Source of the DNA: an uncultured Pelagibacteraceae bacterium
GTDB taxonomy: Bacteria; Pseudomonadota; Alphaproteobacteria; Pelagibacterales; Pelagibacteraceae
Reading direction: 5' to 3'
Length of the DNA stretch: 64,000 nucleotides
Assembly (NCBI GenBank): GCA_902578315.1
Contig: CACHCL010000006.1
Span: 1 to 64,000, forward strand
Every line of letters begins with the position of its first letter. The stretch's first letter is position 1. The notes below the pieces were generated by a model. That model did not search any database. It was given only the letters and a program-made list of their open reading frames with translations, and was not told where the DNA came from. A program made the translations under genes and the position numbers. Of this stretch, positions 1 to 64,000 are shown piece by piece.

Positions 1-1628
1 CTTTTTAACTTTAAAGTTGGTGTAAGCATTCTGTTTTCAATTGTAAATTCTTCGTGAATTAAGACAAATTTTTTAATTTTTTCAATTAAAGTTAAATTTT
101 TATTTATATTTTCAATTATAAGTTTAATTTTTTCTTTATTAATATCTTTTTCACAAACAATTATGGCAACTAAATAATTTTTTTTATCTCCATAAACAAA
201 AGATTGTTTTATGTTTTCATTTAAACATAGAATATTTTCAACTTTACTAGGTGAAATATTGTCTCCACCAAGATTTACGATAATATCTTTTTTTCTATCT
301 GTAATTTTTAAATAATTATTATTATCAAGTTCTCCTATATCCCCAGTATGAAGCCATCCATCTTTGATTACTGCTTCTGTTTCCTCTTTCAAATTCCAAT
401 ATCCCAACATCACGTTTTCACCCTTAATAAGAATTTCCCCATCTTCTGCTATTTTGACTTTATTGGTCCTAAACGGAGGTCCCACTGACTCGACCTTGAC
501 TAGATCTGGTAGATTACAGCTAACAACAGGAGAGGCTTCGGTTAAGCCATATCCTTGTAGTGTGGGCAAACCAACAGCATTTAAAAATTCTCCAATTTTT
601 TGATCTAAAGCCCCTCCCCCAGATACAAAAGCTTGCAGATTACCACCAAACTGATTTCTGATTTTTTTTCTAACTAATTTTTCACACAAAAAATTAATGA
701 TTTTTTCGCTTAATTTTAATTCCTCTTTTTTGAGTATTTTTTTACCTAGGTTTAAAGTTTGATTTATAAGTTTTCTTTTTAATCCAGATTGCTTCTCAAA
801 ATTCATATTTATTTTTATAAAAAGATTTTGATAGAATCTTGGAACAGCTATCATGATTGTAGGTCTTGCAATTCCCATATTAGAAATCAGTTTTTCTAAA
901 CTTTCGGCATAAAAAACTTTTGCCCCAACTATGATTTGTATGAATTGAACTGTGTGTTCATACGAATGCGATAAAGGTAACCAAGTCAAAAATACTGGAT
1001 CTTTTTTTTTAGTTAAAGTTTCTAGTAACTCAACTGCCCCTTCACAGTTTGACAAAATACCACCATGACTTAAAACAACTCCTTTAGGATTTCCTGATGT
1101 CCCTGAGGTGTAAATTATACAAGCAGGCATATTTCGTTTTAAATCTTTATTAACTATTTTTTCATTGAAATCTTCATTTAGTATTTCTTGAATTAATAAA
1201 CTATCAGTATCTATTTTTTCAAAAGATATTATTTTCCTAACATCGCTATTTATAAATTTTTTAATTTTATTGAACTGATCTTGATTTGACACAAATATTA
1301 ATGAGGGCTTACAATCGTTTAAAATATATTCATAATCGTTTGCAGAATAAGTTGTAAAAATAGGAACTGAAATACCGCCTGCATTCATAATAGCAATATC
1401 GGTCATTAACCAATATGGTCTATTCTCGGAAAGGATTAAACATCTATCACCTTGTTTTATTAACGATTTTATTTTTGCAGTAAGTTTATAAATTTTTTCA
1501 GTTACATCTTCCCAATTATAAGTTCGTTTGTCAGGTTTAAGCCATTTTAAAAATGGTCTTTTACCCTCAACTTCTTCTATCTTTTTAAAGTAAAGTTCAA
1601 CTAAACTATTTAATTTACTTATATCCAT
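1..1628 (-). CDS. Long-chain acyl-CoA synthetase (AMP-forming), 3' end cut by window edge
   Basis: Activates fatty acids to acyl-CoA through an acyl-adenylate. The minus frame starts with ATG at 1628 and stays open to base 1, giving about 542 residues. The AMP-binding motif YTSGTSGNPKG lies near residue 171, and further along come GYGLTEASPVV, GWLHTGDIGE and DRKKDIIVNLGG. The last readable residues, LTPTLKLK, match the conserved C-terminal end of FAA1/FadD15-type ligases (family knowledge), so probably only a few tens of residues are missing. The substrate chain length is not determined. The start codon is only 4 bases after the CCA end of the upstream tRNA-Leu, leaving no room for a Shine-Dalgarno site. 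Confidence 0.93.
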   Translation of the reverse strand, partial: MDISKLNSLVELYFKKIEEVEGKRPFLKWLKPDKRTYNWEDVTEKIYKLTAKIKSLIKQGDRCLILSENRPYWLMTDIAIMNAGGISVPIFTTYSANDYEYILNDCKPSLIFVSNQDQFNKIKKFINSDVRKIISFEKIDTDSLLIQEILNEDFNEKIVNKDLKRNMPACIIYTSGTSGNPKGVVLSHGGILSNCEGAVELLETLTKKKDPVFLTWLPLSHSYEHTVQFIQIIVGAKVFYAESLEKLISNMGIARPTIMIAVPRFYQNLFIKINMNFEKQSGLKRKLINQTLNLGKKILKKEELKLSEKIINFLCEKLVRKKIRNQFGGNLQAFVSGGGALDQKIGEFLNAVGLPTLQGYGLTEASPVVSCNLPDLVKVESVGPPFRTNKVKIAEDGEILIKGENVMLGYWNLKEETEAVIKDGWLHTGDIGELDNNNYLKITDRKKDIIVNLGGDNISPSKVENILCLNENIKQSFVYGDKKNYLVAIIVCEKDINKEKIKLIIENINKNLTLIEKIKKFVLIHEEFTIENRMLTPTLKLK

Positions 1629-1632
1629 AACT

Positions 1633-1719
1633 TGGTGGGCGAAGAGAGACTCGAACTCTCAAGGTATTGCTACCACCGGATTTTGAGTCCGGCGCGTCTA
1701 CCAGTTCCACCATTCGCCC
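1633..1719 (-). tRNA. tRNA-Leu (anticodon CAA), CCA encoded
   Basis: Read on the minus strand, an 87-base cloverleaf begins GGGCGAATGG and ends CGCCCACCA, so the acceptor stem pairs GGGCGAA-type bases at both ends and the 3' CCA is encoded in the DNA. The anticodon stem CCGGA/TCCGG encloses loop CTCAAAA, giving anticodon CAA (Leu, codon UUG). The T arm carries GTTCGAGTC, and a long variable arm fits a class II tRNA. It lies 14 bases after the transporter stop and 4 bases before the acyl-CoA synthetase start, all on one strand, so it is probably processed from a shared transcript. Confidence 0.97.
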
Positions 1720-1733
1720 TTTTTTCAGATAAT

Positions 1734-2579
1734 CTAATTGATTTTTCTTACTATGAGAACAAAAATAATTGAGGTACAAAACATTATTAAAGCGTATGCT
1801 GCTGTTGGTACCATGAATACAATTTCATCAAATAACTGCGTTGTTACAAACACTGCTAAAGTTCCGTTTTGTAATCCACATTCCAATGAAATGCATTTTC
1901 TTTGTGCAATCCCTGAAGTCCAGAATTTTGCAACATAATATCCAACAAAAATCATAGTCATATTTAAAATGAAAGCTATTAAACCTGCTCTAGCAATGTA
2001 AGAAACAATTCTGTCCCATTCCTCTACCCAAATTGCAATAAATACTATTAAGAATAAAATTACTGATAATCTTTGGATGATAAGTGTTTTAGAAATAATA
2101 AAATTAGTCATTAGACTTCTAACAATCATTCCAAAAATAACAGGAACAGTTACTACAAAAAACATTTTCAATGCTATATTAAGCATTGATATATTTTTTG
2201 CTGTTTCAATCCCTAAAAAATCGGCAGAATTAAAAACTATCAAAGGAACGATGAAAATACTTAATAAACTGACAATCGCTGTCAAGCTGACTGATAGAGC
2301 AACATCTCCATCGGCAAACTTAGTAAGAATATTTGAGGTTACTCCTCCTGGTGCTGCAGCTATTACCATAACTCCTAAAGCTATTTCTGGTGGCAGTGAA
2401 ATAATATTAATTAAAATAAAAGCAATTATTGGAAGCAAAATAACCTGACATAAAAAACCTACTAAGAAGTCTCTTGGATTTTTTAAGACCCTTGTAAAAT
2501 CCCCAATCGTTAAGCCAAGACCTAAACCGAACATTATTATGGCAAGACATACGGGTGCTATTGTAGTTACGATTTCCAT
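1734..2579 (-). CDS. Bile acid:sodium symporter (BASS) family transporter
   Basis: A 281-residue integral membrane protein with about nine or ten hydrophobic segments. The family motifs AAPGGVTSNILTKFADGD (about residues 75-92) and ECGLQNGTLAV (about 232-242) are typical of the two crossover/sodium-binding regions of BASS transporters. Such proteins move organic anions, including bile-acid-like molecules, pantoate or keto acids, usually with sodium; the substrate here cannot be read. It lies 14 bases downstream of the two-HTH protein gene on the same strand, which may therefore regulate it. The tRNA-Leu follows. Confidence 0.9.
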   Translation of the reverse strand: MEIVTTIAPVCLAIIMFGLGLGLTIGDFTRVLKNPRDFLVGFLCQVILLPIIAFILINIISLPPEIALGVMVIAAAPGGVTSNILTKFADGDVALSVSLTAIVSLLSIFIVPLIVFNSADFLGIETAKNISMLNIALKMFFVVTVPVIFGMIVRSLMTNFIISKTLIIQRLSVILFLIVFIAIWVEEWDRIVSYIARAGLIAFILNMTMIFVGYYVAKFWTSGIAQRKCISLECGLQNGTLAVFVTTQLFDEIVFMVPTAAYALIMFCTSIIFVLIVRKIN

Positions 2580-2593
2580 AATTTTATAAGCTC

Positions 2594-3643
2594 CTATTCT
2601 ACTTTAAAGGAAGAGTTTTTCATGAGGTCGAAAATTGTAGTTACAAAACCAGCTTTATGCTTTTGGTTATGCATGTAGTTTTCTTCAAAAGATTTGATAT
2701 TTTTGGGAGATGGTAAAAGCATATATTCAAGCTTTTTATTTTTCGTTACTAACTTTTCTTTTGAAAGATACTTTAATTTTCTAATTACTGTAGCTCTTGG
2801 TATTGTTGAAATTTCTGAAATAGAAGAGGCGTTTATTCCATTTTTAGGAGTATGTCTTAAAAGGTGCAAATATAGGTCTGCGTAAGTTCTAGGATCTTCA
2901 ACAATTCTGCCTTTTACTTGTTTTGAATAATCTGTAAATTGTGAGATACCAATAGCACCCCAAACATTCCACGTTTCTAAATCACCAAAAAAAGTTCTGT
3001 GTCTTACTAAAAAGGGAATTTGAAGCCTTAGCCAATGTTGCCAACATATTGTAAAGTAAGTATCTATAAATTTCTCGATTTCTTCTTTTGAGAATGGTCT
3101 TCCAAACCAATCTTCTTTCCCAAGAATAGAGCTTGTTTTTTCTAGAAAATTTATCAACATTTTTTTTGAATTAGATGGTTTTTGTACACGATTTATTGCG
3201 TTATTAAAAATAATAGTTTTCCCTTTTCTAAAAATTATGTTTTGATTTTGCAAAAAATTAACTTTTCTTCTTATTGTTTCTTTAGGAATATTAAGCTCTT
3301 TTGAAATCTCAATTAAGTTAATCTTATCAATATTTAATTCGTTTTTTTCATAAAATTCCTGAAATGAAAGATATTGAAAACGATCTGAATATTTTTGAAA
3401 TACTTGATTTACTAAATAAACTAAAATTAAATAACTATCGTAATCTTTAAAGGTACTATAAGCATTATTGCACCATGATTGCTGTAACTTGAACCACAAA
3501 GATACTGTTTCATTAGAATTTTTAGATAAGGCGTCGTAAACTTGGTCAGAATTTAATGTGTTAAAAATTTTGTTTTCAAAAGACGGTTTTTTTTTTAAAG
3601 GCTCGAAAATTTTTACAGTTTTTAGATCTACTGGCTTAGACAT
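2594..3643 (-). CDS. Uncharacterised protein with two similar HTH domains
   Basis: I do not recognise a named family. The 349-residue protein has two segments that look alike: residues about 105-146 (IEISKELNIPKETIRRK) and 269-309 (SISEISTIPRATVIRKLKYL). Each reads as a helix-turn-helix with a following hydrophobic, wing-like stretch. Between them is an aromatic-rich region (about 180-240) with many Trp and Phe. This suggests an internally duplicated winged-helix DNA-binding protein. Its stop is 14 bases before the BASS transporter start, and its ATG directly abuts the stop codon of the small membrane protein upstream, so the three genes look co-transcribed. A regulatory role is inference. 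Confidence 0.75.
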   Translation of the reverse strand: MSKPVDLKTVKIFEPLKKKPSFENKIFNTLNSDQVYDALSKNSNETVSLWFKLQQSWCNNAYSTFKDYDSYLILVYLVNQVFQKYSDRFQYLSFQEFYEKNELNIDKINLIEISKELNIPKETIRRKVNFLQNQNIIFRKGKTIIFNNAINRVQKPSNSKKMLINFLEKTSSILGKEDWFGRPFSKEEIEKFIDTYFTICWQHWLRLQIPFLVRHRTFFGDLETWNVWGAIGISQFTDYSKQVKGRIVEDPRTYADLYLHLLRHTPKNGINASSISEISTIPRATVIRKLKYLSKEKLVTKNKKLEYMLLPSPKNIKSFEENYMHNQKHKAGFVTTIFDLMKNSSFKVE

Positions 3644-3829
3644 TTATTTTTTCCACGTTACGCTTTGATTAATTAAAATAGCCATCAAAATCCAAATAAT
3701 AAACGTCCCTTCCGGCGAGAAACCGTAATCAGCACCAAACATTCCTGCAACTATAACGATTGAATAAATAGCGACTGTAGATAATATTAGACTTGCCAGA
3801 TACCTGAGGATTGTGCATTTTAAATTCAT
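3644..3829 (-). CDS. Small two-helix membrane protein, function unknown
   Basis: Sixty-one residues with two hydrophobic segments (about 8-29 and 41-55) joined by a short loop GADYGFSPEGTF, and a basic C-terminus TWKK. I do not recognise it. The stop codon TAA is followed at once by the ATG of the two-HTH gene, an arrangement that supports translation coupling and argues that it is a real gene. Its ATG (3829-3827) overlaps by two bases the ATG of the divergent YqaA-like gene (3828-3830). There is no alternative GTG or TTG start in the first 20 codons. Confidence 0.6.
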   Translation of the reverse strand: MNLKCTILRYLASLILSTVAIYSIVIVAGMFGADYGFSPEGTFIIWILMAILINQSVTWKK

Positions 3830-4427
3830 GATTTTAAAAAAATTATACGATAGATGCGTTGAGCTTGCTAGACATAAATTTTCAAAGCCTTTATTAGGTT
3901 TTGTAGCATTTATCGAAAGTTTCTTTTTTCCAGTTCCACCTGACTTAATGATCGTTCCAATGGTAGTGGCAAAGAGAGAAGATTATCTTAAAATATTTCT
4001 TATAGCTACAACGGGCTCTGTTTTAGGAGGGTTGTTTGGATACATGCTAGGAGTTTTCTTTTTAGATGCATCGATGGTCATTATTGAATTTTATGGTTAC
4101 GAAGAAAAAGTTTTTGAGATGCAAGATAAGATGTCTACAAAAGGTGGATTTTTAGCTTGGCTTGGAATTATGTTTTTAGCTGGCTTCACCCCTCTTCCTT
4201 TTAAAGTTTTTACTATTACCAGTGGAGTGATCGCCTATAATCTTCCGGTATTTTTCTTTATATGTTTATTTACTAGAGGGCTAAGATTTTTCTTAGTTTC
4301 TTATTTAACATTTCTTTTTGGTAAAAAATTTGGTGAATTCATAGAAAAAAGAGGTGCGCTGTGGTTTACTTTAACTGGAATTTTTATTGTAGTTTTAGCC
4401 GTCGTCCTTTATATAATTTTCACCTAA
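3828..4427 (+). CDS. YqaA/DedA-like membrane protein (SNARE-associated/VTT type)
   Basis: A 199-residue multi-span membrane protein. The features ESFFFPVPPDLMIVPM (near residue 30), a glycine-rich GSVLGGLFGYMLG segment and FTPLPFKVFTITSG are typical of the YqaA branch of the DedA/VTT family, whose members affect membrane homeostasis and may flip lipids. I chose ATG 3828 (MILKKLYDRC). A GTG at 3813 in frame would add five residues, but its GAGG is too close for a good ribosome site. The stop TAA shares a base with the ATG of dsbB (TAATG), so it starts a three-gene unit with dsbB and coq7. Confidence 0.85.
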   Translation: MILKKLYDRCVELARHKFSKPLLGFVAFIESFFFPVPPDLMIVPMVVAKREDYLKIFLIATTGSVLGGLFGYMLGVFFLDASMVIIEFYGYEEKVFEMQDKMSTKGGFLAWLGIMFLAGFTPLPFKVFTITSGVIAYNLPVFFFICLFTRGLRFFLVSYLTFLFGKKFGEFIEKRGALWFTLTGIFIVVLAVVLYIIFT

Positions 4428-4909
4428 TGTTGAGTAACAACAAGTTAATTTTAAACAGTATATTAGCCTTTAGTTTTTTATCTTTGGCTATAGCTTATTT
4501 CATTCAATACGTATTAGGACATGAACCTTGTAATTTATGCCTAATTGAGAGAATTCCTTATTTAGCTTCTTTAATACTTATTTCGCTAATATTTATACTT
4601 AATAAATTTGAAAAAGTAATTGCTGGTATAGTGCTATTATTTTTTATTTTTGGTTCAGTAGTTTCTTTTTACCATGTAGGAATTGAACAAGGATTTTTTA
4701 ATGAGTCTTTTGTGTGCGATTTGGGTTCATCTAATGTAAACATGTCTAAAGAAGATTTGTTAAAACAACTTCAAAATAAAACTCCAATAAGCTGTAAAGA
4801 CGTAACTTTTAGGTTTTTCGGACTTTCTCTTGCTACAATAAATACAGTTATATCGATATTGTTAAGTGGTATTATGATTAAGGTTATTAAAAATTATGGA
4901 AAAAACTAA
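4427..4909 (+). CDS. dsbB: Disulfide bond formation protein DsbB-like
   Basis: Inner-membrane oxidase that reoxidises the periplasmic disulfide donor DsbA and passes electrons to quinone. At 160 residues it has four hydrophobic segments. The first periplasmic cysteine pair is C35/C38 in EPCNLCLIER, the family signature; the second pair is C97 and C123. An in-frame upstream start at 4361 is possible but would lie inside the preceding gene; the ATG at 4427, overlapping the upstream stop, is preferred. The 3' end overlaps coq7 by 14 bases, so the supply of quinone hydroxylase and the quinone-dependent oxidase may be coupled. Confidence 0.92.
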   Translation: MLSNNKLILNSILAFSFLSLAIAYFIQYVLGHEPCNLCLIERIPYLASLILISLIFILNKFEKVIAGIVLLFFIFGSVVSFYHVGIEQGFFNESFVCDLGSSNVNMSKEDLLKQLQNKTPISCKDVTFRFFGLSLATINTVISILLSGIMIKVIKNYGKN

Positions 4910-5429
4910 TAAAAAAACATTAGAAGAAATTATAAGAGTAGATCACGCTGGAGAACGTGGAGCTATTAAAATTTACGAAGGTCAGCTACTTGCTCTAAAA
5001 ACTTTCAAACAAAATGCTTCTTTAAAAAGAAAGATTGAAGAAATGAAAGAACATGAAAGAGAGCATTACGAATACTTTGATAACGAAATCAAAAAGAGAA
5101 ATATACAGCCAACTAAACTTTTGCCTCTGTGGGATTTAATGGGAGTTACCTTAGGTTTCGGTACAGCGATGCTCGGTGAGAAAGCTGCCATGCTCTGTAC
5201 AGCCTCGGTTGAGGAAGTAATAGATGGTCATTATAAAGATCAAACCTACAAACTGGGAAAAGATGAAGAGGAGTTAAAAAAGAAAATTATGAAGTTTAGA
5301 CAGGACGAACTTGATCATAAAGATATAGCTTATGACAATGGTGCAACAAAAAAAGGTTTATTTGGGGTATTAGATAAAGTTATTAAAACTTCATCAAGAA
5401 TAGCTATTACAATTTCTGAAAAAATTTAA
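4896..5429 (+). CDS. coq7: Demethoxyubiquinone hydroxylase Coq7
   Basis: Di-iron monooxygenase that performs the C6 (last) hydroxylation in ubiquinone synthesis. The 177-residue protein carries the ligand set of the family: E20 in DHAGERGA, E54 and H57 in HEREH, E106/E107 and H112 in EEVIDGHY, and E138 and H141 in DELDH. Length is close to that of alphaproteobacterial Coq7. It overlaps dsbB by 14 bases. Its stop TAA is directly followed by the reverse-strand stop of the HNH gene (TAATTA), so no space for a terminator remains between the convergent genes. Confidence 0.95.
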   Translation: MEKTNKKTLEEIIRVDHAGERGAIKIYEGQLLALKTFKQNASLKRKIEEMKEHEREHYEYFDNEIKKRNIQPTKLLPLWDLMGVTLGFGTAMLGEKAAMLCTASVEEVIDGHYKDQTYKLGKDEEELKKKIMKFRQDELDHKDIAYDNGATKKGLFGVLDKVIKTSSRIAITISEKI

Positions 5430-5999
5430 TTACGGTTCTAATTCAATATCCCAATATAGATAATCCATCCAGCTTTCGTGTAAAAAATTAGGTGGGAAAT
5501 TTCTACCATTTCTGTGTAAGTCCTCAACAGTAGGGGCATAAGGTTTGCTGGCTAATTTAAGGTCACAGTCTTTGTATAGCTTCCCTCCTTTTTTTACATT
5601 ACAACTTGAACAAGCTGTAACTACGTTATTCCAATCAGTTAGACCTCCTTTTGATTTTGGCAATAGGTGATCAAAAGTTAAATCTTTTTTATCTCCACAA
5701 TATTGACAAGCAAACTTGTCTCTCAAAAAAACATTAAATCTCGTGAAGTTTGGATTTTTAGATGGTTGAATAAAATTTTTTAAAGCTATTACGCTGGGTA
5801 AATTCATTTCAAAAGATGGACTTCTAATTTTGCGTTTGTAATTCGAAACAATACTTACTCTATCTAAAAAAACTGATTTAACTGCATCTTGCCAACACCA
5901 AATAGAAAGCGGATAATAACTCAAAGGTCTAAAATCAGCATTAAGAACTAATGCTGGACATTTTTCTAACGGAACTTTATCTGCAGAAGATATAATCAT
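5430..5999 (-). CDS. HNH endonuclease family protein
   Basis: A 189-residue protein with a C-terminal HNH domain: zinc cysteines C98 and C101 (CQYCGD), the core FDHLLPKSKGG with D110-H111, N124/N125, and C130/C133 (CSSCN). The N-terminal half (VLNADFRPLSYYPLSIW) is the conserved extension of a chromosomal HNH family common in Alphaproteobacteria (family knowledge). The cellular role is unknown. Nothing around it suggests an intron, intein or mobile element: it is convergent with coq7 and follows the esterase gene on the same strand after 61 bases. Confidence 0.88.
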   Translation of the reverse strand: MIISSADKVPLEKCPALVLNADFRPLSYYPLSIWCWQDAVKSVFLDRVSIVSNYKRKIRSPSFEMNLPSVIALKNFIQPSKNPNFTRFNVFLRDKFACQYCGDKKDLTFDHLLPKSKGGLTDWNNVVTACSSCNVKKGGKLYKDCDLKLASKPYAPTVEDLHRNGRNFPPNFLHESWMDYLYWDIELEP

Positions 6000-6060
6000 T
6001 CTTAAAGCTAACTGATAAGAAAAATTTTATCAAGTTATAATTATGTTACAGGTAAAAAAG

Positions 6061-6717
6061 TTATAAATTAAAATGTTTTTTAATGAATCGTAGACCCAAA
6101 CTTGACCCTTCTGTTGGTATACGATGTTCACAATGTTTAAATATTTTTGTTTCTATTTCGTAATTATTTTTTCCAAAAAATTCTTTAGCTTCAAGAAGTG
6201 ATTCTATCGGAACAACTTGGTCAAGATCACCATGCATTAAGATAATACTAGGTCTAGAAACTATATTTTTTGATAAATGCTCTGTACTTATAATTCTCCC
6301 AGAATATCCAACAATAGAATTTACAGTGTCTCTTCTCTTTATTCCAGTTTGTAAAGTAATCATACAACCTTGGCTAAAACCTCCAATAATTATATCATTC
6401 GCTTTTAAATCATATTTCTCCTTAACTTCATCGATTAATTTATTAAGTTTACTCTCAGCTACCAAAGATTTTGATAAAATTTGTTCAGGGCTTTGATCCA
6501 TTAAGTCAAACCATTGAAACCCTGTTGGGCTTGCCGCACATTTTTCAGGAGCGTCTGGGCAAATAATAATAGTGTCTGCCAAATGAGCTCTCCAATAACT
6601 AGCTAAAATTGAAATATCTTTACCGTCTCCTCCATAACCATGACAAAGAATTACTGCATTCTTCGGTTTTTCTTTAGAAAGCGGCTCTAAAATAATTGTA
6701 TTTAATGAAAAGGTCAT
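6061..6717 (-). CDS. Phospholipase/carboxylesterase family alpha/beta hydrolase
   Basis: A 218-residue hydrolase of the YpfH/LYPLA-like family. The oxyanion region is LCHGYGGDG (about 24-32), the nucleophile Ser115 lies in GGFSQGCM, the acid is in HGDLDQVVP (near residue 166), and the His is in HCEHRIP (near 197). These enzymes cleave short acyl esters or thioesters; the substrate is not predictable. There is no signal peptide, so it is probably cytoplasmic. Its start is 15 bases from the divergent start of the HIG1-domain gene. Confidence 0.88.
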   Translation of the reverse strand: MTFSLNTIILEPLSKEKPKNAVILCHGYGGDGKDISILASYWRAHLADTIIICPDAPEKCAASPTGFQWFDLMDQSPEQILSKSLVAESKLNKLIDEVKEKYDLKANDIIIGGFSQGCMITLQTGIKRRDTVNSIVGYSGRIISTEHLSKNIVSRPSIILMHGDLDQVVPIESLLEAKEFFGKNNYEIETKIFKHCEHRIPTEGSSLGLRFIKKHFNL

Positions 6718-6732
6718 ATAGATAAATTATCA

Positions 6733-6933
6733 ATGTCAGAATTTTTATTTAACTTTATAGGTTTCACTTTATTAGGTGCTGTCGCCATAGTTTTAATAAT
6801 GGGTATTTATACTTTATTTAAAGGTGGAAGTACTAGTAAAAAATATTCTAATAAACTTATGCAGTTAAGGGTATTATTACAATTTATTGCGATAATAGTT
6901 TTAGTTTTACTTGCTTATTTTTTTAAAGACTAA
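6733..6933 (+). CDS. HIG1-domain twin-transmembrane protein
   Basis: Sixty-six residues with two membrane helices (about 8-27 and 44-63) around the polar loop FKGGSTSKKYSNKLMQLRV. The KYSNKLM-R-LLQ pattern is characteristic of hypoxia-induced-gene (HIG1) domains, which in Alphaproteobacteria and mitochondria are linked to assembly or tuning of respiratory complexes. It stands alone on the plus strand. Its last four bases overlap the stop of the convergent thioredoxin-like gene. The respiratory role is inferred from the family, not from neighbours. Confidence 0.85.
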   Translation: MSEFLFNFIGFTLLGAVAIVLIMGIYTLFKGGSTSKKYSNKLMQLRVLLQFIAIIVLVLLAYFFKD

Positions 6934-7457
6934 ATATATTTTCTTAAAAAGTTAACAAATTCATCGCTAGCAAAATCAATTTCACCAATCACTTTTCCGA
7001 ATTCTTTTCCTTCTTTATTAATCAAAATGGTTGTTGGTAAACCTCTTAATTTGAAACCTTTAACCAATCTTAATTCAGGATCATAATAAGTTTTTAGATC
7101 TTTTACTCCTATATCTTTAAAAAATTTATCTACTTTTATGTTATTTGGTTTTTCCAAATTCACTGCGAAAATGTCAATTTCTGGTAGCTTGACACCTAAT
7201 TTTTCTAAAGAGGGCATTTCTTTTCGACATGGTGCACACCATGTAGCCCAAAAATTTATTATCATGATCTTGCCTCTTTTGTTGATTAAATCAACGTCTT
7301 GAAGATTTGAGTCTTTAAATCTTAGTTCGCTGATAATTTGAGGTTTTTCATGAATAATAACATTTTTTGAAAAATCTTCTGCTCCATTAAGATTTTGGCT
7401 AAGAAGAGATAAAACTATTATGTGAATATAGATTTTAAAAGATTTACTAATTTTCAT
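6930..7457 (-). CDS. TlpA-like thiol:disulfide oxidoreductase
   Basis: A 175-residue secreted or membrane-anchored thioredoxin-fold protein. Residues 1-25 form a signal sequence ending near LNGA. The active site is C74/C77 in WATWCAPCRKEMP, and the cis-proline loop is RGLPTTILI. TlpA/ResA-type proteins act as periplasmic reductants, often for cytochrome c or copper-centre maturation; the partner here is not shown. Its start lies 30 bases from the divergent argH start, so both promoters must share that short gap or reach into the genes. Confidence 0.9.
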   Translation of the reverse strand: MKISKSFKIYIHIIVLSLLSQNLNGAEDFSKNVIIHEKPQIISELRFKDSNLQDVDLINKRGKIMIINFWATWCAPCRKEMPSLEKLGVKLPEIDIFAVNLEKPNNIKVDKFFKDIGVKDLKTYYDPELRLVKGFKLRGLPTTILINKEGKEFGKVIGEIDFASDEFVNFLRKYI

Positions 7458-7487
7458 ATTAATTTAAATTGTAAATAACATAGTAAA

Positions 7488-8870
7488 ATGAAAAATAAAA
7501 CTGTTTGGGCGAATAGACTAAAAGGAAAGACATCACTTTCTTTTCAAAAAATAGGCTCATCTATAAGTGCAGATAAAAGACTTTATGAGCAAGATATAGC
7601 TGCGTCCATTGTTCATACCAAAATGCTCATTAAACAAAAGATTATTGGCAAAAAAGAGGGATCTAAAATTATCAATGGTCTTAAAAAAATTAAATCACAG
7701 ATTGATAAGGGAAAGTTCAAATTTCAAGAAAAATTTGAGGATATTCATTTAAATATAGAAAAAAAATTATTTGAATTCATTGGTCCTTCAGCAGGTTATT
7801 TGCACACAGCGAGATCAAGAAATGATCAAGTTGTTACAGATTTTAAATTATGGATTAAAAAATCATCAAAAGAAACTATAGCTAACATTAACTCTTTAAT
7901 GAAAATTTTAATCAAAATAGCAGAGAAAAATGTTGATATTGTTATGCCTGGCTTAACACATCTTAAGAATGCTCAACCTATTTCATTTGCACATTATCTT
8001 CTGTCTTACTTTGAAATGCTTAAAAGAGATAAAAAAAGATTCGAAAATAATATAAAACTTTTAGATGAGTGCCCATTAGGTTCAGCCGCACTAGCAGGTA
8101 CTTCTTATAAAATAGATAGAAATTATACTTCAAGACAACTTGGTTTTAAGAAACCAACTGATAATTCAATAGACTCTGTTGCAGACAGAGACTTTGCAGT
8201 AGATTTTTTATATGCTTCTGCTTTATGTGCAATGCATTTATCTAGATTAGCTGAAGATTTTATAATTTTTAATTCAAATGCATTTAATTTAATTTCATTT
8301 GATGACAGTATGTTGACTGGTTCATCAATAATGCCACAAAAGAAAAATCCTGACCCTGCTGAATTAATCAGAGGTAGAGTTGGTTTGAACTATGGCAATT
8401 TAAATTCGATGCTTACTATAATGAAGGGACTTCCAATGTCTTATTTTAAAGATCTTCAGGATGATAAAAAACTTGTTTTTGATGGATTTGATACTTTAAA
8501 TGACTCATTGATTTTAAGTATTGAGTTAGTGAATTCAATAAAGCCGAATAAAAAAAATATGCTTAAAATGGCTAATGAAGGTTTTACCACGGCTACTGAT
8601 TTTGCTGATTATTTGGTAAAGGAAAAGAAGCTCACTTTTAGAGAGTCTTATGCGGTTGCAGCAAAATTAGTGAATTACGCCGAAAAGAAAAATAAATTGT
8701 TATCTGAGTTATCTTTACAAGAAATAATGAAAATTTATAAAAATTTAGATAAAAATGTACTAAAAATATTTGATGTGAACAATTCTATGAACTCAAAAAC
8801 ATCCTATGGAGGAACTTCTAGTGCTAATGTTAAAGCAATGATTAAAAAATATAAAAAGGAGGTAAAATGA
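7488..8870 (+). CDS. argH: Argininosuccinate lyase
   Basis: Splits argininosuccinate into arginine and fumarate, the last step of arginine synthesis. The 460-residue length is normal. The fumarase/aspartase superfamily signature GSSIMPQKKNPD is present near residue 280, and HTARSRNDQV near residue 105 is the substrate-binding loop. The stop codon overlaps the start of the small lipoprotein gene (ATGA), and lysA follows, giving the alphaproteobacterial argH-lipoprotein-lysA order. Confidence 0.97.
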   Translation: MKNKTVWANRLKGKTSLSFQKIGSSISADKRLYEQDIAASIVHTKMLIKQKIIGKKEGSKIINGLKKIKSQIDKGKFKFQEKFEDIHLNIEKKLFEFIGPSAGYLHTARSRNDQVVTDFKLWIKKSSKETIANINSLMKILIKIAEKNVDIVMPGLTHLKNAQPISFAHYLLSYFEMLKRDKKRFENNIKLLDECPLGSAALAGTSYKIDRNYTSRQLGFKKPTDNSIDSVADRDFAVDFLYASALCAMHLSRLAEDFIIFNSNAFNLISFDDSMLTGSSIMPQKKNPDPAELIRGRVGLNYGNLNSMLTIMKGLPMSYFKDLQDDKKLVFDGFDTLNDSLILSIELVNSIKPNKKNMLKMANEGFTTATDFADYLVKEKKLTFRESYAVAAKLVNYAEKKNKLLSELSLQEIMKIYKNLDKNVLKIFDVNNSMNSKTSYGGTSSANVKAMIKKYKKEVK

Positions 8871-8977
8871 AAATATTGGTATTAATTTGTATAATAATTT
8901 TAACTCTATCTGGATGCGGAAAGAAATCAGAACCAAAGTATCAAGGAAAATTTAATCATATACAAATAATTTTATAA
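8867..8977 (+). CDS. lptM: Small LptM-like lipoprotein (36 aa)
   Basis: A 36-codon gene starting at the ATGA overlap with argH and ending TAA at 8977. It encodes a hydrophobic signal with a lipobox (LTLSGCGKK; Cys17 is the expected lipidated residue) followed by a 19-residue tail. Size, lipobox context and place between argH and lysA match the LptM/YifL lipoprotein family, which assists assembly of the LPS translocon LptDE. The tail lacks the usual KGPLY-type sequence beyond GKK, so the name is an inference from position plus lipobox. Confidence 0.7.
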   Translation: MKILVLICIIILTLSGCGKKSEPKYQGKFNHIQIIL

Positions 8978-8981
8978 TCTT

Positions 8982-10211
8982 ATGCAAAATTTAAGATATG
9001 TGGGTAAAAATTTATTTCTGGAGAGAGTATCTATCCAGAATTTTTTAAAGAAAAATAAAACTCCCTTTTATATTTATTCTGAAAATCAAATAGTTTCTAA
9101 TTATTTAAATTTTGTAAAAACATTTAAAAAAACTAATCCTTTAATATGTTTTGCTGCAAAATCTAATAGCAACACAAATATTTTAAGAGTTTTAGGTAAA
9201 CTTGGTGCTGGAGCTGATGTTGTGTCTGGCGGAGAACTATTAAAGGCTCTTAAAGCAGGCATTAAACCAAAAAAAATTGTTTTTTCAGGCGTTGGTAAGT
9301 CTGAGGATGAATTAAAAATAGCAATTAATAAAAAAATTTTATTGATCAACTGTGAGTCTGAGAGTGAAGCAAAATTAGTAAACAAATTAGCAAAAAATTT
9401 AAGAAAAAAAGTTCCCATTGGCTTTAGATTAAATCCTAATGTAGATGCAAAAACACATAAAAATATATCTACTGGTAAAGCAGATAATAAATTTGGTTTA
9501 TCAATTAAAAATTTTAAGTCTTTTCTAAGAGAGATAAATAAATTTAAAAATATAAAACTTGAAGCATTAAGTGTTCATATAGGAAGCCAAATATTAAATG
9601 ATGGGCCCTTTAAAAAGACACTTAATGTAATGAATAAATTAATTAAGGAACTAAAATTAAATTTAAAGTATGTCGATTTAGGTGGAGGTTTTGGAATTAA
9701 TTATAGTGATAATGAAAAACCAATAAATTTAAATAATTACGCAAAATTAGTAAATAATTTTGCAACAAAACTTAACTGTAAAATTATTTTTGAACCTGGT
9801 AGATCCATTATTGGAAATACCGGCTTACTTATCAGTAAAGTTCAATTTATAAAGAAGGGTGTAAATAAAAACTTTATAATTTTAGACGCTGGAATGAACG
9901 ATTTTATGCGACCAGCTTTATACGATGCGTTCCATAAGATTATTCCTATAACTAAAAATTCATCCAAAATGAAAAGCACAATTGAATTTGTAGGGCCAAT
10001 ATGTGAAAGCACTTGTAAATTTGGAGTTTATAAAAAATATCAAAAATTAATTGAGAACGACTTTGTGGCAATTACAAATGTTGGTGCGTATGGCTCTTCG
10101 TTATCATCAAATTATAATACAAGACCTTTAATCGCTGAAATTTTAATCAATAAAAATAAATTTAAATACATTAGAAAAAAACAAAATTTACAAAAATTGA
10201 TTAATTCTTAA
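8982..10211 (+). CDS. lysA: Diaminopimelate decarboxylase
   Basis: PLP enzyme that converts meso-diaminopimelate to lysine. The PLP lysine is K60 in CFAAKSNSN; the HIGSQ motif follows near residue 200, and GPICESTCKFG carries the active-site Cys of the partner subunit. At 409 residues it has normal length. It starts 4 bases after the small lipoprotein stop. The stop TAA shares one base with the start of plsC (TAATG). Confidence 0.96.
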   Translation: MQNLRYVGKNLFLERVSIQNFLKKNKTPFYIYSENQIVSNYLNFVKTFKKTNPLICFAAKSNSNTNILRVLGKLGAGADVVSGGELLKALKAGIKPKKIVFSGVGKSEDELKIAINKKILLINCESESEAKLVNKLAKNLRKKVPIGFRLNPNVDAKTHKNISTGKADNKFGLSIKNFKSFLREINKFKNIKLEALSVHIGSQILNDGPFKKTLNVMNKLIKELKLNLKYVDLGGGFGINYSDNEKPINLNNYAKLVNNFATKLNCKIIFEPGRSIIGNTGLLISKVQFIKKGVNKNFIILDAGMNDFMRPALYDAFHKIIPITKNSSKMKSTIEFVGPICESTCKFGVYKKYQKLIENDFVAITNVGAYGSSLSSNYNTRPLIAEILINKNKFKYIRKKQNLQKLINS

Positions 10212-10918
10212 TGCAATTTATTAAATCCTTAATTTTTAATATCTTTCTTTATTTTGGACTTATTTTTATTTTCATATTAGCAATACCAACATTAATTCTT
10301 CCAAATAAAGTTACAATTTTTTTTGGAAGATTATCAGCAAAATATATTATTTTAATTTTAAAACTTGTAATGAATACTAAAGTAATTTTTCATGGTGAAG
10401 AAAATTTAAAAAAGGTTGATCAATTTTTTGTTGCCTCCGCCCATCAATCAATGTTTGAAACTTTTGCATTACAAATTCCACTGGATGGTCCAATTTTTAT
10501 TTTAAAAAAAGAACTTTTAAATATACCTTTGTTTGGTTGGTATTTAAGAAAAATTGGTTCAATAGCAATCATTAGAGAGACTACCACTAAAGAAAATTTA
10601 AATTTTTTTGATAAAATAAAAGAAAGATTAGAGGAAAATAAAAGACCACTTTTAATATTTCCTCAGGGAACAAGAGTAAAATTAGACGAACAGCCTCCCT
10701 TTAAAAAAGGAGTGGGTCGGATATATAAAGCATTGAATTTACCCTGTATTCCAGTCGCATTGAATACAGGACAGGTTTGGCCAAAAAATAGTTTTATGAA
10801 ATTTTCAGGTGATATTCATATTTCATTTCTAGACCCTATTATGCCTGGTAAAGACAATGATGAATTTATAAAAGAAATTGAAAACAAAATTTATTCTGAA
10901 ATAAAAAAATATTATTAA
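10211..10918 (+). CDS. plsC: 1-acyl-sn-glycerol-3-phosphate acyltransferase
   Basis: Makes phosphatidic acid from lysophosphatidic acid at the inner membrane. The 235-residue protein has an N-terminal hydrophobic anchor (about 5-30). The catalytic motif reads H78-X4-E83 (HQSMFE), with Glu in place of the common Asp, and the phosphate-binding motif reads FPQGTR rather than FPEGTR. I regard both as family variants seen in alphaproteobacterial PlsC rather than damage. Its stop abuts the stop of tyrC (TAATTA). Confidence 0.9.
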   Translation: MQFIKSLIFNIFLYFGLIFIFILAIPTLILPNKVTIFFGRLSAKYIILILKLVMNTKVIFHGEENLKKVDQFFVASAHQSMFETFALQIPLDGPIFILKKELLNIPLFGWYLRKIGSIAIIRETTTKENLNFFDKIKERLEENKRPLLIFPQGTRVKLDEQPPFKKGVGRIYKALNLPCIPVALNTGQVWPKNSFMKFSGDIHISFLDPIMPGKDNDEFIKEIENKIYSEIKKYY

Positions 10919-11815
10919 TTATTTTCTTCCAAAATCTGGTTTCTCTGTATCCTGCCCGGCTTCAATGATTTCTTTTCTTACTTTTTTAGTTGATGAAAAT
11001 ATTTCTAAAAGCTTTTCACTGTTTTTATTTTTAATAGCACTTTTAATATCATCGAGATTTTTTGAATAATTATCTAGTACTTTCAATATATTTTCACTGT
11101 TATCAATAAAAATATCTTTCCACATCAAAGGATCTGACGCAGCAATTCTAGTAAAATCTCTTAATCCTCCAGCACTATATTGAATCACATCATTTTTAAA
11201 TTTTTCTTCATTGTTTATTGCAGTTCTTACAATACTGTACGCTACCGCGTGTGGTAAATGACTTGTTAAAGACAGGACGTAGTCATGATCTTCAAATGAC
11301 ATGATCTTAACTTTACTTCCTAGTTTAGACCAAAATTTTTCTAGGTTTTCTATTTTATCTTTAGCAACCTGATTGTCAGCTGAGAGAATACACCATCTAT
11401 TTTTAAATAAGTTTGAAAATCCTGCAGCCGGTCCACTATATTCTGTTCCAGCTATTGGGTGTGAAGCTATCCAACTTATATTTTTAAAACCTAAATTATT
11501 TACAATTTTATTAACTTCTTTTTTAGCTGATCCAGTGTCAGTAAGAATAGAACCTTCCTTTAGAGTTGATTTTATTGAAAGCAAAATTTCTTTATAACTG
11601 CTTAACGGTGCAGAAATTATTATTAGATCTGCATCTTTTGTAGCCTCTGACACATTAGAACAAATATCAGCTGTAAAATTTTTTTTTAAATATTCCGTGA
11701 CTTGTTTTGACTTGTCATGAACACTTATTTTTTTAGCTATTTTTTTTTCCTCAGTACCTCTTAAAATTGAGGAACCAATCAATCCACAACCTATAATACA
11801 TATTTTATCGAACAT
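10919..11815 (-). CDS. tyrC: Prephenate/arogenate dehydrogenase
   Basis: NAD(P)-dependent oxidative decarboxylation of prephenate or arogenate on the way to tyrosine. The Rossmann motif IIGCGLIGSSIL is at residues 7-18, and SHPIAGTEYSGP and LTSHLPHAVAYS are the family's catalytic-region motifs. At 298 residues it lacks a chorismate mutase or ACT domain, as is usual in Alphaproteobacteria. It overlaps hisC by 11 bases; a HisC-type enzyme can also transaminate aromatic keto acids, so the pair makes sense as one unit. Confidence 0.93.
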   Translation of the reverse strand: MFDKICIIGCGLIGSSILRGTEEKKIAKKISVHDKSKQVTEYLKKNFTADICSNVSEATKDADLIIISAPLSSYKEILLSIKSTLKEGSILTDTGSAKKEVNKIVNNLGFKNISWIASHPIAGTEYSGPAAGFSNLFKNRWCILSADNQVAKDKIENLEKFWSKLGSKVKIMSFEDHDYVLSLTSHLPHAVAYSIVRTAINNEEKFKNDVIQYSAGGLRDFTRIAASDPLMWKDIFIDNSENILKVLDNYSKNLDDIKSAIKNKNSEKLLEIFSSTKKVRKEIIEAGQDTEKPDFGRK

Positions 11816-12890
11816 TTAAAATTTTTCTCATTTTTTTTATTAATGCAATATTCTCTGATGTTGTTCCAATAGTTACACGTAAAGAATTTTTAATTCCATA
11901 AACGTCCATTTTACGAACCAGTATTCCAGATTTTGCAAGTAATCTAAAAACTTTAGCAGAGTTTATTTTCACTTTATCAAATTTTAATAATAAAAAATTA
12001 GTAAAACTTTTATTTGTTTCGATTCTCATTTTTTTAAACTCAGAAAACATTTTTTTACTCCATTTATTTACGTGGTTAATTTCTTTATTAAGCCATGAAT
12101 TATCCCTTACTGCAGCAGAAGCTGCAAATAGAGCTGGTCTACTTACATTAAAAGGTGGCTTAACCTTATTTAATGCAGAAATAATTTCTTTTGACCCATA
12201 TCCCCAGCCAACTCTAAGTCCTGCTAAACCATATATTTTTGAAAAGGTTCTAGTCATAACCACATTTCTAAAGTTTGTGAAAGTTTTTAAACCAGACAAA
12301 TAATCTTTTCGTTTTACGTACTCAAAGTAAGCGTCATCTACTACTAATAGAATATTGCTTCTCAATTTTTTTCTTAAATAGAGCAACTCTTTTTTTGAAA
12401 TATATGTTCCAGTCGGATTATTAGGGTTAGCTAGAAAAACTATTTTAGTTCTTCTTGTAACTTTTTTTAGTATATCTTTTACTGAAGCAGTAAAATTATC
12501 TTCCTTTGAGTAAATAACCTTTGCTCCATTCATCCTGCTATAAATTCTGTAAATAATAAAACTAAACTTAGGAACTATAACTTCGTCTCCTTTTTTTAAA
12601 AACGATTTACATATTAGTTCAAATATTTGATCAGAGCCTGATCCTAAGATTATTCTTTTTTTATCAATCTTAAATTTATTAGCTAAAGTATTTCTTAAAA
12701 AAGTTCCATCGGAGTCAGGATATCTTGAAAAGTTTTTTGAAACTTCTAAGTATTGTTTTCTCGCTCTAGGACTAGGGCCAAGAGCAGACTCATTGGCTGA
12801 TAATTTAATCTTTGCTAATTTACTTTTAAATAAGCTCATTCCAGCTACATATTTCTCTGCAACAATGTTATTTGGTTTCGGAAATCTCAT
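11805..12890 (-). CDS. hisC: Histidinol-phosphate / aromatic aminotransferase
   Basis: PLP class I/II aminotransferase of 361 residues. The PLP-binding lysine sits in TRTFSKIYGLAGLRVGW, NPNNPTGTY marks the cofactor/substrate region, and the conserved C-terminal Arg is in SLRVTIGT. It belongs to histidine synthesis and probably also to tyrosine/phenylalanine synthesis, given the overlapping tyrC. It is divergent from the SAM-II/metX unit; a TTGTCA on the minus strand overlaps the metX -35 box, but no convincing -10 was found. Confidence 0.92.
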   Translation of the reverse strand: MRFPKPNNIVAEKYVAGMSLFKSKLAKIKLSANESALGPSPRARKQYLEVSKNFSRYPDSDGTFLRNTLANKFKIDKKRIILGSGSDQIFELICKSFLKKGDEVIVPKFSFIIYRIYSRMNGAKVIYSKEDNFTASVKDILKKVTRRTKIVFLANPNNPTGTYISKKELLYLRKKLRSNILLVVDDAYFEYVKRKDYLSGLKTFTNFRNVVMTRTFSKIYGLAGLRVGWGYGSKEIISALNKVKPPFNVSRPALFAASAAVRDNSWLNKEINHVNKWSKKMFSEFKKMRIETNKSFTNFLLLKFDKVKINSAKVFRLLAKSGILVRKMDVYGIKNSLRVTIGTTSENIALIKKMRKILNVR

Positions 12891-12950
12891 TTTATTAATG
12901 TAATATCTAAATTGTTTAAGTTTTTCTATAGCTCTTTATCGTATATAAAA

Positions 12951-12979
12951 TTGACAAGTTTATGATGATTTAGTAAACA
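12951..12979 (+). promoter_or_regulatory. Sigma70-type promoter of the SAM-II/metX transcript
   Basis: TTGACA at 12951-12956 is a perfect -35 box; a 17-base spacer leads to TAAACA at 12974-12979. Initiation would fall near 12985-12987, exactly at the first stem of the SAM-II aptamer (CTCGCGCT), so the transcript would begin with the riboswitch. Confidence 0.75.
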
Positions 12980-12982
12980 TTA

Positions 12983-13036
12983 CTCGCGCTGATTTAACCA
13001 TATTGCAAGCGCATAATAAATGTAGCTAAAAAGGGG
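12983..13036 (+). promoter_or_regulatory. SAM-II riboswitch aptamer
   Basis: Senses S-adenosylmethionine and lowers expression of methionine-synthesis genes. The sequence follows the SAM-II consensus I recall from marine metX leaders, with core words CGCGCTGATTTAACC, ATTGCAAGCGC, ATAAATGTAGC and TAAAAAGGGG. Stem P1 pairs GCGCT (12986-12990) with AGCGC (13008-13012). The 3' segment AGCTAAAAAGGGG supplies the pseudoknot and SAM contacts in the known fold. An intrinsic terminator follows three bases later, and metX starts at 13067, so regulation is probably by attenuation. Confidence 0.95.
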
Positions 13037-13038
13037 AT

Positions 13039-13064
13039 GCCCAGTTTAGCTGGGCTTTTTTTTT
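13039..13064 (+). terminator. Intrinsic terminator in the metX leader (riboswitch expression platform)
   Basis: Stem GCCCAG (13039-13044) pairs with CTGGGC (13050-13055) around loop TTTAG, followed by nine T (13056-13064). The loop and 3' arm (TTTAGCT, 13045-13051) are also complementary to AGCTAAA at 13024-13030 in the aptamer, so terminator and antiterminator exclude each other. Confidence 0.93.
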
Positions 13065-13066
13065 GG

Positions 13067-14206
13067 ATGAATATAAAACTGGATAATATTAAGAAATTAG
13101 ACGTTACTAAACCGCTTAAACTAGACTGCGGAAAAACTATTAAAGATTTTCCTCTCGCTTATGAGACCTATGGAAAATTAAATGCTAATAAAGATAACGC
13201 GATACTTGTATTTCATGCGTTAACAGGAGATCAGTTCGTGACTGGAACTAATCCTATAACTAATAAAGAGGGTTGGTGGGTTACTGCAGTAGGTCCTGGT
13301 AAAGCAATAGATACAAATAAATATTTTGTTATTTGTGCAAATGTGATTGGAGGATGTATGGGTTCATTAGGTCCTAAAGATATTAATCCAGTGACACAAA
13401 AACCTTACGGATTGGATTTTCCAGTTATAACAATAAAAGATATGGTTAAAGCTCAGGAGTCTTTACTTGAACATCTAGGAATTAAAAAACTTTTATGTGC
13501 GACTGGGGGTTCAATGGGTGGAATGCAACTTTTACAATTTTGTGCAACATTTCCGGATAAAGCTTTTTCAGCGGTGCCAATAGCCTGTAGCTCGAGCCAT
13601 AGCGCTCAAAATATTGCTCTTAATGAATTAGCTCGTCAAGCAATTATGGCAGATCCTGTATGGGATAATGGAAAATATGTTTTGAAAAATGTTCAACCAA
13701 AAAATGGCTTAGCAGTTGCAAGAATGGTTGGACATATAAGTTATTTATCTGAAAAAGGTATGCAAGAAAAATTTGGTAGAAAATTACAAGAGAAGGCAGA
13801 TTATGAATTTAGTTTTAATGCTGACTTCCAGGTTGAAAGTTATTTAAGACATCAAGGCTATGCATTCGTTGAAAGATTTGATGCTAATTCAGTACTATAT
13901 ATAACAAGAGCAATGGATTATTTTGATCTTTCAAAACAATTTAAAGGAGGTTTGGTAGAAGCATTTAAAAATCAAAAAACAAAATTCCTAATCATTTCAT
14001 TTTCCTCTGATTGGCTTTACACAACAAAAGATAACAAAGATATTGTAATAGCATTAAATGCGTCGGGTGCAGATGTCTCTTACTCTGAGATAATTACAGA
14101 CAAAGGACATGACTCTTTTTTACTTGATGAGCCTGAATTTTTAAAAACACTCAAAGGTTTTATAGACTCTATGTATGAAAAATTTAAAAATGAAAAAAGA
14201 ATTTAA
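13067..14206 (+). CDS. metX: Homoserine O-acetyltransferase (or succinyltransferase)
   Basis: Acylates homoserine, the committed step of methionine synthesis. Starting at ATG 13067 the protein has 379 residues with an alpha/beta-hydrolase fold: the nucleophile S149 lies in ATGGSMGGMQ, the acid in FSSDWLYTT and the His in DKGHDSFLLD. An in-frame ATG at 13037 would start inside the riboswitch terminator hairpin and translate it; I reject it. The chosen ATG lies two bases after the U run with no Shine-Dalgarno in between. metW overlaps the 3' end. Whether acetyl- or succinyl-CoA is used cannot be read directly. Confidence 0.94.
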   Translation: MNIKLDNIKKLDVTKPLKLDCGKTIKDFPLAYETYGKLNANKDNAILVFHALTGDQFVTGTNPITNKEGWWVTAVGPGKAIDTNKYFVICANVIGGCMGSLGPKDINPVTQKPYGLDFPVITIKDMVKAQESLLEHLGIKKLLCATGGSMGGMQLLQFCATFPDKAFSAVPIACSSSHSAQNIALNELARQAIMADPVWDNGKYVLKNVQPKNGLAVARMVGHISYLSEKGMQEKFGRKLQEKADYEFSFNADFQVESYLRHQGYAFVERFDANSVLYITRAMDYFDLSKQFKGGLVEAFKNQKTKFLIISFSSDWLYTTKDNKDIVIALNASGADVSYSEIITDKGHDSFLLDEPEFLKTLKGFIDSMYEKFKNEKRI

Positions 14207-14783
14207 AGTAATTGCAGATTTATTACCTAATAATACGAGGGTTCTTGATATAGGATGTGGAGACGGATCTTTAATGCATCTTCTTAAAATAGAAAAAAAT
14301 ATAGAGGTACGTGGACTAGAGCTTAATCAAGATAATGTTAAAGAATGTATTTATAAAGGTTTGCCAGTTATTCAAGGTAATGCAGAAACTGAATTGCATC
14401 AATTTCCTGATAAATCATTTGACTATGTTGTGCTGAGTCAAACTCTACAAGCATTTTATGAGCCAGAGAAAGTTTTAAAAAATCTTTTAAGAATAGGAAA
14501 ATCAGTTATTATCTCAATTCCTAATTTTGGATATTGGAAAGTAAGAACAAAACTTTTACTTTTTGGTGAGATGCCAGTTACAAAGACACTTCCAAATACT
14601 TGGTATAATACTCCTAATTTACACATGTGCACAATTAAAGATTTATTTAATTTTTGTGATGAAAAAAATATTATTATTAAAAAAGTTGTTGGAGTAAATG
14701 AAAATAAAACTTCATTAATAAGAAAAAGTAATTTAGAAATAAAGAATCTTTTTTCAAAAGTTGGTATTTTTTTAATCAGTTAA
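14190..14783 (+). CDS. metW: Methionine biosynthesis protein MetW
   Basis: SAM-dependent-methyltransferase-fold protein that accompanies metX in proteobacteria and is needed for full homoserine acyltransferase activity in some species. The SAM-binding-like motif is VLDIGCGDGSLMHLL. Starting at 14190 (MKKEFKVIADLL) aligns best with the family N-terminus as I recall it; an ATG at 14175 would add five residues. Either start overlaps metX, giving translational coupling and bringing metW under SAM-II control. About 197 residues. Confidence 0.92.
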   Translation: MKKEFKVIADLLPNNTRVLDIGCGDGSLMHLLKIEKNIEVRGLELNQDNVKECIYKGLPVIQGNAETELHQFPDKSFDYVVLSQTLQAFYEPEKVLKNLLRIGKSVIISIPNFGYWKVRTKLLLFGEMPVTKTLPNTWYNTPNLHMCTIKDLFNFCDEKNIIIKKVVGVNENKTSLIRKSNLEIKNLFSKVGIFLIS

Positions 14784-14784
14784 T

Positions 14785-15543
14785 ATGAAAGTAGAAATTA
14801 TTCCTTGTTTGAGTGATAACTTTAGTTACTTAATTCACGATAAAGAATCTGACAAGATTTCAATAGTTGATCCTGCAGAATACAAGGCATGTGATAATGT
14901 TATTAAAAAGTATAAAAAATTGGATTTTATTCTAAATACTCATCATCATGCCGATCATGTCGATGGTAATTTAGAGTTAAAAAAAAAATATAACTCTAAA
15001 ATTTTGGGTTTTGAATTAGATAAAGATCGAATTCCTGGTATAGACATACTGCTTAAAGAAGGCCAAAAGCATAAAATTGGAGAATTAGAATTTGAAGTAA
15101 TTTTTGTTCCTGGTCATACAAAGGGCCACGTCGCATTTTTCTTTTTTAAAGAAAAAAAAGTTTTTACAGGTGATACTTTATTTTCATTAGGATGTGGTAG
15201 AGTTTTTGAGGGTACCCATGAAGAAATGTTTAATTCTTTAAATAAAATTAAAAATCTTCCACAAGATACAAAAATATATTGTGGACACGAATATACTAAA
15301 TCAAATTTAAATTTTTGTTTAAAATATGACTCCAAAAATACTTTTTTAAAGAAGAAAGAAATTGAAATTCAAAAAAAATTAAGTTCTAATCAGCCAACTA
15401 TTCCAACTACTTTAGGTCAGGAAATTAAAACGAATATTTTTTTGAGGTGTAATGATCCTAAGATTAGACATACTTTAGGACTAAAAGACTCATCAGAAGC
15501 TAAAGTTTTTTCAAAATTAAGAGATTTAAAGGACTCTTTTTAA
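14785..15543 (+). CDS. gloB: Hydroxyacylglutathione hydrolase (glyoxalase II)
   Basis: Hydrolyses S-lactoylglutathione to lactate and glutathione in methylglyoxal detoxification. The metal-binding motif THHHADHVDGN is at residues 52-62, followed by GHTKGHVAFF, FTGDTLFSLGCGRVFEGT and CGHEYTKSN, the classic glyoxalase II set. A C-terminal HAGH-type domain with NIFLRCNDP closes the 252-residue protein. It begins one base after metW, so it probably belongs to the same transcript even though its function is unrelated to methionine. Confidence 0.94.
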   Translation: MKVEIIPCLSDNFSYLIHDKESDKISIVDPAEYKACDNVIKKYKKLDFILNTHHHADHVDGNLELKKKYNSKILGFELDKDRIPGIDILLKEGQKHKIGELEFEVIFVPGHTKGHVAFFFFKEKKVFTGDTLFSLGCGRVFEGTHEEMFNSLNKIKNLPQDTKIYCGHEYTKSNLNFCLKYDSKNTFLKKKEIEIQKKLSSNQPTIPTTLGQEIKTNIFLRCNDPKIRHTLGLKDSSEAKVFSKLRDLKDSF

Positions 15544-15554
15544 CTTCAATAATC

Positions 15555-15582
15555 TTGACTTGCTAGCAGTGAAGGCTATATT
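15555..15582 (+). promoter_or_regulatory. Sigma70-type promoter of rplU-rpmA
   Basis: TTGACT at 15555-15560, a 16-base spacer and TATATT at 15577-15582. Initiation would fall near 15589, downstream of an in-frame GTG at 15585, which supports the ATG at 15609 as the true rplU start. Confidence 0.7.
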
Positions 15583-15608
15583 GCGTGGAAATTAAAAAAA
15601 GAGAATTT

Positions 15609-16016
15609 ATGTCATTTGCTATAATTGAAACAGGTGGGAAACAGTACAAAGTATCTGCAAGTAAAATTTTAGAAATTGAGAAACTTAACGCTAAAGTTGG
15701 AGAAACAATTAAATTTAATAATGTTTTACTTTTGAATGATGATAAAAATACTGAAATTGGAAGTCCTAAAATAGACGGAGCAACAGTTGAAGCTAAACTT
15801 TTAGATAATGTTAAAGATAGAACTGTATTAATTTTTCATAAGAGAAGACGAAAGCACTCAAGAAAGAAAAACGGGCATAGACAACGTCATTCTAAAATAC
15901 AAATTACGAAAATTTTAGCTAAAGGTGGAAAAGTTATAGATGAGGCAAGAATTGTCGAAAAAAAGAAGCCTATCAAAGAAGAGAAAAAAGTTATAAGAAA
16001 GGTGTCAAAAAAATAG
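15609..16016 (+). CDS. rplU: Ribosomal protein bL21
   Basis: Large-subunit protein that binds 23S rRNA. The start MSFAIIETGGKQYKV matches the family N-terminus. The core ends near residue 103, and a Lys/Glu-rich tail of about 30 residues (VEKKKPIKEEKKVIRK) follows, making the protein 135 residues against a usual length near 103. A GTG at 15585 in frame is rejected because it would lie upstream of the predicted transcription start. rpmA follows after 8 bases. Confidence 0.96.
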   Translation: MSFAIIETGGKQYKVSASKILEIEKLNAKVGETIKFNNVLLLNDDKNTEIGSPKIDGATVEAKLLDNVKDRTVLIFHKRRRKHSRKKNGHRQRHSKIQITKILAKGGKVIDEARIVEKKKPIKEEKKVIRKVSKK

Positions 16017-16024
16017 GAAATTAA

Positions 16025-16279
16025 ATGGCAACTAAAAAAGCAGGTGGATCATCGAAGAACGGCCGAGATAGTAAAGGTAGACGTCTTGGTGTTAAAATAT
16101 ATGGTGACCAAGTTGTAATACCTGGGAACATCATAGTTAGACAAAGAGGGACAAAAATTCATCCTGGTGACAATGTTGGTATGGGTAAAGACCACTCAAT
16201 TTTTTCTTTAATTAAAGGAAAAGTAAAATTCAAAAAATCTAAATTAAACAGAACTTTTGTTTCTGTAATCCCCAATTAA
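16025..16279 (+). CDS. rpmA: Ribosomal protein bL27
   Basis: Large-subunit protein whose N-terminus reaches the peptidyl transferase centre. It begins [20 protein letters not shown], the standard N-terminus without the cleaved leader found in Firmicutes. It has 84 residues, the normal length, and sits between rplU and obgE, the common bacterial order. Confidence 0.98.
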
Positions 16280-16284
16280 ATATA

Positions 16285-16308
16285 TATAAATAACCAAAGT
16301 TATTTATA
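16285..16308. repeat. Perfect 10-bp inverted repeat between rpmA and obgE
   Basis: TATAAATAAC (16285-16294), loop CAAA, GTTATTTATA (16299-16308). There is no T run immediately after it, so it is not a classic intrinsic terminator. It may be an RNA processing or stability stem between the ribosomal genes and obgE. Confidence 0.6.
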
Positions 16309-16318
16309 TTAAAATAAA

Positions 16319-17302
16319 ATGAAATTTTTAGATCAAGCAAAGATTTATATTAAAGCTGGAAATGGTGGATCAGGATCTGCAAGCTTCCGAAGAGAAAAAT
16401 TTGTGGAGTACGGCGGACCAGATGGAGGTGACGGCGGTGACGGAGGATCTATAATCATCCAATCAGATAGAAACCTCAATACTTTAATTGATTTCAGGTA
16501 TGCTCAACATTTTAAAGCACAACATGGAAAACCTGGGAGTAAAAGAAATAAAACCGGAGCCAATGGGGAAGATTTGATTTTAAAAGTTCCATTAGGAACT
16601 CAATTATACGAGGAGGATAATAATACCTTAATTTATGATTTTACAAAAAATAAAGAAAAATATCTTGTGGCATCGGGAGGCAAAGGTGGGCTTGGCAACG
16701 TAAGATTTAAAAGTTCGACAAATAGAGCACCAAGAAAAAAAACTAATGGAAAATTAGGTGAAGAATTTTGGATATGGCTTCAATTAAAAGTAATTGCTGA
16801 TATTGGAATTATTGGTAAGCCAAATGCTGGTAAATCTAGTTTGCTTGCAGCATTAACAAGGGCTAAGCCAAAAATAGCAAACTATCCATTCACAACAATA
16901 AATCCAAATTTAGGTGTGTCTTACTATGGAGGGAAAGAGATTACTTTAGCTGATATTCCTGGTTTAGTAGAAGGTGCACATAAAGGTGTTGGTCTTGGAG
17001 ATAAATTCTTAAGACATATAGAAAGATGTAAAATTTTACTTCACTTAATAGACTTATCAGAAGATGATTTGTTAAATTCTTATAAGAAAATTAAATCAGA
17101 GTTATCTAATTATGATAAAGATTTAATAAAAAAGAAAGAAATCATTTTTTTTAATAAGTCAGATTTATTAGATCAAAATGATATTAATGAAAAATTAAAA
17201 GAATTTAAAAAAAAAATTAAAACTAAATATGAAATTGTATCCATTTATTCTAACAAAGATCTTCAAAAAATTAAAAAATTATTAATAAAATATGCTAATT
17301 AA
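16319..17302 (+). CDS. obgE: Obg family GTPase
   Basis: Ribosome-associated GTPase needed for 50S assembly. The glycine-rich Obg fold covers residues 1-158 (GNGGSGSASFRREK, GGPDGGDGGDGG). The G domain follows with GKPNAGKSS at 166-174, switch TTINPNLG, DIPGLVEGA and FFNKSDLL. It ends at 327 residues, so the C-terminal OCT domain of some homologues is absent, as in many Alphaproteobacteria. The 3' end overlaps proB by 11 bases. Confidence 0.96.
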   Translation: MKFLDQAKIYIKAGNGGSGSASFRREKFVEYGGPDGGDGGDGGSIIIQSDRNLNTLIDFRYAQHFKAQHGKPGSKRNKTGANGEDLILKVPLGTQLYEEDNNTLIYDFTKNKEKYLVASGGKGGLGNVRFKSSTNRAPRKKTNGKLGEEFWIWLQLKVIADIGIIGKPNAGKSSLLAALTRAKPKIANYPFTTINPNLGVSYYGGKEITLADIPGLVEGAHKGVGLGDKFLRHIERCKILLHLIDLSEDDLLNSYKKIKSELSNYDKDLIKKKEIIFFNKSDLLDQNDINEKLKEFKKKIKTKYEIVSIYSNKDLQKIKKLLIKYAN

Positions 17303-18383
17303 AAATGCAAATAAAATAGTTTTAAAACTTGGATCTGCAACTGTAATTGACGGTAAAGGTATTTTCAAAAAAAAATGGGTAACTTCTCTTATTAAAGATA
17401 TAAAAAAATATGGAAAAGGAAAAAAATTTGTAATTGTCTCATCAGGCGCAATTGCTCTTGGTCAAAAATATCTAAAGATTAAAAAAGGAAAAATTAAATT
17501 AGAAATGAGCCAAGCGATTGCAGCAGTTGGCCAAATTCATCTAGCAGGAGAATTTCAAAAATTATTTGATGAATATAAAATTAAAACCGGTCAAATTTTA
17601 ATTAGCCCAGATGATACCGAGCAAAGAAGAAGGGCTATTAATGTAAGAAGGACATTTGATAATTTGTTTAAACTTAAAGCTATCCCTGTAGTTAATGAAA
17701 ATGATTCAACGGCAACTAGTGAAATAAAATATGGGGATAATGATAGACTAGCTGCACGAGTAGCTCAAATTATTGGTGCAGATATGCTTATTTTATTTTC
17801 TGATGTTGATGGACTATATGATAAATCGAAAGGGAAAAAAATTGTAAGACAAGTAAGTTCAATTGATGAAAAAATAATGTCTTTGATGGATAATAAGAAA
17901 AACAAATTTGGTTCAGGAGGAATTGCTACAAAGTTGGATGCTGCTAAAATTTGTATGAATTCAGGCAGCCATATGTTTATTGCTAATGGTAAAATAAATA
18001 ATCCAATTGCAAATATGATTAAAAATAAAAAATACACCCATTTCTTGCCAAAAATTTCTACATTAGACGCTAGAAAAAAATGGATTATCGGTTCCCTTAA
18101 TTACAATGGAACTATTTATATTGATAATGGAGCAGCTAAGGCTTTATCAAATGGTAAAAGCTTGCTCGCAGCTGGCATAACTAAGATTAATGGCAATTTC
18201 AAAAAAGGAGAAAATGTAATAATCTTAGATCAAAATGGTAATCAACTAGCTCGGGGGCTATCATCATTTAGCTCTGTTGAAATAGATAAAATTAAAGGCA
18301 AACAAAGTAGAGAGATAGAAAAAATTCTTGGTTATCTAAGTAAAACTGAGGTCATTCATAAAGATGATATGGTATTATTATAA
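17292..18383 (+). CDS. proB: Glutamate 5-kinase
   Basis: Phosphorylates glutamate, the first step of proline synthesis and the usual feedback point. The amino-acid-kinase domain (VLKLGSATVID, VSSGAIALG, VNENDS and LFSDVDGLYD) occupies about residues 1-255, and a PUA domain follows (about 270-360: SLNYNGTIYIDNGA). At 363 residues it is normal. It is directly followed by proA with no gap, which fits the need for channelling of the labile glutamyl phosphate. Confidence 0.96.
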   Translation: MLIKNANKIVLKLGSATVIDGKGIFKKKWVTSLIKDIKKYGKGKKFVIVSSGAIALGQKYLKIKKGKIKLEMSQAIAAVGQIHLAGEFQKLFDEYKIKTGQILISPDDTEQRRRAINVRRTFDNLFKLKAIPVVNENDSTATSEIKYGDNDRLAARVAQIIGADMLILFSDVDGLYDKSKGKKIVRQVSSIDEKIMSLMDNKKNKFGSGGIATKLDAAKICMNSGSHMFIANGKINNPIANMIKNKKYTHFLPKISTLDARKKWIIGSLNYNGTIYIDNGAAKALSNGKSLLAAGITKINGNFKKGENVIILDQNGNQLARGLSSFSSVEIDKIKGKQSREIEKILGYLSKTEVIHKDDMVLL

Positions 18384-19625
18384 ATGAGTTATTTAGAAAC
18401 AATCGGCAAAAATGCAAAAAAAGCCTTTGAGGATTTAAAGGACGTTAAGCATAAAAAAATAAAAAAAGTTTTAGATAATTTCAATCAATCTCTACTTAAA
18501 AATTCAAATAAGATAATCAGAGAAAATTTGAAAGATGTAAAAAATGTTAAAAGAAAATATTTAGTTGACAGACTTATTTTAAATAAAAACAGAATAGAAG
18601 GTATCAGACACTCAATAAATGAAATAGCAAAGTTTAAAGACCCAGTTGGAAGGGTTCTAGAAACATGGCGCAGACCAAATAATTTAACTATTAAAAGAGT
18701 TACAACTCCAATTGGTGTCATAGGCGTTATATATGAAAGCAGACCTAACGTAACCGCCGATGTTGCAGCATTGTGTTTAAAATCGGGAAACTGCTCTATT
18801 TTAAGAGGTGGATCTGAAGCTTTTAGTTCAAATAGATTATTAGCTAATTTATTCAGAGATAATTTGAGAAAAAATAATATCAATCAAAACTGTGTTCAGT
18901 TTATTGAAAACAAAAATAGAAAAATAGTAGATCAATTATTATCAAAAATGAGTGCATACATTGATGTAATTGTACCAAGAGGAGGGAAAGGACTTGTGGC
19001 AAAAGTGCAAAAATTTTCTAACGTTCATGTAATTGGTCATCTTGAAGGATTATGTCATATTTATGTGGATAAGACAGCAAATATAAAAATGGCTAAAGAT
19101 TTAATTATTAATGCAAAAATGAGAAGGACAAGTATTTGTGGCGCAGTTGAAACTCTTCTGATCGAGGAAAAAGCTTTAAACTCACATGCTAAAGAAATAA
19201 TAAATGCTCTTTTAAATTCAGGCTGCGAAGTGAGAGCTGATAAAAAAATTAATAAAATTTTTAAAGGTAAATTGAAAAAAACCACTGATAAAGACTGGAA
19301 GACAGAATACCTAGATGCAATTATTTCAATTAAAGCAGTAAAAAATGTAAAAGGTGCAGTCGAACATATTTTAAAATATGGTACAATGCATACCGATAGT
19401 ATTATTACTACCAACAAAAAAAACGCTGAGATTTTTTTAAACGGAGTAAACAGCTCAATAGCTATGCATAATGTTTCGACTCAATTTGCTGACGGTGGTG
19501 AATTCGGCTTTGGTGGTGAAATTGGTATCTCTACAAACAAGCTTCCGCCTAGAGGTCCTGTAGGAATAAATCAATTGACTTCATACAAATATCTTGTTTA
19601 CGGAAAAGGAATTATTAGACCATAA
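18384..19625 (+). CDS. proA: Gamma-glutamyl phosphate reductase
   Basis: NADPH-dependent reduction of glutamyl phosphate to the semialdehyde in proline synthesis. It has an aldehyde-dehydrogenase fold with the catalytic Cys in RRTSICGAVETLL, plus the family motifs GVIGVIYESRPNV and PRGGKGL. At 413 residues it has normal length. It begins on the base after the proB stop, and nadD follows after 3 bases. Confidence 0.97.
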   Translation: MSYLETIGKNAKKAFEDLKDVKHKKIKKVLDNFNQSLLKNSNKIIRENLKDVKNVKRKYLVDRLILNKNRIEGIRHSINEIAKFKDPVGRVLETWRRPNNLTIKRVTTPIGVIGVIYESRPNVTADVAALCLKSGNCSILRGGSEAFSSNRLLANLFRDNLRKNNINQNCVQFIENKNRKIVDQLLSKMSAYIDVIVPRGGKGLVAKVQKFSNVHVIGHLEGLCHIYVDKTANIKMAKDLIINAKMRRTSICGAVETLLIEEKALNSHAKEIINALLNSGCEVRADKKINKIFKGKLKKTTDKDWKTEYLDAIISIKAVKNVKGAVEHILKYGTMHTDSIITTNKKNAEIFLNGVNSSIAMHNVSTQFADGGEFGFGGEIGISTNKLPPRGPVGINQLTSYKYLVYGKGIIRP

Positions 19626-19628
19626 TTA

Positions 19629-20168
19629 ATGGCAAGTATTCGTAAAAAATACATCGGATTATTGGGTGGTAGTTTTGATCCAGCACATAAAGGACATTTG
19701 GGTATATCAAAAATTGCTATAAAAAAATTAAAACTAAAAAAAATTTATTGGGTTATAACCAAGAAAAACCCCTTCAAGAATGAAACTTTTTATTCTTTAG
19801 AGGAAAGAATCAAATATGCAAAAAAAATTTCTAGAACACAAAAAAAAATTCAAACAGTATATTTAGATAATATTATAAAATCTTCCAGAGTGATTGATGT
19901 AGTAAATTATTTTATAAAGAAAAAGAATATTAAGAATATCTATTTTATTGTTGGTTCTGATAATTTAATCAGATTTCACAAGTGGAAAAGTTGGAAAAAG
20001 ATTGTAAAATTAGTGAAATTAATAGTTTTTTCTAGAAGGGGATATGATAGAAAGGGAATGAAATCAATGGTGGTTAAAAATTTTAAAAATAAAATCATAT
20101 TCATCAAAAACAAACATATTGCAATTTCATCTTCACAATTAAAAAGTCAAACAAAATCAAATAATTAA
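19629..20168 (+). CDS. nadD: Nicotinate-nucleotide adenylyltransferase
   Basis: Makes nicotinic acid adenine dinucleotide in NAD synthesis. The nucleotidyltransferase motif GGSFDPAHKGH is at residues 13-23. The C-terminal ISSSQLKS stands for the usual ISSTxIR, with Lys for Arg. At 179 residues it is slightly short and ends soon after that motif. The proA-nadD-rsfS order is typical. The last base overlaps the rsfS start. Confidence 0.92.
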   Translation: MASIRKKYIGLLGGSFDPAHKGHLGISKIAIKKLKLKKIYWVITKKNPFKNETFYSLEERIKYAKKISRTQKKIQTVYLDNIIKSSRVIDVVNYFIKKKNIKNIYFIVGSDNLIRFHKWKSWKKIVKLVKLIVFSRRGYDRKGMKSMVVKNFKNKIIFIKNKHIAISSSQLKSQTKSNN

Positions 20169-20515
20169 TGGAAGTTTCTGAAATTAAAAAAAATATTGAA
20201 AAAATATTAGATGATAATAAAGCTCAAAGCATCACTTCAATAAATCTTAAAAATAAATCTTATATAGCTGATTATATGATAATTGCTTCAGGTACATCTT
20301 CGAGACATCTTCAATCACTTTCTGAAATTCTCGTTAATGAACTAAAGAAAAATGGAATTGAAAACTGCCGGATAGAGGGAAAAGATAGTAATGATTGGAA
20401 ATTGGTAGATACACAGGATATAATTGTTCATATTTTTCATCCTGAAAAGCGGGAATTCTATGATTTAGAAAAAATGTGGTCTGAAGAAATACCAATGGAA
20501 AAAGCATCGATATGA
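20168..20515 (+). CDS. rsfS: Ribosomal silencing factor RsfS
   Basis: Binds ribosomal protein uL14 and blocks subunit joining under starvation. The DUF143 fold is recognisable by ADYMIIASGTSSRHLQSL, GKDSNDWKLVDTQDIIVHIF and REFYDLEKMW. At 115 residues it is normal. It overlaps nadD by one base and ctpA by four. In many Alphaproteobacteria rlmH follows, but it is absent here. Confidence 0.95.
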   Translation: MEVSEIKKNIEKILDDNKAQSITSINLKNKSYIADYMIIASGTSSRHLQSLSEILVNELKKNGIENCRIEGKDSNDWKLVDTQDIIVHIFHPEKREFYDLEKMWSEEIPMEKASI

Positions 20516-21645
20516 AGAAAATAATAGTAATATTTTTTTTTTATTTAATATCACTATCTAATTTATACGGAAAAAATGATCTTTACGAAAAAATAGATCT
20601 TTTTGGAGAAGTTTTAGAAAATATTAAAAAGGAATATGTGGACGATATAAACCAAGCTGAAATGATGGACTCAGCAATTAATGGAGTTCTTCAGTCACTT
20701 GATCCGTATTCGGCATATATGAGCCCTGAACTCTTTAAGGAAATGCAAACAGATACAAAGGGTGAATTTGGCGGCCTCGGTATAGAAATTGGGATGGAAG
20801 CTGGTGTAGTTAAAGTGATTTCGCCGATAGATGATACACCCGCAGCTAGAGCGGGGATTAAGTCAGGAGATTATATTGTAAAAATTGGTAACGTACAGGT
20901 ACAAGGTAAATCTTTATTAGAAGCAGTAAAATTAATGAGAGGGCCTGTTGGTACTTCTATCAATTTAACAGTAAGAAGAAAAAATATAAAAAAACCACTT
21001 GAATTTAATGTTACAAGAAAAATAATTGAAATCAAATCTGTCAGTTCAAAAATAATAGGCATAGATAAAAATTTAGGTTACATCAGACTAAAGTCATTTA
21101 ACGAAAATAGTGATAAACAATTTTTAAAATCTGTTAAAGATTTTGAAAAAAAATCAAAAATTAAAGGATATGTGCTTGATCTTAGGAATAACCCTGGCGG
21201 TTTATTAAACCAGGCTATAAATATTACTGACTACTTCTTAGATGATGGAGAAATAGTATCTACTAAGGGCAGAAAGGTTGCTGAAACAAGAAAATTTTTT
21301 GCAAGAAAGGGAGATGAAATAAATGGAAAGCCAATTATTGTCTTGATAAATAATGGATCTGCTTCAGCTTCAGAAATATTTGCTGGGGCATTGAAGGATC
21401 ACAAGAGAGCAATTATTCTTGGTGAAAATTCATATGGTAAAGGTTCAGTGCAATCGATCATACCTTTAAGAAATGGTGGTGGTATGAGATTGACAATTTC
21501 AAAGTATTATCTACCATCAGGCAAATCCATATCGGAAGTTGGTGTCACACCAGATATTTTGGTTGAAGAAGAAGGAGATAATTTTCTCATAAATTCAGTT
21601 AATGATAATCAGCTTAATTACGCTATAAAACTTTTCAATTCTTAA
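20512..21645 (+). CDS. ctpA: C-terminal processing peptidase (S41 family)
   Basis: Periplasmic serine protease that trims proteins at non-polar C-termini. A signal peptide (1-20) precedes the N-terminal helical part, a PDZ domain (about 86-160; GGLGIEIGMEAGVVKV) and the catalytic core with S285 in GSASASEIFAGAL and K310 in SYGKGSVQ, the Ser-Lys dyad. At 377 residues it is short but complete. In related genomes a murein hydrolase activator (M23-type) gene precedes ctpA; here it follows rsfS directly by ATGA overlap. Confidence 0.94.
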   Translation: MKKIIVIFFFYLISLSNLYGKNDLYEKIDLFGEVLENIKKEYVDDINQAEMMDSAINGVLQSLDPYSAYMSPELFKEMQTDTKGEFGGLGIEIGMEAGVVKVISPIDDTPAARAGIKSGDYIVKIGNVQVQGKSLLEAVKLMRGPVGTSINLTVRRKNIKKPLEFNVTRKIIEIKSVSSKIIGIDKNLGYIRLKSFNENSDKQFLKSVKDFEKKSKIKGYVLDLRNNPGGLLNQAINITDYFLDDGEIVSTKGRKVAETRKFFARKGDEINGKPIIVLINNGSASASEIFAGALKDHKRAIILGENSYGKGSVQSIIPLRNGGGMRLTISKYYLPSGKSISEVGVTPDILVEEEGDNFLINSVNDNQLNYAIKLFNS

Positions 21646-21648
21646 AAT

Positions 21649-22119
21649 ATGAAAAATCAAAAACTACCGATGCGTGATGGTGTTGGTGCTATAATTTTGA
21701 ACAATGAGAACAAAGTTTTTGTTGGTAAGAGAAAAGATAATCCATTTAACAATTGGCAAATGCCTCAAGGTGGAGTGGATCATGGAGAAAGCTATCTTGC
21801 AGCGATGAAAAGAGAAATTTTTGAGGAAACAGGTATTAAAAATTTAGAAGTTTTAAAAGAAATAGACGGATTTTTTGAGTATGAACTACCAAAAAATTTA
21901 GTAGGTATAATCTGGAAAGGTAAATATAGGGGACAAAAGCAAAAATGGTTTATATCAAGATTTATTGGAAGTGAAAACGAAATTAACTTAAAAACCTCAA
22001 ACCCAGAGTTTATAGAATGGAAATGGATTTTTCCAAACGAACTTCCTGAGGTAATCGTAGATTTTAAAAAAGATATGTATACTGATTTATTAAATAAATT
22101 GAGAAAATTTATTGATTAA
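21649..22119 (+). CDS. rppH: RNA pyrophosphohydrolase (Nudix)
   Basis: Removes pyrophosphate from 5' triphosphate mRNA ends and so starts decay. The Nudix box runs from residue 41 to 63 (GGVDHGE...REIFEETGI) with all the conserved Glu and Gly residues. The NWQMPQGG lead-in is typical of RppH/NudH. At 156 residues it is normal. It follows ctpA by 3 bases. The 3' end overlaps the convergent atpC gene by 11 bases. Confidence 0.94.
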   Translation: MKNQKLPMRDGVGAIILNNENKVFVGKRKDNPFNNWQMPQGGVDHGESYLAAMKREIFEETGIKNLEVLKEIDGFFEYELPKNLVGIIWKGKYRGQKQKWFISRFIGSENEINLKTSNPEFIEWKWIFPNELPEVIVDFKKDMYTDLLNKLRKFID

Positions 22120-22497
22120 TACTTTTTAAAGTTTCTATCTTATAGGAAAGTAAATATTTTTCTTTATCAGTAATTTCAATATTTTTCATTTTTACTTCCG
22201 ATTCACTTATTAGTTTATTAACATAATTTTGATTAAGGTCTGATAATTCTTTTGCTGTTGATGTTAAAATTAGTAAATTGTTATTTGCAAATTCAACTGT
22301 CCCTTCTTCAACAAATAGTATTTTTTCAGTTTCTTCAACTATCTTGATTAACCCAGGTCTTAAAAAAGTTATTAATGGAATGTGATCTTTTAATATTCCC
22401 ATCTCTCCCTCAAATGAAGGCAACACTACTTCAGAAACATCCTTTTTAAGAATTAATCTATCTGGAGATATTATTTCTATTGTAAATTTTTCAGACA

Positions 22498-22498
<1 letters not shown>
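22109..22498 (-). CDS. atpC: ATP synthase F1 subunit epsilon
   Basis: Central-stalk subunit that couples rotation and inhibits hydrolysis. The beta-sandwich domain is present (FTIEIISPDRLILKKDV, LPSFEGEMGILKDHIPLI), then a short helical C-terminus. At 129 residues it is typical of Alphaproteobacteria. It is the last gene of atpHAGDC, overlapping atpD by one base, and its 3' end lies within the end of rppH. Confidence 0.94.
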
Positions 22499-24796
<2,298 letters not shown>

Positions 24797-24797
<1 letters not shown>

Positions 24798-26326
24798 TAT
24801 TTATTACCTTTTTTATATTCTTCGATCATTTGAGCTAAAAGTTTTTCTAAGTTTTCATCAAGCTTTCCAGAGGACTCAATTTGTTCAAGGACTTCAGGTT
24901 TATCTGATTTTATTTTATTAATAATATCTTTTTCAAATTCCTTTATTTTACCTAATTCTAAATCATCTAAATAACCTTTAACTCCTGTGAATACTGATAT
25001 AACTTGCTCAGCAACAGTCATTGGTGAGTATTGGTCTTGTTTTAAAAGTTCTGTTAGCTTTGAACCTCGGTTCAGCAGTTGTTGAGTAGATGCGTCCAAG
25101 TCTGAACCAAATTGCGCAAAAGCGGCCATTTCTCTGTATTGTGCTAGTTCTAATTTAATAGATCCGGCAACTTTTTTCATTGCTTTTGTTTGAGCGGCTG
25201 AACCCACTCTTGACACAGATAAACCAACATTTACAGCCGGTCTTATTCCTTGATTAAATAACTCAGTTTCTAAGAATATTTGACCGTCGGTTATAGAAAT
25301 AACATTAGTAGGTATGTAAGCAGAAACGTCTCCTGCTTGGGTTTCAATTATAGGTAACGCTGTTAATGATCCACCACCACTTTTATCACTAAGTTTTGCC
25401 GCTCTCTCTAATAATCTACTATGCAAATAAAATACATCCCCTGGATAAGCTTCTCTTCCAGGAGGTCTTCTTAATAATAAAGACATTTGCCTGTAAGCTA
25501 CTGCTTGTTTCGATAAATCATCATAAACTATTAAAGCATGCATCCCATTGTCTCTAAAATATTCACCTATAGTACATCCCGTGTATGGAGCTAGAAATTG
25601 TAAAGGTGCAGAGTCAGACGCAGTAGCAGCAACAATAGTTGTATATTTTAATGCACCTGCTTCTTCTAAAGTCTTAGTTATCTGAGCTACAGTAGAACGT
25701 TTTTGGCCAATAGCAACGTAAACACAATATAATTTTTTACTTTCATCAGAGGACTCATTAATTTTTTTTTGATTGATAATCGCATCAATTGCAACAGCAG
25801 TTTTGCCTGTTTGTCTATCACCAATAATTAGCTCCCTTTGCCCTCTACCTATAGGAATTAAAGAGTCAATAGATTTCAAACCTGTTTGCATTGGCTCATT
25901 AACTGATTGTCTTGGAATAATACCAGGAGCTTTAACTTCTACACGTTTTCTATTTTTAGCTGATAAACTCCCTTTTCCGTCTATAGGATTTCCTAAGCCA
26001 TCAACTACTCTTCCCAAAAGCTCTTTACCAACTGGAACATCTACAATTGCATTAGTTCTTTTAATGGTGTCCCCTTCTTTGATATTTCTATCGTCACCAA
26101 AAATAACTACTCCGACATTATCATTTTCTAAATTCAATGCCATTCCTTTGGAACCATCTTCAAATTCAACCATCTCACCGGCTTGAACATTATCTAGACC
26201 ATAGACTCGTGCTATACCATCTCCTACTGATAAAACTTTACCTATCTCTGAAACCTCTGTTTTTTCACCAAAGTTTTTAATTTGATCTTTTAATAATTTA
26301 GTTATTTCTGATGGATTTATTGTCAT
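24797..26326 (-). CDS. atpA: ATP synthase F1 subunit alpha
   Basis: Non-catalytic nucleotide-binding subunit alternating with beta in F1. Walker A GDRQTGKT is at residues 169-176, and the conserved [12 protein letters not shown]-type segment appears as [17 protein letters not shown]. At 509 residues it is normal. It follows atpH by one base and overlaps atpG by one base. Confidence 0.99.
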
Positions 26327-26327
26327 T

Positions 26328-26885
26328 TTAATTTTCTAGCATTACTTGTTCATATTTTTTTAATTTACTTTTAATTGATGTATCGATCATAAAACTACCT
26401 AGTTGTAATTTTAGGCCTCCAATTAATTCTTTGTCCAACTTATAATCAATTTTTAAAGTAGAATTCGTTGAATTAGATAAATCTTTACTAATTTTATCGA
26501 TTTCTACAGCAGACAGTTCTTTTGAAGAAATTAATGAGGCTTTAAGTTCTCCTCTTTTTTTTGAACATAGCTTTAAAAAGTTATGAGAAATTTTTTGTAT
26601 GAAAAAAATTCTTCTTTTTTCAACAAGCAATAAGAAAAAATTTTTCAAATTTTTAGAAAACTGTAATTTTTCTGATAATAAATTTATTACACTGCTTTGT
26701 TGTTTGATGCTTTGAGTGGGGTCTTTGATAAAATTTTTGATTTCTAAACTTGTTTCATACATTTGTTGGAAATTTTTTATATCACTTTCATTTTTATCAA
26801 GTTCAGAAGATTCTTTAGAAACTTCAAATAGAGCGCGAGAATATCTTTCTGCAGTTTCGGTTGAGAAAGATTTGTTTGTACTCAT
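26328..26885 (-). CDS. atpH: ATP synthase F1 subunit delta
   Basis: Peripheral-stalk connector between F1 and the b subunits. A 185-residue helical protein with the typical start [14 protein letters not shown] and C-terminal [21 protein letters not shown] (the G-G-x-x-x-x-G signature of OSCP/delta). It is the first gene of the F1 operon; an 81-base gap separates it from priA, and I see only weak promoter-like sequence there (minus-strand TTGGTA or TTGATC boxes). Confidence 0.95.
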
Positions 26886-26966
26886 TTTAATTGTTTGAAT
26901 TTAATGTGAAATTATGCGTTGGTCGTACCATATGAGAATATTATGATCAAGTTACCAATTTCGTTT

Positions 26967-28910
26967 TTAAGCAAAATTGATGGGATCAACATCAACCGTA
27001 AGTTTAATTTTTGATGAGATTTTAAGCCTATTTAAGACTTTTGTGATTTTTTTTTGCATTAAATTACCGTTGTTAAATCTAATCAACAACCTTGATCTGA
27101 AATTTTTTTTAATTTTGAATAAAGGAGAGTCCACTGGACCAAGAACCTCAAGGTCTTGTATCTCGTTTAATTTAATTTTAATTTCTCTTGCACCCTGCAA
27201 ACTTAAACTACGATCCTTAGAAGATATGATCAGTGCTATCAATCTTGTAAATGGAGGCAATTTATTTTTTTTTCTTAAAACAAGTTCATTAAGAAGAAGT
27301 TGTTCTGATTTATTTTTAATCAATTCATTAAGCGTTGAATTATAAGGGGTTAAAGTTTGATATATTATTAGTGATTTTGAACTGAATCTACCAGCCCTTC
27401 CACTTAATTGGTGATATAATTGAATGTTTTTTTCTGTTGTTCTTAAATCATAACCTCTTCCAGAAAAATCAGCATCAATTACTACAATACAATTTAAATT
27501 TGGAAAATTAAAACCTTTTGAAATCATCTGAGTTCCTATTAGAATATCTATTTTATTTTCTTTCATTTCATGAAAGAAGTTATTTGTTTTTTCTTTAGTT
27601 TTAAGGTAATCACTAGAAAAAATTCTAATTTTTTTACCTGGAAATATTTTTTTAACTTCATCAAATACTTTTTCTACACCTGGTCCGTACATGATAAATT
27701 CACATTGTCCTTCAGTTTGACATTTTTTTTTTATTTCTTTTTCAAAAGAGCAGTGATGACAAATTGCTTTGCCGGTTAGTTTGTGAAATGTTAAATATAA
27801 AGAACAATTTAAACAAATTTCTTTATGTCCACATTTTTTACAAATTAAATATGGAGCAAAACCTCTTCTGTTTAAAAAAAATAAAACTTGATCACCTTTT
27901 TTTAAGAAGGTTTTTACTATTTCTGCTGTATCCTTTGAAACAAATTTATCCTTAATTTTGTTTATATTTAAGTTAATAATTTTTGTATCTGGTAGTGGAT
28001 AATTATTAAATCTTTTATAAATTTTAAAATGTCTATATTTATTATTGCGTATATTATTATATGTTTCAATTGAGGGCACAGAAGTAACTAAATAAATTGG
28101 AATTTTTTCAAAATTTGCTCGAGAAATTGCCATATCTCTAGCGTTGTAAATAACACCTTCATCTTGTTTATAAGAAATATCATGTTCTTCATCTACAATA
28201 ATTAAACCAAGTTTTTTAAATGGTAATAATAACGAAGATCTAGCGCCTACCAAAACTTTAATTTTGTTTTTAATTACGCCTTTCCATATCATCCTTTTTT
28301 TTTTTGGTGTAATCTTTGAATGCCAAATTGCTGGTTCAAAGCCAAAAAAATCCTCAAACCTTGATTTAAATTCATTCGTCAAAAATATTTCAGGTAACAA
28401 AACTAAGGCCTGATCATTATTTTGAATTATTTTTTTTATACATTCGAAATAAACCAATGTTTTTCCTGATCCTGTGGTTCCTTGCAAAACAGATACATCA
28501 AACTTATTTTTATCTTTTTTAAGAAACTTAATTGCCTCTGACTGCTCTACATTTAATTTATATTTTTTTTTTTGTGTTTTTTTTAATTCAATGAATTCAT
28601 CTTTAAATTTTAAAAATTTATCTGATCCCCCAATTACCATTTTTAAAACTAAACCAACTGGAACCATATTGTAATTTGAAAACCATTCTATAAAATCTAT
28701 CAATTTACTATCAATTCTATATCCAGTATTTTCTTTAATATCTTTGATTTTTATATTAATCGGTTCTGAATATTTATTTTTCCAAATGACACCTAGTTCA
28801 TAATTAGAGCCAAAAGGAACTATTACCAAATCTCCAATTTTGTTCTCTTTTTTTGAATTATAAGTAAATGTGTGATTAAAGATTTTTGGCAACAAAACTT
28901 GTGCTTTCAT
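26967..28910 (-). CDS. priA: Primosomal protein N' (replication restart helicase PriA)
   Basis: Helicase that reloads the replisome at stalled forks. Walker A GTTGSGKT is at residues 144-151, VDEEHD marks motif II, and GTQMISKGFNFPN and HQLSGRAGR are later motifs. The zinc-binding insert has the pairs CKKC, CLNC and CHHC, but the fourth pair reads CQTEGQC (C-X5-C) instead of CPxC. At 647 residues it is shorter than the roughly 730 of enterobacterial PriA, mostly because of a reduced N-terminal DNA-binding part. Position upstream of the F1 operon is common in Alphaproteobacteria. Confidence 0.94.
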   Translation of the reverse strand: MKAQVLLPKIFNHTFTYNSKKENKIGDLVIVPFGSNYELGVIWKNKYSEPINIKIKDIKENTGYRIDSKLIDFIEWFSNYNMVPVGLVLKMVIGGSDKFLKFKDEFIELKKTQKKKYKLNVEQSEAIKFLKKDKNKFDVSVLQGTTGSGKTLVYFECIKKIIQNNDQALVLLPEIFLTNEFKSRFEDFFGFEPAIWHSKITPKKKRMIWKGVIKNKIKVLVGARSSLLLPFKKLGLIIVDEEHDISYKQDEGVIYNARDMAISRANFEKIPIYLVTSVPSIETYNNIRNNKYRHFKIYKRFNNYPLPDTKIINLNINKIKDKFVSKDTAEIVKTFLKKGDQVLFFLNRRGFAPYLICKKCGHKEICLNCSLYLTFHKLTGKAICHHCSFEKEIKKKCQTEGQCEFIMYGPGVEKVFDEVKKIFPGKKIRIFSSDYLKTKEKTNNFFHEMKENKIDILIGTQMISKGFNFPNLNCIVVIDADFSGRGYDLRTTEKNIQLYHQLSGRAGRFSSKSLIIYQTLTPYNSTLNELIKNKSEQLLLNELVLRKKNKLPPFTRLIALIISSKDRSLSLQGAREIKIKLNEIQDLEVLGPVDSPLFKIKKNFRSRLLIRFNNGNLMQKKITKVLNRLKISSKIKLTVDVDPINFA

Positions 28911-28938
28911 AAAATAATAGTATTTGATTTTTTTTTAA

Positions 28939-30339
28939 TTAAAAATGAATTGGTCTTTTATCAACAGCTAATGCTGCTTCTTTTATTGCCTCTGTATGAG
29001 TTGGGTGAGCGTGGCAAGTTCTTGCAATATCTTCTGAGCTAGCTCCGAATTCCATTGCTAAAGCCATTTCTGCAATCATGTCACCACAATGAGGACCAAT
29101 TATATGTACACCTAAAACTTTATCGGTTTTACTATCTGCTAAAATTTTGACAAAACCATCTGTTTCATTGTTAACTTTTGCTCTGGAGTTTGCCAAAAAC
29201 GGAAATCTTCCAACTTTATAAGATTTTTTTTCTTCCTTAAGTTGTTCTTCAGTCTTACCAACTGCTGCTACCTCAGGCGAAGTATAAATAACCCCAGGAA
29301 TTACATCATAATTTACATGGCCTGCTTGGCCAGCTAAAATTTCTGCAACTGCGATACCCTCCTCTTCAGCTTTATGTGCAAGCATGGGGCCTTTTATTAC
29401 GTCTCCAATAGCGTAAATATTTTTTATTGAAGTTTGCAATTTGTTGTTTACTTCTATTCTTCCTTTTGAGTCTTTTTTAACTCCTACCTTTGTTAAGTTA
29501 AGACCTTCAGTGTAAGGTTTTCTACCGACTGATACGAGTACTTTATCAAACTTTAATGTTTCCTCTTTTGAGCTTTTTAAATCAGTATAATTTATTGAAA
29601 CGCCTTGCGAGGAGTTAATTACTTTATTTACTCTCGACCCCATTTTAAAATTAATGCCCTGTTTAGTTAAGATCTTTTTAAATTCCTTTGAAACTTCCAT
29701 ATCCATACCTGGGGTAATATGATCAAGATACTCTATAACTGTAACCTTGGAACCTAATCTTGACCAAACAGATCCCATTTCTAAACCAATGTAACCTCCT
29801 CCAATTACAGCTAATTTGTTTGGAACTTGCTTTAAAGATAAGGCTCCAGTTGAGGAAATTATATTCTTTTCATCTATTTCAACTCCTGGCAATGATGCAA
29901 CTGATGAACCAGTGGCAATTACTATATTTTTTGCTTTATAATTTGTTTTATTATTATTGTCGTAGACAACTATGTCGTTTTTTGAAAAAAGAACTCCTTT
30001 TCCCTTAATATAAGTAACTTTATTTTTTTTAAATAGAAACTCTACTCCTTTAGTTAAAACTTGAACTGATTTATTTTTATTTGACATCATTTTTTCAACA
30101 TTTAACTTTATGCCTTCAATTTCAATTCCTTGGCTATTAAAATCTTTTTGGGCTTTATGAAAATTTTCTGATAAGTTTAATAAACTTTTAGAGGGTATAC
30201 AGCCAACATTTAAGCACGTGCCTCCGAGTGTACCTCTATACTCCACGCAAGCCGTTTTTAAACCAAGTTGAGCAGCTCTAATAGCACAGACGTAACCGCC
30301 TGGCCCTCCTCCAATTACTACTAAATCAAAATTATTCAT
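28939..30339 (-). CDS. lpdA: Dihydrolipoyl dehydrogenase (E3)
   Basis: Flavoprotein that reoxidises lipoamide in the 2-oxoglutarate (and possibly other) dehydrogenase complexes. The FAD motif VVIGGGPGGYVCAIRAAQ is at residues 7-24; the redox disulfide C42/C47 is in GGTCLNVGCIPSK; the NAD motif is AVIGGGYIGLEMG; and the C-terminal His-Glu pair is in HAHPTHTEA. At 466 residues it is complete. It follows sucB by one base, so it is the E3 of the OGDH operon. Confidence 0.98.
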   Translation of the reverse strand: MNNFDLVVIGGGPGGYVCAIRAAQLGLKTACVEYRGTLGGTCLNVGCIPSKSLLNLSENFHKAQKDFNSQGIEIEGIKLNVEKMMSNKNKSVQVLTKGVEFLFKKNKVTYIKGKGVLFSKNDIVVYDNNNKTNYKAKNIVIATGSSVASLPGVEIDEKNIISSTGALSLKQVPNKLAVIGGGYIGLEMGSVWSRLGSKVTVIEYLDHITPGMDMEVSKEFKKILTKQGINFKMGSRVNKVINSSQGVSINYTDLKSSKEETLKFDKVLVSVGRKPYTEGLNLTKVGVKKDSKGRIEVNNKLQTSIKNIYAIGDVIKGPMLAHKAEEEGIAVAEILAGQAGHVNYDVIPGVIYTSPEVAAVGKTEEQLKEEKKSYKVGRFPFLANSRAKVNNETDGFVKILADSKTDKVLGVHIIGPHCGDMIAEMALAMEFGASSEDIARTCHAHPTHTEAIKEAALAVDKRPIHF

Positions 30340-30340
30340 A

Positions 30341-31681
30341 CTAAATATTTAAAAACAATCTTTTGGGTTGCTCTAAAGACTCTTTTACAATTTTTAAAAA
30401 TGAAACCGCCTCTTTACCATCTACAATTCTATGATCATATGACAAAGCTAAGTACATAACAGGTCTCACTTCTACATTTCCATTAACAACAACTGGTCTT
30501 TGTACAATATTATGCATACCCAAAACAGCAGATTGTGGTGGATTTAAAATTGGAGTTGACAACATTGACCCGTAAATTCCTCCATTAGTAATTGTAAATG
30601 TACCTCCTTGAAGATCTTCGATAGTAATTTTTCCATCTCTAGCTTTTTGACCAAGATCAGAAATATTGCTTTCAATATCTGCGAAAGACATTTCATCAGT
30701 TTCTCTCAATACCGGAACAACCAACCCTCTATCAGTTCCAACTGCAATACTGATATTATAATAATTCTTATATACTATCTCCTCTCCTTGAATTTCAGAG
30801 TTTATAACCGGAAAATTTTTTAAACCTATTACACAAGCTTTTACAAAGAAAGACATGAAACCGAGTTTAACACCATAATTACTTTGAAATTCTTCTTTAT
30901 ACTCATTTCTCATAGACATTACTTCGCTCATGTCCACTTCGTTAAAAGTTGTAAGCATAGCTGCGTTTTCTTGAGCTTCTTTTAATCTCTTTGCGATTGT
31001 TAATCTAAGCCTTGTCATTTTAACTCTTTCTTCTGGACCGTGTTTAATTTTTCTTTCTGATGGAGCAGGTTTCGAACCCATCAGATCCATAATATCCTCT
31101 TTTAAAATTATTCCGTTTTTTCCGGAGCCCTCTACATTATCTAAATCAATTTTTGCCTCGCTAGCCATTTTTCTTGCTGCAGGTGAAACTTTTGGCTCCT
31201 TTTGAATTTTTAAAGGTTTCTCGAATATTCTCTTTTCTTCATGGACTTCCTCTAAAATTAGAGGTTCGTCTTCGACTTTCTCAATGTCTAATTTAAGAAC
31301 CTGATCCTCAATTTTTGGCTTAATTTTTTTTGTTTGCTGAATATCAATATTTTTATCATTAAATAATTTAGGTTCTTTTTTTGCCGGTTTTTTTGGAGGA
31401 TTATATGATTTAACCTCTTTATGATCTGCCCTATCATTTATACTAGTATTATTAATTGTACCTAATAGCGATCCAACATTAACAGTCTCGCCTTCTTTAA
31501 CTTCGATACTTCCAAGAATGCCGTTTGTCGGAGCTGGCACTTCCACATTTACTTTGTCAGTTTCTAGTTCAACTAACGGCTCATCAGCTACTACTTTTTC
31601 TCCTTGAGATTTTAACCATTTTGAAACTGTTGCTTCTGTGACTGACTCGCCTAAAGTAGGAACTGTAATTTTTTCTGACAT
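30341..31681 (-). CDS. sucB: 2-oxoglutarate dehydrogenase E2 (dihydrolipoyl succinyltransferase)
   Basis: Core of the OGDH complex. One lipoyl domain (1-77) with the lipoyl lysine K43 in [11 protein letters not shown]; a long charged linker (about 85-160); an E3-binding domain at 164-200 ([16 protein letters not shown]); and the catalytic domain ending with [13 protein letters not shown], which holds the HxxxDG site. At 446 residues it is normal. It overlaps the end of sucA by one base. Confidence 0.98.
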
Positions 31682-34569
31682 TAGTATTTAAGTATCTTTT
31701 CTAATATTTCTTTTTGTTGTGCAAGATGTTTATTAGCATTTCCAGTCGCAGTAGTAGAAGAAGCTGACCTACCCACAAATTTTACTTTAATGCCTTTAAA
31801 ATCAATCATTTCCAAAGTTCTTTCAATGTAATTTCTTACGGTATTCCATGCTCCCATATTTTTTGGCTCTTCTTGACACCATACAAATTCAGCTTTTTTA
31901 TAATTTTTAAGCACTTTGGCTAAAGTTTTAGCAGGGAAGGGATAAAGTTGCTCAAGTCGAATAAAAACTACGTCATCTATCTTAGTTTTTTCTCTTTCCT
32001 CTAATAAATCATAATAAATTTTTCCAGAGCACATCACAACTTTTTTTATTTTTTTATATTTTTTTAGAGGGACTAAATTATTACTTTTGATATAAGCATC
32101 ATCCTCCAAAACTCTGTGAAAAGAACTCTTGGTGATAAATTCAGATAATTGGGATACACACCTCTTATGTCTTAGCAGTGATTTTGGCGTCATTATAATT
32201 AGAGGTTTTCTAAACTCTCTATGCATCTGTCTCCTAAGAACATGAAAATAATTTGAAGGTGTTGTGCAATTTACTACTTGTATATTTTCCCCGGCACATA
32301 ACTGCAAATATCTTTCTAGTCTTGCAGACGAATGTTCGGGTCCTTGACCTTCATAACCATGGGGAAGTAGCATTACAAGTCCACTTGCCCTTCCCCACTT
32401 GGCTTCTGAAGAAGTAATAAATTGGTCAATGATCACTTGTGCACCATTTGCAAAATCTCCAAATTGTGCTTCCCATAAAACTAAAGTTTCAGGTTCAGAT
32501 AAAGAGTACCCATATTCAAATCCAAGCACTGCTAATTCTGATAATAAGCTATCTATTATCTCAAATTTTTTTTGTCCATTTTGAATATTATTAAGTGGTA
32601 GATAACGATCGTGGTTATCTTGATTTCTTAAAACTGCATGTCTTTGACTAAAAGTTCCCCTACCAGAGTCTTGTCCGGAAAGCCTGACCGAAAAACCCTC
32701 AATAAGTAATGTGCCAATAGCCAATGACTCTGATGCAGACCAGTCAACTTTACCACTTTCAAACATTTCTTTTCGTATTTCGAAAACTCTTTTTAGAGTT
32801 TTATGAGCGTTAAAATTGCTTGGAATTTTAAATATTTCTTTTCCAACTTTAGATAATATATTTTTCTCTACACCACTTTTACCTCGTTTATCTTTTCCTA
32901 GACCAGGTTTAAATCTAGACCAAACGCCATCGAACCATTTAAGTTCTGATTTATAATTTTTAGATGATGAAAACTCGTTTTCTAAATAATTTTTAAAATT
33001 TTGTTTATCTTTTTGAAGTTTAGTACTAGATGTTAAGCCTTCACCTGAAAGTTTTTTTCCATATAAGGTAAGAGTGGTTGGATGATTTTTAATTTTTTTA
33101 TACATTATTGGTTGAGTAAATGAGGGTTCATCTCCTTCGTTATGTCCAAATCTTCTGTAACAAACCATATCAATCACAACATCTCGATTAAATTTTTGCC
33201 TGTATTCAGTAGCAATTTTAGCACAGTGAGTAACTGCTTCAGGGTCATCTCCATTTACATGAAATATTGGAGCTTGAGCAGTCTTTGCAACATCTGAAGG
33301 ATATGGTGAAGATCTTGCAAATCTTGGAGCCGTTGTGAATCCTATTTGATTATTAACAATTATATGAATAGTACCACCAATATTATGGCCTGGTAAACCT
33401 GACATAGCAAAACACTCTGCAACTATTCCTTGCCCGGCAAAAGCAGCATCTCCGTGCATTATTACTGGAATAACTTTTTTTCTTTCTTTATCTTTGTGAA
33501 AAAATTGTTTGGCTCTAACCTGGCCCAAAACTACGGGATTAACCGCTTCTAAGTGAGAAGGATTATCTGTAAGACTAATATGTACTACATTTCCATCAAA
33601 TTCTCTGTTAGAGGATGCTCCAAGATGGTACTTAACGTCACCTTCAAAATCTTTGCTTGCATTAACTGATTTACCGAAAAATTCGCTAAAAATTGCTCTA
33701 TATGGTTTTCCCATAACATTAGCTAAAACATTCAGTCTTCCTCTATGTGGCATTCCAATTTTAATTTCTTTTGCTCCTAAATTTCCACCTCGTTTAATGA
33801 TTTGCTCTAGAGCAGGTATTAATGACTCACCACCGTCTAAACCAAATCTTTTAGTTCCTACAAACTTGACATGTAAGTACTTTTCAAAACCTTCCGCTTG
33901 TATCATTTTATTTAAAATAGCTTTTTTTCCGTTTTCTGTAAAAGTTATATCTTTTTCTGGTCCTTCAATTCTATTTCTTATCCAAGCTTTTTCCTCTGGA
34001 TCACTCATATGCATAAACTCGTATCCAATGGTAGAACAATAAGTTTTTTTTAGAATTTTAAGAATTTGGTTTAGGTTTGCATATTGAAGTCCTAAAACTC
34101 CGTCTAAAAATATTTTTCTATTATAGTCTTTTTTTGAAAAACCATATGTTTCTGGTTTTAATTCTGCATGCTCTTTTTTTTCCTGTATATCTAAAGGATC
34201 TAATTTTGATATTAAATGACCTCTTATTCTAAATGCTCTAATTAACATGATCGCTCTAACAGAGTCTTGTGAAGCTTGTTTTATAGAGCCCGCCTCAATA
34301 TCATTTGAGTCTACTAAATTTTCTTTCAATAAATTTGTTTGTAAATTAATTTTTTTAATTTTTTTTTCTGGAGACCAGCTGGGTCCCTTAAGATCATTAA
34401 GAATTAATCTCTCATCTTCACTTAATCCATCAAAAAACTTTTTCCAACTATCAGGTAAAGATTTTGGATCTGAAAGATAATCTGAATAAAATTGATTTAT
34501 AAACTCAGAATTTAAACCTGATAGGAATGATGTTTTTTTATAAGTTAAATTATTATCTGACGATGACAT
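31681..34569 (-). CDS. sucA: 2-oxoglutarate dehydrogenase E1
   Basis: Thiamine-diphosphate-dependent decarboxylase of the OGDH complex, a committed TCA step. The 962-residue protein shows the E1o N-terminal segment ([18 protein letters not shown]), [30 protein letters not shown] (ThDP/Mg site), [16 protein letters not shown] and the C-terminal transketolase-like domain with [14 protein letters not shown]. It lies 29 bases after sucD and overlaps sucB by one base. Confidence 0.98.
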
Positions 34570-34598
34570 TAATTTATTTTAACATAAATAATTAAAAA

Positions 34599-35474
34599 TC
34601 AACTATTTAGTTTATCAAAAAGAGTTTTTCCGATATCTGCAGGTGATTTAGATATGGTAATTCCTGCAGATCTCATAGTTTCGATTTTATCCTGAGCCCC
34701 TCCTTTGCCTCCAGATACAATAGCTCCAGCATGTCCCATTCTCCTTCCTGGTGGGGCAGTCAAACCTGCAATAAATCCTACCATTGGTTTCTTTACTTTT
34801 TCTTTTTTTAAAAATTCAGCAGCCTCTTCTTCAGCCGATCCACCTATTTCTCCGATCATCACGATTGATTTTGTATCTTTGTCTTTTAAAAAAAGTTCTA
34901 AACAGTTTATAAAATTAGTTCCATTTACAGGATCTCCCCCGATTCCAATACAAGTTGATTGTCCTAATCCACTTTGAGTAGTTTGCGCTACAGCTTCATA
35001 AGTAAGTGTTCCTGACCTAGATACTATTCCGACTGATCCTTTTTTGTGAATGTTACCCGGCATAATCCCTATTTTACATTCGTCAGGAGTAATTATACCA
35101 GGACAGTTTGGTCCAATAAGTCTTGAATTACTATTTTTTAAAATTTTTTTTACTCTCAACATATCTAAAACAGGTATTCCTTCAGTAATACAAACTATTA
35201 ACTCAATTTTTGCATCAATTGCTTCAATAATTGCTGCAGCAGCAAATTTTGGAGGCACATAGATCATAGTTGCGTTGGCTGACGTTTTATCTTTTGCTTC
35301 TTGAACAGAATTAAAAACTGGACAACCAAGATGAGTTTGACCACCTTTATTAGGTGTTACTCCTCCAACTAAATTTGTTCCATATTTTAAAGCTTGTTCG
35401 GAATGAAAAGTTCCATGTTTACCAGTGAATCCTTGGCAAATTACTTTTGTTGATTTATTAACTAAAACAGACAT
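34599..35474 (-). CDS. sucD: Succinyl-CoA synthetase alpha subunit
   Basis: Carries the phosphohistidine of the succinyl-CoA to succinate step with substrate-level phosphorylation. The active-site His is H248 in [12 protein letters not shown]; the CoA-binding Rossmann start is [15 protein letters not shown]. At 291 residues it is complete. It begins directly after the sucC stop with no gap. Confidence 0.98.
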
Positions 35475-36638
35475 CTATTTAATAGCCTCTACTATTTTTT
35501 CAGCCGCATCATTTAAATCTGATGCAGATAATATTTTTAAATTTGATTTCTCTAATATTTCTTTACCTTCTTTGAAATTTGTACCTGCAAGACGAACAAC
35601 TAGAGGTACAGACAAATTTACTTGTTTAGCTGCCTCTACTACTCCTTGAGCTAATACATCACATCTCATTATTCCCCCGAAAATATTAATTAAAATTCCT
35701 TTAACGTTTTTGTCAGCTAGGATAAGTTTAAATGCAGCAGTCACCTTTTCTTTTGAAGCTCCGCCACCTACATCTAAAAAATTTGCTGGTTCCTGTCCAT
35801 ATAATTTTATTATATCCATGGTTGCCATGGCTAATCCAGCGCCATTAACCATACATCCAATTGAACCGTTAAGCTTTATATAGGCAAGTTCATGTTTGCT
35901 TGCCTCTATTTCAGCTGGCTCTTCCTCGTTGAGATCTCTCAATTCTAAAATCTCCGGTCTCCTAAATATTGCATTATCGTCAAAGTTCATTTTTGCATCC
36001 AAGCATACAATTTTATTATCTTTAGTGATAATTAGTGGATTGATCTCAACAAGACTTGCGTCTTTAGTGAGTATTATTTTATATAAAGCTTGAATTAACT
36101 TATTAGCAACTTGCTTTTGATCCCTGCTAAAGTTAAAGATTGAAATTATCTTATCAATCTCTCTTTCGCTAGGGCCCTCATCTTTTAAATCAATTTTGTT
36201 AGTAATAATTTTTTCCGGTGTTTCCTTTGCAACTTTCTCTATATCCATCCCACCTTCTGTACTGCTAATAAAAGCTATTTTAGAAGACTCTCTATCTACT
36301 AAACAGGATAAATAAAATTCTTTAAGTATGTCTGATGCTTCTTCAATGTAAAGTCTTTTAACCTCTTTGCCATCTGGTCCTGTTTGATGAGTTTTGAGAA
36401 CTTTGCCCATCATTCTCTTAGCTTCGGTTTCTAAATCGTTAAGATTTTTTACTAGTTTCACTCCACCAGCTTTACCTCTGCCACCAGCGTGTATTTGTGC
36501 TTTTAAAACAAAATTTTTACTTTTAAGTTTTGTAATCTTCTCTCTTATTTCATCAATTGATAAAATAACTACTCCTTTAGATACTGGAGCTCCATATTCT
36601 TTTAAAATTTCTTTTGCCTGATGTTCGTGAATATTCAT
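35475..36638 (-). CDS. sucC: Succinyl-CoA synthetase beta subunit
   Basis: Nucleotide- and succinate-binding subunit of succinyl-CoA synthetase. The ATP-grasp region begins MNIHEHQAKEILKEYGAPV and includes KAQIHAGGRGKAGGVK; the C-terminal part has NIFGGIMRCDVLAQG and GTNFKEGKEIL. At 387 residues it is normal. Its start lies only 4 bases after the stop of the membrane glycosyltransferase-like gene, so either that gene leads the suc operon or the suc promoter lies inside it. Confidence 0.98.
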   Translation of the reverse strand: MNIHEHQAKEILKEYGAPVSKGVVILSIDEIREKITKLKSKNFVLKAQIHAGGRGKAGGVKLVKNLNDLETEAKRMMGKVLKTHQTGPDGKEVKRLYIEEASDILKEFYLSCLVDRESSKIAFISSTEGGMDIEKVAKETPEKIITNKIDLKDEGPSEREIDKIISIFNFSRDQKQVANKLIQALYKIILTKDASLVEINPLIITKDNKIVCLDAKMNFDDNAIFRRPEILELRDLNEEEPAEIEASKHELAYIKLNGSIGCMVNGAGLAMATMDIIKLYGQEPANFLDVGGGASKEKVTAAFKLILADKNVKGILINIFGGIMRCDVLAQGVVEAAKQVNLSVPLVVRLAGTNFKEGKEILEKSNLKILSASDLNDAAEKIVEAIK

Positions 36639-36642
36639 ATAT

Positions 36643-38220
36643 TTATTTATTGCAATTTACTATCTCATGAGCAGAAAATCTGTTTTCTACGAGCGTTGTA
36701 CTTTTAAAACAAACGTCGGTAAAGTAATTTTTTATATTATTAAATGATATTTCATTTTCTTGCCCTAATAAATAAATAACTTCTATATTGTTAGAAACGA
36801 TATTTTTATTTATTAAAGACTTATAAACATTAAAGTGCTTATGATTTTCCGTTGGGTGAGTGTTGTTATCCCAAAGATACCACCTGTTTAAAATATTAAG
36901 ATTTTTGTTTAAAACTGTAGAGAAAAACTGGTAGTGAGTGATTAATGTGACTTCTCTTTTTTCGTCCTTGATCTTATCTAAAGCTATTTTTAAAATTCGA
37001 ACTTCATTACTAGGCTCATCATTTTTTGTAAGCCATTTTAAATTTTTTAAATTAGGATGAATTTCGCTGGCTTCTAAAGCTAAACTTTTATCCAAATTTT
37101 CTATATCATGGAACTTTCTATCTACATTATACCTTAAATGAAATTTTGTTGTGGCAAATAAAACAATAAATAGAATTAAAAATAAAATTTTTGGATTAAG
37201 GCCTAATTCTTTAATATTAATTTGTATCACAGCAGCAATAATTGGAATGAGACTAAAAATATAAATTTGGTTAGCAGTTATTAGCTGATTAAATAGAAAA
37301 GCAAAAACCGAAGCAATTACAGTAATGTTTGTTAAAGTTATAATTTTTCTTTTTGATCCAAAAGATTTTAAAGTTAAATAAATTAGTGTTATTAAAAAAA
37401 TATGAATGAATTTAAAGTCGCCCAATAATCTTTTAAAATTAATTTGATCAACTAGGCTTACATATGCCATTTCACTATTTGAAATTCTACCTTCACCAAT
37501 TGTTAATGGAAATAAAATATATTGATAAAGAAAATTTGTAAAAGGTGTATCTGTAAAAAGTAAAAATACTATAAACAATAATAATGAAATAATACATCCA
37601 ATTAAAAAAAACTTTAAATTTTTAAAGTCTTTACTAGTAAAAAAATAATAGGCAATAACAAAGAAAAGAATTAATAAAATATAAGTTGAAGGTGTTTGCA
37701 TCGATAAGAAAGAAAAAATTGATACAAATGGAAGTATGAACCAGATTATCTGGCTTTTATTTTTAACAGCTATAATCAAAAGCATTATAGATATTAAAGA
37801 AAAAATATATGAATGAATGTAAGCAAAAGGAGTCCCTGAAACAGGATAGCAAAGAGTTGCAAGTGCAATACAATAAAAAGATACATATATTTTTTGAATT
37901 TTGAAATCTTTAAGGAAAAAATAAAAAACTAGGACAATTAAAATATTCATGGAAGATGCATGAATTAAATGGCTATTCCAATTATTTCCAAAGATTAATA
38001 AAAAAAAAGCCTCCATATAGTCCACTAATAAACCAGTAAAAATCCAAAAATCCCTAATTGGTAATTTACCGTGCAAAATGCTATGACCTGGGTCTAAAAA
38101 TCCAAATGAATCTATTGGCATAATTCCAATATTCCCGCTCATCCAATTTACAAAAAAAGCGTAAATTGAGATCCCAAATATTATTAGAATTTCTATTATG
38201 TAGTTTTTATTTAAAAACAT
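36643..38220 (-). CDS. Polytopic membrane protein, probable GT-C-type glycosyltransferase
   Basis: A 525-residue protein with about eleven to thirteen hydrophobic helices in the first 390 residues and a soluble C-terminal part (about 395-525). The first loop after the first helix reads DPGHSILHGKLPIRDFW, resembling the acidic, sugar-lipid-binding first loop of ArnT/PMT-like (GT39/GT83) enzymes. I cannot name a specific family or sugar. Its codon choice is strikingly A/T-rich with many Ile, Phe, Asn and Lys. It sits between mdh and the suc operon, divergent from a methyltransferase, as if both were inserted together. Confidence 0.65.
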   Translation of the reverse strand: MFLNKNYIIEILIIFGISIYAFFVNWMSGNIGIMPIDSFGFLDPGHSILHGKLPIRDFWIFTGLLVDYMEAFFLLIFGNNWNSHLIHASSMNILIVLVFYFFLKDFKIQKIYVSFYCIALATLCYPVSGTPFAYIHSYIFSLISIMLLIIAVKNKSQIIWFILPFVSIFSFLSMQTPSTYILLILFFVIAYYFFTSKDFKNLKFFLIGCIISLLLFIVFLLFTDTPFTNFLYQYILFPLTIGEGRISNSEMAYVSLVDQINFKRLLGDFKFIHIFLITLIYLTLKSFGSKRKIITLTNITVIASVFAFLFNQLITANQIYIFSLIPIIAAVIQINIKELGLNPKILFLILFIVLFATTKFHLRYNVDRKFHDIENLDKSLALEASEIHPNLKNLKWLTKNDEPSNEVRILKIALDKIKDEKREVTLITHYQFFSTVLNKNLNILNRWYLWDNNTHPTENHKHFNVYKSLINKNIVSNNIEVIYLLGQENEISFNNIKNYFTDVCFKSTTLVENRFSAHEIVNCNK

Positions 38221-38285
38221 GTTTTGAAAAGATTAACTGTATTATAAACTTATATTCTATTTTTTAAATTTATATAATTATAAAG

Positions 38286-39092
38286 ATGATAAAAATTTTT
38301 AATAAGGTCCAATTTTCAAATAGTGAGAATCGAATGAAATCAATCGCTAACACGAAAATTGCCAGGGAACTGTATTTTTCCTCAAATTCCTCAAATCTAA
38401 GATTTCTTTTAGATAAGAGATTTTCTTGGATGAATAGTTTTATTCAAGATACAGATATTGGTATTGAAGTTGGATCTGGAGCTGGTTTTTCCAAAGAGTT
38501 TATTAAAAATACAAACTTTAAATTAACCGATCTTGGAAATGATGATCATCTTGACTTTAAAAATATCGATGCCCAAAACACAAAATTTGAAAATGAAAGT
38601 TTTAACTTCGTGATTGCCTCTAACATGATACATCACATACCTTTTCCCATAAAATTCTTTAAGGAAATGAATCGAATTCTAAAAAAAAATGGAAAGCTTA
38701 TAATATTTGAGTCTTATTGTTCTCTTATTTTCCAATTAGCCACAATTATTATGAAACATGAAGGTTTTGATTTTACTCTCAACGTATGGGATGAAAAAAA
38801 ACCTAAAAGTGATGAGAACAATGCTTGGCACGGTAATATAGCAGTTCCACATTTAATATTCGATAATAGGGAAAAATTTAAAGATAATTTAGGGCATCTT
38901 TTTAAGATAGATTATGAAAAACTTACAGAATGTTTCATTTTTTTAAATTCAGGAGGAGTGACGTCTAAAACAAAATGTATTCCAATGAACAATTTTTTTC
39001 TTAACTTACTTCACTCGCTTGATAAAGTTTTAGTCAAATTGTTTCCAAATATATTTTGTATGGGTAGGAAAATCGTGCTTACCAAAAACTAG
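38286..39092 (+). CDS. Class I SAM-dependent methyltransferase
   Basis: A 268-residue protein with a motif I IGIEVGSGAGFSKEF (about residues 59-73), FVIASNMIHHIPFPIKFFKEM and a following RILKKNGKLIIFESY, the order of a class I methyltransferase. The substrate is unknown; its neighbourhood with a membrane glycosyltransferase-like gene suggests a saccharide or lipid-linked sugar. It is a lone plus-strand gene in a long minus-strand block. The stop TAG is directly followed by the reverse stop of mdh, leaving no space for a terminator. Confidence 0.82.
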   Translation: MIKIFNKVQFSNSENRMKSIANTKIARELYFSSNSSNLRFLLDKRFSWMNSFIQDTDIGIEVGSGAGFSKEFIKNTNFKLTDLGNDDHLDFKNIDAQNTKFENESFNFVIASNMIHHIPFPIKFFKEMNRILKKNGKLIIFESYCSLIFQLATIIMKHEGFDFTLNVWDEKKPKSDENNAWHGNIAVPHLIFDNREKFKDNLGHLFKIDYEKLTECFIFLNSGGVTSKTKCIPMNNFFLNLLHSLDKVLVKLFPNIFCMGRKIVLTKN

Positions 39093-40049
39093 TTATAATG
39101 ATGGGTCAATTTTTTTCGCTGCATTAAATAATTCTTGAACAGAGTTTATTGATTTTTTAAAATTTTCTTTTTCCTCACTAGAAAGATTAAGCTCAACTAT
39201 TTTTTCAACACCATTTGATCCAATAATTACTGGAACTCCTGCATATAAATCTTTTGTATCATACTCTCCATTTAAAAAAGCTGCACATGGAAGTTGTTTT
39301 TTTAAATCTTTTAAATAGCTTTCAGCCATTTCTACGCCAGAGGCAGCAGGTGCATAAAATGCTGATCCTTTTTCTAAGTGCTTAACAATTTCTGCTCCAC
39401 CTTTTTTAGTTCTCTCTACTATCTCATTTAGTCTTTCTTTTTTAATTTTTCCATCTTTAACAAGATCAGTTATTTTTTTTCCGTCAACTTTTGTTGATCC
39501 CAACATAGCAACCATTGAATCTCCATGACCTCCTAAAACAAACGAGTCAATTTTTTGAACTGGAATGTTTAGTTCTTGTGACAAAAAATATATAAATCTT
39601 GAAGAATCTAGTATACCGGCCATACCAACAACTTTGTTTTTCGGAAAACCAGAGTATTTCTGTAAAGCCATTACAATTACATCTAATGGATTCGTTATAC
39701 ATATAACAAAAGCATTAGGAGAGGTGTTTTTAATTCCTTCTGCAACTTGTTTTATTATTTTTAGATTTATACCTAATAAATCATCTCTAGTCATTCCTGG
39801 TTTTCTTGGAACTCCTGCTGTAATTATAATGACATCTGAATTTTTTGTATCTTCATAATTATCTGTTCCTGATAATTTTATGTTAAATTTATTTACTGGG
39901 GAGGATTGAGCTATGTCTAAAGCTTTTCCTTTAGCAATCCCAGAGGCAACATCAAACAAAACAACATCCGCTAGGTCCTTTAAAGCTATTAAATGCGCTA
40001 ATGTACCTCCTATCTGTCCAGCTCCTATAAGTGTAATTTTTTTTCTCAT
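39093..40049 (-). CDS. mdh: Malate dehydrogenase
   Basis: NAD-dependent oxidation of malate to oxaloacetate in the TCA cycle. It is a lactate-dehydrogenase-like MDH of 318 residues with NAD motif [14 protein letters not shown] (7-20), substrate arginines R82, R88 and R151, and the catalytic H175 in GGHGDSMV. In many Alphaproteobacteria it directly precedes sucC; here two other genes intervene. It starts 7 bases after the mmsA stop. Confidence 0.97.
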
Positions 40050-40056
40050 TGCATGT

Positions 40057-41550
40057 TTATTTCATAGTAGGCATTATAAACTCTGGGTCGGACCTTAGTC
40101 CCGATGGCCATCTAGATGTAATTGTTTTTAATTTTGTATAAAATCTTATTCCTTCAGGTCCATGCATATGTTGATCACCAAATAACGATCTTTTCCATCC
40201 GCCAAAGCTATGAAATGCCATTGGGACTGGAATTGGAATATTTATACCAACCATACCAATCTGAGCTTTATTAGAAAACGTTCTTCCAGAGTCTCCGTCT
40301 CTAGTAAATATGCTTACTCCATTTCCAAACTCATGATCATTAACTAATTTTAAAGCTTCATCAAAATCTTTAGCCCTTACAACCGATAAAACCGGTCCAA
40401 AAATTTCCTCTTTGTATATTCGCATATCTTTAGTTACGCGATCAAACAAACATCCACCAATAAAAAAACCTTTCTCGTATCCCTGTATTTTAAAATTTCT
40501 ACCATCAACTACTAATTTAGCTCCTTCTTTCTCACCTAAATCTACATATCCTTTAACTTTTTCTAAATGCTCTTTGGTCACAAGTGGTCCCATTTCAGAC
40601 ATTTTATCCATACCTGGGCCAACTTTAAGTGTCTCAACTTTTTTCGCTAAAGACTTAACTAATTTATCTCCAATACCGCCTACAGCAACTGCAACTGATT
40701 GCGCCATACATCTTTCACCAGCGGAACCATATGCAGCTCCCATCAAACCATTAACTGCTTGTTCTAAATCACAATCAGGCATTACCACACAATGATTTTT
40801 TGCTCCTCCCAATGCTTGAACTCTTTTTTCTTTTTTAGCACAATTTTCATAAATATATTTTGCTACTGGTGTTGAGCCAACAAAGCTCATCGCTACCACA
40901 TCTTTATTATTTATCAATGCATCAACTGACTCTTTATCTCCGTTCACAACATTAAAAACTCCATCTGGTAATCCAGCTTCTTTCAATAACTCTGCTAATC
41001 TGATAGAGCACGAAGGATCTTTCTCTGATGGTTTTAAAACAAAAGTATTTCCACATGCTATAGCCATTGGAAACATCCACATTGGAACCATTGCAGGAAA
41101 ATTAAATGGTGTGATACCTGCACAAACTCCTAGAGGTTGTCTAACTGACCAGCTGTCAACATTAGAACCAACATTTTCAGTAAACTCACCTTTCAACATT
41201 TGTGGTATTCCACATGCATACTCAACAACTTCCAATCCTCTAGTTAAAGATCCTTTGGCATCCTCAAAAACTTTTCCATGTTCTAAAACTATGATTTTAG
41301 TCAGTTCTTCTGAATTTTTTTCAATTAATTCTTTAAACTTAAACATTACTCTTGCTCTTTGAAGTGGTGGCTTATTGGACCAAGACTCAAAAGCTTTTTT
41401 AGCGTTTGATACAGCTTCGTTCACATCTTTGGTGGTTGCTAATAATACTCGAGAACTTTGCTCACCTGTTGCAGGATTGAAAACTTTACTAAATCTTTTT
41501 GACTCGCCTGAGAAACTTCTTCCTCCTACGAAATGATGAATAGTTTTCAT
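40057..41550 (-). CDS. mmsA: Methylmalonate-semialdehyde dehydrogenase (CoA-acylating)
   Basis: Converts malonate or methylmalonate semialdehyde to acetyl-CoA or propionyl-CoA (valine, beta-alanine and inositol catabolism). An aldehyde dehydrogenase of 497 residues: [16 protein letters not shown] at 146-161 is typical of the MmsA subfamily, and the catalytic Cys is C281 in GERCMA. GSTPVA marks the NAD site. It is placed between sdhB and mdh, so its product feeds directly into the central pathway genes around it. Confidence 0.93.
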
Positions 41551-41573
41551 GATGTAATTAAATAATTTAGGTT

Positions 41574-42350
41574 TTATCCTGTTGCAAGCATTTTTTTTAT
41601 TGAGCCTATAGCTTTTGCTGGATTAAGACCTTTAGGACAAGAATTTGTACAATTCATGATAGTATGGCATCTATATAACTTTAATTCATCAGCTACTTTT
41701 CTTAACCTTTCTTTCTTATCTCCGTCTCTACTATCATTAATCCAACGGTAAGCTTGTAATAAAACGGCTGGACCTAAATATTTATCGCCATTCCACCAAT
41801 AGCTAGGACATGATGTTGAACAACAAGCGCATAATATGCATTCATAATATCCGTCAAGTTTTTCTCTATCTTTTTGGGATTGCCTAAGCTCAGTTTGTTC
41901 TGTTCCAGTTTGATCAACTTTTAACCAAGGTTGAATTGATTCATATTGTTTGTATAAAGTAGTTAAGTCACCAATTAAATCTTTAACTACTTTAAGGTGT
42001 GGTAATGGATAAATATTCAGATCTCCATTTATATCAGAATGTGATTTAATACATGCTAAACCATTTACTCCATCTATATTCATTGCGCATGAACCGCAAA
42101 CACCGTGAGCACAAGATCTTCTAAATGTTAGAGATGGATCTATGTCATTTTTTATTTTAATTAAAATATCTAGAACTTTAGGCCCACAGTTATCCATATC
42201 TACTTCAAAGGTATCTACTCGTGGATTCTTACCAGTTGACGGGTCCCATCTATAAACATTTACTTTTTTTAAATTTATAGATTTAGTTTTGTCTTTAAAG
42301 TACTGACCTACCTCGATTTTTGAATTTTGCGGTAGGCTAAATTGAGCCAT
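41574..42350 (-). CDS. sdhB: Succinate dehydrogenase iron-sulfur subunit
   Basis: Electron-transfer subunit of complex II with three Fe-S centres. The [2Fe-2S] cysteines lie in [15 protein letters not shown] and the following LACIK; the [4Fe-4S] in [12 protein letters not shown]; the [3Fe-4S] set includes [17 protein letters not shown]. At 258 residues it is normal. It lies 2 bases after sdhA. Confidence 0.98.
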
Positions 42351-42352
42351 TT

Positions 42353-44128
42353 TTAATATACTCTCTCTTTAGGAGGAAAGTACTGAACATCATTAGTTAA
42401 CGTTCTAGAGTGCACATCTCTATATTTAATTTCCACATCTTTACCATTTTGCCAAGCCAATGTATGTTTCATGAAATTTTTATCATCTCTTTTTGTAAAA
42501 TCTTCCCTTGCGTGTGCGCCTCTGCTCTCTTTTCTATTATAAGCAGAGTCCATAGTTGTTAATGCTTGACTTATTAGATTATCAAACTCTAAAGTTTCAA
42601 CTAAATCTGTATTAAACAATAAAGACTTATCTTTTACTGATAAATCATTCATCCCTTCGTAGGGCTCTCTAATTTCATTAACCCCTTCTTTTAAAGTTTT
42701 CTCTGTTCTAAAAACAGCACATTTTGATTGCATTGTTTTTTGCATTTTTAACCTCAATTCTGATGTATTCGTTGAGCCATTTGAATTTCTAATTTTATCA
42801 AATCTATCTAAACATTTATCAGTTTCAGATTTGGAAACCTCTTCGTGAGGGCTTCCAGGTTTTACTAATTCTACTGCTCTTTTTGCAGCTGCTTTTCCAA
42901 AAACTACTAAATCTATAAGAGAGTTTGACCCTAATCTATTAGCACCATGCACAGAGACACACGCTGCCTCGCCAATAGCCATTAATCCAGGCACAGTTTT
43001 TTCAGACCCATTTAAAGTCAATACCTCAGCTTTATAATTTGTTGGAATGCCTCCCATATTATAATGAACAGTTGGAACAACTGGTATGGGCTCTTTATTT
43101 ACATCTACATTAGCAAAAGTTTTTGCGGCTTCTGCTATACCCGGTAATCTCTCATCAATAACTTTTTTGTCTAAATGATCTAAATGTAAATTTATATGGT
43201 CTTTGTTTTTTCCAACACCTCTTCCTTCGTTTATTTCCATTTCCATTGATCTACTTACGACGTCACGTGAAGCAAGATCTTTAGCATTTGGAGCGTATCT
43301 TTCCATAAACCTTTCTCCCTGTCCATTGACTAGGAAGCCTCCTTCGCCTCTCACACCTTCAGTAATTAAACAACCAACACCGTAAATCCCTGTCGGATGG
43401 AATTGTACAAATTCCATATCTTGAAGTGGCAAACCTGCTCTAAGAACCATAGCGTTCCCATCACCAGTGCATGTATGAGCTGATGTTGCTGAATAGTAAA
43501 CCTTACCATAACCTCCTGTCGCAATAATAGTAATATGCGACCTAAATCTGTGAATAGTCCCATCGGTAAGATTCCAAGCAATTACTCCTTTGCATTCTCC
43601 ATTTTTCATAATTAAATCAAGAGCAAAATATTCAATAAAGAACTCAGTATTTTGCTTTAAAGCTTGCCCATAGAGAGTATGTAAAATAGCATGTCCAGTC
43701 CTGTCTGCAGCAGCGCACGTCCTTTGTGCTGTTCCGTTACCATAATTTTTTGTCATCCCACCAAAAGGTCTTTGATAAATTTTTCCATCATCTGTTCTAC
43801 TAAAAGGAACTCCATATCGTTCTAGCTCCACTACTGCTCTTGGTGCTTCTTTACATAAATATTCAATTGCATCTTGATCACCAAGCCAATCTGAACCTTT
43901 TACTGTATCGTACATGTGCCATCTCCAATCATCCTCACCCATGTTTCCTAAAGCTGCAGAAATTCCTCCTTGAGCTGCAGATGTGTGGCTTCTAGTTGGA
44001 AAGACTTTAGAGATGCAAGCAGTTTTAAGACCCGACTCTGAAAGTCCAACTGCTGCTCTTAATCCAGATCCACCGGCTCCGAGTACAACAACGTCGTATT
44101 CATGATCTATAATTTTATATGTGCTCAT
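42353..44128 (-). CDS. sdhA: Succinate dehydrogenase flavoprotein subunit
   Basis: Oxidises succinate to fumarate with covalent FAD. FAD motif [15 protein letters not shown] is at residues 15-29, the covalent FAD His lies in [11 protein letters not shown], and the substrate residues appear in [28 protein letters not shown] and [10 protein letters not shown]. At 591 residues it is complete. It overlaps sdhD by one base. Confidence 0.98.
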
Positions 44129-44454
44129 TATTTAAAGTTATATATACCTAAAATAGTTATTAATGGAATGCTTATAGCAAAAAAATACAAGAATTTGTTT
44201 GCGACATTTTTGATTTTATCATTGTGCAAATAATCCTCGAAAATCTCACTTATTGTTAATGCCGAAAAAAAGAAAGATATTATTATAAATATTGAAAATA
44301 AAGTTTTTGAGGGTTGCTTAGAAAAAAAAGCTAAAATTTCAGAATAATCTTTATCGTAAATAGAGGCTATACTTAATAAAAACCAGATCATAAAAGGAAT
44401 AAGAATTAATGAACTTATTTTAGTAAAAAGCCATTTTTTTGTAGATGAATGCAT
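44128..44454 (-). CDS. sdhD: Succinate dehydrogenase membrane anchor subunit SdhD
   Basis: A 108-residue protein with three hydrophobic helices that anchors SdhAB. It is identified by position between sdhC and sdhA and by the conserved EDYLH (73-77). Eleven residues before Asp74, where SdhD of E. coli and other Alphaproteobacteria carries the axial heme b His, there is Phe63 ([16 protein letters not shown]), and the helix contains no other His. The partner His in SdhC is intact. It shares a base with both neighbours (sdhC stop, sdhA start). Confidence 0.88.
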
Positions 44455-44837
44455 TAAAAAAAATTTCTTCCTATTAGGAAAAATAGAATAGTTAATATTA
44501 ATGAACCGACTAAAACTGAAACACCAGTTATTTTTGCAGTTTTTAAATCAAATCCAAATCCAGAGTCCCAAAATAAATGTCGTATCTCGTTTAAAATATG
44601 AAAACTAAATGTCCAACATATTGAAATTATTAAAAATTTACCAAATTTAGTCGTTAGGGTAGACTGTATTATTTGATAGTTATTTTGACCAAAAAATAAA
44701 GATAAACACCAAAGACATATAGAAATTATAATTAGAATATTTACTACTCCGACAATTCTATGAGTAATAGATAAAAGAGAAGTTATATGCCATTTATAAA
44801 TTTGTAAATGAGGACTTAAAGGATTTTTTTCTTTCAT
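44454..44837 (-). CDS. sdhC: Succinate dehydrogenase cytochrome b556 subunit SdhC
   Basis: A 127-residue three-helix membrane subunit of complex II. The quinone-site motif SITHR (S23, H26, R27) and the heme-ligand motif HILNEIRHLFWDSG (H80, H87) are both present; Glu replaces the usual Gly before IRH. It begins the sdhCDAB operon, 15 bases after the asd stop, so the operon may be read from upstream genes. Confidence 0.95.
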   Translation of the reverse strand: MKEKNPLSPHLQIYKWHITSLLSITHRIVGVVNILIIISICLWCLSLFFGQNNYQIIQSTLTTKFGKFLIISICWTFSFHILNEIRHLFWDSGFGFDLKTAKITGVSVLVGSLILTILFFLIGRNFF

Positions 44838-44852
44838 ATATATAATTATAAA

Positions 44853-45851
44853 CTAAAGATTCATCTTTTTCATCAAACTCTGGGCAATTTGTACTGTATT
44901 TAGTGCGGCACCTTTTAACAAATTATCTGACACAACCCACAAATTTATTGCTTTTATATTAGAATTGTCTTTTCTTATCCTGGAAATAAAAGTTGTATGA
45001 TCATTTTCTGCCTCCAAAGGAGTTATATATCCTCCGTCCTTTCGATCATCAATAACTTTGCACCCCTGAGCATTTTTCAATATTTTTAATATATTTTCAA
45101 AATCGTAGAGATTGTCAAATTCAACGTTAATGGACTCAGCGTGACCTGTTTTTACTGGTACTCTTACACATGTCGCTGTAACATCTATTTCACGATCTAA
45201 AATCTTTTTTGTTTCATTTGTCATTTTTAATTCCTCTTTGGTATATCCATCTTTATCAAATTCATCGATATGAGGAATTAAATTAAATGCGATTTGCTTT
45301 GTAAAATTTTTTATTGATATTTTTTTTCTATTAATAATATTTTTTGTTTGATCAAGTAATTCATCAACAGAAGCTTTTCCTGCGCCAGAAACTGCTTGAT
45401 AAGTCGAGACAACAACTCTTTTAATCTTATATTCATCATGTAAAGGTTTAAGAGCTAAAACCATTTGCATTGTGGAACAATTTGGATTTGAAATAATATT
45501 TTTATGATTATCTAAAGCATCCGAATTAACCTCTGGTACTACTAGAGGAACATCATCTTTCATTCTAAAGAAACTTGAATTATCTATAACTATTGTTTGC
45601 TTTGAGGCTTTTGGCACCCATTCTTTTGATACTTTACTACCAGCTGCAAAAAAAGTTATTTTTGCTTTTGAAAAATCGTAATTATCTAATGAAATTACTT
45701 TGATCTCTTTTTTTCTGAAAAGAAATTTTTTTCCTGCACTTTTTGTGGAAGCTACTAAAAAAAGATCATCTATTTTCAAGTTTGATTTGTCTAATATTTC
45801 AATAGTTTTTCTGCCTACGTTTCCAGTAGCACCTATTATCGCAAATTTCAT
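44853..45851 (-). CDS. asd: Aspartate-semialdehyde dehydrogenase
   Basis: NADPH-dependent reduction of aspartyl phosphate, the entry to lysine, threonine and methionine synthesis. NADP motif IGATGNVGRKTIEIL is at 6-20; the catalytic Cys is C125 in SNPNCSTMQ; HIDEFDKDGYTKEE is present further on. At 332 residues it is normal. The minus-strand leader holds TATACA about 10 bases before the ATG. In related genomes it adjoins leuB; here two plus-strand genes separate them. Confidence 0.96.
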   Translation of the reverse strand: MKFAIIGATGNVGRKTIEILDKSNLKIDDLFLVASTKSAGKKFLFRKKEIKVISLDNYDFSKAKITFFAAGSKVSKEWVPKASKQTIVIDNSSFFRMKDDVPLVVPEVNSDALDNHKNIISNPNCSTMQMVLALKPLHDEYKIKRVVVSTYQAVSGAGKASVDELLDQTKNIINRKKISIKNFTKQIAFNLIPHIDEFDKDGYTKEELKMTNETKKILDREIDVTATCVRVPVKTGHAESINVEFDNLYDFENILKILKNAQGCKVIDDRKDGGYITPLEAENDHTTFISRIRKDNSNIKAINLWVVSDNLLKGAALNTVQIAQSLMKKMNL

Positions 45852-45921
45852 AATTTTTAATGTATACTAAATTTATTTTAAAAGATAAATGTTTTAATTC
45901 TTATTACACCGAGAGAAAAAT

Positions 45922-46623
45922 ATGAAAATTTTTGGAAGAGGTTTTATTGGTTCAAATTTACGAAGATTAGAACTATCAAAAGATTTTCTAGTTTATGCCG
46001 CCGGTGTTTCAAATTCTAATCAAAATAAAGTTAGTGCATATAAAAAAGAAATAAATGTATTAAAAAAAGTACTTAAAACAGTTAATGCAAAAAAAAAATT
46101 TATCTATATAAGCTCATTAAGTGTAGAAAATAAAAAACTTAGAAATGATAGATACGTTAAAAATAAGTTGTTAATTGAAAATCTAATAAAAAAAAATATT
46201 CAACAATATTTAATAGTCAGATTACCCCAGATAGTTGGAAGAAATAAAAACAAATTTACTCTTACTAACTTTTTGTATAAAAATATAAAACTTGGAAAGC
46301 CTACAATTTTGTGGAAAAACTCAATTAGAAATCTCATAGATATTGACGACATAGTAAAAATTTTAAAAAAGTATTTAAAAAATAAACCTCAAATTAATAC
46401 AACAATTAATATTTTTAATCCGAAATCAGTAAAAGTAATTTCCTTAATTAAATTATTTAGTGAAATTTTAAATAAAGAAGTAAAAATCAAAATGATAACT
46501 AGAGAAAATAAGAATATAAATTTTAATAAATTAAGAAAAAATACTCGATTGCCAAATAGATATTACAAAACTATTGATAAAAAAAACTATATCGAAAGTG
46601 TTTTAAGAAAGTATTATCTATGA
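45922..46623 (+). CDS. Short NAD-dependent epimerase/dehydratase-like protein
   Basis: A 233-residue extended-SDR protein. The N-terminal nucleotide motif is GRGFIGSNL (residues 5-13), the Ser of the catalytic set lies in YISSLSV and the Tyr-Lys pair in YVKNK. It is shorter than the roughly 300-330 residues of most sugar-nucleotide epimerases: the segment between the first strand and the YAAG motif is cut down. The substrate is unknown. It is very A-rich (long Lys/Asn runs). It overlaps the next gene, a glycosyltransferase, by four bases (ATGA), so the two act together. Confidence 0.75.
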   Translation: MKIFGRGFIGSNLRRLELSKDFLVYAAGVSNSNQNKVSAYKKEINVLKKVLKTVNAKKKFIYISSLSVENKKLRNDRYVKNKLLIENLIKKNIQQYLIVRLPQIVGRNKNKFTLTNFLYKNIKLGKPTILWKNSIRNLIDIDDIVKILKKYLKNKPQINTTINIFNPKSVKVISLIKLFSEILNKEVKIKMITRENKNINFNKLRKNTRLPNRYYKTIDKKNYIESVLRKYYL

Positions 46624-47402
46624 AACTATCTATTGTAATACCCGTCTACAACAGTAGTAAAATTTTACATACCTTGTTAAATAATATTCAACAATGCGTT
46701 GCAGACGACATAAAGGATTTTGAGGTAATTTTAGTAAACGACTTTAGTAAAGATGATAGCTGGGAAAGAATTAAGGAATTAAAAAAAAGATACAGTTATA
46801 TTAAAGGAATAAGTCTTAAAAAAAATTACGGCCAACATAGTGCAATATTTTGTGGTTTAAAAAATTGTCGTGGAGAAAATATTCTTTGCATGGATGATGA
46901 TATGCAGCATGATCCTAAGTACATTTTAAATATGTTGACCGAGTTAAACCAAAATGATGTTTGTTATGTAAAATACAAAAAACGTAAGCACAATTATCTA
47001 AAAATTTTTGTGAGCAAATTAAATAATTATGTGTCAAGTTTTTTAATGAAAAAAACATTTAACATTTACACTTCCTCATTTAAATGTTTTAGAAAAGAAA
47101 TCTCTGACAAGATAATTGCAAATGATGAAAGTTTTATATTTTTAGATTATTGGATATTTAAATTTGCAAAAAAAATTACATTTATTGAGGTTACACATAA
47201 TGAACGATTACATGGAAAAACTAATTATGGATTTAAAGAATTATTAACTTTATGGTCAAAAATGATTTTTTTGATAGATGTAAAAAAAAATACTATAAGA
47301 TTTTACTTACTTCAAATAATAAAAGGCTTTTTTAAAGTTTTTCTTAAAAATTATATAAGCTATAAAATAAAAGATAAAATCGAAGTTACAGAAATTATTT
47401 AA
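46620..47402 (+). CDS. Family 2 glycosyltransferase
   Basis: A 260-residue GT-A fold enzyme: [10 protein letters not shown] (4-13), [11 protein letters not shown] and the DxD region MDDDMQHDP (about 91-99), with [13 protein letters not shown] before it. This pattern is closest to the DPM1/GtrB/ArnC branch, which moves a sugar from a nucleotide to undecaprenyl phosphate, but the two C-terminal membrane helices of GtrB/ArnC are not evident; only an amphipathic or weakly hydrophobic segment ([15 protein letters not shown]) is seen. The 3' end overlaps the convergent leuB gene by 8 bases. It probably takes part in surface glycan synthesis with the preceding epimerase. Confidence 0.85.
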
Positions 47403-48495
47403 GATAATTTATAATTGCATCTCCCATACTAGATGTTGATATCTCTTTTGTGTTCTTGGAAACAATATCTTTTGTTCTTAAACCTTCATTTAAAACATTT
47501 TGAACTGCATTATCTAGTTGATCTGCCTCCTTGCTTAAATCAAGGGAATATCTCAGCGCCATTGATAAACTCAAAATAGTTGCAATGGGATTAGCAATAT
47601 TTTTCCCTGCAATGTCAGGTGCAGATCCATGGACTGGTTCATATAATGATCTAATTCTACCATTCTTATCTTTGCTGCCTAATGATGCTGAAGGGAGTAA
47701 TCCCAATGATCCAGTGAGCATGGCAGCTTCATCTGATAACATGTCTCCAAATAAATTGTCTGCTAAAATTACATCAAACTGTTTAGGATTTCTCAAAAGC
47801 TGCATAGCACAGTTATCCGCTAACATATGATTCAACTCAACTTTTTTAAATTCTTTATCTTTAATTACTTGGACTTCCTCCCTCCATAAAACTCCAGCTT
47901 CCATCACATTAGACTTCTCACAAGAAGTTACTTTATTTTTTCTTTTTTTTGCTAAGTCGAAGGCTACTCTAGCGATTCTATGAATTTCATTAGTTGTATA
48001 AGAGTGAGTATTTACACCTTTTCTTTGATTGTTTTCTATTGGTTCTATTCCTCTGGGTTCACCAAAATAAATACCTCCGGTCAATTCTCTTACAATCATT
48101 ATATCAAGGCCAGAAACTATTTCTGGTTTTAATGTAGATGAGTCTACTAATTGTTTAAAACAAATAGCTGGTCTCAAATTTGCAAATAGTTTCAATTCTT
48201 TTCTTAATTTTAATAAAGCTCGTTCAGGTTTCTTTGAAAATTCCAAATTATCCCACTTTGGTCCTCCGCAAGCACCAAGAATTACTGCATCTGACTCTAG
48301 TGATTTGTAAAAAACTTCATCAGTAATTGGCACTTTATTTACATCTATCGATGCGCCCCCAATTAATTCTTGACTGAGAACAAAATCTAAAGATTTTGTT
48401 TTGTTCATCCATTCTAGTATTTTTCTTACTTCAGCAATTACCTCTGGGCCTATTCCATCACCAGGTAAAAGTAAAATTTTCCTAGTTTTAGCCAT
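47395..48495 (-). CDS. leuB: 3-isopropylmalate dehydrogenase
   Basis: Oxidative decarboxylation of 3-isopropylmalate in leucine synthesis. Motifs: [11 protein letters not shown] (8-18), [27 protein letters not shown] and [13 protein letters not shown], all typical of the beta-decarboxylating dehydrogenases. At 366 residues it is normal. It overlaps leuD by 8 bases. Confidence 0.98.
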
Positions 48496-49096
48496 TATTC
48501 AAAACCCAGGGTTTCGTGTTTTGTAATTTTTTTTCAAAATCATCTATTTTGGAAGTTTTTTCCATTGATAGAGCTATATCGTCTAGACCCTCCATTAAAC
48601 ATTTCTTTTTAAAAGCATCAAGTTCAAATTTAGCAACTTTATTTCCATATTTTATTTCTTGTTTATCTAAACTTATTTCAATTTCCTCTTTTCTTTTTGA
48701 ATATTCGGATATCTCAATCACTATTTTATCATTAATCTTGATTGGAAGAATTCCATTTTTAAAACAGTTATTGTAAAAAATATCTGCAAAGCTAGCACTT
48801 ATTACACATTTTATGCCAAAATCTGATAAAGCCCATGGAGCGTGTTCTCTAGATGAACCACATCCAAAATTTTTTCCTGCTAAAAGAATTTTTGATTTAT
48901 TGTAAGGTTCTTTATTTAAAATAAAATCGACATTCTTTTTCCCATTTTCGTCATAACGCATTTCATAAAATAAACTTTTCCCTAAACCTGTTCTTTTAAT
49001 GGTTTTTAAAAATTGCTTTGGGATAATCATATCTGTATCAATATTTTGAAGTGATAGATATGATGGTATTGATCTTAAATTATTAAACTTTTCCAT
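48488..49096 (-). CDS. leuD: 3-isopropylmalate dehydratase small subunit
   Basis: Swivel domain subunit of isopropylmalate isomerase. It shows [16 protein letters not shown] and [20 protein letters not shown], the substrate-binding and family signatures. At 202 residues it is normal. It lies one base after leuC and overlaps leuB by 8 bases. Confidence 0.97.
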
Positions 49097-49097
49097 A

Positions 49098-50495
49098 TTA
49101 TATTTCTCTCACATCAGTTAGGTGCCCTTTAATTGCTGCTGCGATAGCCATCCCTGGACTTACTAAATGCGTTCTTCCTCCACGACCTTGTCTACCTTCA
49201 AAGTTTCTATTTGATGTTGAAGCACATCTCTCTTTAGGTTTTAATTGATCTGGATTCATACCTAAGCACATTGAACAACCAGGCTCTCGCCATTCAAAGC
49301 CTGCTTCTTTGAATATTTTGTCAATTCCTTCTTTTTCAGCTTGCTCTTTGACCAATCCAGATCCAGGAACGACCATAGCGCTGACATTTTCGGCAATTTT
49401 TTTGCCTTTAAGAAGATCTGCAGCCAATCTTAAATCTTCTATTCTTCCATTAGTACAGCTTCCTATAAAAATCTTGTCAATTTTTATGTCTGAAATTTTT
49501 GTGTTTGCTTTTAATCCCATATAATCAAGAGATCTTTTCATGGCCACTTTTCTATCTTCGTTCTTTTCCATTTCTGGATCCGGCACAACACCAGTAACTG
49601 GTGATACATCTTGAGGTGAAGTGCCCCAAGTAACAAGTGGTTCTATATTTTTGCCATCAATATTTACCTCTTTATCAAATTTGCAGTCTTTGTCTGAGTA
49701 CAAAGTTTTCCAAAATTCTACAGCTTTATTCCAATTTTCACCTTTAGGTGACATAGTTTTACCTTTTAAATAACTAAATGTTTTTTCATCTGGTGCGATT
49801 AATCCAGCTCTTGCACCTGCTTCAATGGTCATATTACAAACAGTCATTCTCTCTTCCATGCTTAAAGTTTTAATTACATCGCCGGCAAATTCAACTACGT
49901 ATCCAGTTCCGCCTGCAGTTCCAATCGTGCCAATAATTTTTAAAATTACATCTTTCGCGGTAACTCCTTTGGGTAAATTGCCATTAACATTTATTCTCAA
50001 ATTTTTTGATTTCTTTTGCATTAAAGTTTGTGTAGCAAGAACATGTTCAACTTCAGATGTTCCTATTCCAAAAGCTAACGCACCGAATGCTCCGTGTGTA
50101 GCAGTATGGCTATCTCCGCATACTATTACTGTTCCTGGCTGTGTAAACCCTTGTTCTGGTCCTATAATATGGACTATGCCCTGACGCTTATCATTAACAT
50201 CAAAAAGCTCTACTCCAAAGTCTTTACAATTTTTTCTTAATGTTTCGACTTGTATTCTTGAGTCTTCATCATTAATACCTTTAGACCTATCAGTTGTAGG
50301 GACATTGTGGTCAGGTACTGCAAGAGTTAATTCTGGTCTTCTAACTTTTCTTTTTTGTAATCTGAGCCCTTCAAAAGCTTGGGGGCTAGTAACTTCATGG
50401 ACTAGATGTCTATCAACATAAATTAATGACGTTCCATCGCTCTGTTCGTGAACAAGATGGTTTTCCCATATCTTATCGTATAGAGTTTTAGACAT
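49098..50495 (-). CDS. leuC: 3-isopropylmalate dehydratase large subunit
   Basis: Aconitase-family [4Fe-4S] enzyme isomerising 2- to 3-isopropylmalate. The cluster cysteines lie in [13 protein letters not shown] and [24 protein letters not shown] is the substrate loop. At 465 residues it is normal. It starts 6 bases after rplS, joining the ribosomal and leucine genes in one run, the order seen in other Alphaproteobacteria. Confidence 0.98.
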
Positions 50496-50501
50496 TAAAT
50501 T

Positions 50502-51011
50502 TTATTTTTTTTCGCTAGTTGGCTTTTCAGCTTTAGCTTCGACTTTTGGAGCCTCTTTTTTAATTTCTTCAACTTTAGTCTCTTGCGTAGTCGGCTCGAT
50601 CGGTTTTACTTTTTGCTCCTCTGGCTTTACTGAAACATCAACACCAATTTTCTTTTTAATTTTTTCAGCAATTCTTGCAGATTTTCCTTTTCTATCTCTT
50701 AAATAATAAAGTTTTGCTCTTCTTACTTTTCCTGTTCTGATTACTTTAATTGAGTCTACGTTTGGACTGTAAAGAGCAAAAGTTCTCTCTACTCCTTCTC
50801 CAAATGAAATTTTTCTTACTGTAAAAGAGGAGTTTATATCTCTATTTTTTTTTGCAATACAAACACCTTCGAAGTATTGAATTCTCTCTCTTTTACCCTC
50901 TACAATTTTCACACCAACTTTAATTGTGTCTCCAGGAGAAAAGTCTGTAATTTTTTTATTAGCAACTATCTTTTTAATTGCTGCTTTATTTATGTCTTCA
51001 ATGTTTTTCAT
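50502..51011 (-). CDS. rplS: Ribosomal protein bL19 with C-terminal extension
   Basis: Large-subunit protein at the 30S-50S interface. The core (about 1-118) has [34 protein letters not shown] and the [18 protein letters not shown] end. A tail of about 50 residues rich in Lys, Glu, Pro and Ala follows, giving 169 residues against the usual 115-130. It overlaps trmD by 14 bases. Confidence 0.96.
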
Positions 51012-51699
51012 TTTTTTTCTCTAAATATTTTTTCCAAAGATCGGGTCTCTGGCGACGTGTTATAGCCTCAGATTGAGATAAACGCCACCCTTTTATTTTG
51101 GCATGATCACCTGAAAATAAGACTTCTGGTGGGCTTTTACCTTCCCATTTTCGTGGTTTAGTATATTGAGGATATTCTAAAAGATGATTTTCAAAACTTT
51201 CTTCTTTAACAGAGTCTTTATTTCCAAGAACTCCTGGTAATAATCGAACTATAGCATCAATGATCACAAAAGAAGCTGGCTCTCCCCCTGATAGGACAAA
51301 ATCACCCAAACTATATTCTTCAATATTTCTTGTCTCTAAGAGTCTTTGATCAACACCTTCGAAATGACCACAGATAAAGTTTACATTTTTTTCTTTACTT
51401 AAAGATCTTGCAACGTTTTGATCAAATTTTTTACCTCTAGGAGATAAGTAGATAATTTTTTCACCTTTTTTTATATTATTATCAAGCGCTGATGCTAATA
51501 TATCAGGACGTAAAAGCATTCCAGATCCTCCGCCAAAAGGAGTATCGTCTACAGTACCGTGATTATCTTTTGAATAATCTCTAATATTAATTACTTTTAA
51601 ATTCCAAATCTTGTTCTCCTTTGCCTTTTTAAATATCCCTATATCTAAAGGTCCGGGAAATAGATCTGGATATAAAGTAAAAATTTTTACCTCTAACAT
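50998..51699 (-). CDS. trmD: tRNA (guanine-N1)-methyltransferase
   Basis: Methylates G37 of tRNAs and prevents +1 frameshifting. SPOUT-fold motifs [24 protein letters not shown] and [13 protein letters not shown] are all present. At 233 residues it is normal. It lies 17 bases after rpsP; the rimM gene that usually sits between rpsP and trmD is missing. Confidence 0.97.
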
Positions 51700-51716
51700 C
51701 TCTAATTGCCTTTTGG

Positions 51717-52184
51717 TTAAGCTTTTTTCTCTTCCTTCTTCGGTTCTTCTTTTTTAGCTTCTGCTTTAGGTTGTTCCTTTTTAGGTTCTTCTTTTTTAGC
51801 TTCAGCTTTTTGATCAGGCTTTTTACCGTCAGCTACTGGAGCGTCTTGTTTAGTTTCTTCTTTTTTATCTCCTTCAGCTTTTTTTCTATCTTTTTTTGGT
51901 ATTGCCTTTTGAGGATTATTCCCAGGTTTTGGCATTGGCATTAACTGCACCTCACCTAGTAATCTAGAAACTCTCATCGTTGGCTGAGCTCCTTTACTCA
52001 TCCAATATTTTACTCTTTCTGCTTCTACTTTTATTCTTTCCTTTTTATCTTTAGGAAGTAAAGGATTGTAAGAGCCAATTTTTTCAATAAATTTTCCATC
52101 TCTTGGGTATCTACTGTCGGCAATTACAATTTTATAAATGGGTCTTTTTCTTACGCCACCCATTGATAGTCTTATTCTTAACAT
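51717..52184 (-). CDS. rpsP: Ribosomal protein bS16 with long charged repeat tail
   Basis: Small-subunit assembly protein. The core (1-80; RIRLSMGGVRKRPIYKIVIAD, then GSYNPLL) is standard. Residues about 90-155 form a low-complexity tail of Lys, Glu, Ala, Pro and Gln, in which AEAKKEEPKKE occurs twice in near tandem. Typical bS16 has 80-115 residues against 155 here. It follows ffh by 10 bases. Confidence 0.95.
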   Translation of the reverse strand: MLRIRLSMGGVRKRPIYKIVIADSRYPRDGKFIEKIGSYNPLLPKDKKERIKVEAERVKYWMSKGAQPTMRVSRLLGEVQLMPMPKPGNNPQKAIPKKDRKKAEGDKKEETKQDAPVADGKKPDQKAEAKKEEPKKEQPKAEAKKEEPKKEEKKA

Positions 52185-52194
52185 TTTATACCTT

Positions 52195-53547
52195 TCATTT
52201 TAGTTGATTGAGCATTTCATCTGGGATCATCCCAGATGGAATTTTTTTTCCTTGAGACATTTTTTTCATCATGTCTGACATCATTTTAAATTGTTTTAAC
52301 AGTTTATTAATTTTTGAAACATCTATACCTGATCCTTTAGAAATTCTTTTACGTCTTGATCCGCTAATAATTTTTGGATTTTCTCTTTCATTTTTAGTCA
52401 TTGATAAAATAATTGCTTCATTCTCTACTAACATTTTTTCATCTATATTTGCTTGATCCATTTTTGCTTTCATTTTATTCACTCCTGGTAACATAGACAT
52501 AACCCCTTCCATTCCGCCCATTTTTTTCATTTGCCTTAACTGGGAAAGATATGAGTCCATAGTGAATATTCCTTTTTTTAATTCATCTTCTGTTTCTTTA
52601 ATTTTTTCTTCACTTAAATCTTGTTGAGCTTTTTCTACTAAAGTTACAACATCACCCATTCCCAAGATTCTGTTAGCTAATCGGTCAGGATGAAAAAGTT
52701 CAAGATCGGTGATTTTTTCTCCAACGCCAATATACTTAATTGGTTTACCAGTTACATGTTTCATGCTTAGTGCTGCACCACCTCGAGCATCACCATCAAC
52801 TCGAGTAAGAATAATTCCAGAAAGGTTAACAGCAGTGTCAAATTCTTTTGCAACATTTACAGCAATTTGTCCTGTTAATGAGTCGGCTACTAAAATTGTT
52901 TCAGCTGGTTTTGTAATATCTTTTATTTGCTTTATCTCAGACATCATTGGTAAATCAATCTGGGTTCTTCCTGCAGTATCAAATATAATAACATCTGAGC
53001 CATTAAGGTTAGCTGCATTTAGTGCTCTTTTAGTAATGTCTATCGGTTGTTGCTTTTCAACAATAGGCAAACATTGAATTCCATTTGTTTCGGCAAGTAA
53101 TTGAAGTTGTTCTTGAGCAGCTGGTCTATAAACGTCTAAACTAACTACCATTACTTTTTTTTTATAATTCTTCTCTATATTTTTTGCTAACTTTGCTGCA
53201 GAAGTTGTTTTTCCTGAACCTTGAAGTCCAACTAATAAAAGAGAAACTGGTGGAACAGCTTTAAAGTTAAGTTCTTCGTTTTTAGAGCCTAAAATATTTA
53301 CTAGTTCATCGTAAACGATTTTAACTATCATTTGGCCAGCAGATGTTGATTTTATAATTTCTTTACCAATCGCTTTTGGTTTTACATTGGCTATAAATTC
53401 TTTAGTAACTGGAAGAGCCACATCAGCCTCTAATAAAGCTAATCTTATCTCTTTTAAGCCAGAGTCAACCTGCTCCTCAGTCAAAGAGGGAGCACTTTTG
53501 AGTTTAGAAAAAATACTTTCTAATTTATTTGTTAAATTTTCAAACAT
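52195..53547 (-). CDS. ffh: Signal recognition particle protein Ffh
   Basis: SRP GTPase that guides membrane proteins to FtsY. NG domain: VGLQGSGKTTSAAKL (near 98-112), DTAGRTQ and TRVDGDARGGAALS; the M domain is Met-rich (MKKMGGMEGVMSMLPGV, then the MMSDMMKKM end). The ATG at 53547 gives the family start MFENLTNKLESIF; a GTG six codons earlier is rejected. About 450 residues. It heads the ffh-rpsP-trmD-rplS run and is divergent from dapF-ftsY, so both SRP GTPase genes flank the structured element at 53569-53669. Confidence 0.97.
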   Translation of the reverse strand: MFENLTNKLESIFSKLKSAPSLTEEQVDSGLKEIRLALLEADVALPVTKEFIANVKPKAIGKEIIKSTSAGQMIVKIVYDELVNILGSKNEELNFKAVPPVSLLLVGLQGSGKTTSAAKLAKNIEKNYKKKVMVVSLDVYRPAAQEQLQLLAETNGIQCLPIVEKQQPIDITKRALNAANLNGSDVIIFDTAGRTQIDLPMMSEIKQIKDITKPAETILVADSLTGQIAVNVAKEFDTAVNLSGIILTRVDGDARGGAALSMKHVTGKPIKYIGVGEKITDLELFHPDRLANRILGMGDVVTLVEKAQQDLSEEKIKETEDELKKGIFTMDSYLSQLRQMKKMGGMEGVMSMLPGVNKMKAKMDQANIDEKMLVENEAIILSMTKNERENPKIISGSRRKRISKGSGIDVSKINKLLKQFKMMSDMMKKMSQGKKIPSGMIPDEMLNQLK

Positions 53548-53556
53548 TTTTATAAC
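53529..53556 (+). promoter_or_regulatory. Candidate plus-strand promoter for the ffh-dapF structured element
   Basis: TTGTTA at 53529-53534, a 16-base spacer and TATAAC at 53551-53556. Predicted initiation near 53563, six bases before the first hairpin. It overlaps the first codons of ffh on the other strand. No experimental support is available. Confidence 0.5.
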
Positions 53557-53568
53557 GTCCAACACCTA

Positions 53569-53669
53569 TCGCACTAGTGGGCGAACCTTCGCTGACTAGT
53601 GTCGACACTCTTGTTTTCAAGAGCACCGCAAAAACATGTGTATTTGCGGAAAGTTTGTGGAAACTACAA
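53569..53669 (+). ncRNA. Candidate structured RNA (four hairpins) between ffh and dapF
   Basis: Four inverted repeats follow one another. (1) 53569-53605: TCG/CGA, CACTAGT/ACTAGTG and GCGAA/TTCGC nested into one long stem. (2) 53608-53623: CTCTTG, loop TTTT, CAAGAG. (3) 53626-53649: CCGCAAA/TTTGCGG with an inner AC/GT. (4) 53655-53669: TTGTGG, loop AAA, CTACAA. Two pairs (53580-53593 and 53659-53665) are G-U only if the plus strand is transcribed, which favours plus-sense RNA: a dapF-ftsY leader or an independent small RNA. It does not contain the GGAAG/AGCAGCC loop of SRP RNA. I do not recognise the family, and no terminator follows it. Confidence 0.6.
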
Positions 53670-53711
53670 TTTGGGGTTTTAAAAGTCAATGAATAATTAT
53701 ACTAATCAATT

Positions 53712-54530
53712 ATGGCAACGATTAACGCATATAAAATGGATGGATTGGGTAATGATTTCATTATTATCGATAGAAGATTAAGTTCTATCAACTTGACCAA
53801 AGATCAAATTATTGAGTTGGGAAAAAGAAGTAATATTGGTTTTGATCAAATAATTTTTATCGAAAAAGAAAAAGAGAATTCTTTTCCGATAACGATTTTT
53901 AATTCCGACGGTGGTGAAGTAAGTGCCTGTGGTAATGGTTCAAGATGTGTTGCCTATCTCTTGAGTAAAAATTTAAATGCTAACCAAATTAAATTAAAAA
54001 CAAGTAATCGGGTTCTTAATGCTAAAATTGTCAATAATTTAATGGTAGAACTTGATATGGGAAAACCTTTATTTAATTGTGAAGATATTCCATTATCAAA
54101 AATAGAAAATCCTGCTGACGTCTCGCTAGATATTAAAGGCAAAAAGTTAACTGGTGGATTTTGTCTAAATGTAGGAAACCCCCATATAGTTTTTTTTGTA
54201 GATGATTGTTTTAAATATGATTTGAAAGTAATAGGACCTTTAATTGAAAATCATGAATTATTTCCTGAAAAAACTAATGTAACATTTGCTCAAATTTTAG
54301 ATAAAAGAAATATTTTAGTAAATGTTTGGGAAAGAGGCGCTGGCCTTACTAAAGCATGTGGGACAGCAGCTTGCGCAACTGCTGTTGCTGGAAACAAAAA
54401 TAAATTAGTTGAAAACAAAGTTGCTATTAAATTTAAAGAGGGAGTCTTAAACATATTTTTAGATGAAAAAAATAATATATTTATGACTGGGCCAGTGTCA
54501 GAAATAAAGAATATAAAAGTAGAAATATAA
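53712..54530 (+). CDS. dapF: Diaminopimelate epimerase
   Basis: Converts LL- to meso-diaminopimelate for lysine and peptidoglycan. The two catalytic cysteines are C73 in SACGNGSRC and C216 in KACGTAAC. At 272 residues it is normal. A TATACT about 8 bases before the ATG may be a -10 box but lacks a good -35. It lies one base before ftsY; the mtaB gene often found between them is absent. Confidence 0.97.
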   Translation: MATINAYKMDGLGNDFIIIDRRLSSINLTKDQIIELGKRSNIGFDQIIFIEKEKENSFPITIFNSDGGEVSACGNGSRCVAYLLSKNLNANQIKLKTSNRVLNAKIVNNLMVELDMGKPLFNCEDIPLSKIENPADVSLDIKGKKLTGGFCLNVGNPHIVFFVDDCFKYDLKVIGPLIENHELFPEKTNVTFAQILDKRNILVNVWERGAGLTKACGTAACATAVAGNKNKLVENKVAIKFKEGVLNIFLDEKNNIFMTGPVSEIKNIKVEI

Positions 54531-54531
54531 A

Positions 54532-55452
54532 ATGAGAATTTTTGATAAGTTTAAATCAGGGCTTGGAAAAAGTTCATCAAGTCTTACAGACGGCTTTAAA
54601 AATATTTTTTCTAAAAAAAAGATAGATTCAACTATTCTTGAAGAATTTGAAGAATTACTCATTTCATCTGATGCTGGTGTTGATGTGGCTAAAGAGCTAA
54701 GAAAAGATTTTGAGAGCTTAAAAGTTGATAAAAAATTAGACGATCACAAAGAAATTTTGAAACTCTTAGCTGATAAGCTAGCAATAAATCTTCAAAAGTA
54801 CGAAAAAGATTTAAGCCTAATGGGAAATGCTAAATCTGCTGTAATTGTTGTTTCTGGTGTGAACGGAGTTGGAAAAACAACTAGTATTGGCAAACTTGGA
54901 AAATATTTTAAAGACAATAATAGATCTGTTGTATTTGGAGCTGCAGATACTTTTAGAGCAGCAGCCATAGATCAACTACAAGTTTGGGCTGCAAAAGTAA
55001 AAGTAGATATAATTAAATCAGAGATAAATAGTGATCCGGCCTCAGTTGCCTTCAAAACTGCAGAATTTGCAAAAAAAAATGAAATTGATGTTGCTTTGAT
55101 TGATACAGCAGGAAGGCTGCAAAATAAAAAAAATTTAATGGAAGAATACAAAAAGATTATTAATGTCTTGAAAAAAATTGATGAGTCTTTTCCAAATGAA
55201 GTAATTCTAGTTCTTGATGCAACTACCGGCCAAAATGCATTAAATCAAGTTGAAGAATTTAGTAAAATACATAATCTAACGGGGCTTATAATTACAAAAC
55301 TTGATAGCACTGCCAAAGGCGGGGTAGTCCTTGCTATTTGTAAAAAATATAATTTACCTATTGTTGCAATAGGAATGGGAGAAAAAGAAGATGACTTGCA
55401 ACCTTTCAATGCTGAATATTTTTCAAAAGCTCTTTTAGGTATTGAAACCTAA
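54532..55452 (+). CDS. ftsY: Signal recognition particle receptor FtsY
   Basis: Membrane-associated SRP receptor GTPase. A short N-terminal amphipathic part (FDKFKSGLGKSSSSLTDGFK) replaces the acidic A domain of E. coli FtsY; the NG domain has GVNGVGKTT (109-117), ADTFRAAAIDQL, DTAGRLQNK and TKLDSTAKGG. It has 306 residues. The 3' end overlaps the convergent alpha/beta hydrolase gene by 18 bases. Confidence 0.97.
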   Translation: MRIFDKFKSGLGKSSSSLTDGFKNIFSKKKIDSTILEEFEELLISSDAGVDVAKELRKDFESLKVDKKLDDHKEILKLLADKLAINLQKYEKDLSLMGNAKSAVIVVSGVNGVGKTTSIGKLGKYFKDNNRSVVFGAADTFRAAAIDQLQVWAAKVKVDIIKSEINSDPASVAFKTAEFAKKNEIDVALIDTAGRLQNKKNLMEEYKKIINVLKKIDESFPNEVILVLDATTGQNALNQVEEFSKIHNLTGLIITKLDSTAKGGVVLAICKKYNLPIVAIGMGEKEDDLQPFNAEYFSKALLGIET

Positions 55453-56238
55453 AAACTTTCTCAAAGCATTCATAAGTTGATCATTAAATTCCATCATATG
55501 TTCGTCGTTATCGGAAAAGTAATTGAATTTTGGATTATTGGCCTTCTCAAATAATTCTACACCCATTTTAAAAGGAACAATATCATCTTTCTTACCGTGC
55601 ATAATTAAAATAGGAATATTTATATTCTTAATCTTTTTTAAAGAGTCGTACCTGTCTTTAATCAATAAATCGATAGGTAAATAGGGATAATAAATTTTTG
55701 CTGCATCTGCAATTGAGGTAAAAGGTGACTCTAAAACAATACCTGAAAAAGAATTGTCCTGGCCCAACTCTGTAGCAACACCTGTGCCTAATGACTCACC
55801 ATATAAGATTATATTTTTATTTATTACTCCAGTATTATTAAGCCATTCAACAGATTTTCTAGCATCATTGTACAAATTTTTCTCTGTTGGTTCGCCTGGA
55901 TTACCACTGAACCCTCTCCATGAAATAATAAGAATATTTAAATTTAATTTATTTAATTCATTAAGTTTATGAACCCTATTGGTTAGATCGCCTGCATTAC
56001 CATGGAAGTATAAAATTGTTTTATATTTTTTTAAATCTTTTTCCAAAAACCATGATTTAAGTTTTATATCTTTATCAACTCCAATAAAAACTTCTTTATA
56101 TTCAAATTGAATTTCATCTCCCGTGTAGTTATTTTCACTTGGGTAATAAAGTAATTTTCTTTGGTACAAATATGTGAAAAGTACAATTATAATGTAAGCT
56201 AATGTAATTGACGATAAAGCTAAATAAAGATACTTCAT
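55435..56238 (-). CDS. Membrane-anchored alpha/beta hydrolase (Bem46-like)
   Basis: A 267-residue hydrolase with an N-terminal membrane helix (about 4-25), YFHGNAGDLTNR (oxyanion loop, about 77-88), the nucleophile S149 in LYGESLGTG, the acid in HGKKDDIVPF and the His near the C-terminus in NDEHMMEF. The layout matches the Bem46/ABHD13-type family, whose substrate is unknown. It overlaps the DMT exporter gene by 4 bases. Confidence 0.85.
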   Translation of the reverse strand: MKYLYLALSSITLAYIIIVLFTYLYQRKLLYYPSENNYTGDEIQFEYKEVFIGVDKDIKLKSWFLEKDLKKYKTILYFHGNAGDLTNRVHKLNELNKLNLNILIISWRGFSGNPGEPTEKNLYNDARKSVEWLNNTGVINKNIILYGESLGTGVATELGQDNSFSGIVLESPFTSIADAAKIYYPYLPIDLLIKDRYDSLKKIKNINIPILIMHGKKDDIVPFKMGVELFEKANNPKFNYFSDNDEHMMEFNDQLMNALRKFLGFNT

Positions 56239-57137
56239 ACTTTTTTTCTAGCGAAATAAACTCCAGTAAAAACTAATAAACCACCTATATAATGAAAACT
56301 TAAAAGAGTTTCTTCAAAAATTATAATTCCAAAGATAGATCCATAAACTGCGAATAAATATAAAGTAAACCCAGCAAAGGATGCGCCCACATATTTTTGT
56401 AACCGTGTATATAAGGAGAAAGCAATAATACTAGGTGAAATAGCAGCAAAAACAATCCAGAACAAAAATGTCTGATTATAATTTGTCTTAGCAAAATAAA
56501 TATTTTCTAAAATAAAAAATGGGAAAAGCGACATAAATCCAAACATTGCGATTAAAGTAAATCGAGCCATTAAACTAAATTTTGATTTCCAATTTAATAA
56601 ATAAATTGAATAAAGAGCCCAACCTAAAGCTGCTCCCAAAACCCATAAGTCACCTATTGTAAAATTTAGGTTTATTAAAAAATCTAAATTACCTTTAGAT
56701 ATAATTGTAAAAACACCTGCGATACAAATAAATAAGCCTAATATTCTAAAAAAATTAATTTTTTCTTTAAAGAATAAAATTGATAAAAAAATTATAATTA
56801 CTGGCGAAGATGTATAGATTATACCAATATTTGCCATTGTTGTTGTCATGCCTGCAAGATTTGGAAAAGCCCCACATATACCACAGCCCATTGAGCCTAA
56901 GAAAAAAAGCTTAAAAAACTCTTTATTAAAGTTTTTTTTATTTTTTAAGATTTCGTTAAAAAAAAATGGAAATAATATAATGAATACAGTAAACCATCGC
57001 CAAAATGCCAGAGAAATAGGAGGTACTGACTCAACGCCACCTCTTGCTACTATAGTGTTTGTAGCCATAAAAATTGGCTGGATTAACAAAAGTAAATAAG
57101 GAGCGTAAGGATTATTTTTTGTCAATGAAGGCTTCAT
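56235..57137 (-). CDS. EamA/DMT family permease
   Basis: A 300-residue membrane protein with about ten helices formed by two EamA repeats (first from PYLLLLIQPIFMATNTIVARGG, second from LWVLGAALGWALYSIYLL). DMT exporters move amino acids, nucleotides or other small metabolites outward; the substrate is not evident. Its 5' end overlaps the small membrane protein gene by 26 bases. Confidence 0.88.
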   Translation of the reverse strand: MKPSLTKNNPYAPYLLLLIQPIFMATNTIVARGGVESVPPISLAFWRWFTVFIILFPFFFNEILKNKKNFNKEFFKLFFLGSMGCGICGAFPNLAGMTTTMANIGIIYTSSPVIIIFLSILFFKEKINFFRILGLFICIAGVFTIISKGNLDFLINLNFTIGDLWVLGAALGWALYSIYLLNWKSKFSLMARFTLIAMFGFMSLFPFFILENIYFAKTNYNQTFLFWIVFAAISPSIIAFSLYTRLQKYVGASFAGFTLYLFAVYGSIFGIIIFEETLLSFHYIGGLLVFTGVYFARKKV

Positions 57138-57291
57138 AGAACATCATTACAATTACCATACCCATTAAAATATAAACAGGAAGCACATCAAAAAATCCTA
57201 TCATCATTGATCTAGTTAATGTTGTGGCTAAACCAATTAAAAAAAGGGTACAGAGCCCAACGCCTATTATTATTGTAATTTTATCCTTCAT
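57112..57291 (-). CDS. Small two-helix membrane protein, function unknown
   Basis: Fifty-nine residues with two hydrophobic helices (about 4-24 and 31-54) and a C-terminal EAFIDKK. I chose ATG 57291; an in-frame TTG at 57309 would add six residues. It overlaps the end of the amidase gene by 11 bases and the start of the DMT gene by 26 bases, so it is embedded in a tightly coupled run. I do not recognise a family. Confidence 0.6.
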   Translation of the reverse strand: MKDKITIIIGVGLCTLFLIGLATTLTRSMMIGFFDVLPVYILMGMVIVMMFYEAFIDKK

Positions 57292-58615
57292 CTTTACAAT
57301 TTTTCTCAAGCCATTTAGCTGTACCTAAAAATCTTAAATCATCAAGTTTATCGCCAACTAACTGAACTCCTAATGGTAAGTCATTTTCTCCTGTAAGTAA
57401 AGGTAATGAAATCGTGGGCAAACCAAGATAAGTCCAAATTTTTTGGAAGTCTGCACTTCCAGTAGATTTTAATCCTTTATCAGCAACTCCGCTTGAAGAT
57501 GGAGTAATAATTCCGTGGTAATCTTCAAAAACTTCTTTATAGGACTCATAACTTTGTTTCATAAAATCTGAAGCGTCACCATATTCTTTTGCTGAATATT
57601 TTAATCCTCTAGAGATAGCTTCTCTCATTTCTTTTGAAAGTTTAGTTTTATCTTTTTTATAATAAACTTGAAAATTATTTGCCATATCAACTTCATGAAT
57701 AATTTGATGATACTTTGGTATGTCGTCAAAGTATGACGGTGTATCAAAAACCTCTATGTTTTTTTTGAAATTTTTAATTAAAAATTCAAAAGCTTGCTGT
57801 GATTTTTTATTTACATTTTTCCAATTTTTCGTTTTATAAAAAATAAACTTTGGATCAAAAACTGGTCCTTTCTCACATTCCTGAATCATGTTGTCAGCAG
57901 CGAAATAAATTGTTGATGGGTCATGTAAATCTTTTCTAATTAGTGATTTAGCTAATAATGCAACATCTTTTACACTTTTTCCAAATACACCCATTGTATC
58001 GAGTTTATCTGAAACTTTTAAAACACCGTTTCTAGAGATTAATCCATACGAGGGTTTATATCCAACTACTCCACAATATGATGCTGGCCTAATTACTGAT
58101 CCACCTGTTTGAGAACCCACAGATAATGGTGCCATATGTGAAGCAACTACAGCTGCGGAGCCGCTTGATGATCCTCCTGGTGTTCTTGAATAATCATGAG
58201 GATTTTTTGTTTTAGAAGGATGTATATATGCTAGTTCACAAGTAACAGTTTTACCCATTATGATTGCCCCTGAATTTTTTAATAAGTTTACAATTTCAGA
58301 ATCTTGTGAGTTGGACATTTTTTTTCTAAAAACTGTCCCACATTCAGTAGGCATATCATACGTACCTATAATATCTTTAATGGCAACTGGAACCCCGTGT
58401 AGTGGTCCTAAAGGTTTCCCAGATTTTCTATAAGTGTCAGCTTCTTCAGCTTTTTCTAATAAAAGTTTTTTGTCTAAAAATTGCCATGCCTGTACATCTT
58501 TTTCAAATTTTTTGATTCTATCTAAATAAGCTTTGCAAAGATCTAAAGAAGAAATTTCACCAGAATTAAGTTTTTGTGATAAATCGTATGCACTTAAAGA
58601 TGTAACGTCTATCAT
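57281..58615 (-). CDS. Amidase (amidase signature family)
   Basis: A 444-residue Ser-cisSer-Lys hydrolase: K80 in GVPVAIKD, the cis-Ser within GGSSSGSAA (about 148-156) and the nucleophile S173 in TGGSVIRPASY. The fold covers GatA and many catabolic amidases; the absence of gatB/gatC nearby argues against GatA. It follows dctM by 8 bases, so it probably acts on a compound brought in by that TRAP transporter, or on its product. Substrate unknown. Confidence 0.88.
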   Translation of the reverse strand: MIDVTSLSAYDLSQKLNSGEISSLDLCKAYLDRIKKFEKDVQAWQFLDKKLLLEKAEEADTYRKSGKPLGPLHGVPVAIKDIIGTYDMPTECGTVFRKKMSNSQDSEIVNLLKNSGAIIMGKTVTCELAYIHPSKTKNPHDYSRTPGGSSSGSAAVVASHMAPLSVGSQTGGSVIRPASYCGVVGYKPSYGLISRNGVLKVSDKLDTMGVFGKSVKDVALLAKSLIRKDLHDPSTIYFAADNMIQECEKGPVFDPKFIFYKTKNWKNVNKKSQQAFEFLIKNFKKNIEVFDTPSYFDDIPKYHQIIHEVDMANNFQVYYKKDKTKLSKEMREAISRGLKYSAKEYGDASDFMKQSYESYKEVFEDYHGIITPSSSGVADKGLKSTGSADFQKIWTYLGLPTISLPLLTGENDLPLGVQLVGDKLDDLRFLGTAKWLEKNCKDEG

Positions 58616-58623
58616 TTAAATTG

Positions 58624-59985
58624 TTAATTAGCGAATAATGTGTCTGGCAACCAAAGAGCTATTTCTGGAAATAGATACATTAAAAACATGGCAAATATAA
58701 CAATACCTAGGAAGGGCATAATGCCTCTAAATATTTCCATTAACTCTACATTTTTAGATTGGACACCTTTTAAATAGTATGCGGACATTGCCATCGGCGG
58801 TGTTAAAAATGAAGTTTGTAAATTCAAAGCGATAAGCATTGCGAAAAAATAAGGATTTACCTCGAAGAAAGCTACTAAAGGTAAAAATATTGGAACAAAT
58901 ATAATTAAAATTTCAGTCCACTCCAATGGCCAACCTAATAAGAAAATAATTATTTGTGTGATTACTAAGAATTGCCATGGTTGTAAATTCATTGATTTAA
59001 AGAAATGCTCAAAAACTTCATGGCCACCTAAGTAAGAAAAAACAGATGCGAAAGTCCAAGAGCCAATGAATAACCACATTATCATTGCAGTTGTCTTTGC
59101 TGTTAGAAATACAGACTCTTTAAAATTTTTCCATTTTAAAGTCTTGTAAAAATAAGAAAGCACTAATGCACCAAAGGCTCCTACTGCTGCAGCCTCTGCA
59201 GGTGTAGCAAGTCCTCCTAAAATAGTTCCTAATACTAATATTATTAATGAGAAAAGTGGCAAGAACGAAACCATAACCTCTTTTAAAATTTCAGATCTTG
59301 GCGGAATATCCTCTTTTGGAGGTTTAGGCGCTATTGATGGATTAAAATAAGCAAGTGTAACTGCGTACATTATATAAAGACCAGCTAATAATAATCCTGG
59401 GAAAATTGCTGCTGCAAACAATCTTAAAGGTGAAAGCTGAGCAATAACTGAGTAAACAATTAACATGATACTTGGAGGAATCAAAATTCCTAAACATCCA
59501 CCAGAACAAATTACTCCTGAAGCAAATTTTTTATCATATCCTGCCCTTATCATTGCAGGCCATGCAAGTAATCCCATTAGTGTAACAACAGCACCAATAA
59601 TTCCTGTCGCTGTTGAAAATAAAGCGCAAGTTACAAGCGCCGCAACAGCCATAGAAGCAGGGAGTCTGTGAGAAGCTAATCTTATTGCAAAAAATAATCT
59701 AGAAACAATTCCGGCTCTCTCAACTAAGTAACCCATAAATAAAAAGAGTGGGACAGCGGTTAAAACAGTGTTGTCCATAACTGTATACGTGTTCTGAACA
59801 AATAATTGAAAAATCCTATTATCAAAAAGATGTTCCATTCTTGTAGGATCGAAGTAAGCGTAATAGCCGAATCCAACTCCCATCGCCATTAATGTAAATG
59901 CAATTGGAAAACCTAGCAGTACAGCAAATAAGAAAATTGACATCATTAAAATTGCTATTTCTGGATTCGTTAAACTAAATAACAT
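58624..59985 (-). CDS. dctM: TRAP transporter large permease DctM
   Basis: The 12-helix transport subunit of a sodium-driven tripartite transporter. At 453 residues it shows IGAVVTLMGLLAWPAMIRAGYDKKFASG and GCLGILIPPSIMLIVYS, both DctM hallmarks. It overlaps dctQ by 11 bases and is followed by the amidase gene. Confidence 0.95.
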   Translation of the reverse strand: MLFSLTNPEIAILMMSIFLFAVLLGFPIAFTLMAMGVGFGYYAYFDPTRMEHLFDNRIFQLFVQNTYTVMDNTVLTAVPLFLFMGYLVERAGIVSRLFFAIRLASHRLPASMAVAALVTCALFSTATGIIGAVVTLMGLLAWPAMIRAGYDKKFASGVICSGGCLGILIPPSIMLIVYSVIAQLSPLRLFAAAIFPGLLLAGLYIMYAVTLAYFNPSIAPKPPKEDIPPRSEILKEVMVSFLPLFSLIILVLGTILGGLATPAEAAAVGAFGALVLSYFYKTLKWKNFKESVFLTAKTTAMIMWLFIGSWTFASVFSYLGGHEVFEHFFKSMNLQPWQFLVITQIIIFLLGWPLEWTEILIIFVPIFLPLVAFFEVNPYFFAMLIALNLQTSFLTPPMAMSAYYLKGVQSKNVELMEIFRGIMPFLGIVIFAMFLMYLFPEIALWLPDTLFAN

Positions 59986-60559
59986 CTTTTTGATCCTCGT
60001 CTTGTGAAGTTCGCATTAACATTTTTTCTGTCTCCTCAGCAACTACCATTCGAGCAGGCCAGTGACCGGTTTGAATACAAATAATTGCTCTACAAACTTC
60101 ACTGATACCCTGTATAACTAATAAAATTCCTGCAGCAGGTATCAAAGATTTAGCCATATAAATTTGGATTTGTGCTGGACTGTTCCAGCTTGTTTCTTTT
60201 ATCTTCCATGCAAGCGAAGCATATTCATAACCATAAAATGCCAAAGCCAACACACCTGGAAAGAAAAATATAAAGTATAAAATTAAATCTATGTAACCTT
60301 GCGTTCTCGGTTTGAAAAGTCTGTAAATTACATCACCTCTTACATGAGCTTCTGTAGATAAAGTGTATGCACCTGCCATCATAAAAATTGCACCATACAT
60401 TTGTAAACTGAAATCAAAGTTCCATAATGTAGGAGCATTGAAAGCATATGCCATAACAACTTCATAACAAGTACCGCCCATTAAAATTACGATGCACCAA
60501 GAAAATGCCTTCCCTACGGAGGTACTTAAAGTATCTGCAAAATGAATAAATCCCCTCAT
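59975..60559 (-). CDS. dctQ: TRAP transporter small permease DctQ
   Basis: A 194-residue protein with four helices that bridges binding protein and DctM. It shows ADTLSTSVGKAFSWCIV and LSTEAHVRGDVIYRLF, the latter close to the conserved HVRVDLF-type motif. A transcription terminator lies between it and dctP, so its expression depends on read-through. Confidence 0.93.
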   Translation of the reverse strand: MRGFIHFADTLSTSVGKAFSWCIVILMGGTCYEVVMAYAFNAPTLWNFDFSLQMYGAIFMMAGAYTLSTEAHVRGDVIYRLFKPRTQGYIDLILYFIFFFPGVLALAFYGYEYASLAWKIKETSWNSPAQIQIYMAKSLIPAAGILLVIQGISEVCRAIICIQTGHWPARMVVAEETEKMLMRTSQDEDQKDVI

Positions 60560-60597
60560 GACATTTTAAACTATTCTAATTTTTTTATAATTTCCAT

Positions 60598-60628
60598 AAA
60601 AAAAGGGGGCGCAAATACGCCCCCTTTT
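60598..60628 (-). terminator. Intrinsic terminator between dctP and dctQ
   Basis: On the minus strand, AAAAGGGGGCG and CGCCCCCTTTT form an 11-base-pair stem around a 6-base loop (TATTTG), followed by a T run. It begins 15 bases after the dctP stop and ends before dctQM, so part of the transcription should stop after the binding protein gene. Confidence 0.93.
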
Positions 60629-60643
60629 ATGTTTAAAATATAA

Positions 60644-61792
60644 TTAAATTTTAACTTTTGCTATTGAGCCGAACTCATTCTCGTAAGCCAACTTGTAATT
60701 TGGTTGGTTCATGAGTAAGTACTTCATAACTCTCTTAGCATAAGCTTTTTGTGAGTCTACAATCTTTTTAAAGAACGGATCTTTCTTATTGAAATCACCG
60801 ATTACTTTGTCCCAACCTTTTAGTTGTTGAGCTAAGATCGCATCTGACGTTTGATACACATTTACTTTATGCTGGTTCATCAATTTAGATAAGTCAGCTG
60901 AGTATCTTACTAATGCTTTAAAGTAGTTATCGCTGTTCGCAGCATAAGCAGCATTTTTTAGGATAGCCTGATGTTTAGGTGATAATCCGTTAAATGTCTT
61001 CTTATTTACTGGGATTTCAAACATCTCTTGAGATTGGTGGAAGCTTCCTAAGTGATAATGCTTAGAAACATCTTGCATACCAAACTGAGAGTCTGAAGTT
61101 GGGTTGTTAAACTCGGCAGCTTCAATCAAACCTGTCTTCATCGCAGGCTGAATTTCACCACCTGGTAATTGTCTTACAACCATTCCCATTGCTGTTAATA
61201 CGTTAGTAGCTAATCCTACTGTTCTGTACTTCATACCTTTTACATCAGATACTTTTGTTACGTTCTTTTTGAACCATCCAAAAGGCTGTGCAGGCATTGG
61301 CATATGGAAGAAACCAATATAGTCGAAACCAACTTTTGCAAGTGTTTCATCATAAAGTTTTCTACCTCCACCATACTCTATCCATCCCATAATTTCTTGA
61401 GATGACATTCCGTATGACGGACCAGTACCGAATAGAGAAGCTGCTGGATTTTTTCCATACCAGTAAGCTGTTACCCAGTGTCCCATATCAAGTACACCTG
61501 AACTTACTGCTTGTCCAATCTCCGAAGTCTTAACTACAGCTCCAACTGGCTGAAGATCAATTTTTAATTCACCTCCAGACATGTCGCCTACCATTTTTGC
61601 GTAGTCGCCAGCCATTTCAAAGAAAATGTTAGCGCCTGACGGCCAAGCCGCTTGCATCTTTAAAGTTTGCGGAGCACCAAATGCAATGTTAGGCATTGCA
61701 ACTGTTGCTGCTGCTGCAGCACTCGTTGCTGCTGCTGCTTTAAAGAACTTACGTCTTGATGGAGTTTTTACTCCTTTTTTTATTTTTGACAT
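60644..61792 (-). CDS. dctP: TRAP transporter substrate-binding protein DctP (Tat-exported)
   Basis: Periplasmic binding protein of the TRAP system. A twin-arginine signal (SRRKFFKAAAATSAAAA, residues about 12-28) ends near AFGA. The mature part has YRTVGLATNVLTAMG, LPGGEIQPAMKTGLIEAAEFNNP and YHLGSFHQS, a pattern I associate with the TakP/alpha-keto-acid branch; the ligand is not proven. At 382 residues it is normal. A strong Shine-Dalgarno GGAGGA (61796-61801) precedes the ATG, unlike most genes here. It is the first gene of dctP-Q-M. Confidence 0.94.
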   Translation of the reverse strand: MSKIKKGVKTPSRRKFFKAAAATSAAAAATVAMPNIAFGAPQTLKMQAAWPSGANIFFEMAGDYAKMVGDMSGGELKIDLQPVGAVVKTSEIGQAVSSGVLDMGHWVTAYWYGKNPAASLFGTGPSYGMSSQEIMGWIEYGGGRKLYDETLAKVGFDYIGFFHMPMPAQPFGWFKKNVTKVSDVKGMKYRTVGLATNVLTAMGMVVRQLPGGEIQPAMKTGLIEAAEFNNPTSDSQFGMQDVSKHYHLGSFHQSQEMFEIPVNKKTFNGLSPKHQAILKNAAYAANSDNYFKALVRYSADLSKLMNQHKVNVYQTSDAILAQQLKGWDKVIGDFNKKDPFFKKIVDSQKAYAKRVMKYLLMNQPNYKLAYENEFGSIAKVKI

Positions 61793-61795
61793 ATG

Positions 61796-61801
61796 TCCTC
61801 C
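61796..61801 (-). promoter_or_regulatory. Strong Shine-Dalgarno site of dctP
   Basis: GGAGGA on the minus strand, three bases before the ATG at 61792. Most starts in this window have weak or no such site, so this fits a need for high dctP translation. Confidence 0.7.
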
Positions 61802-61897
61802 GTTAGTTAATTAACTGAAATATTTAAGCACAATCTCAATTCAGAGTCTCGCTCTTTTTAGAATTATTTTAAATTGCAGATTCAATCTCTAGGTGTA

Positions 61898-62854
61898 CTA
61901 ATTCACCTGATCTTGTGGTTTATTGCCAGAAAAAAAATCCTCTAAATTTTTTGTAGCTCTAAATGCCATATCCCACCTCGTTCTTTTTGTTGCGCTTCCT
62001 AGATGAGGAAGTAAAAAAATATTTTTTAACTTCAAATATTCTGGATGAATTTTTGGCTCACCATTGTAAACATCTAAACCGTAAGCAAAAACTTTTCCGC
62101 TTTTTAATGCTTCGATCATAGCATCATCGTCAACTATATCTCCTCTTGCTGCGTTACCTATAACAGTATTTTCTTCTAGATAGCTTAGCGTTTCTTTATT
62201 CACAAGTTTTGTTGTTTCTGGAGTTGCTGGACAATTGATTGATAAAAATTCACTTTGCTTAAAAAGACTTTTTAAATCTTTATGATAAATTGCACCATCC
62301 TCAAGTTCTGGTGAAAGTTTAGATCTGTTATGGTAATGAATTTCCATATTAAAAGCCTTGGCTCTTTTAGCGACTGCTCTGCCTATTCTACCCATTCCTA
62401 ATATTCCTAATTTTTTATTGGACATTTGTTTTCCTAACAAAAAATCCCATGACCACTTCCAACTTTGGGTTTCGGCCGCTAAACGTCCCTCATAAGCTTT
62501 TCTTGAAGCACCTAATAAAAGTAAAATCTGAATATCTGCTGTAGCATCTGTAAGTACATCAGGTGTATTCGTCACGGTAATTCCTTTTTCTTTTGCAGCT
62601 TTTATATCTATATTTCCAAAGCCAACTGCGCCGTTAGCAATAATTTTTATAGAACTCGAAAGTTTAGAGATAGTATCAGCATTAATAGGATCGGAAACAG
62701 AACTTAATATCCCGTCAAAATTTTTTGAGCCATCTATTATTTCTTGAGGTTTAAAAATCTTATCGTCTTTATTTAAAGTAACTTCAAATAATTCTTTAAG
62801 TTTCTCCTCGTTTTCTTTGAGAAGTCTTCTTGTAACAAAAATCTTTTTTTTCAT
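61898..62854 (-). CDS. D-isomer-specific 2-hydroxyacid dehydrogenase (glyoxylate/hydroxypyruvate reductase type)
   Basis: NAD(P)H-dependent reduction of glyoxylate or hydroxypyruvate, or the reverse. Rossmann motif GMGRIG is at 153-158, followed by HNRSK (175-179), which suggests NADP preference; the catalytic triad is R237, E266 and H284 (PHLGSAT). At 318 residues it is normal. It lies one base after glcF, which oxidises glycolate to glyoxylate, so the pair links glycolate and glyoxylate. Confidence 0.9.
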   Translation of the reverse strand: MKKKIFVTRRLLKENEEKLKELFEVTLNKDDKIFKPQEIIDGSKNFDGILSSVSDPINADTISKLSSSIKIIANGAVGFGNIDIKAAKEKGITVTNTPDVLTDATADIQILLLLGASRKAYEGRLAAETQSWKWSWDFLLGKQMSNKKLGILGMGRIGRAVAKRAKAFNMEIHYHNRSKLSPELEDGAIYHKDLKSLFKQSEFLSINCPATPETTKLVNKETLSYLEENTVIGNAARGDIVDDDAMIEALKSGKVFAYGLDVYNGEPKIHPEYLKLKNIFLLPHLGSATKRTRWDMAFRATKNLEDFFSGNKPQDQVN

Positions 62855-62855
62855 T

Positions 62856-64000
62856 TTAAAAATTATTTAACTTATATGGCTTGGGTCCTCCGGTAAACCA
62901 ATCAAGCAACTCTACAGTATGAATAATTGGTATTCTAGTGCCAGCTGATATTTGTGTCATGCAGCCTATATTACCTGTTGAAATAAAATCAGGTGAAATT
63001 TTTTCTATATTATTTACTTTATTCTTTAAAAGTGATTTTGCCATTTTTTGGTGTAAAATATTGTAAGTCCCCGCGGAGCCACAACACAAATGTCCTTCCG
63101 GAATATCTATTACTTCGTTACCAGTTTTTGAAATTAAGTCTTTTGGTTGATCGTGAACTTTTTGTCCATGTTGCATCGAACATGCTGAATGATAGGCTAT
63201 TCTATATTTTTTTTCTAAGTTTAAATTTATGTTTAATTTTAAATTTTCGTCGAGGTACTCAGTAATATCTTTAGTTAATTCTGAAATTTTTTTTGCTTTC
63301 TTTTTTAAGTCTTTATCGTTTTTAAAAATATGACCATAATCTTTTAGTGTTGTCCCACATCCAGATGTATTACTTATTATCGCATCAAATCCATTTTTAA
63401 GATACTCTTCGTGCCAGCTCTCAATATTATTTTTAAATGACTCGTGTGCTAGTTTTTGTTTCCCCAAATGATGATTTAAAGACCCACAACAATTAATATC
63501 CGGCATCACAACAACTTCAACATTATGCCTATTTAAAAGTCTTATTGTAGCCTCGTTTATTTCAGGAGAAATAACTCTTTGGACACATCCAGTTAATAAA
63601 GCCACTCTTGAAACCTTCTTACCTATATTAACCTCGTAAACTTTTTGATCTTTTAATTTTTTTCCTGGGATTTTATCTGGCATTAAATTTAATGCGTTTC
63701 TTATAAATTTTGGAAATAAAAAACTAAATGGTTTTATTATTTTAGATGATAAAGCCATTAACAAAAATACTTTTGGTCTTGGTAATACAAAAGAAAGTAT
63801 ATTTCTAAATACTCTATCTAAAAAAGGCCTTTTGTAAGTTTCTTCAACATAATTTCTACCATGGTCAATTAAATGCATATAGTTCACCCCTGAAGGACAA
63901 GTAGTCATACAAGAGTAACAAGATAAACAACTATCAATGTGTTTTGCTATTTCTTTTGTGGCCGGTTTTTTATTCTCTAACATATCTTTTATAAGATATA
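62856..64000 (-). CDS. glcF: Glycolate oxidase iron-sulfur subunit, 5' end cut by window edge
   Basis: Electron-transfer subunit of glycolate oxidase. The frame is open through the right edge: the residues before the first internal Met read YLIKD, matching the GlcF segment after the first Fe-S motif, so an internal Met at 63983 is not the true start. The second cluster CLSCYSCMTTCPSG is visible, then two CCG-type domains: GCVQRVISPE with INCCGSLNHH, and HSACSMQHGQ with HLCCGSAGTYN. Roughly 60 N-terminal residues, including the first [4Fe-4S] motif, lie outside the window. Confidence 0.92.
   Translation of the reverse strand, partial: YLIKDMLENKKPATKEIAKHIDSCLSCYSCMTTCPSGVNYMHLIDHGRNYVEETYKRPFLDRVFRNILSFVLPRPKVFLLMALSSKIIKPFSFLFPKFIRNALNLMPDKIPGKKLKDQKVYEVNIGKKVSRVALLTGCVQRVISPEINEATIRLLNRHNVEVVVMPDINCCGSLNHHLGKQKLAHESFKNNIESWHEEYLKNGFDAIISNTSGCGTTLKDYGHIFKNDKDLKKKAKKISELTKDITEYLDENLKLNINLNLEKKYRIAYHSACSMQHGQKVHDQPKDLISKTGNEVIDIPEGHLCCGSAGTYNILHQKMAKSLLKNKVNNIEKISPDFISTGNIGCMTQISAGTRIPIIHTVELLDWFTGGPKPYKLNNF

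Follow-up and report, generated by a model that had tools for sequence, protein, structure and literature searches.

A SAM-II aptamer strand complementary to a downstream terminator loop before metX in SAR11 bacteria points to a transcriptional attenuator built from the ligand site

The leader of metX in an uncultured member of the Pelagibacteraceae carries a SAM-II aptamer followed closely by an intrinsic terminator, and the aptamer strand that contacts SAM is complementary to the loop and the beginning of the 3' arm of that terminator. We consider it likely that this arrangement is a transcriptional OFF switch on metX and metW. What can be read directly here is the sequences, their conservation and the competition between the two folds; from these we infer that this copy binds SAM, that termination depends on SAM, and how far an effect on translation is added to it. 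The platform is real and conserved in five genera; it is probably a transcriptional one, with the ligand-contacting strand serving as the antiterminator. With moderate confidence we further propose that in the Pelagibacterales the competing strand has moved from the variable P2a to the ligand-contacting P2b, where the terminator loop reads it, that an RNA used as the textbook case of a complete translational riboswitch is, in its natural leader, a transcriptional (or dual) attenuator, and that this pairing also accounts for the missing response of SAM-II to SAM in the HTCC1062 bhmT tandem once the linker is present.

The window, by which we mean the whole stretch of 64,000 nucleotides that was analysed, comes from a SAR11 assembly of 957,569 bases. 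The parts mapped in it are as follows.

12951-12956 and 12971-12975, plus strand: promoter-like TTGACA and TAGTA, spacing 14 nt, directly 5' of P1
12984-13036, plus strand: SAM-II (SAM_alpha, RF00521) aptamer, from the RF00521 match and 49/52 identity to the reference RNA
12986-12990 and 13008-13012, plus strand: P1, part of the aptamer
within 12998-13006 (5' strand) and 13025-13035 (3' strand), plus strand: P2, its register taken from published structures
13024-13030, plus strand: AGCUAAA, the SAM-contacting 3' strand of P2b and also the putative antiterminator strand, from sequence and from pairs counted in 77 leaders
13033-13036, plus strand: GGGG tract, from sequence
13033-13042, plus strand: inner antiterminator helix, GGG 13033-13035 with CCC 13040-13042 around GAUG, from sequence and folding
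13037-13039, plus strand: AUG1, in the metX frame and 5' of the terminator, from in-frame ATG counts in 77 leaders
13039-13064, plus strand: intrinsic terminator GCCCAG-UUUAG-CUGGGC then U9, from the terminator scan, relatives and folding
13039-13044 and 13050-13055, plus strand: terminator stem GCCCAG and CTGGGC, with T9 at 13056-13064, from sequence
13045-13051, plus strand: UUUAGCU, terminator loop and start of the 3' arm, antisense to 13024-13030, from sequence and relatives
13067-14206, plus strand: metX (homoserine O-acyltransferase), starting at AUG2, the ATG at 13067, from NF001209
14175-14783, plus strand: metW, overlapping metX, from TIGR02081 (metW, 234.3 bits)

The metX product matches the MetX equivalog model NF001209 with 509.8 bits against a cut-off of 331, and metX and metW presumably share one transcript. 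The 5' neighbour of the leader, hisC, is divergently oriented, so the hairpin can act on the metX leader only, and its reading as the end of a 5' gene was discarded. A terminator scan of 12500-13500 returned one site, the metX-leader hairpin, where shuffled sequences gave a mean of 0.5. The end of the U tract lies 2 nt, and the hairpin 11 nt, from the metX start. AUG1 at 13037 was tried as the metX start and rejected, being missing in 57 of 77 leaders, and is probably not the start codon. By eye, relatives from several genera show the TTGACA and TAGTA pair at the same place 5' of their aptamers; it is absent from the output of a sigma-70 scan. Elsewhere in the window, on the minus strand, 53564-53616 matches the ffh sRNA motif (RF01793) with 42.4 bits, above the cut-off of that model, and 1636-1719 is a tRNA (RF00005, 54.3 bits) with a long variable arm whose anticodon is by eye probably CAA, hence tRNA-Leu.

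The preliminary description placed SAM-II before metX, and this identification stands. SAM_alpha (RF00521) tops the Rfam matches in a search of 301 bases, with 26.2 bits and E = 4e-4, short of the 36 bits that curation sets for that family. An exact natural copy of the wild-type 52-mer (L046, in G094:C3) scores 34.1 bits, also below 36, and none of the 147 genomes of the SAR11 family reaches the cut-off, one of them holding that exact copy; the threshold is therefore not decisive for membership, and annotation at 36 bits would miss the SAM-II leaders of the family. Compared with the published wild-type SAM-II RNA, as given in PMC8494917, the window aptamer is identical at 49 of 52 nt and differs at positions 17, 30 and 32 only. 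Both the P1 hairpin and P2, an H-type pseudoknot, are present together with the conserved elements GAUUU, UUGC and GCUAAA, and the aptamer precedes methionine genes, metX and then metW. The three differing positions presumably make no contact with SAM; the SAM-binding core has the sequence of the reference RNA, and the window copy is expected to bind SAM. SAM-V (RF01826) gave no match among the eight listed for 12900-13200 at E up to 5, and was rejected as an identity in place of SAM-II.

The complementarity between AGCTAAA (13024-13030) and TTTAGCT (13045-13051), which had been pointed out from the letters, checks in sequence and coordinates, as do the overlap of TTTAGCT with the loop and 3' arm of the terminator GCCCAG/CTGGGC plus T9, all strings of which are in place, and the positions of GGG (13033-13035) and CCC (13040-13042) around GATG, which appear as the inner helix in folding. 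When the stem is held fixed and the 5-nt loop is random, the probability of an unbroken run of seven Watson-Crick pairs with AGCTAAAAAGGG is P = 0.0023; for a random 17-mer of SAR11 composition it is P = 0.0087. For the single sequence alone the match is above chance and suggestive, and the relatives strengthen it greatly. Unrelated terminators from the window and from L169-L233 were dropped as controls, since only two distinct hairpins passed the search, and random loops, random sequence and other Alphaproteobacteria were used in their place.

A structural reading follows from this complementarity. Without SAM, AGCUAAA-AGGG of the aptamer would pair with CCC-AG-UUUAGCU, and the antiterminator so formed would occupy the 5' arm and loop of the terminator and allow RNA polymerase to read through. 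SAM-II is described as closing P2 over SAM, the GCUAAA 3' strand and the following Gs included (PMC6061858, PMC10907184). Once SAM is bound, the AGCUAAA strand would be locked into the pseudoknot and triplex of P2, leaving the terminator to form and to halt transcription within U9. Because one strand belongs to both the aptamer and the antiterminator, SAM binding should remove the antiterminator and let the terminator form, the OFF logic that one expects for metX, and because the antiterminator is complete 4 nt ahead of the terminator it should have a head start. Two features expected of a transcriptional OFF riboswitch were found: an intrinsic terminator lies between the aptamer and metX, and an antiterminator sharing bases with aptamer and terminator is kept in relatives.

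The family provides a broad view of this conservation. MetX was detected in 127 of the 147 genomes, at 128 places that yielded 126 leaders once the partial genes in G067 and G146 were left out, and 117 of the 126 leaders carry a SAM-II aptamer, the nine without it all belonging to genus g5. The 77 leaders that we call type A, defined by genus (g1, g2, g3, g6 and g8), have the aptamer and then a terminator close to the start codon in 76 cases by a mechanical search. A 12-nt terminator-side strand, CCC[AG]G-NNUAGCU or a one-base variant of it, is found in 77/77; the pattern demands N-N-U-[AG]-GCU in the loop, and none of the 77 fails it. GCUAAA is invariant throughout. Counted pair by pair, the A-U pair 5' of GCUAAA is present in 76 leaders, G-C in 77, C-G in 77 and U-A in 76 plus one U-G, and the three A of GCUAAA are paired with U in 77, 50 and 67 leaders respectively, with mismatches at the middle A in 27 and at the last A in 10. 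The C after GCUAAA faces G and prolongs the helix in 25 of the 27 leaders with a middle-A mismatch, which may reflect lineage and not compensation; over all metX leaders of this type, C or U stands opposite G after GCUAAA in 33 of 77. Near-identical leaders in 65 named loci (Pelagibacteraceae, Pelagibacterales and Candidatus Pelagibacter), which are close relatives and not independent, have the terminator with the TTTAGCT loop in 65/65.

Conservation of the alternative pairings in related leaders had been named in advance as a check on the switch, and the pairing is kept in 77/77 metX leaders of five genera (27 of them with the mismatch at the middle A) and recurs in two more leader sets with different stems. 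For the covariation proposed between 13024-13030 and 13045-13051, what is seen is a conserved loop and changes at flanking pairs; classical covariation is nearly absent, GCUAAA being invariant. True covariation is not to be expected here, since the need to bind SAM keeps the aptamer strand from varying.

The same loop logic appears on unrelated stems. In bhmT-type SAM-II leaders, of which many are by eye SAM-II/SAM-V tandems, the terminator stem is ACCAC[CT]...[AG]GTGGT; 37 distinct ones were picked by GCTAA[AG]GC and this stem, not by the loop. Their loop is GCUUUAGC or close to it and is complementary to GCUAAAGC, whose eight positions are each paired in 35 to 37 of the 37 leaders when G-U is allowed, with G-C and C-G following the GCUAAA pairs; one leader, L239, has five contiguous pairs only. 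In the sister family of the order, where 30 loci represent eight distinct platforms, the stem is [AG]CC[AG]CC...GG[CT]GGT with exchange of G-C and A-U, and CAGCUAA has its partner in the loop UUAGUUG. In one leader UAGCUG puts a G-C pair in place of G-U, and one has a mismatch. Loop complementarity is thus present in three leader sets with the stems GCCC[AG]G, ACCAC[CT] and [AG]CC[AG]CC. The window's own genome holds a second SAM-II aptamer (L002, G000:C1:152066-152140), by eye a SAM-II/SAM-V tandem; a short ORF and, by eye, a metY-like gene lie 3' of it, and its terminator loop GCTTTAGC is antisense to GCTAAAGC.

Runs of at least six pairs, G-U included, were counted on each side of P2. On the GCUAAA side they occur in 33/35 scored bhmT-type leaders, in 18/18 distinct leaders of the sister family and in 4/50 leaders of other Alphaproteobacteria among the matches listed. 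On the P2a side (AGGUCGG) the last group has such a run in 39/50 leaders, again among the matches listed, and a run of six is found there in 2/72 metX leaders, 5/35 of the bhmT type and 9/18 of the sister family, which may use both sides. The other Alphaproteobacteria are represented by 70 loci among the matches listed, mostly the best scoring, and three of these (L275, L291 and L344) have no aptamer by pattern. Leaders without a hairpin stand outside the denominators: 2/74 distinct metX, 2/37 bhmT-type and 19/69 other leaders. The transcriptional SAM-II leaders of other Alphaproteobacteria are thus like the present one in aptamer class, terminator and OFF logic, and unlike it in the competing strand, which is mostly P2a (39/50) and seldom GCUAAA (4/50) among the matches listed.

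These comparisons bear on whether the complementarity means anything at all. The hairpin might be a constitutive attenuator or processing hairpin that sets a fixed level, with an incidental match to the aptamer. TAGCTA is self-complementary and so favours accidental matches, and for the terminator of S. meliloti metA no SAM-II-driven antiterminator could be predicted (PMC9373788), so that terminators unlinked to the preceding SAM-II may exist. Recurrence of the loop complementarity in three leader sets with differing stems, and the rarity of seven pairs when the loop on this stem is randomized, tell against an accident, and we find a constitutive hairpin distinctly improbable.

Folding calculations support a SAM-responsive terminator as the preferred reading. 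Vienna folding cannot model the P2 pseudoknot, and the SAM-bound state was represented by a proxy in which the P2 bases are blocked. For the window RNA at 37 C the antiterminator hairpin is predicted at -12.0 kcal/mol against -10.8 for the terminator hairpin. When growing transcripts are folded at 37 C, those ending at 13049 to 13062 have the antiterminator as their minimum-energy form, and those reaching 13063 or beyond an extended terminator; with the P2 strands blocked, the terminator begins at 13052 and is complete at 13055. In the window's own full transcript, exposure of 8 U at 37 C is enough to make the terminator the preferred fold; at 20 C five exposed U tip the balance, so that the outcome depends on timing. 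With seven U at 37 C and nothing blocked, the antiterminator is predicted in 49/77 metX and 20/37 bhmT-type leaders and the terminator in 28/77 and 17/37; blocking P2 gives the terminator in 76/77 and 37/37. At 20 C, unblocked, the split between antiterminator and terminator is 43 to 34 of 77 metX leaders and 21 to 16 of 37 bhmT-type leaders. An antiterminator is predicted in 27 of 42 distinct natural platforms versus 80 of 1680 random-loop folds. In these models, then, folding reproduces the switch, although the near balance of the two folds counts against it. With the pairing kept in 77/77 metX leaders, the antiterminator/terminator reading made earlier from the window alone is supported.

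The exclusive structures obtained in folding also argue against a kissing interaction, in which the terminator loop would pair with AGCUAAA while its stem stays intact, competing with SAM and causing no antitermination. The loop UUUAG is indeed complementary to CUAAA, but 75/77 leaders retain two or more G facing the CCC of the terminator 5' arm, and a fully paired loop of 5 nt seems sterically doubtful; we regard such kissing as very improbable.

A translational switch, in which SAM hides the GGG tract as a Shine-Dalgarno-like sequence and the hairpin is secondary, is the published model for the metX SAM-II RNA (PMC6061858, PMC10907184). Across the 76 leaders measured (L146 was left out; it was counted as lacking AUG1, in agreement with inspection by eye), 30-47 nt separate the G tract from the start of metX, a distance outside Shine-Dalgarno spacing. 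The tract is also not kept, with AAATG and AAAGC in 2/4 leaders of g6 and AAAGG in 13/18 of g3. Control at a distance, as a variant of this reading, would find a parallel in S. meliloti metA, which shares the order Shine-Dalgarno sequence, AUG1, terminator and AUG2, and where the Shine-Dalgarno sequence is reported to matter for initiation 74 nt downstream (PMC9373788); an in-frame AUG1 is present in 20/77 leaders, the window's genus accounting for 18, but is missing in the other 57. Hiding of the G tract moreover leaves the loop complementarity without explanation, and we judge it unlikely as the main mode of control.

Dual control, with SAM terminating transcription and also blocking initiation on read-through RNA, is possible, and we entertain it tentatively. 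With the U tract 2 nt from AUG2, the hairpin may also impede initiation on read-through RNA; the tract ends 2 nt 5' of the ATG in 45/77 leaders, and such platforms were described by Barrick and Breaker 2007. The same authors' criterion puts hairpin and start at most 10 nt apart, however, and the window has 11 nt. In g6 and g8 a gap of 13 to 14 nt follows the U tract before the start codon is reached, and no clear Shine-Dalgarno sequence lies within the hairpin.

The terminator has a direct bearing on the reference RNA of the class, since the same RNA occurs in nature with this platform. The 52-mer, which we take to be the RNA of PDB entry 2QWY, is found exactly in two SAR11 genomes (L017, L046 and L212, taken as one, and L225), and in both it is followed by GAUG, the present terminator with its antisense loop, U9 and the metX start. 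This reference RNA, alike to the window aptamer at 49/52 nt, is unlike it in being described as acting by translational occlusion of the Shine-Dalgarno sequence (PMC6061858 and PMC10907184); because the exact 52-mer is followed by a terminator in both genomes, the translational label of the metX RNA looks incomplete. The last base of the crystal construct may differ from the 52-mer, as PMC5352136 names A52.

For the class as a whole, the premise in the preliminary description that accounts of SAM-II usually have it act on translation is wrong: Barrick and Breaker 2007 and Huang and Lilley 2018 (PMC6061858) tie SAM-II mostly to transcription, and the latter treats the metX RNA as a rare translational SAM-II, which a 2024 review gives as its example of direct occlusion (PMC10907184). 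Putative terminators after many SAM-II RNAs were noted by Corbino 2005 (PMC1273637), SAM-II before bhmT and metX of HTCC1062 is reported to affect transcription (Smith 2016, PMC5069961), a review of tandems has their SAM-II always preceding a terminator (PMC9481103), and Meyer 2009 (PMC2704228) lists SAM-II before HTCC1062 metX. Transcriptional SAM-II is thus already proposed in print (Barrick and Breaker 2007, PMC1273637, PMC5069961), and the unexpected point is the terminator on this metX RNA, not transcriptional SAM-II as such. The passages on the metX RNA consulted in PMC6061858, PMC10907184, PMC9373788 and PMC5352136 do not mention a metX-leader terminator, and those consulted in PMC13273304, PMC12452182, PMC4239095 and PMC3723493 hold nothing on this platform. 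An antiterminator built from the ligand site is apparently new: among the papers listed for the subject, no title or abstract opening describes it, although an earlier drawing is possible. One related system is S. meliloti metA (Scheuer 2022, PMC9373788), which is alike in its order of aptamer, Shine-Dalgarno-like tract, AUG1, terminator and in-frame AUG2, the last being the start used there, and unlike in that its authors could predict no antiterminator and no SAM effect on the terminator is predicted.

These considerations matter for how the RNA is studied. The metX RNA has been the focus of structural and dynamic studies of SAM-II (PMC6061858), which leave out its downstream sequence and read it as directly occluding a ribosome-binding site (PMC10907184, PMC9373788 and PMC5352136). 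If this RNA is in nature switched through a terminator, the bases just 3' of the aptamer are important: a competitor for the freed strand lies about 15 nt further on, and the speed of folding relative to transcription sets the outcome. The antiterminator reading also offers a testable answer to a puzzle raised in 2024 about the SAM-II half of the bhmT tandem (PMC11508383), where the authors found that the linker makes this half unresponsive in the full tandem, for a cause that they did not understand.

The HTCC1062 tandem resembles the metX leader in having SAM-II, then a terminator with U9 (U82-U90), and an aptamer strand predicted to pair with the terminator loop; it differs in its stem, ACCACC, in a loop pairing shifted 3' to GCUAAAGC, and in the SAM-V aptamer that follows. 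We took the stretch in G026 at the coordinates published for the bhmT leader (PMC2704228), and it fits the numbering of PMC11508383, with U46 as the U of GCUAAA and agreement at residues 10, 11, 20-22, 47, 49 and U82-U90. At 20, 30 and 37 C it folds best into the antiterminator, in which CCUGCUAAAGCG and CGCUUUAG-A-CAGG form a helix of 12 pairs. C68, where the strongest SAM response of the linker begins according to PMC11508383, lies within the terminator loop that takes part in this pairing. Pairing of aptamer and loop may thus explain the lost SAM-II binding; restoring oligos 2 and 3 of that study (PMC11508383) bind 3' of the loop and must therefore act indirectly, which counts against this account.

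The metX platform described here is a feature of only part of the family, as the other 40 aptamer-bearing metX leaders (25 of g4, 8 of g9, 6 of g12 and 1 of g7) are without this terminator. In the HTCC1062-like genus g4, which includes G026, the aptamer is present and the terminator absent in 25/25 leaders, and the metX leaders of the HTCC1062 genus were accordingly rejected as support for the terminator and stand as a counter-example. In g7, g9 and g12 it is missing in 15/15. Three platform types on one aptamer before metX in one family make a compact natural series on platform change with the aptamer held constant.

The g4 metX leaders (L112, L125, L127, L130-L132, L137, L138, L140, L145, L149-L155 and L157-L164) have no GC hairpin; the aptamer runs directly into 6-9 T and then CTC[A/T]CAATTC, which can pair with GAATTGCGAG of the aptamer at 9/10 positions, the mismatch at a constant place, in 25/25. 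This looks like a different platform. The leaders of g7, g9 and g12 (L096, L098, L099, L103, L104, L106, L109-L111, L113, L114, L122, L123, L144 and L147) have AGG or GAGG 3' of GCUAAA and, by eye, a short hairpin and then the ATG; the g12 hairpin, also by eye, has a changed sequence and a retained stem. The arrangement points to a translational platform whose spacer is looped out. In g5, metX is without SAM-II in 9/9 leaders, and the aptamer stands by eye before a metW-like gene (L062, L168, L241, L248, L257 and L269-L271), followed by an A-tract/U-tract hairpin.
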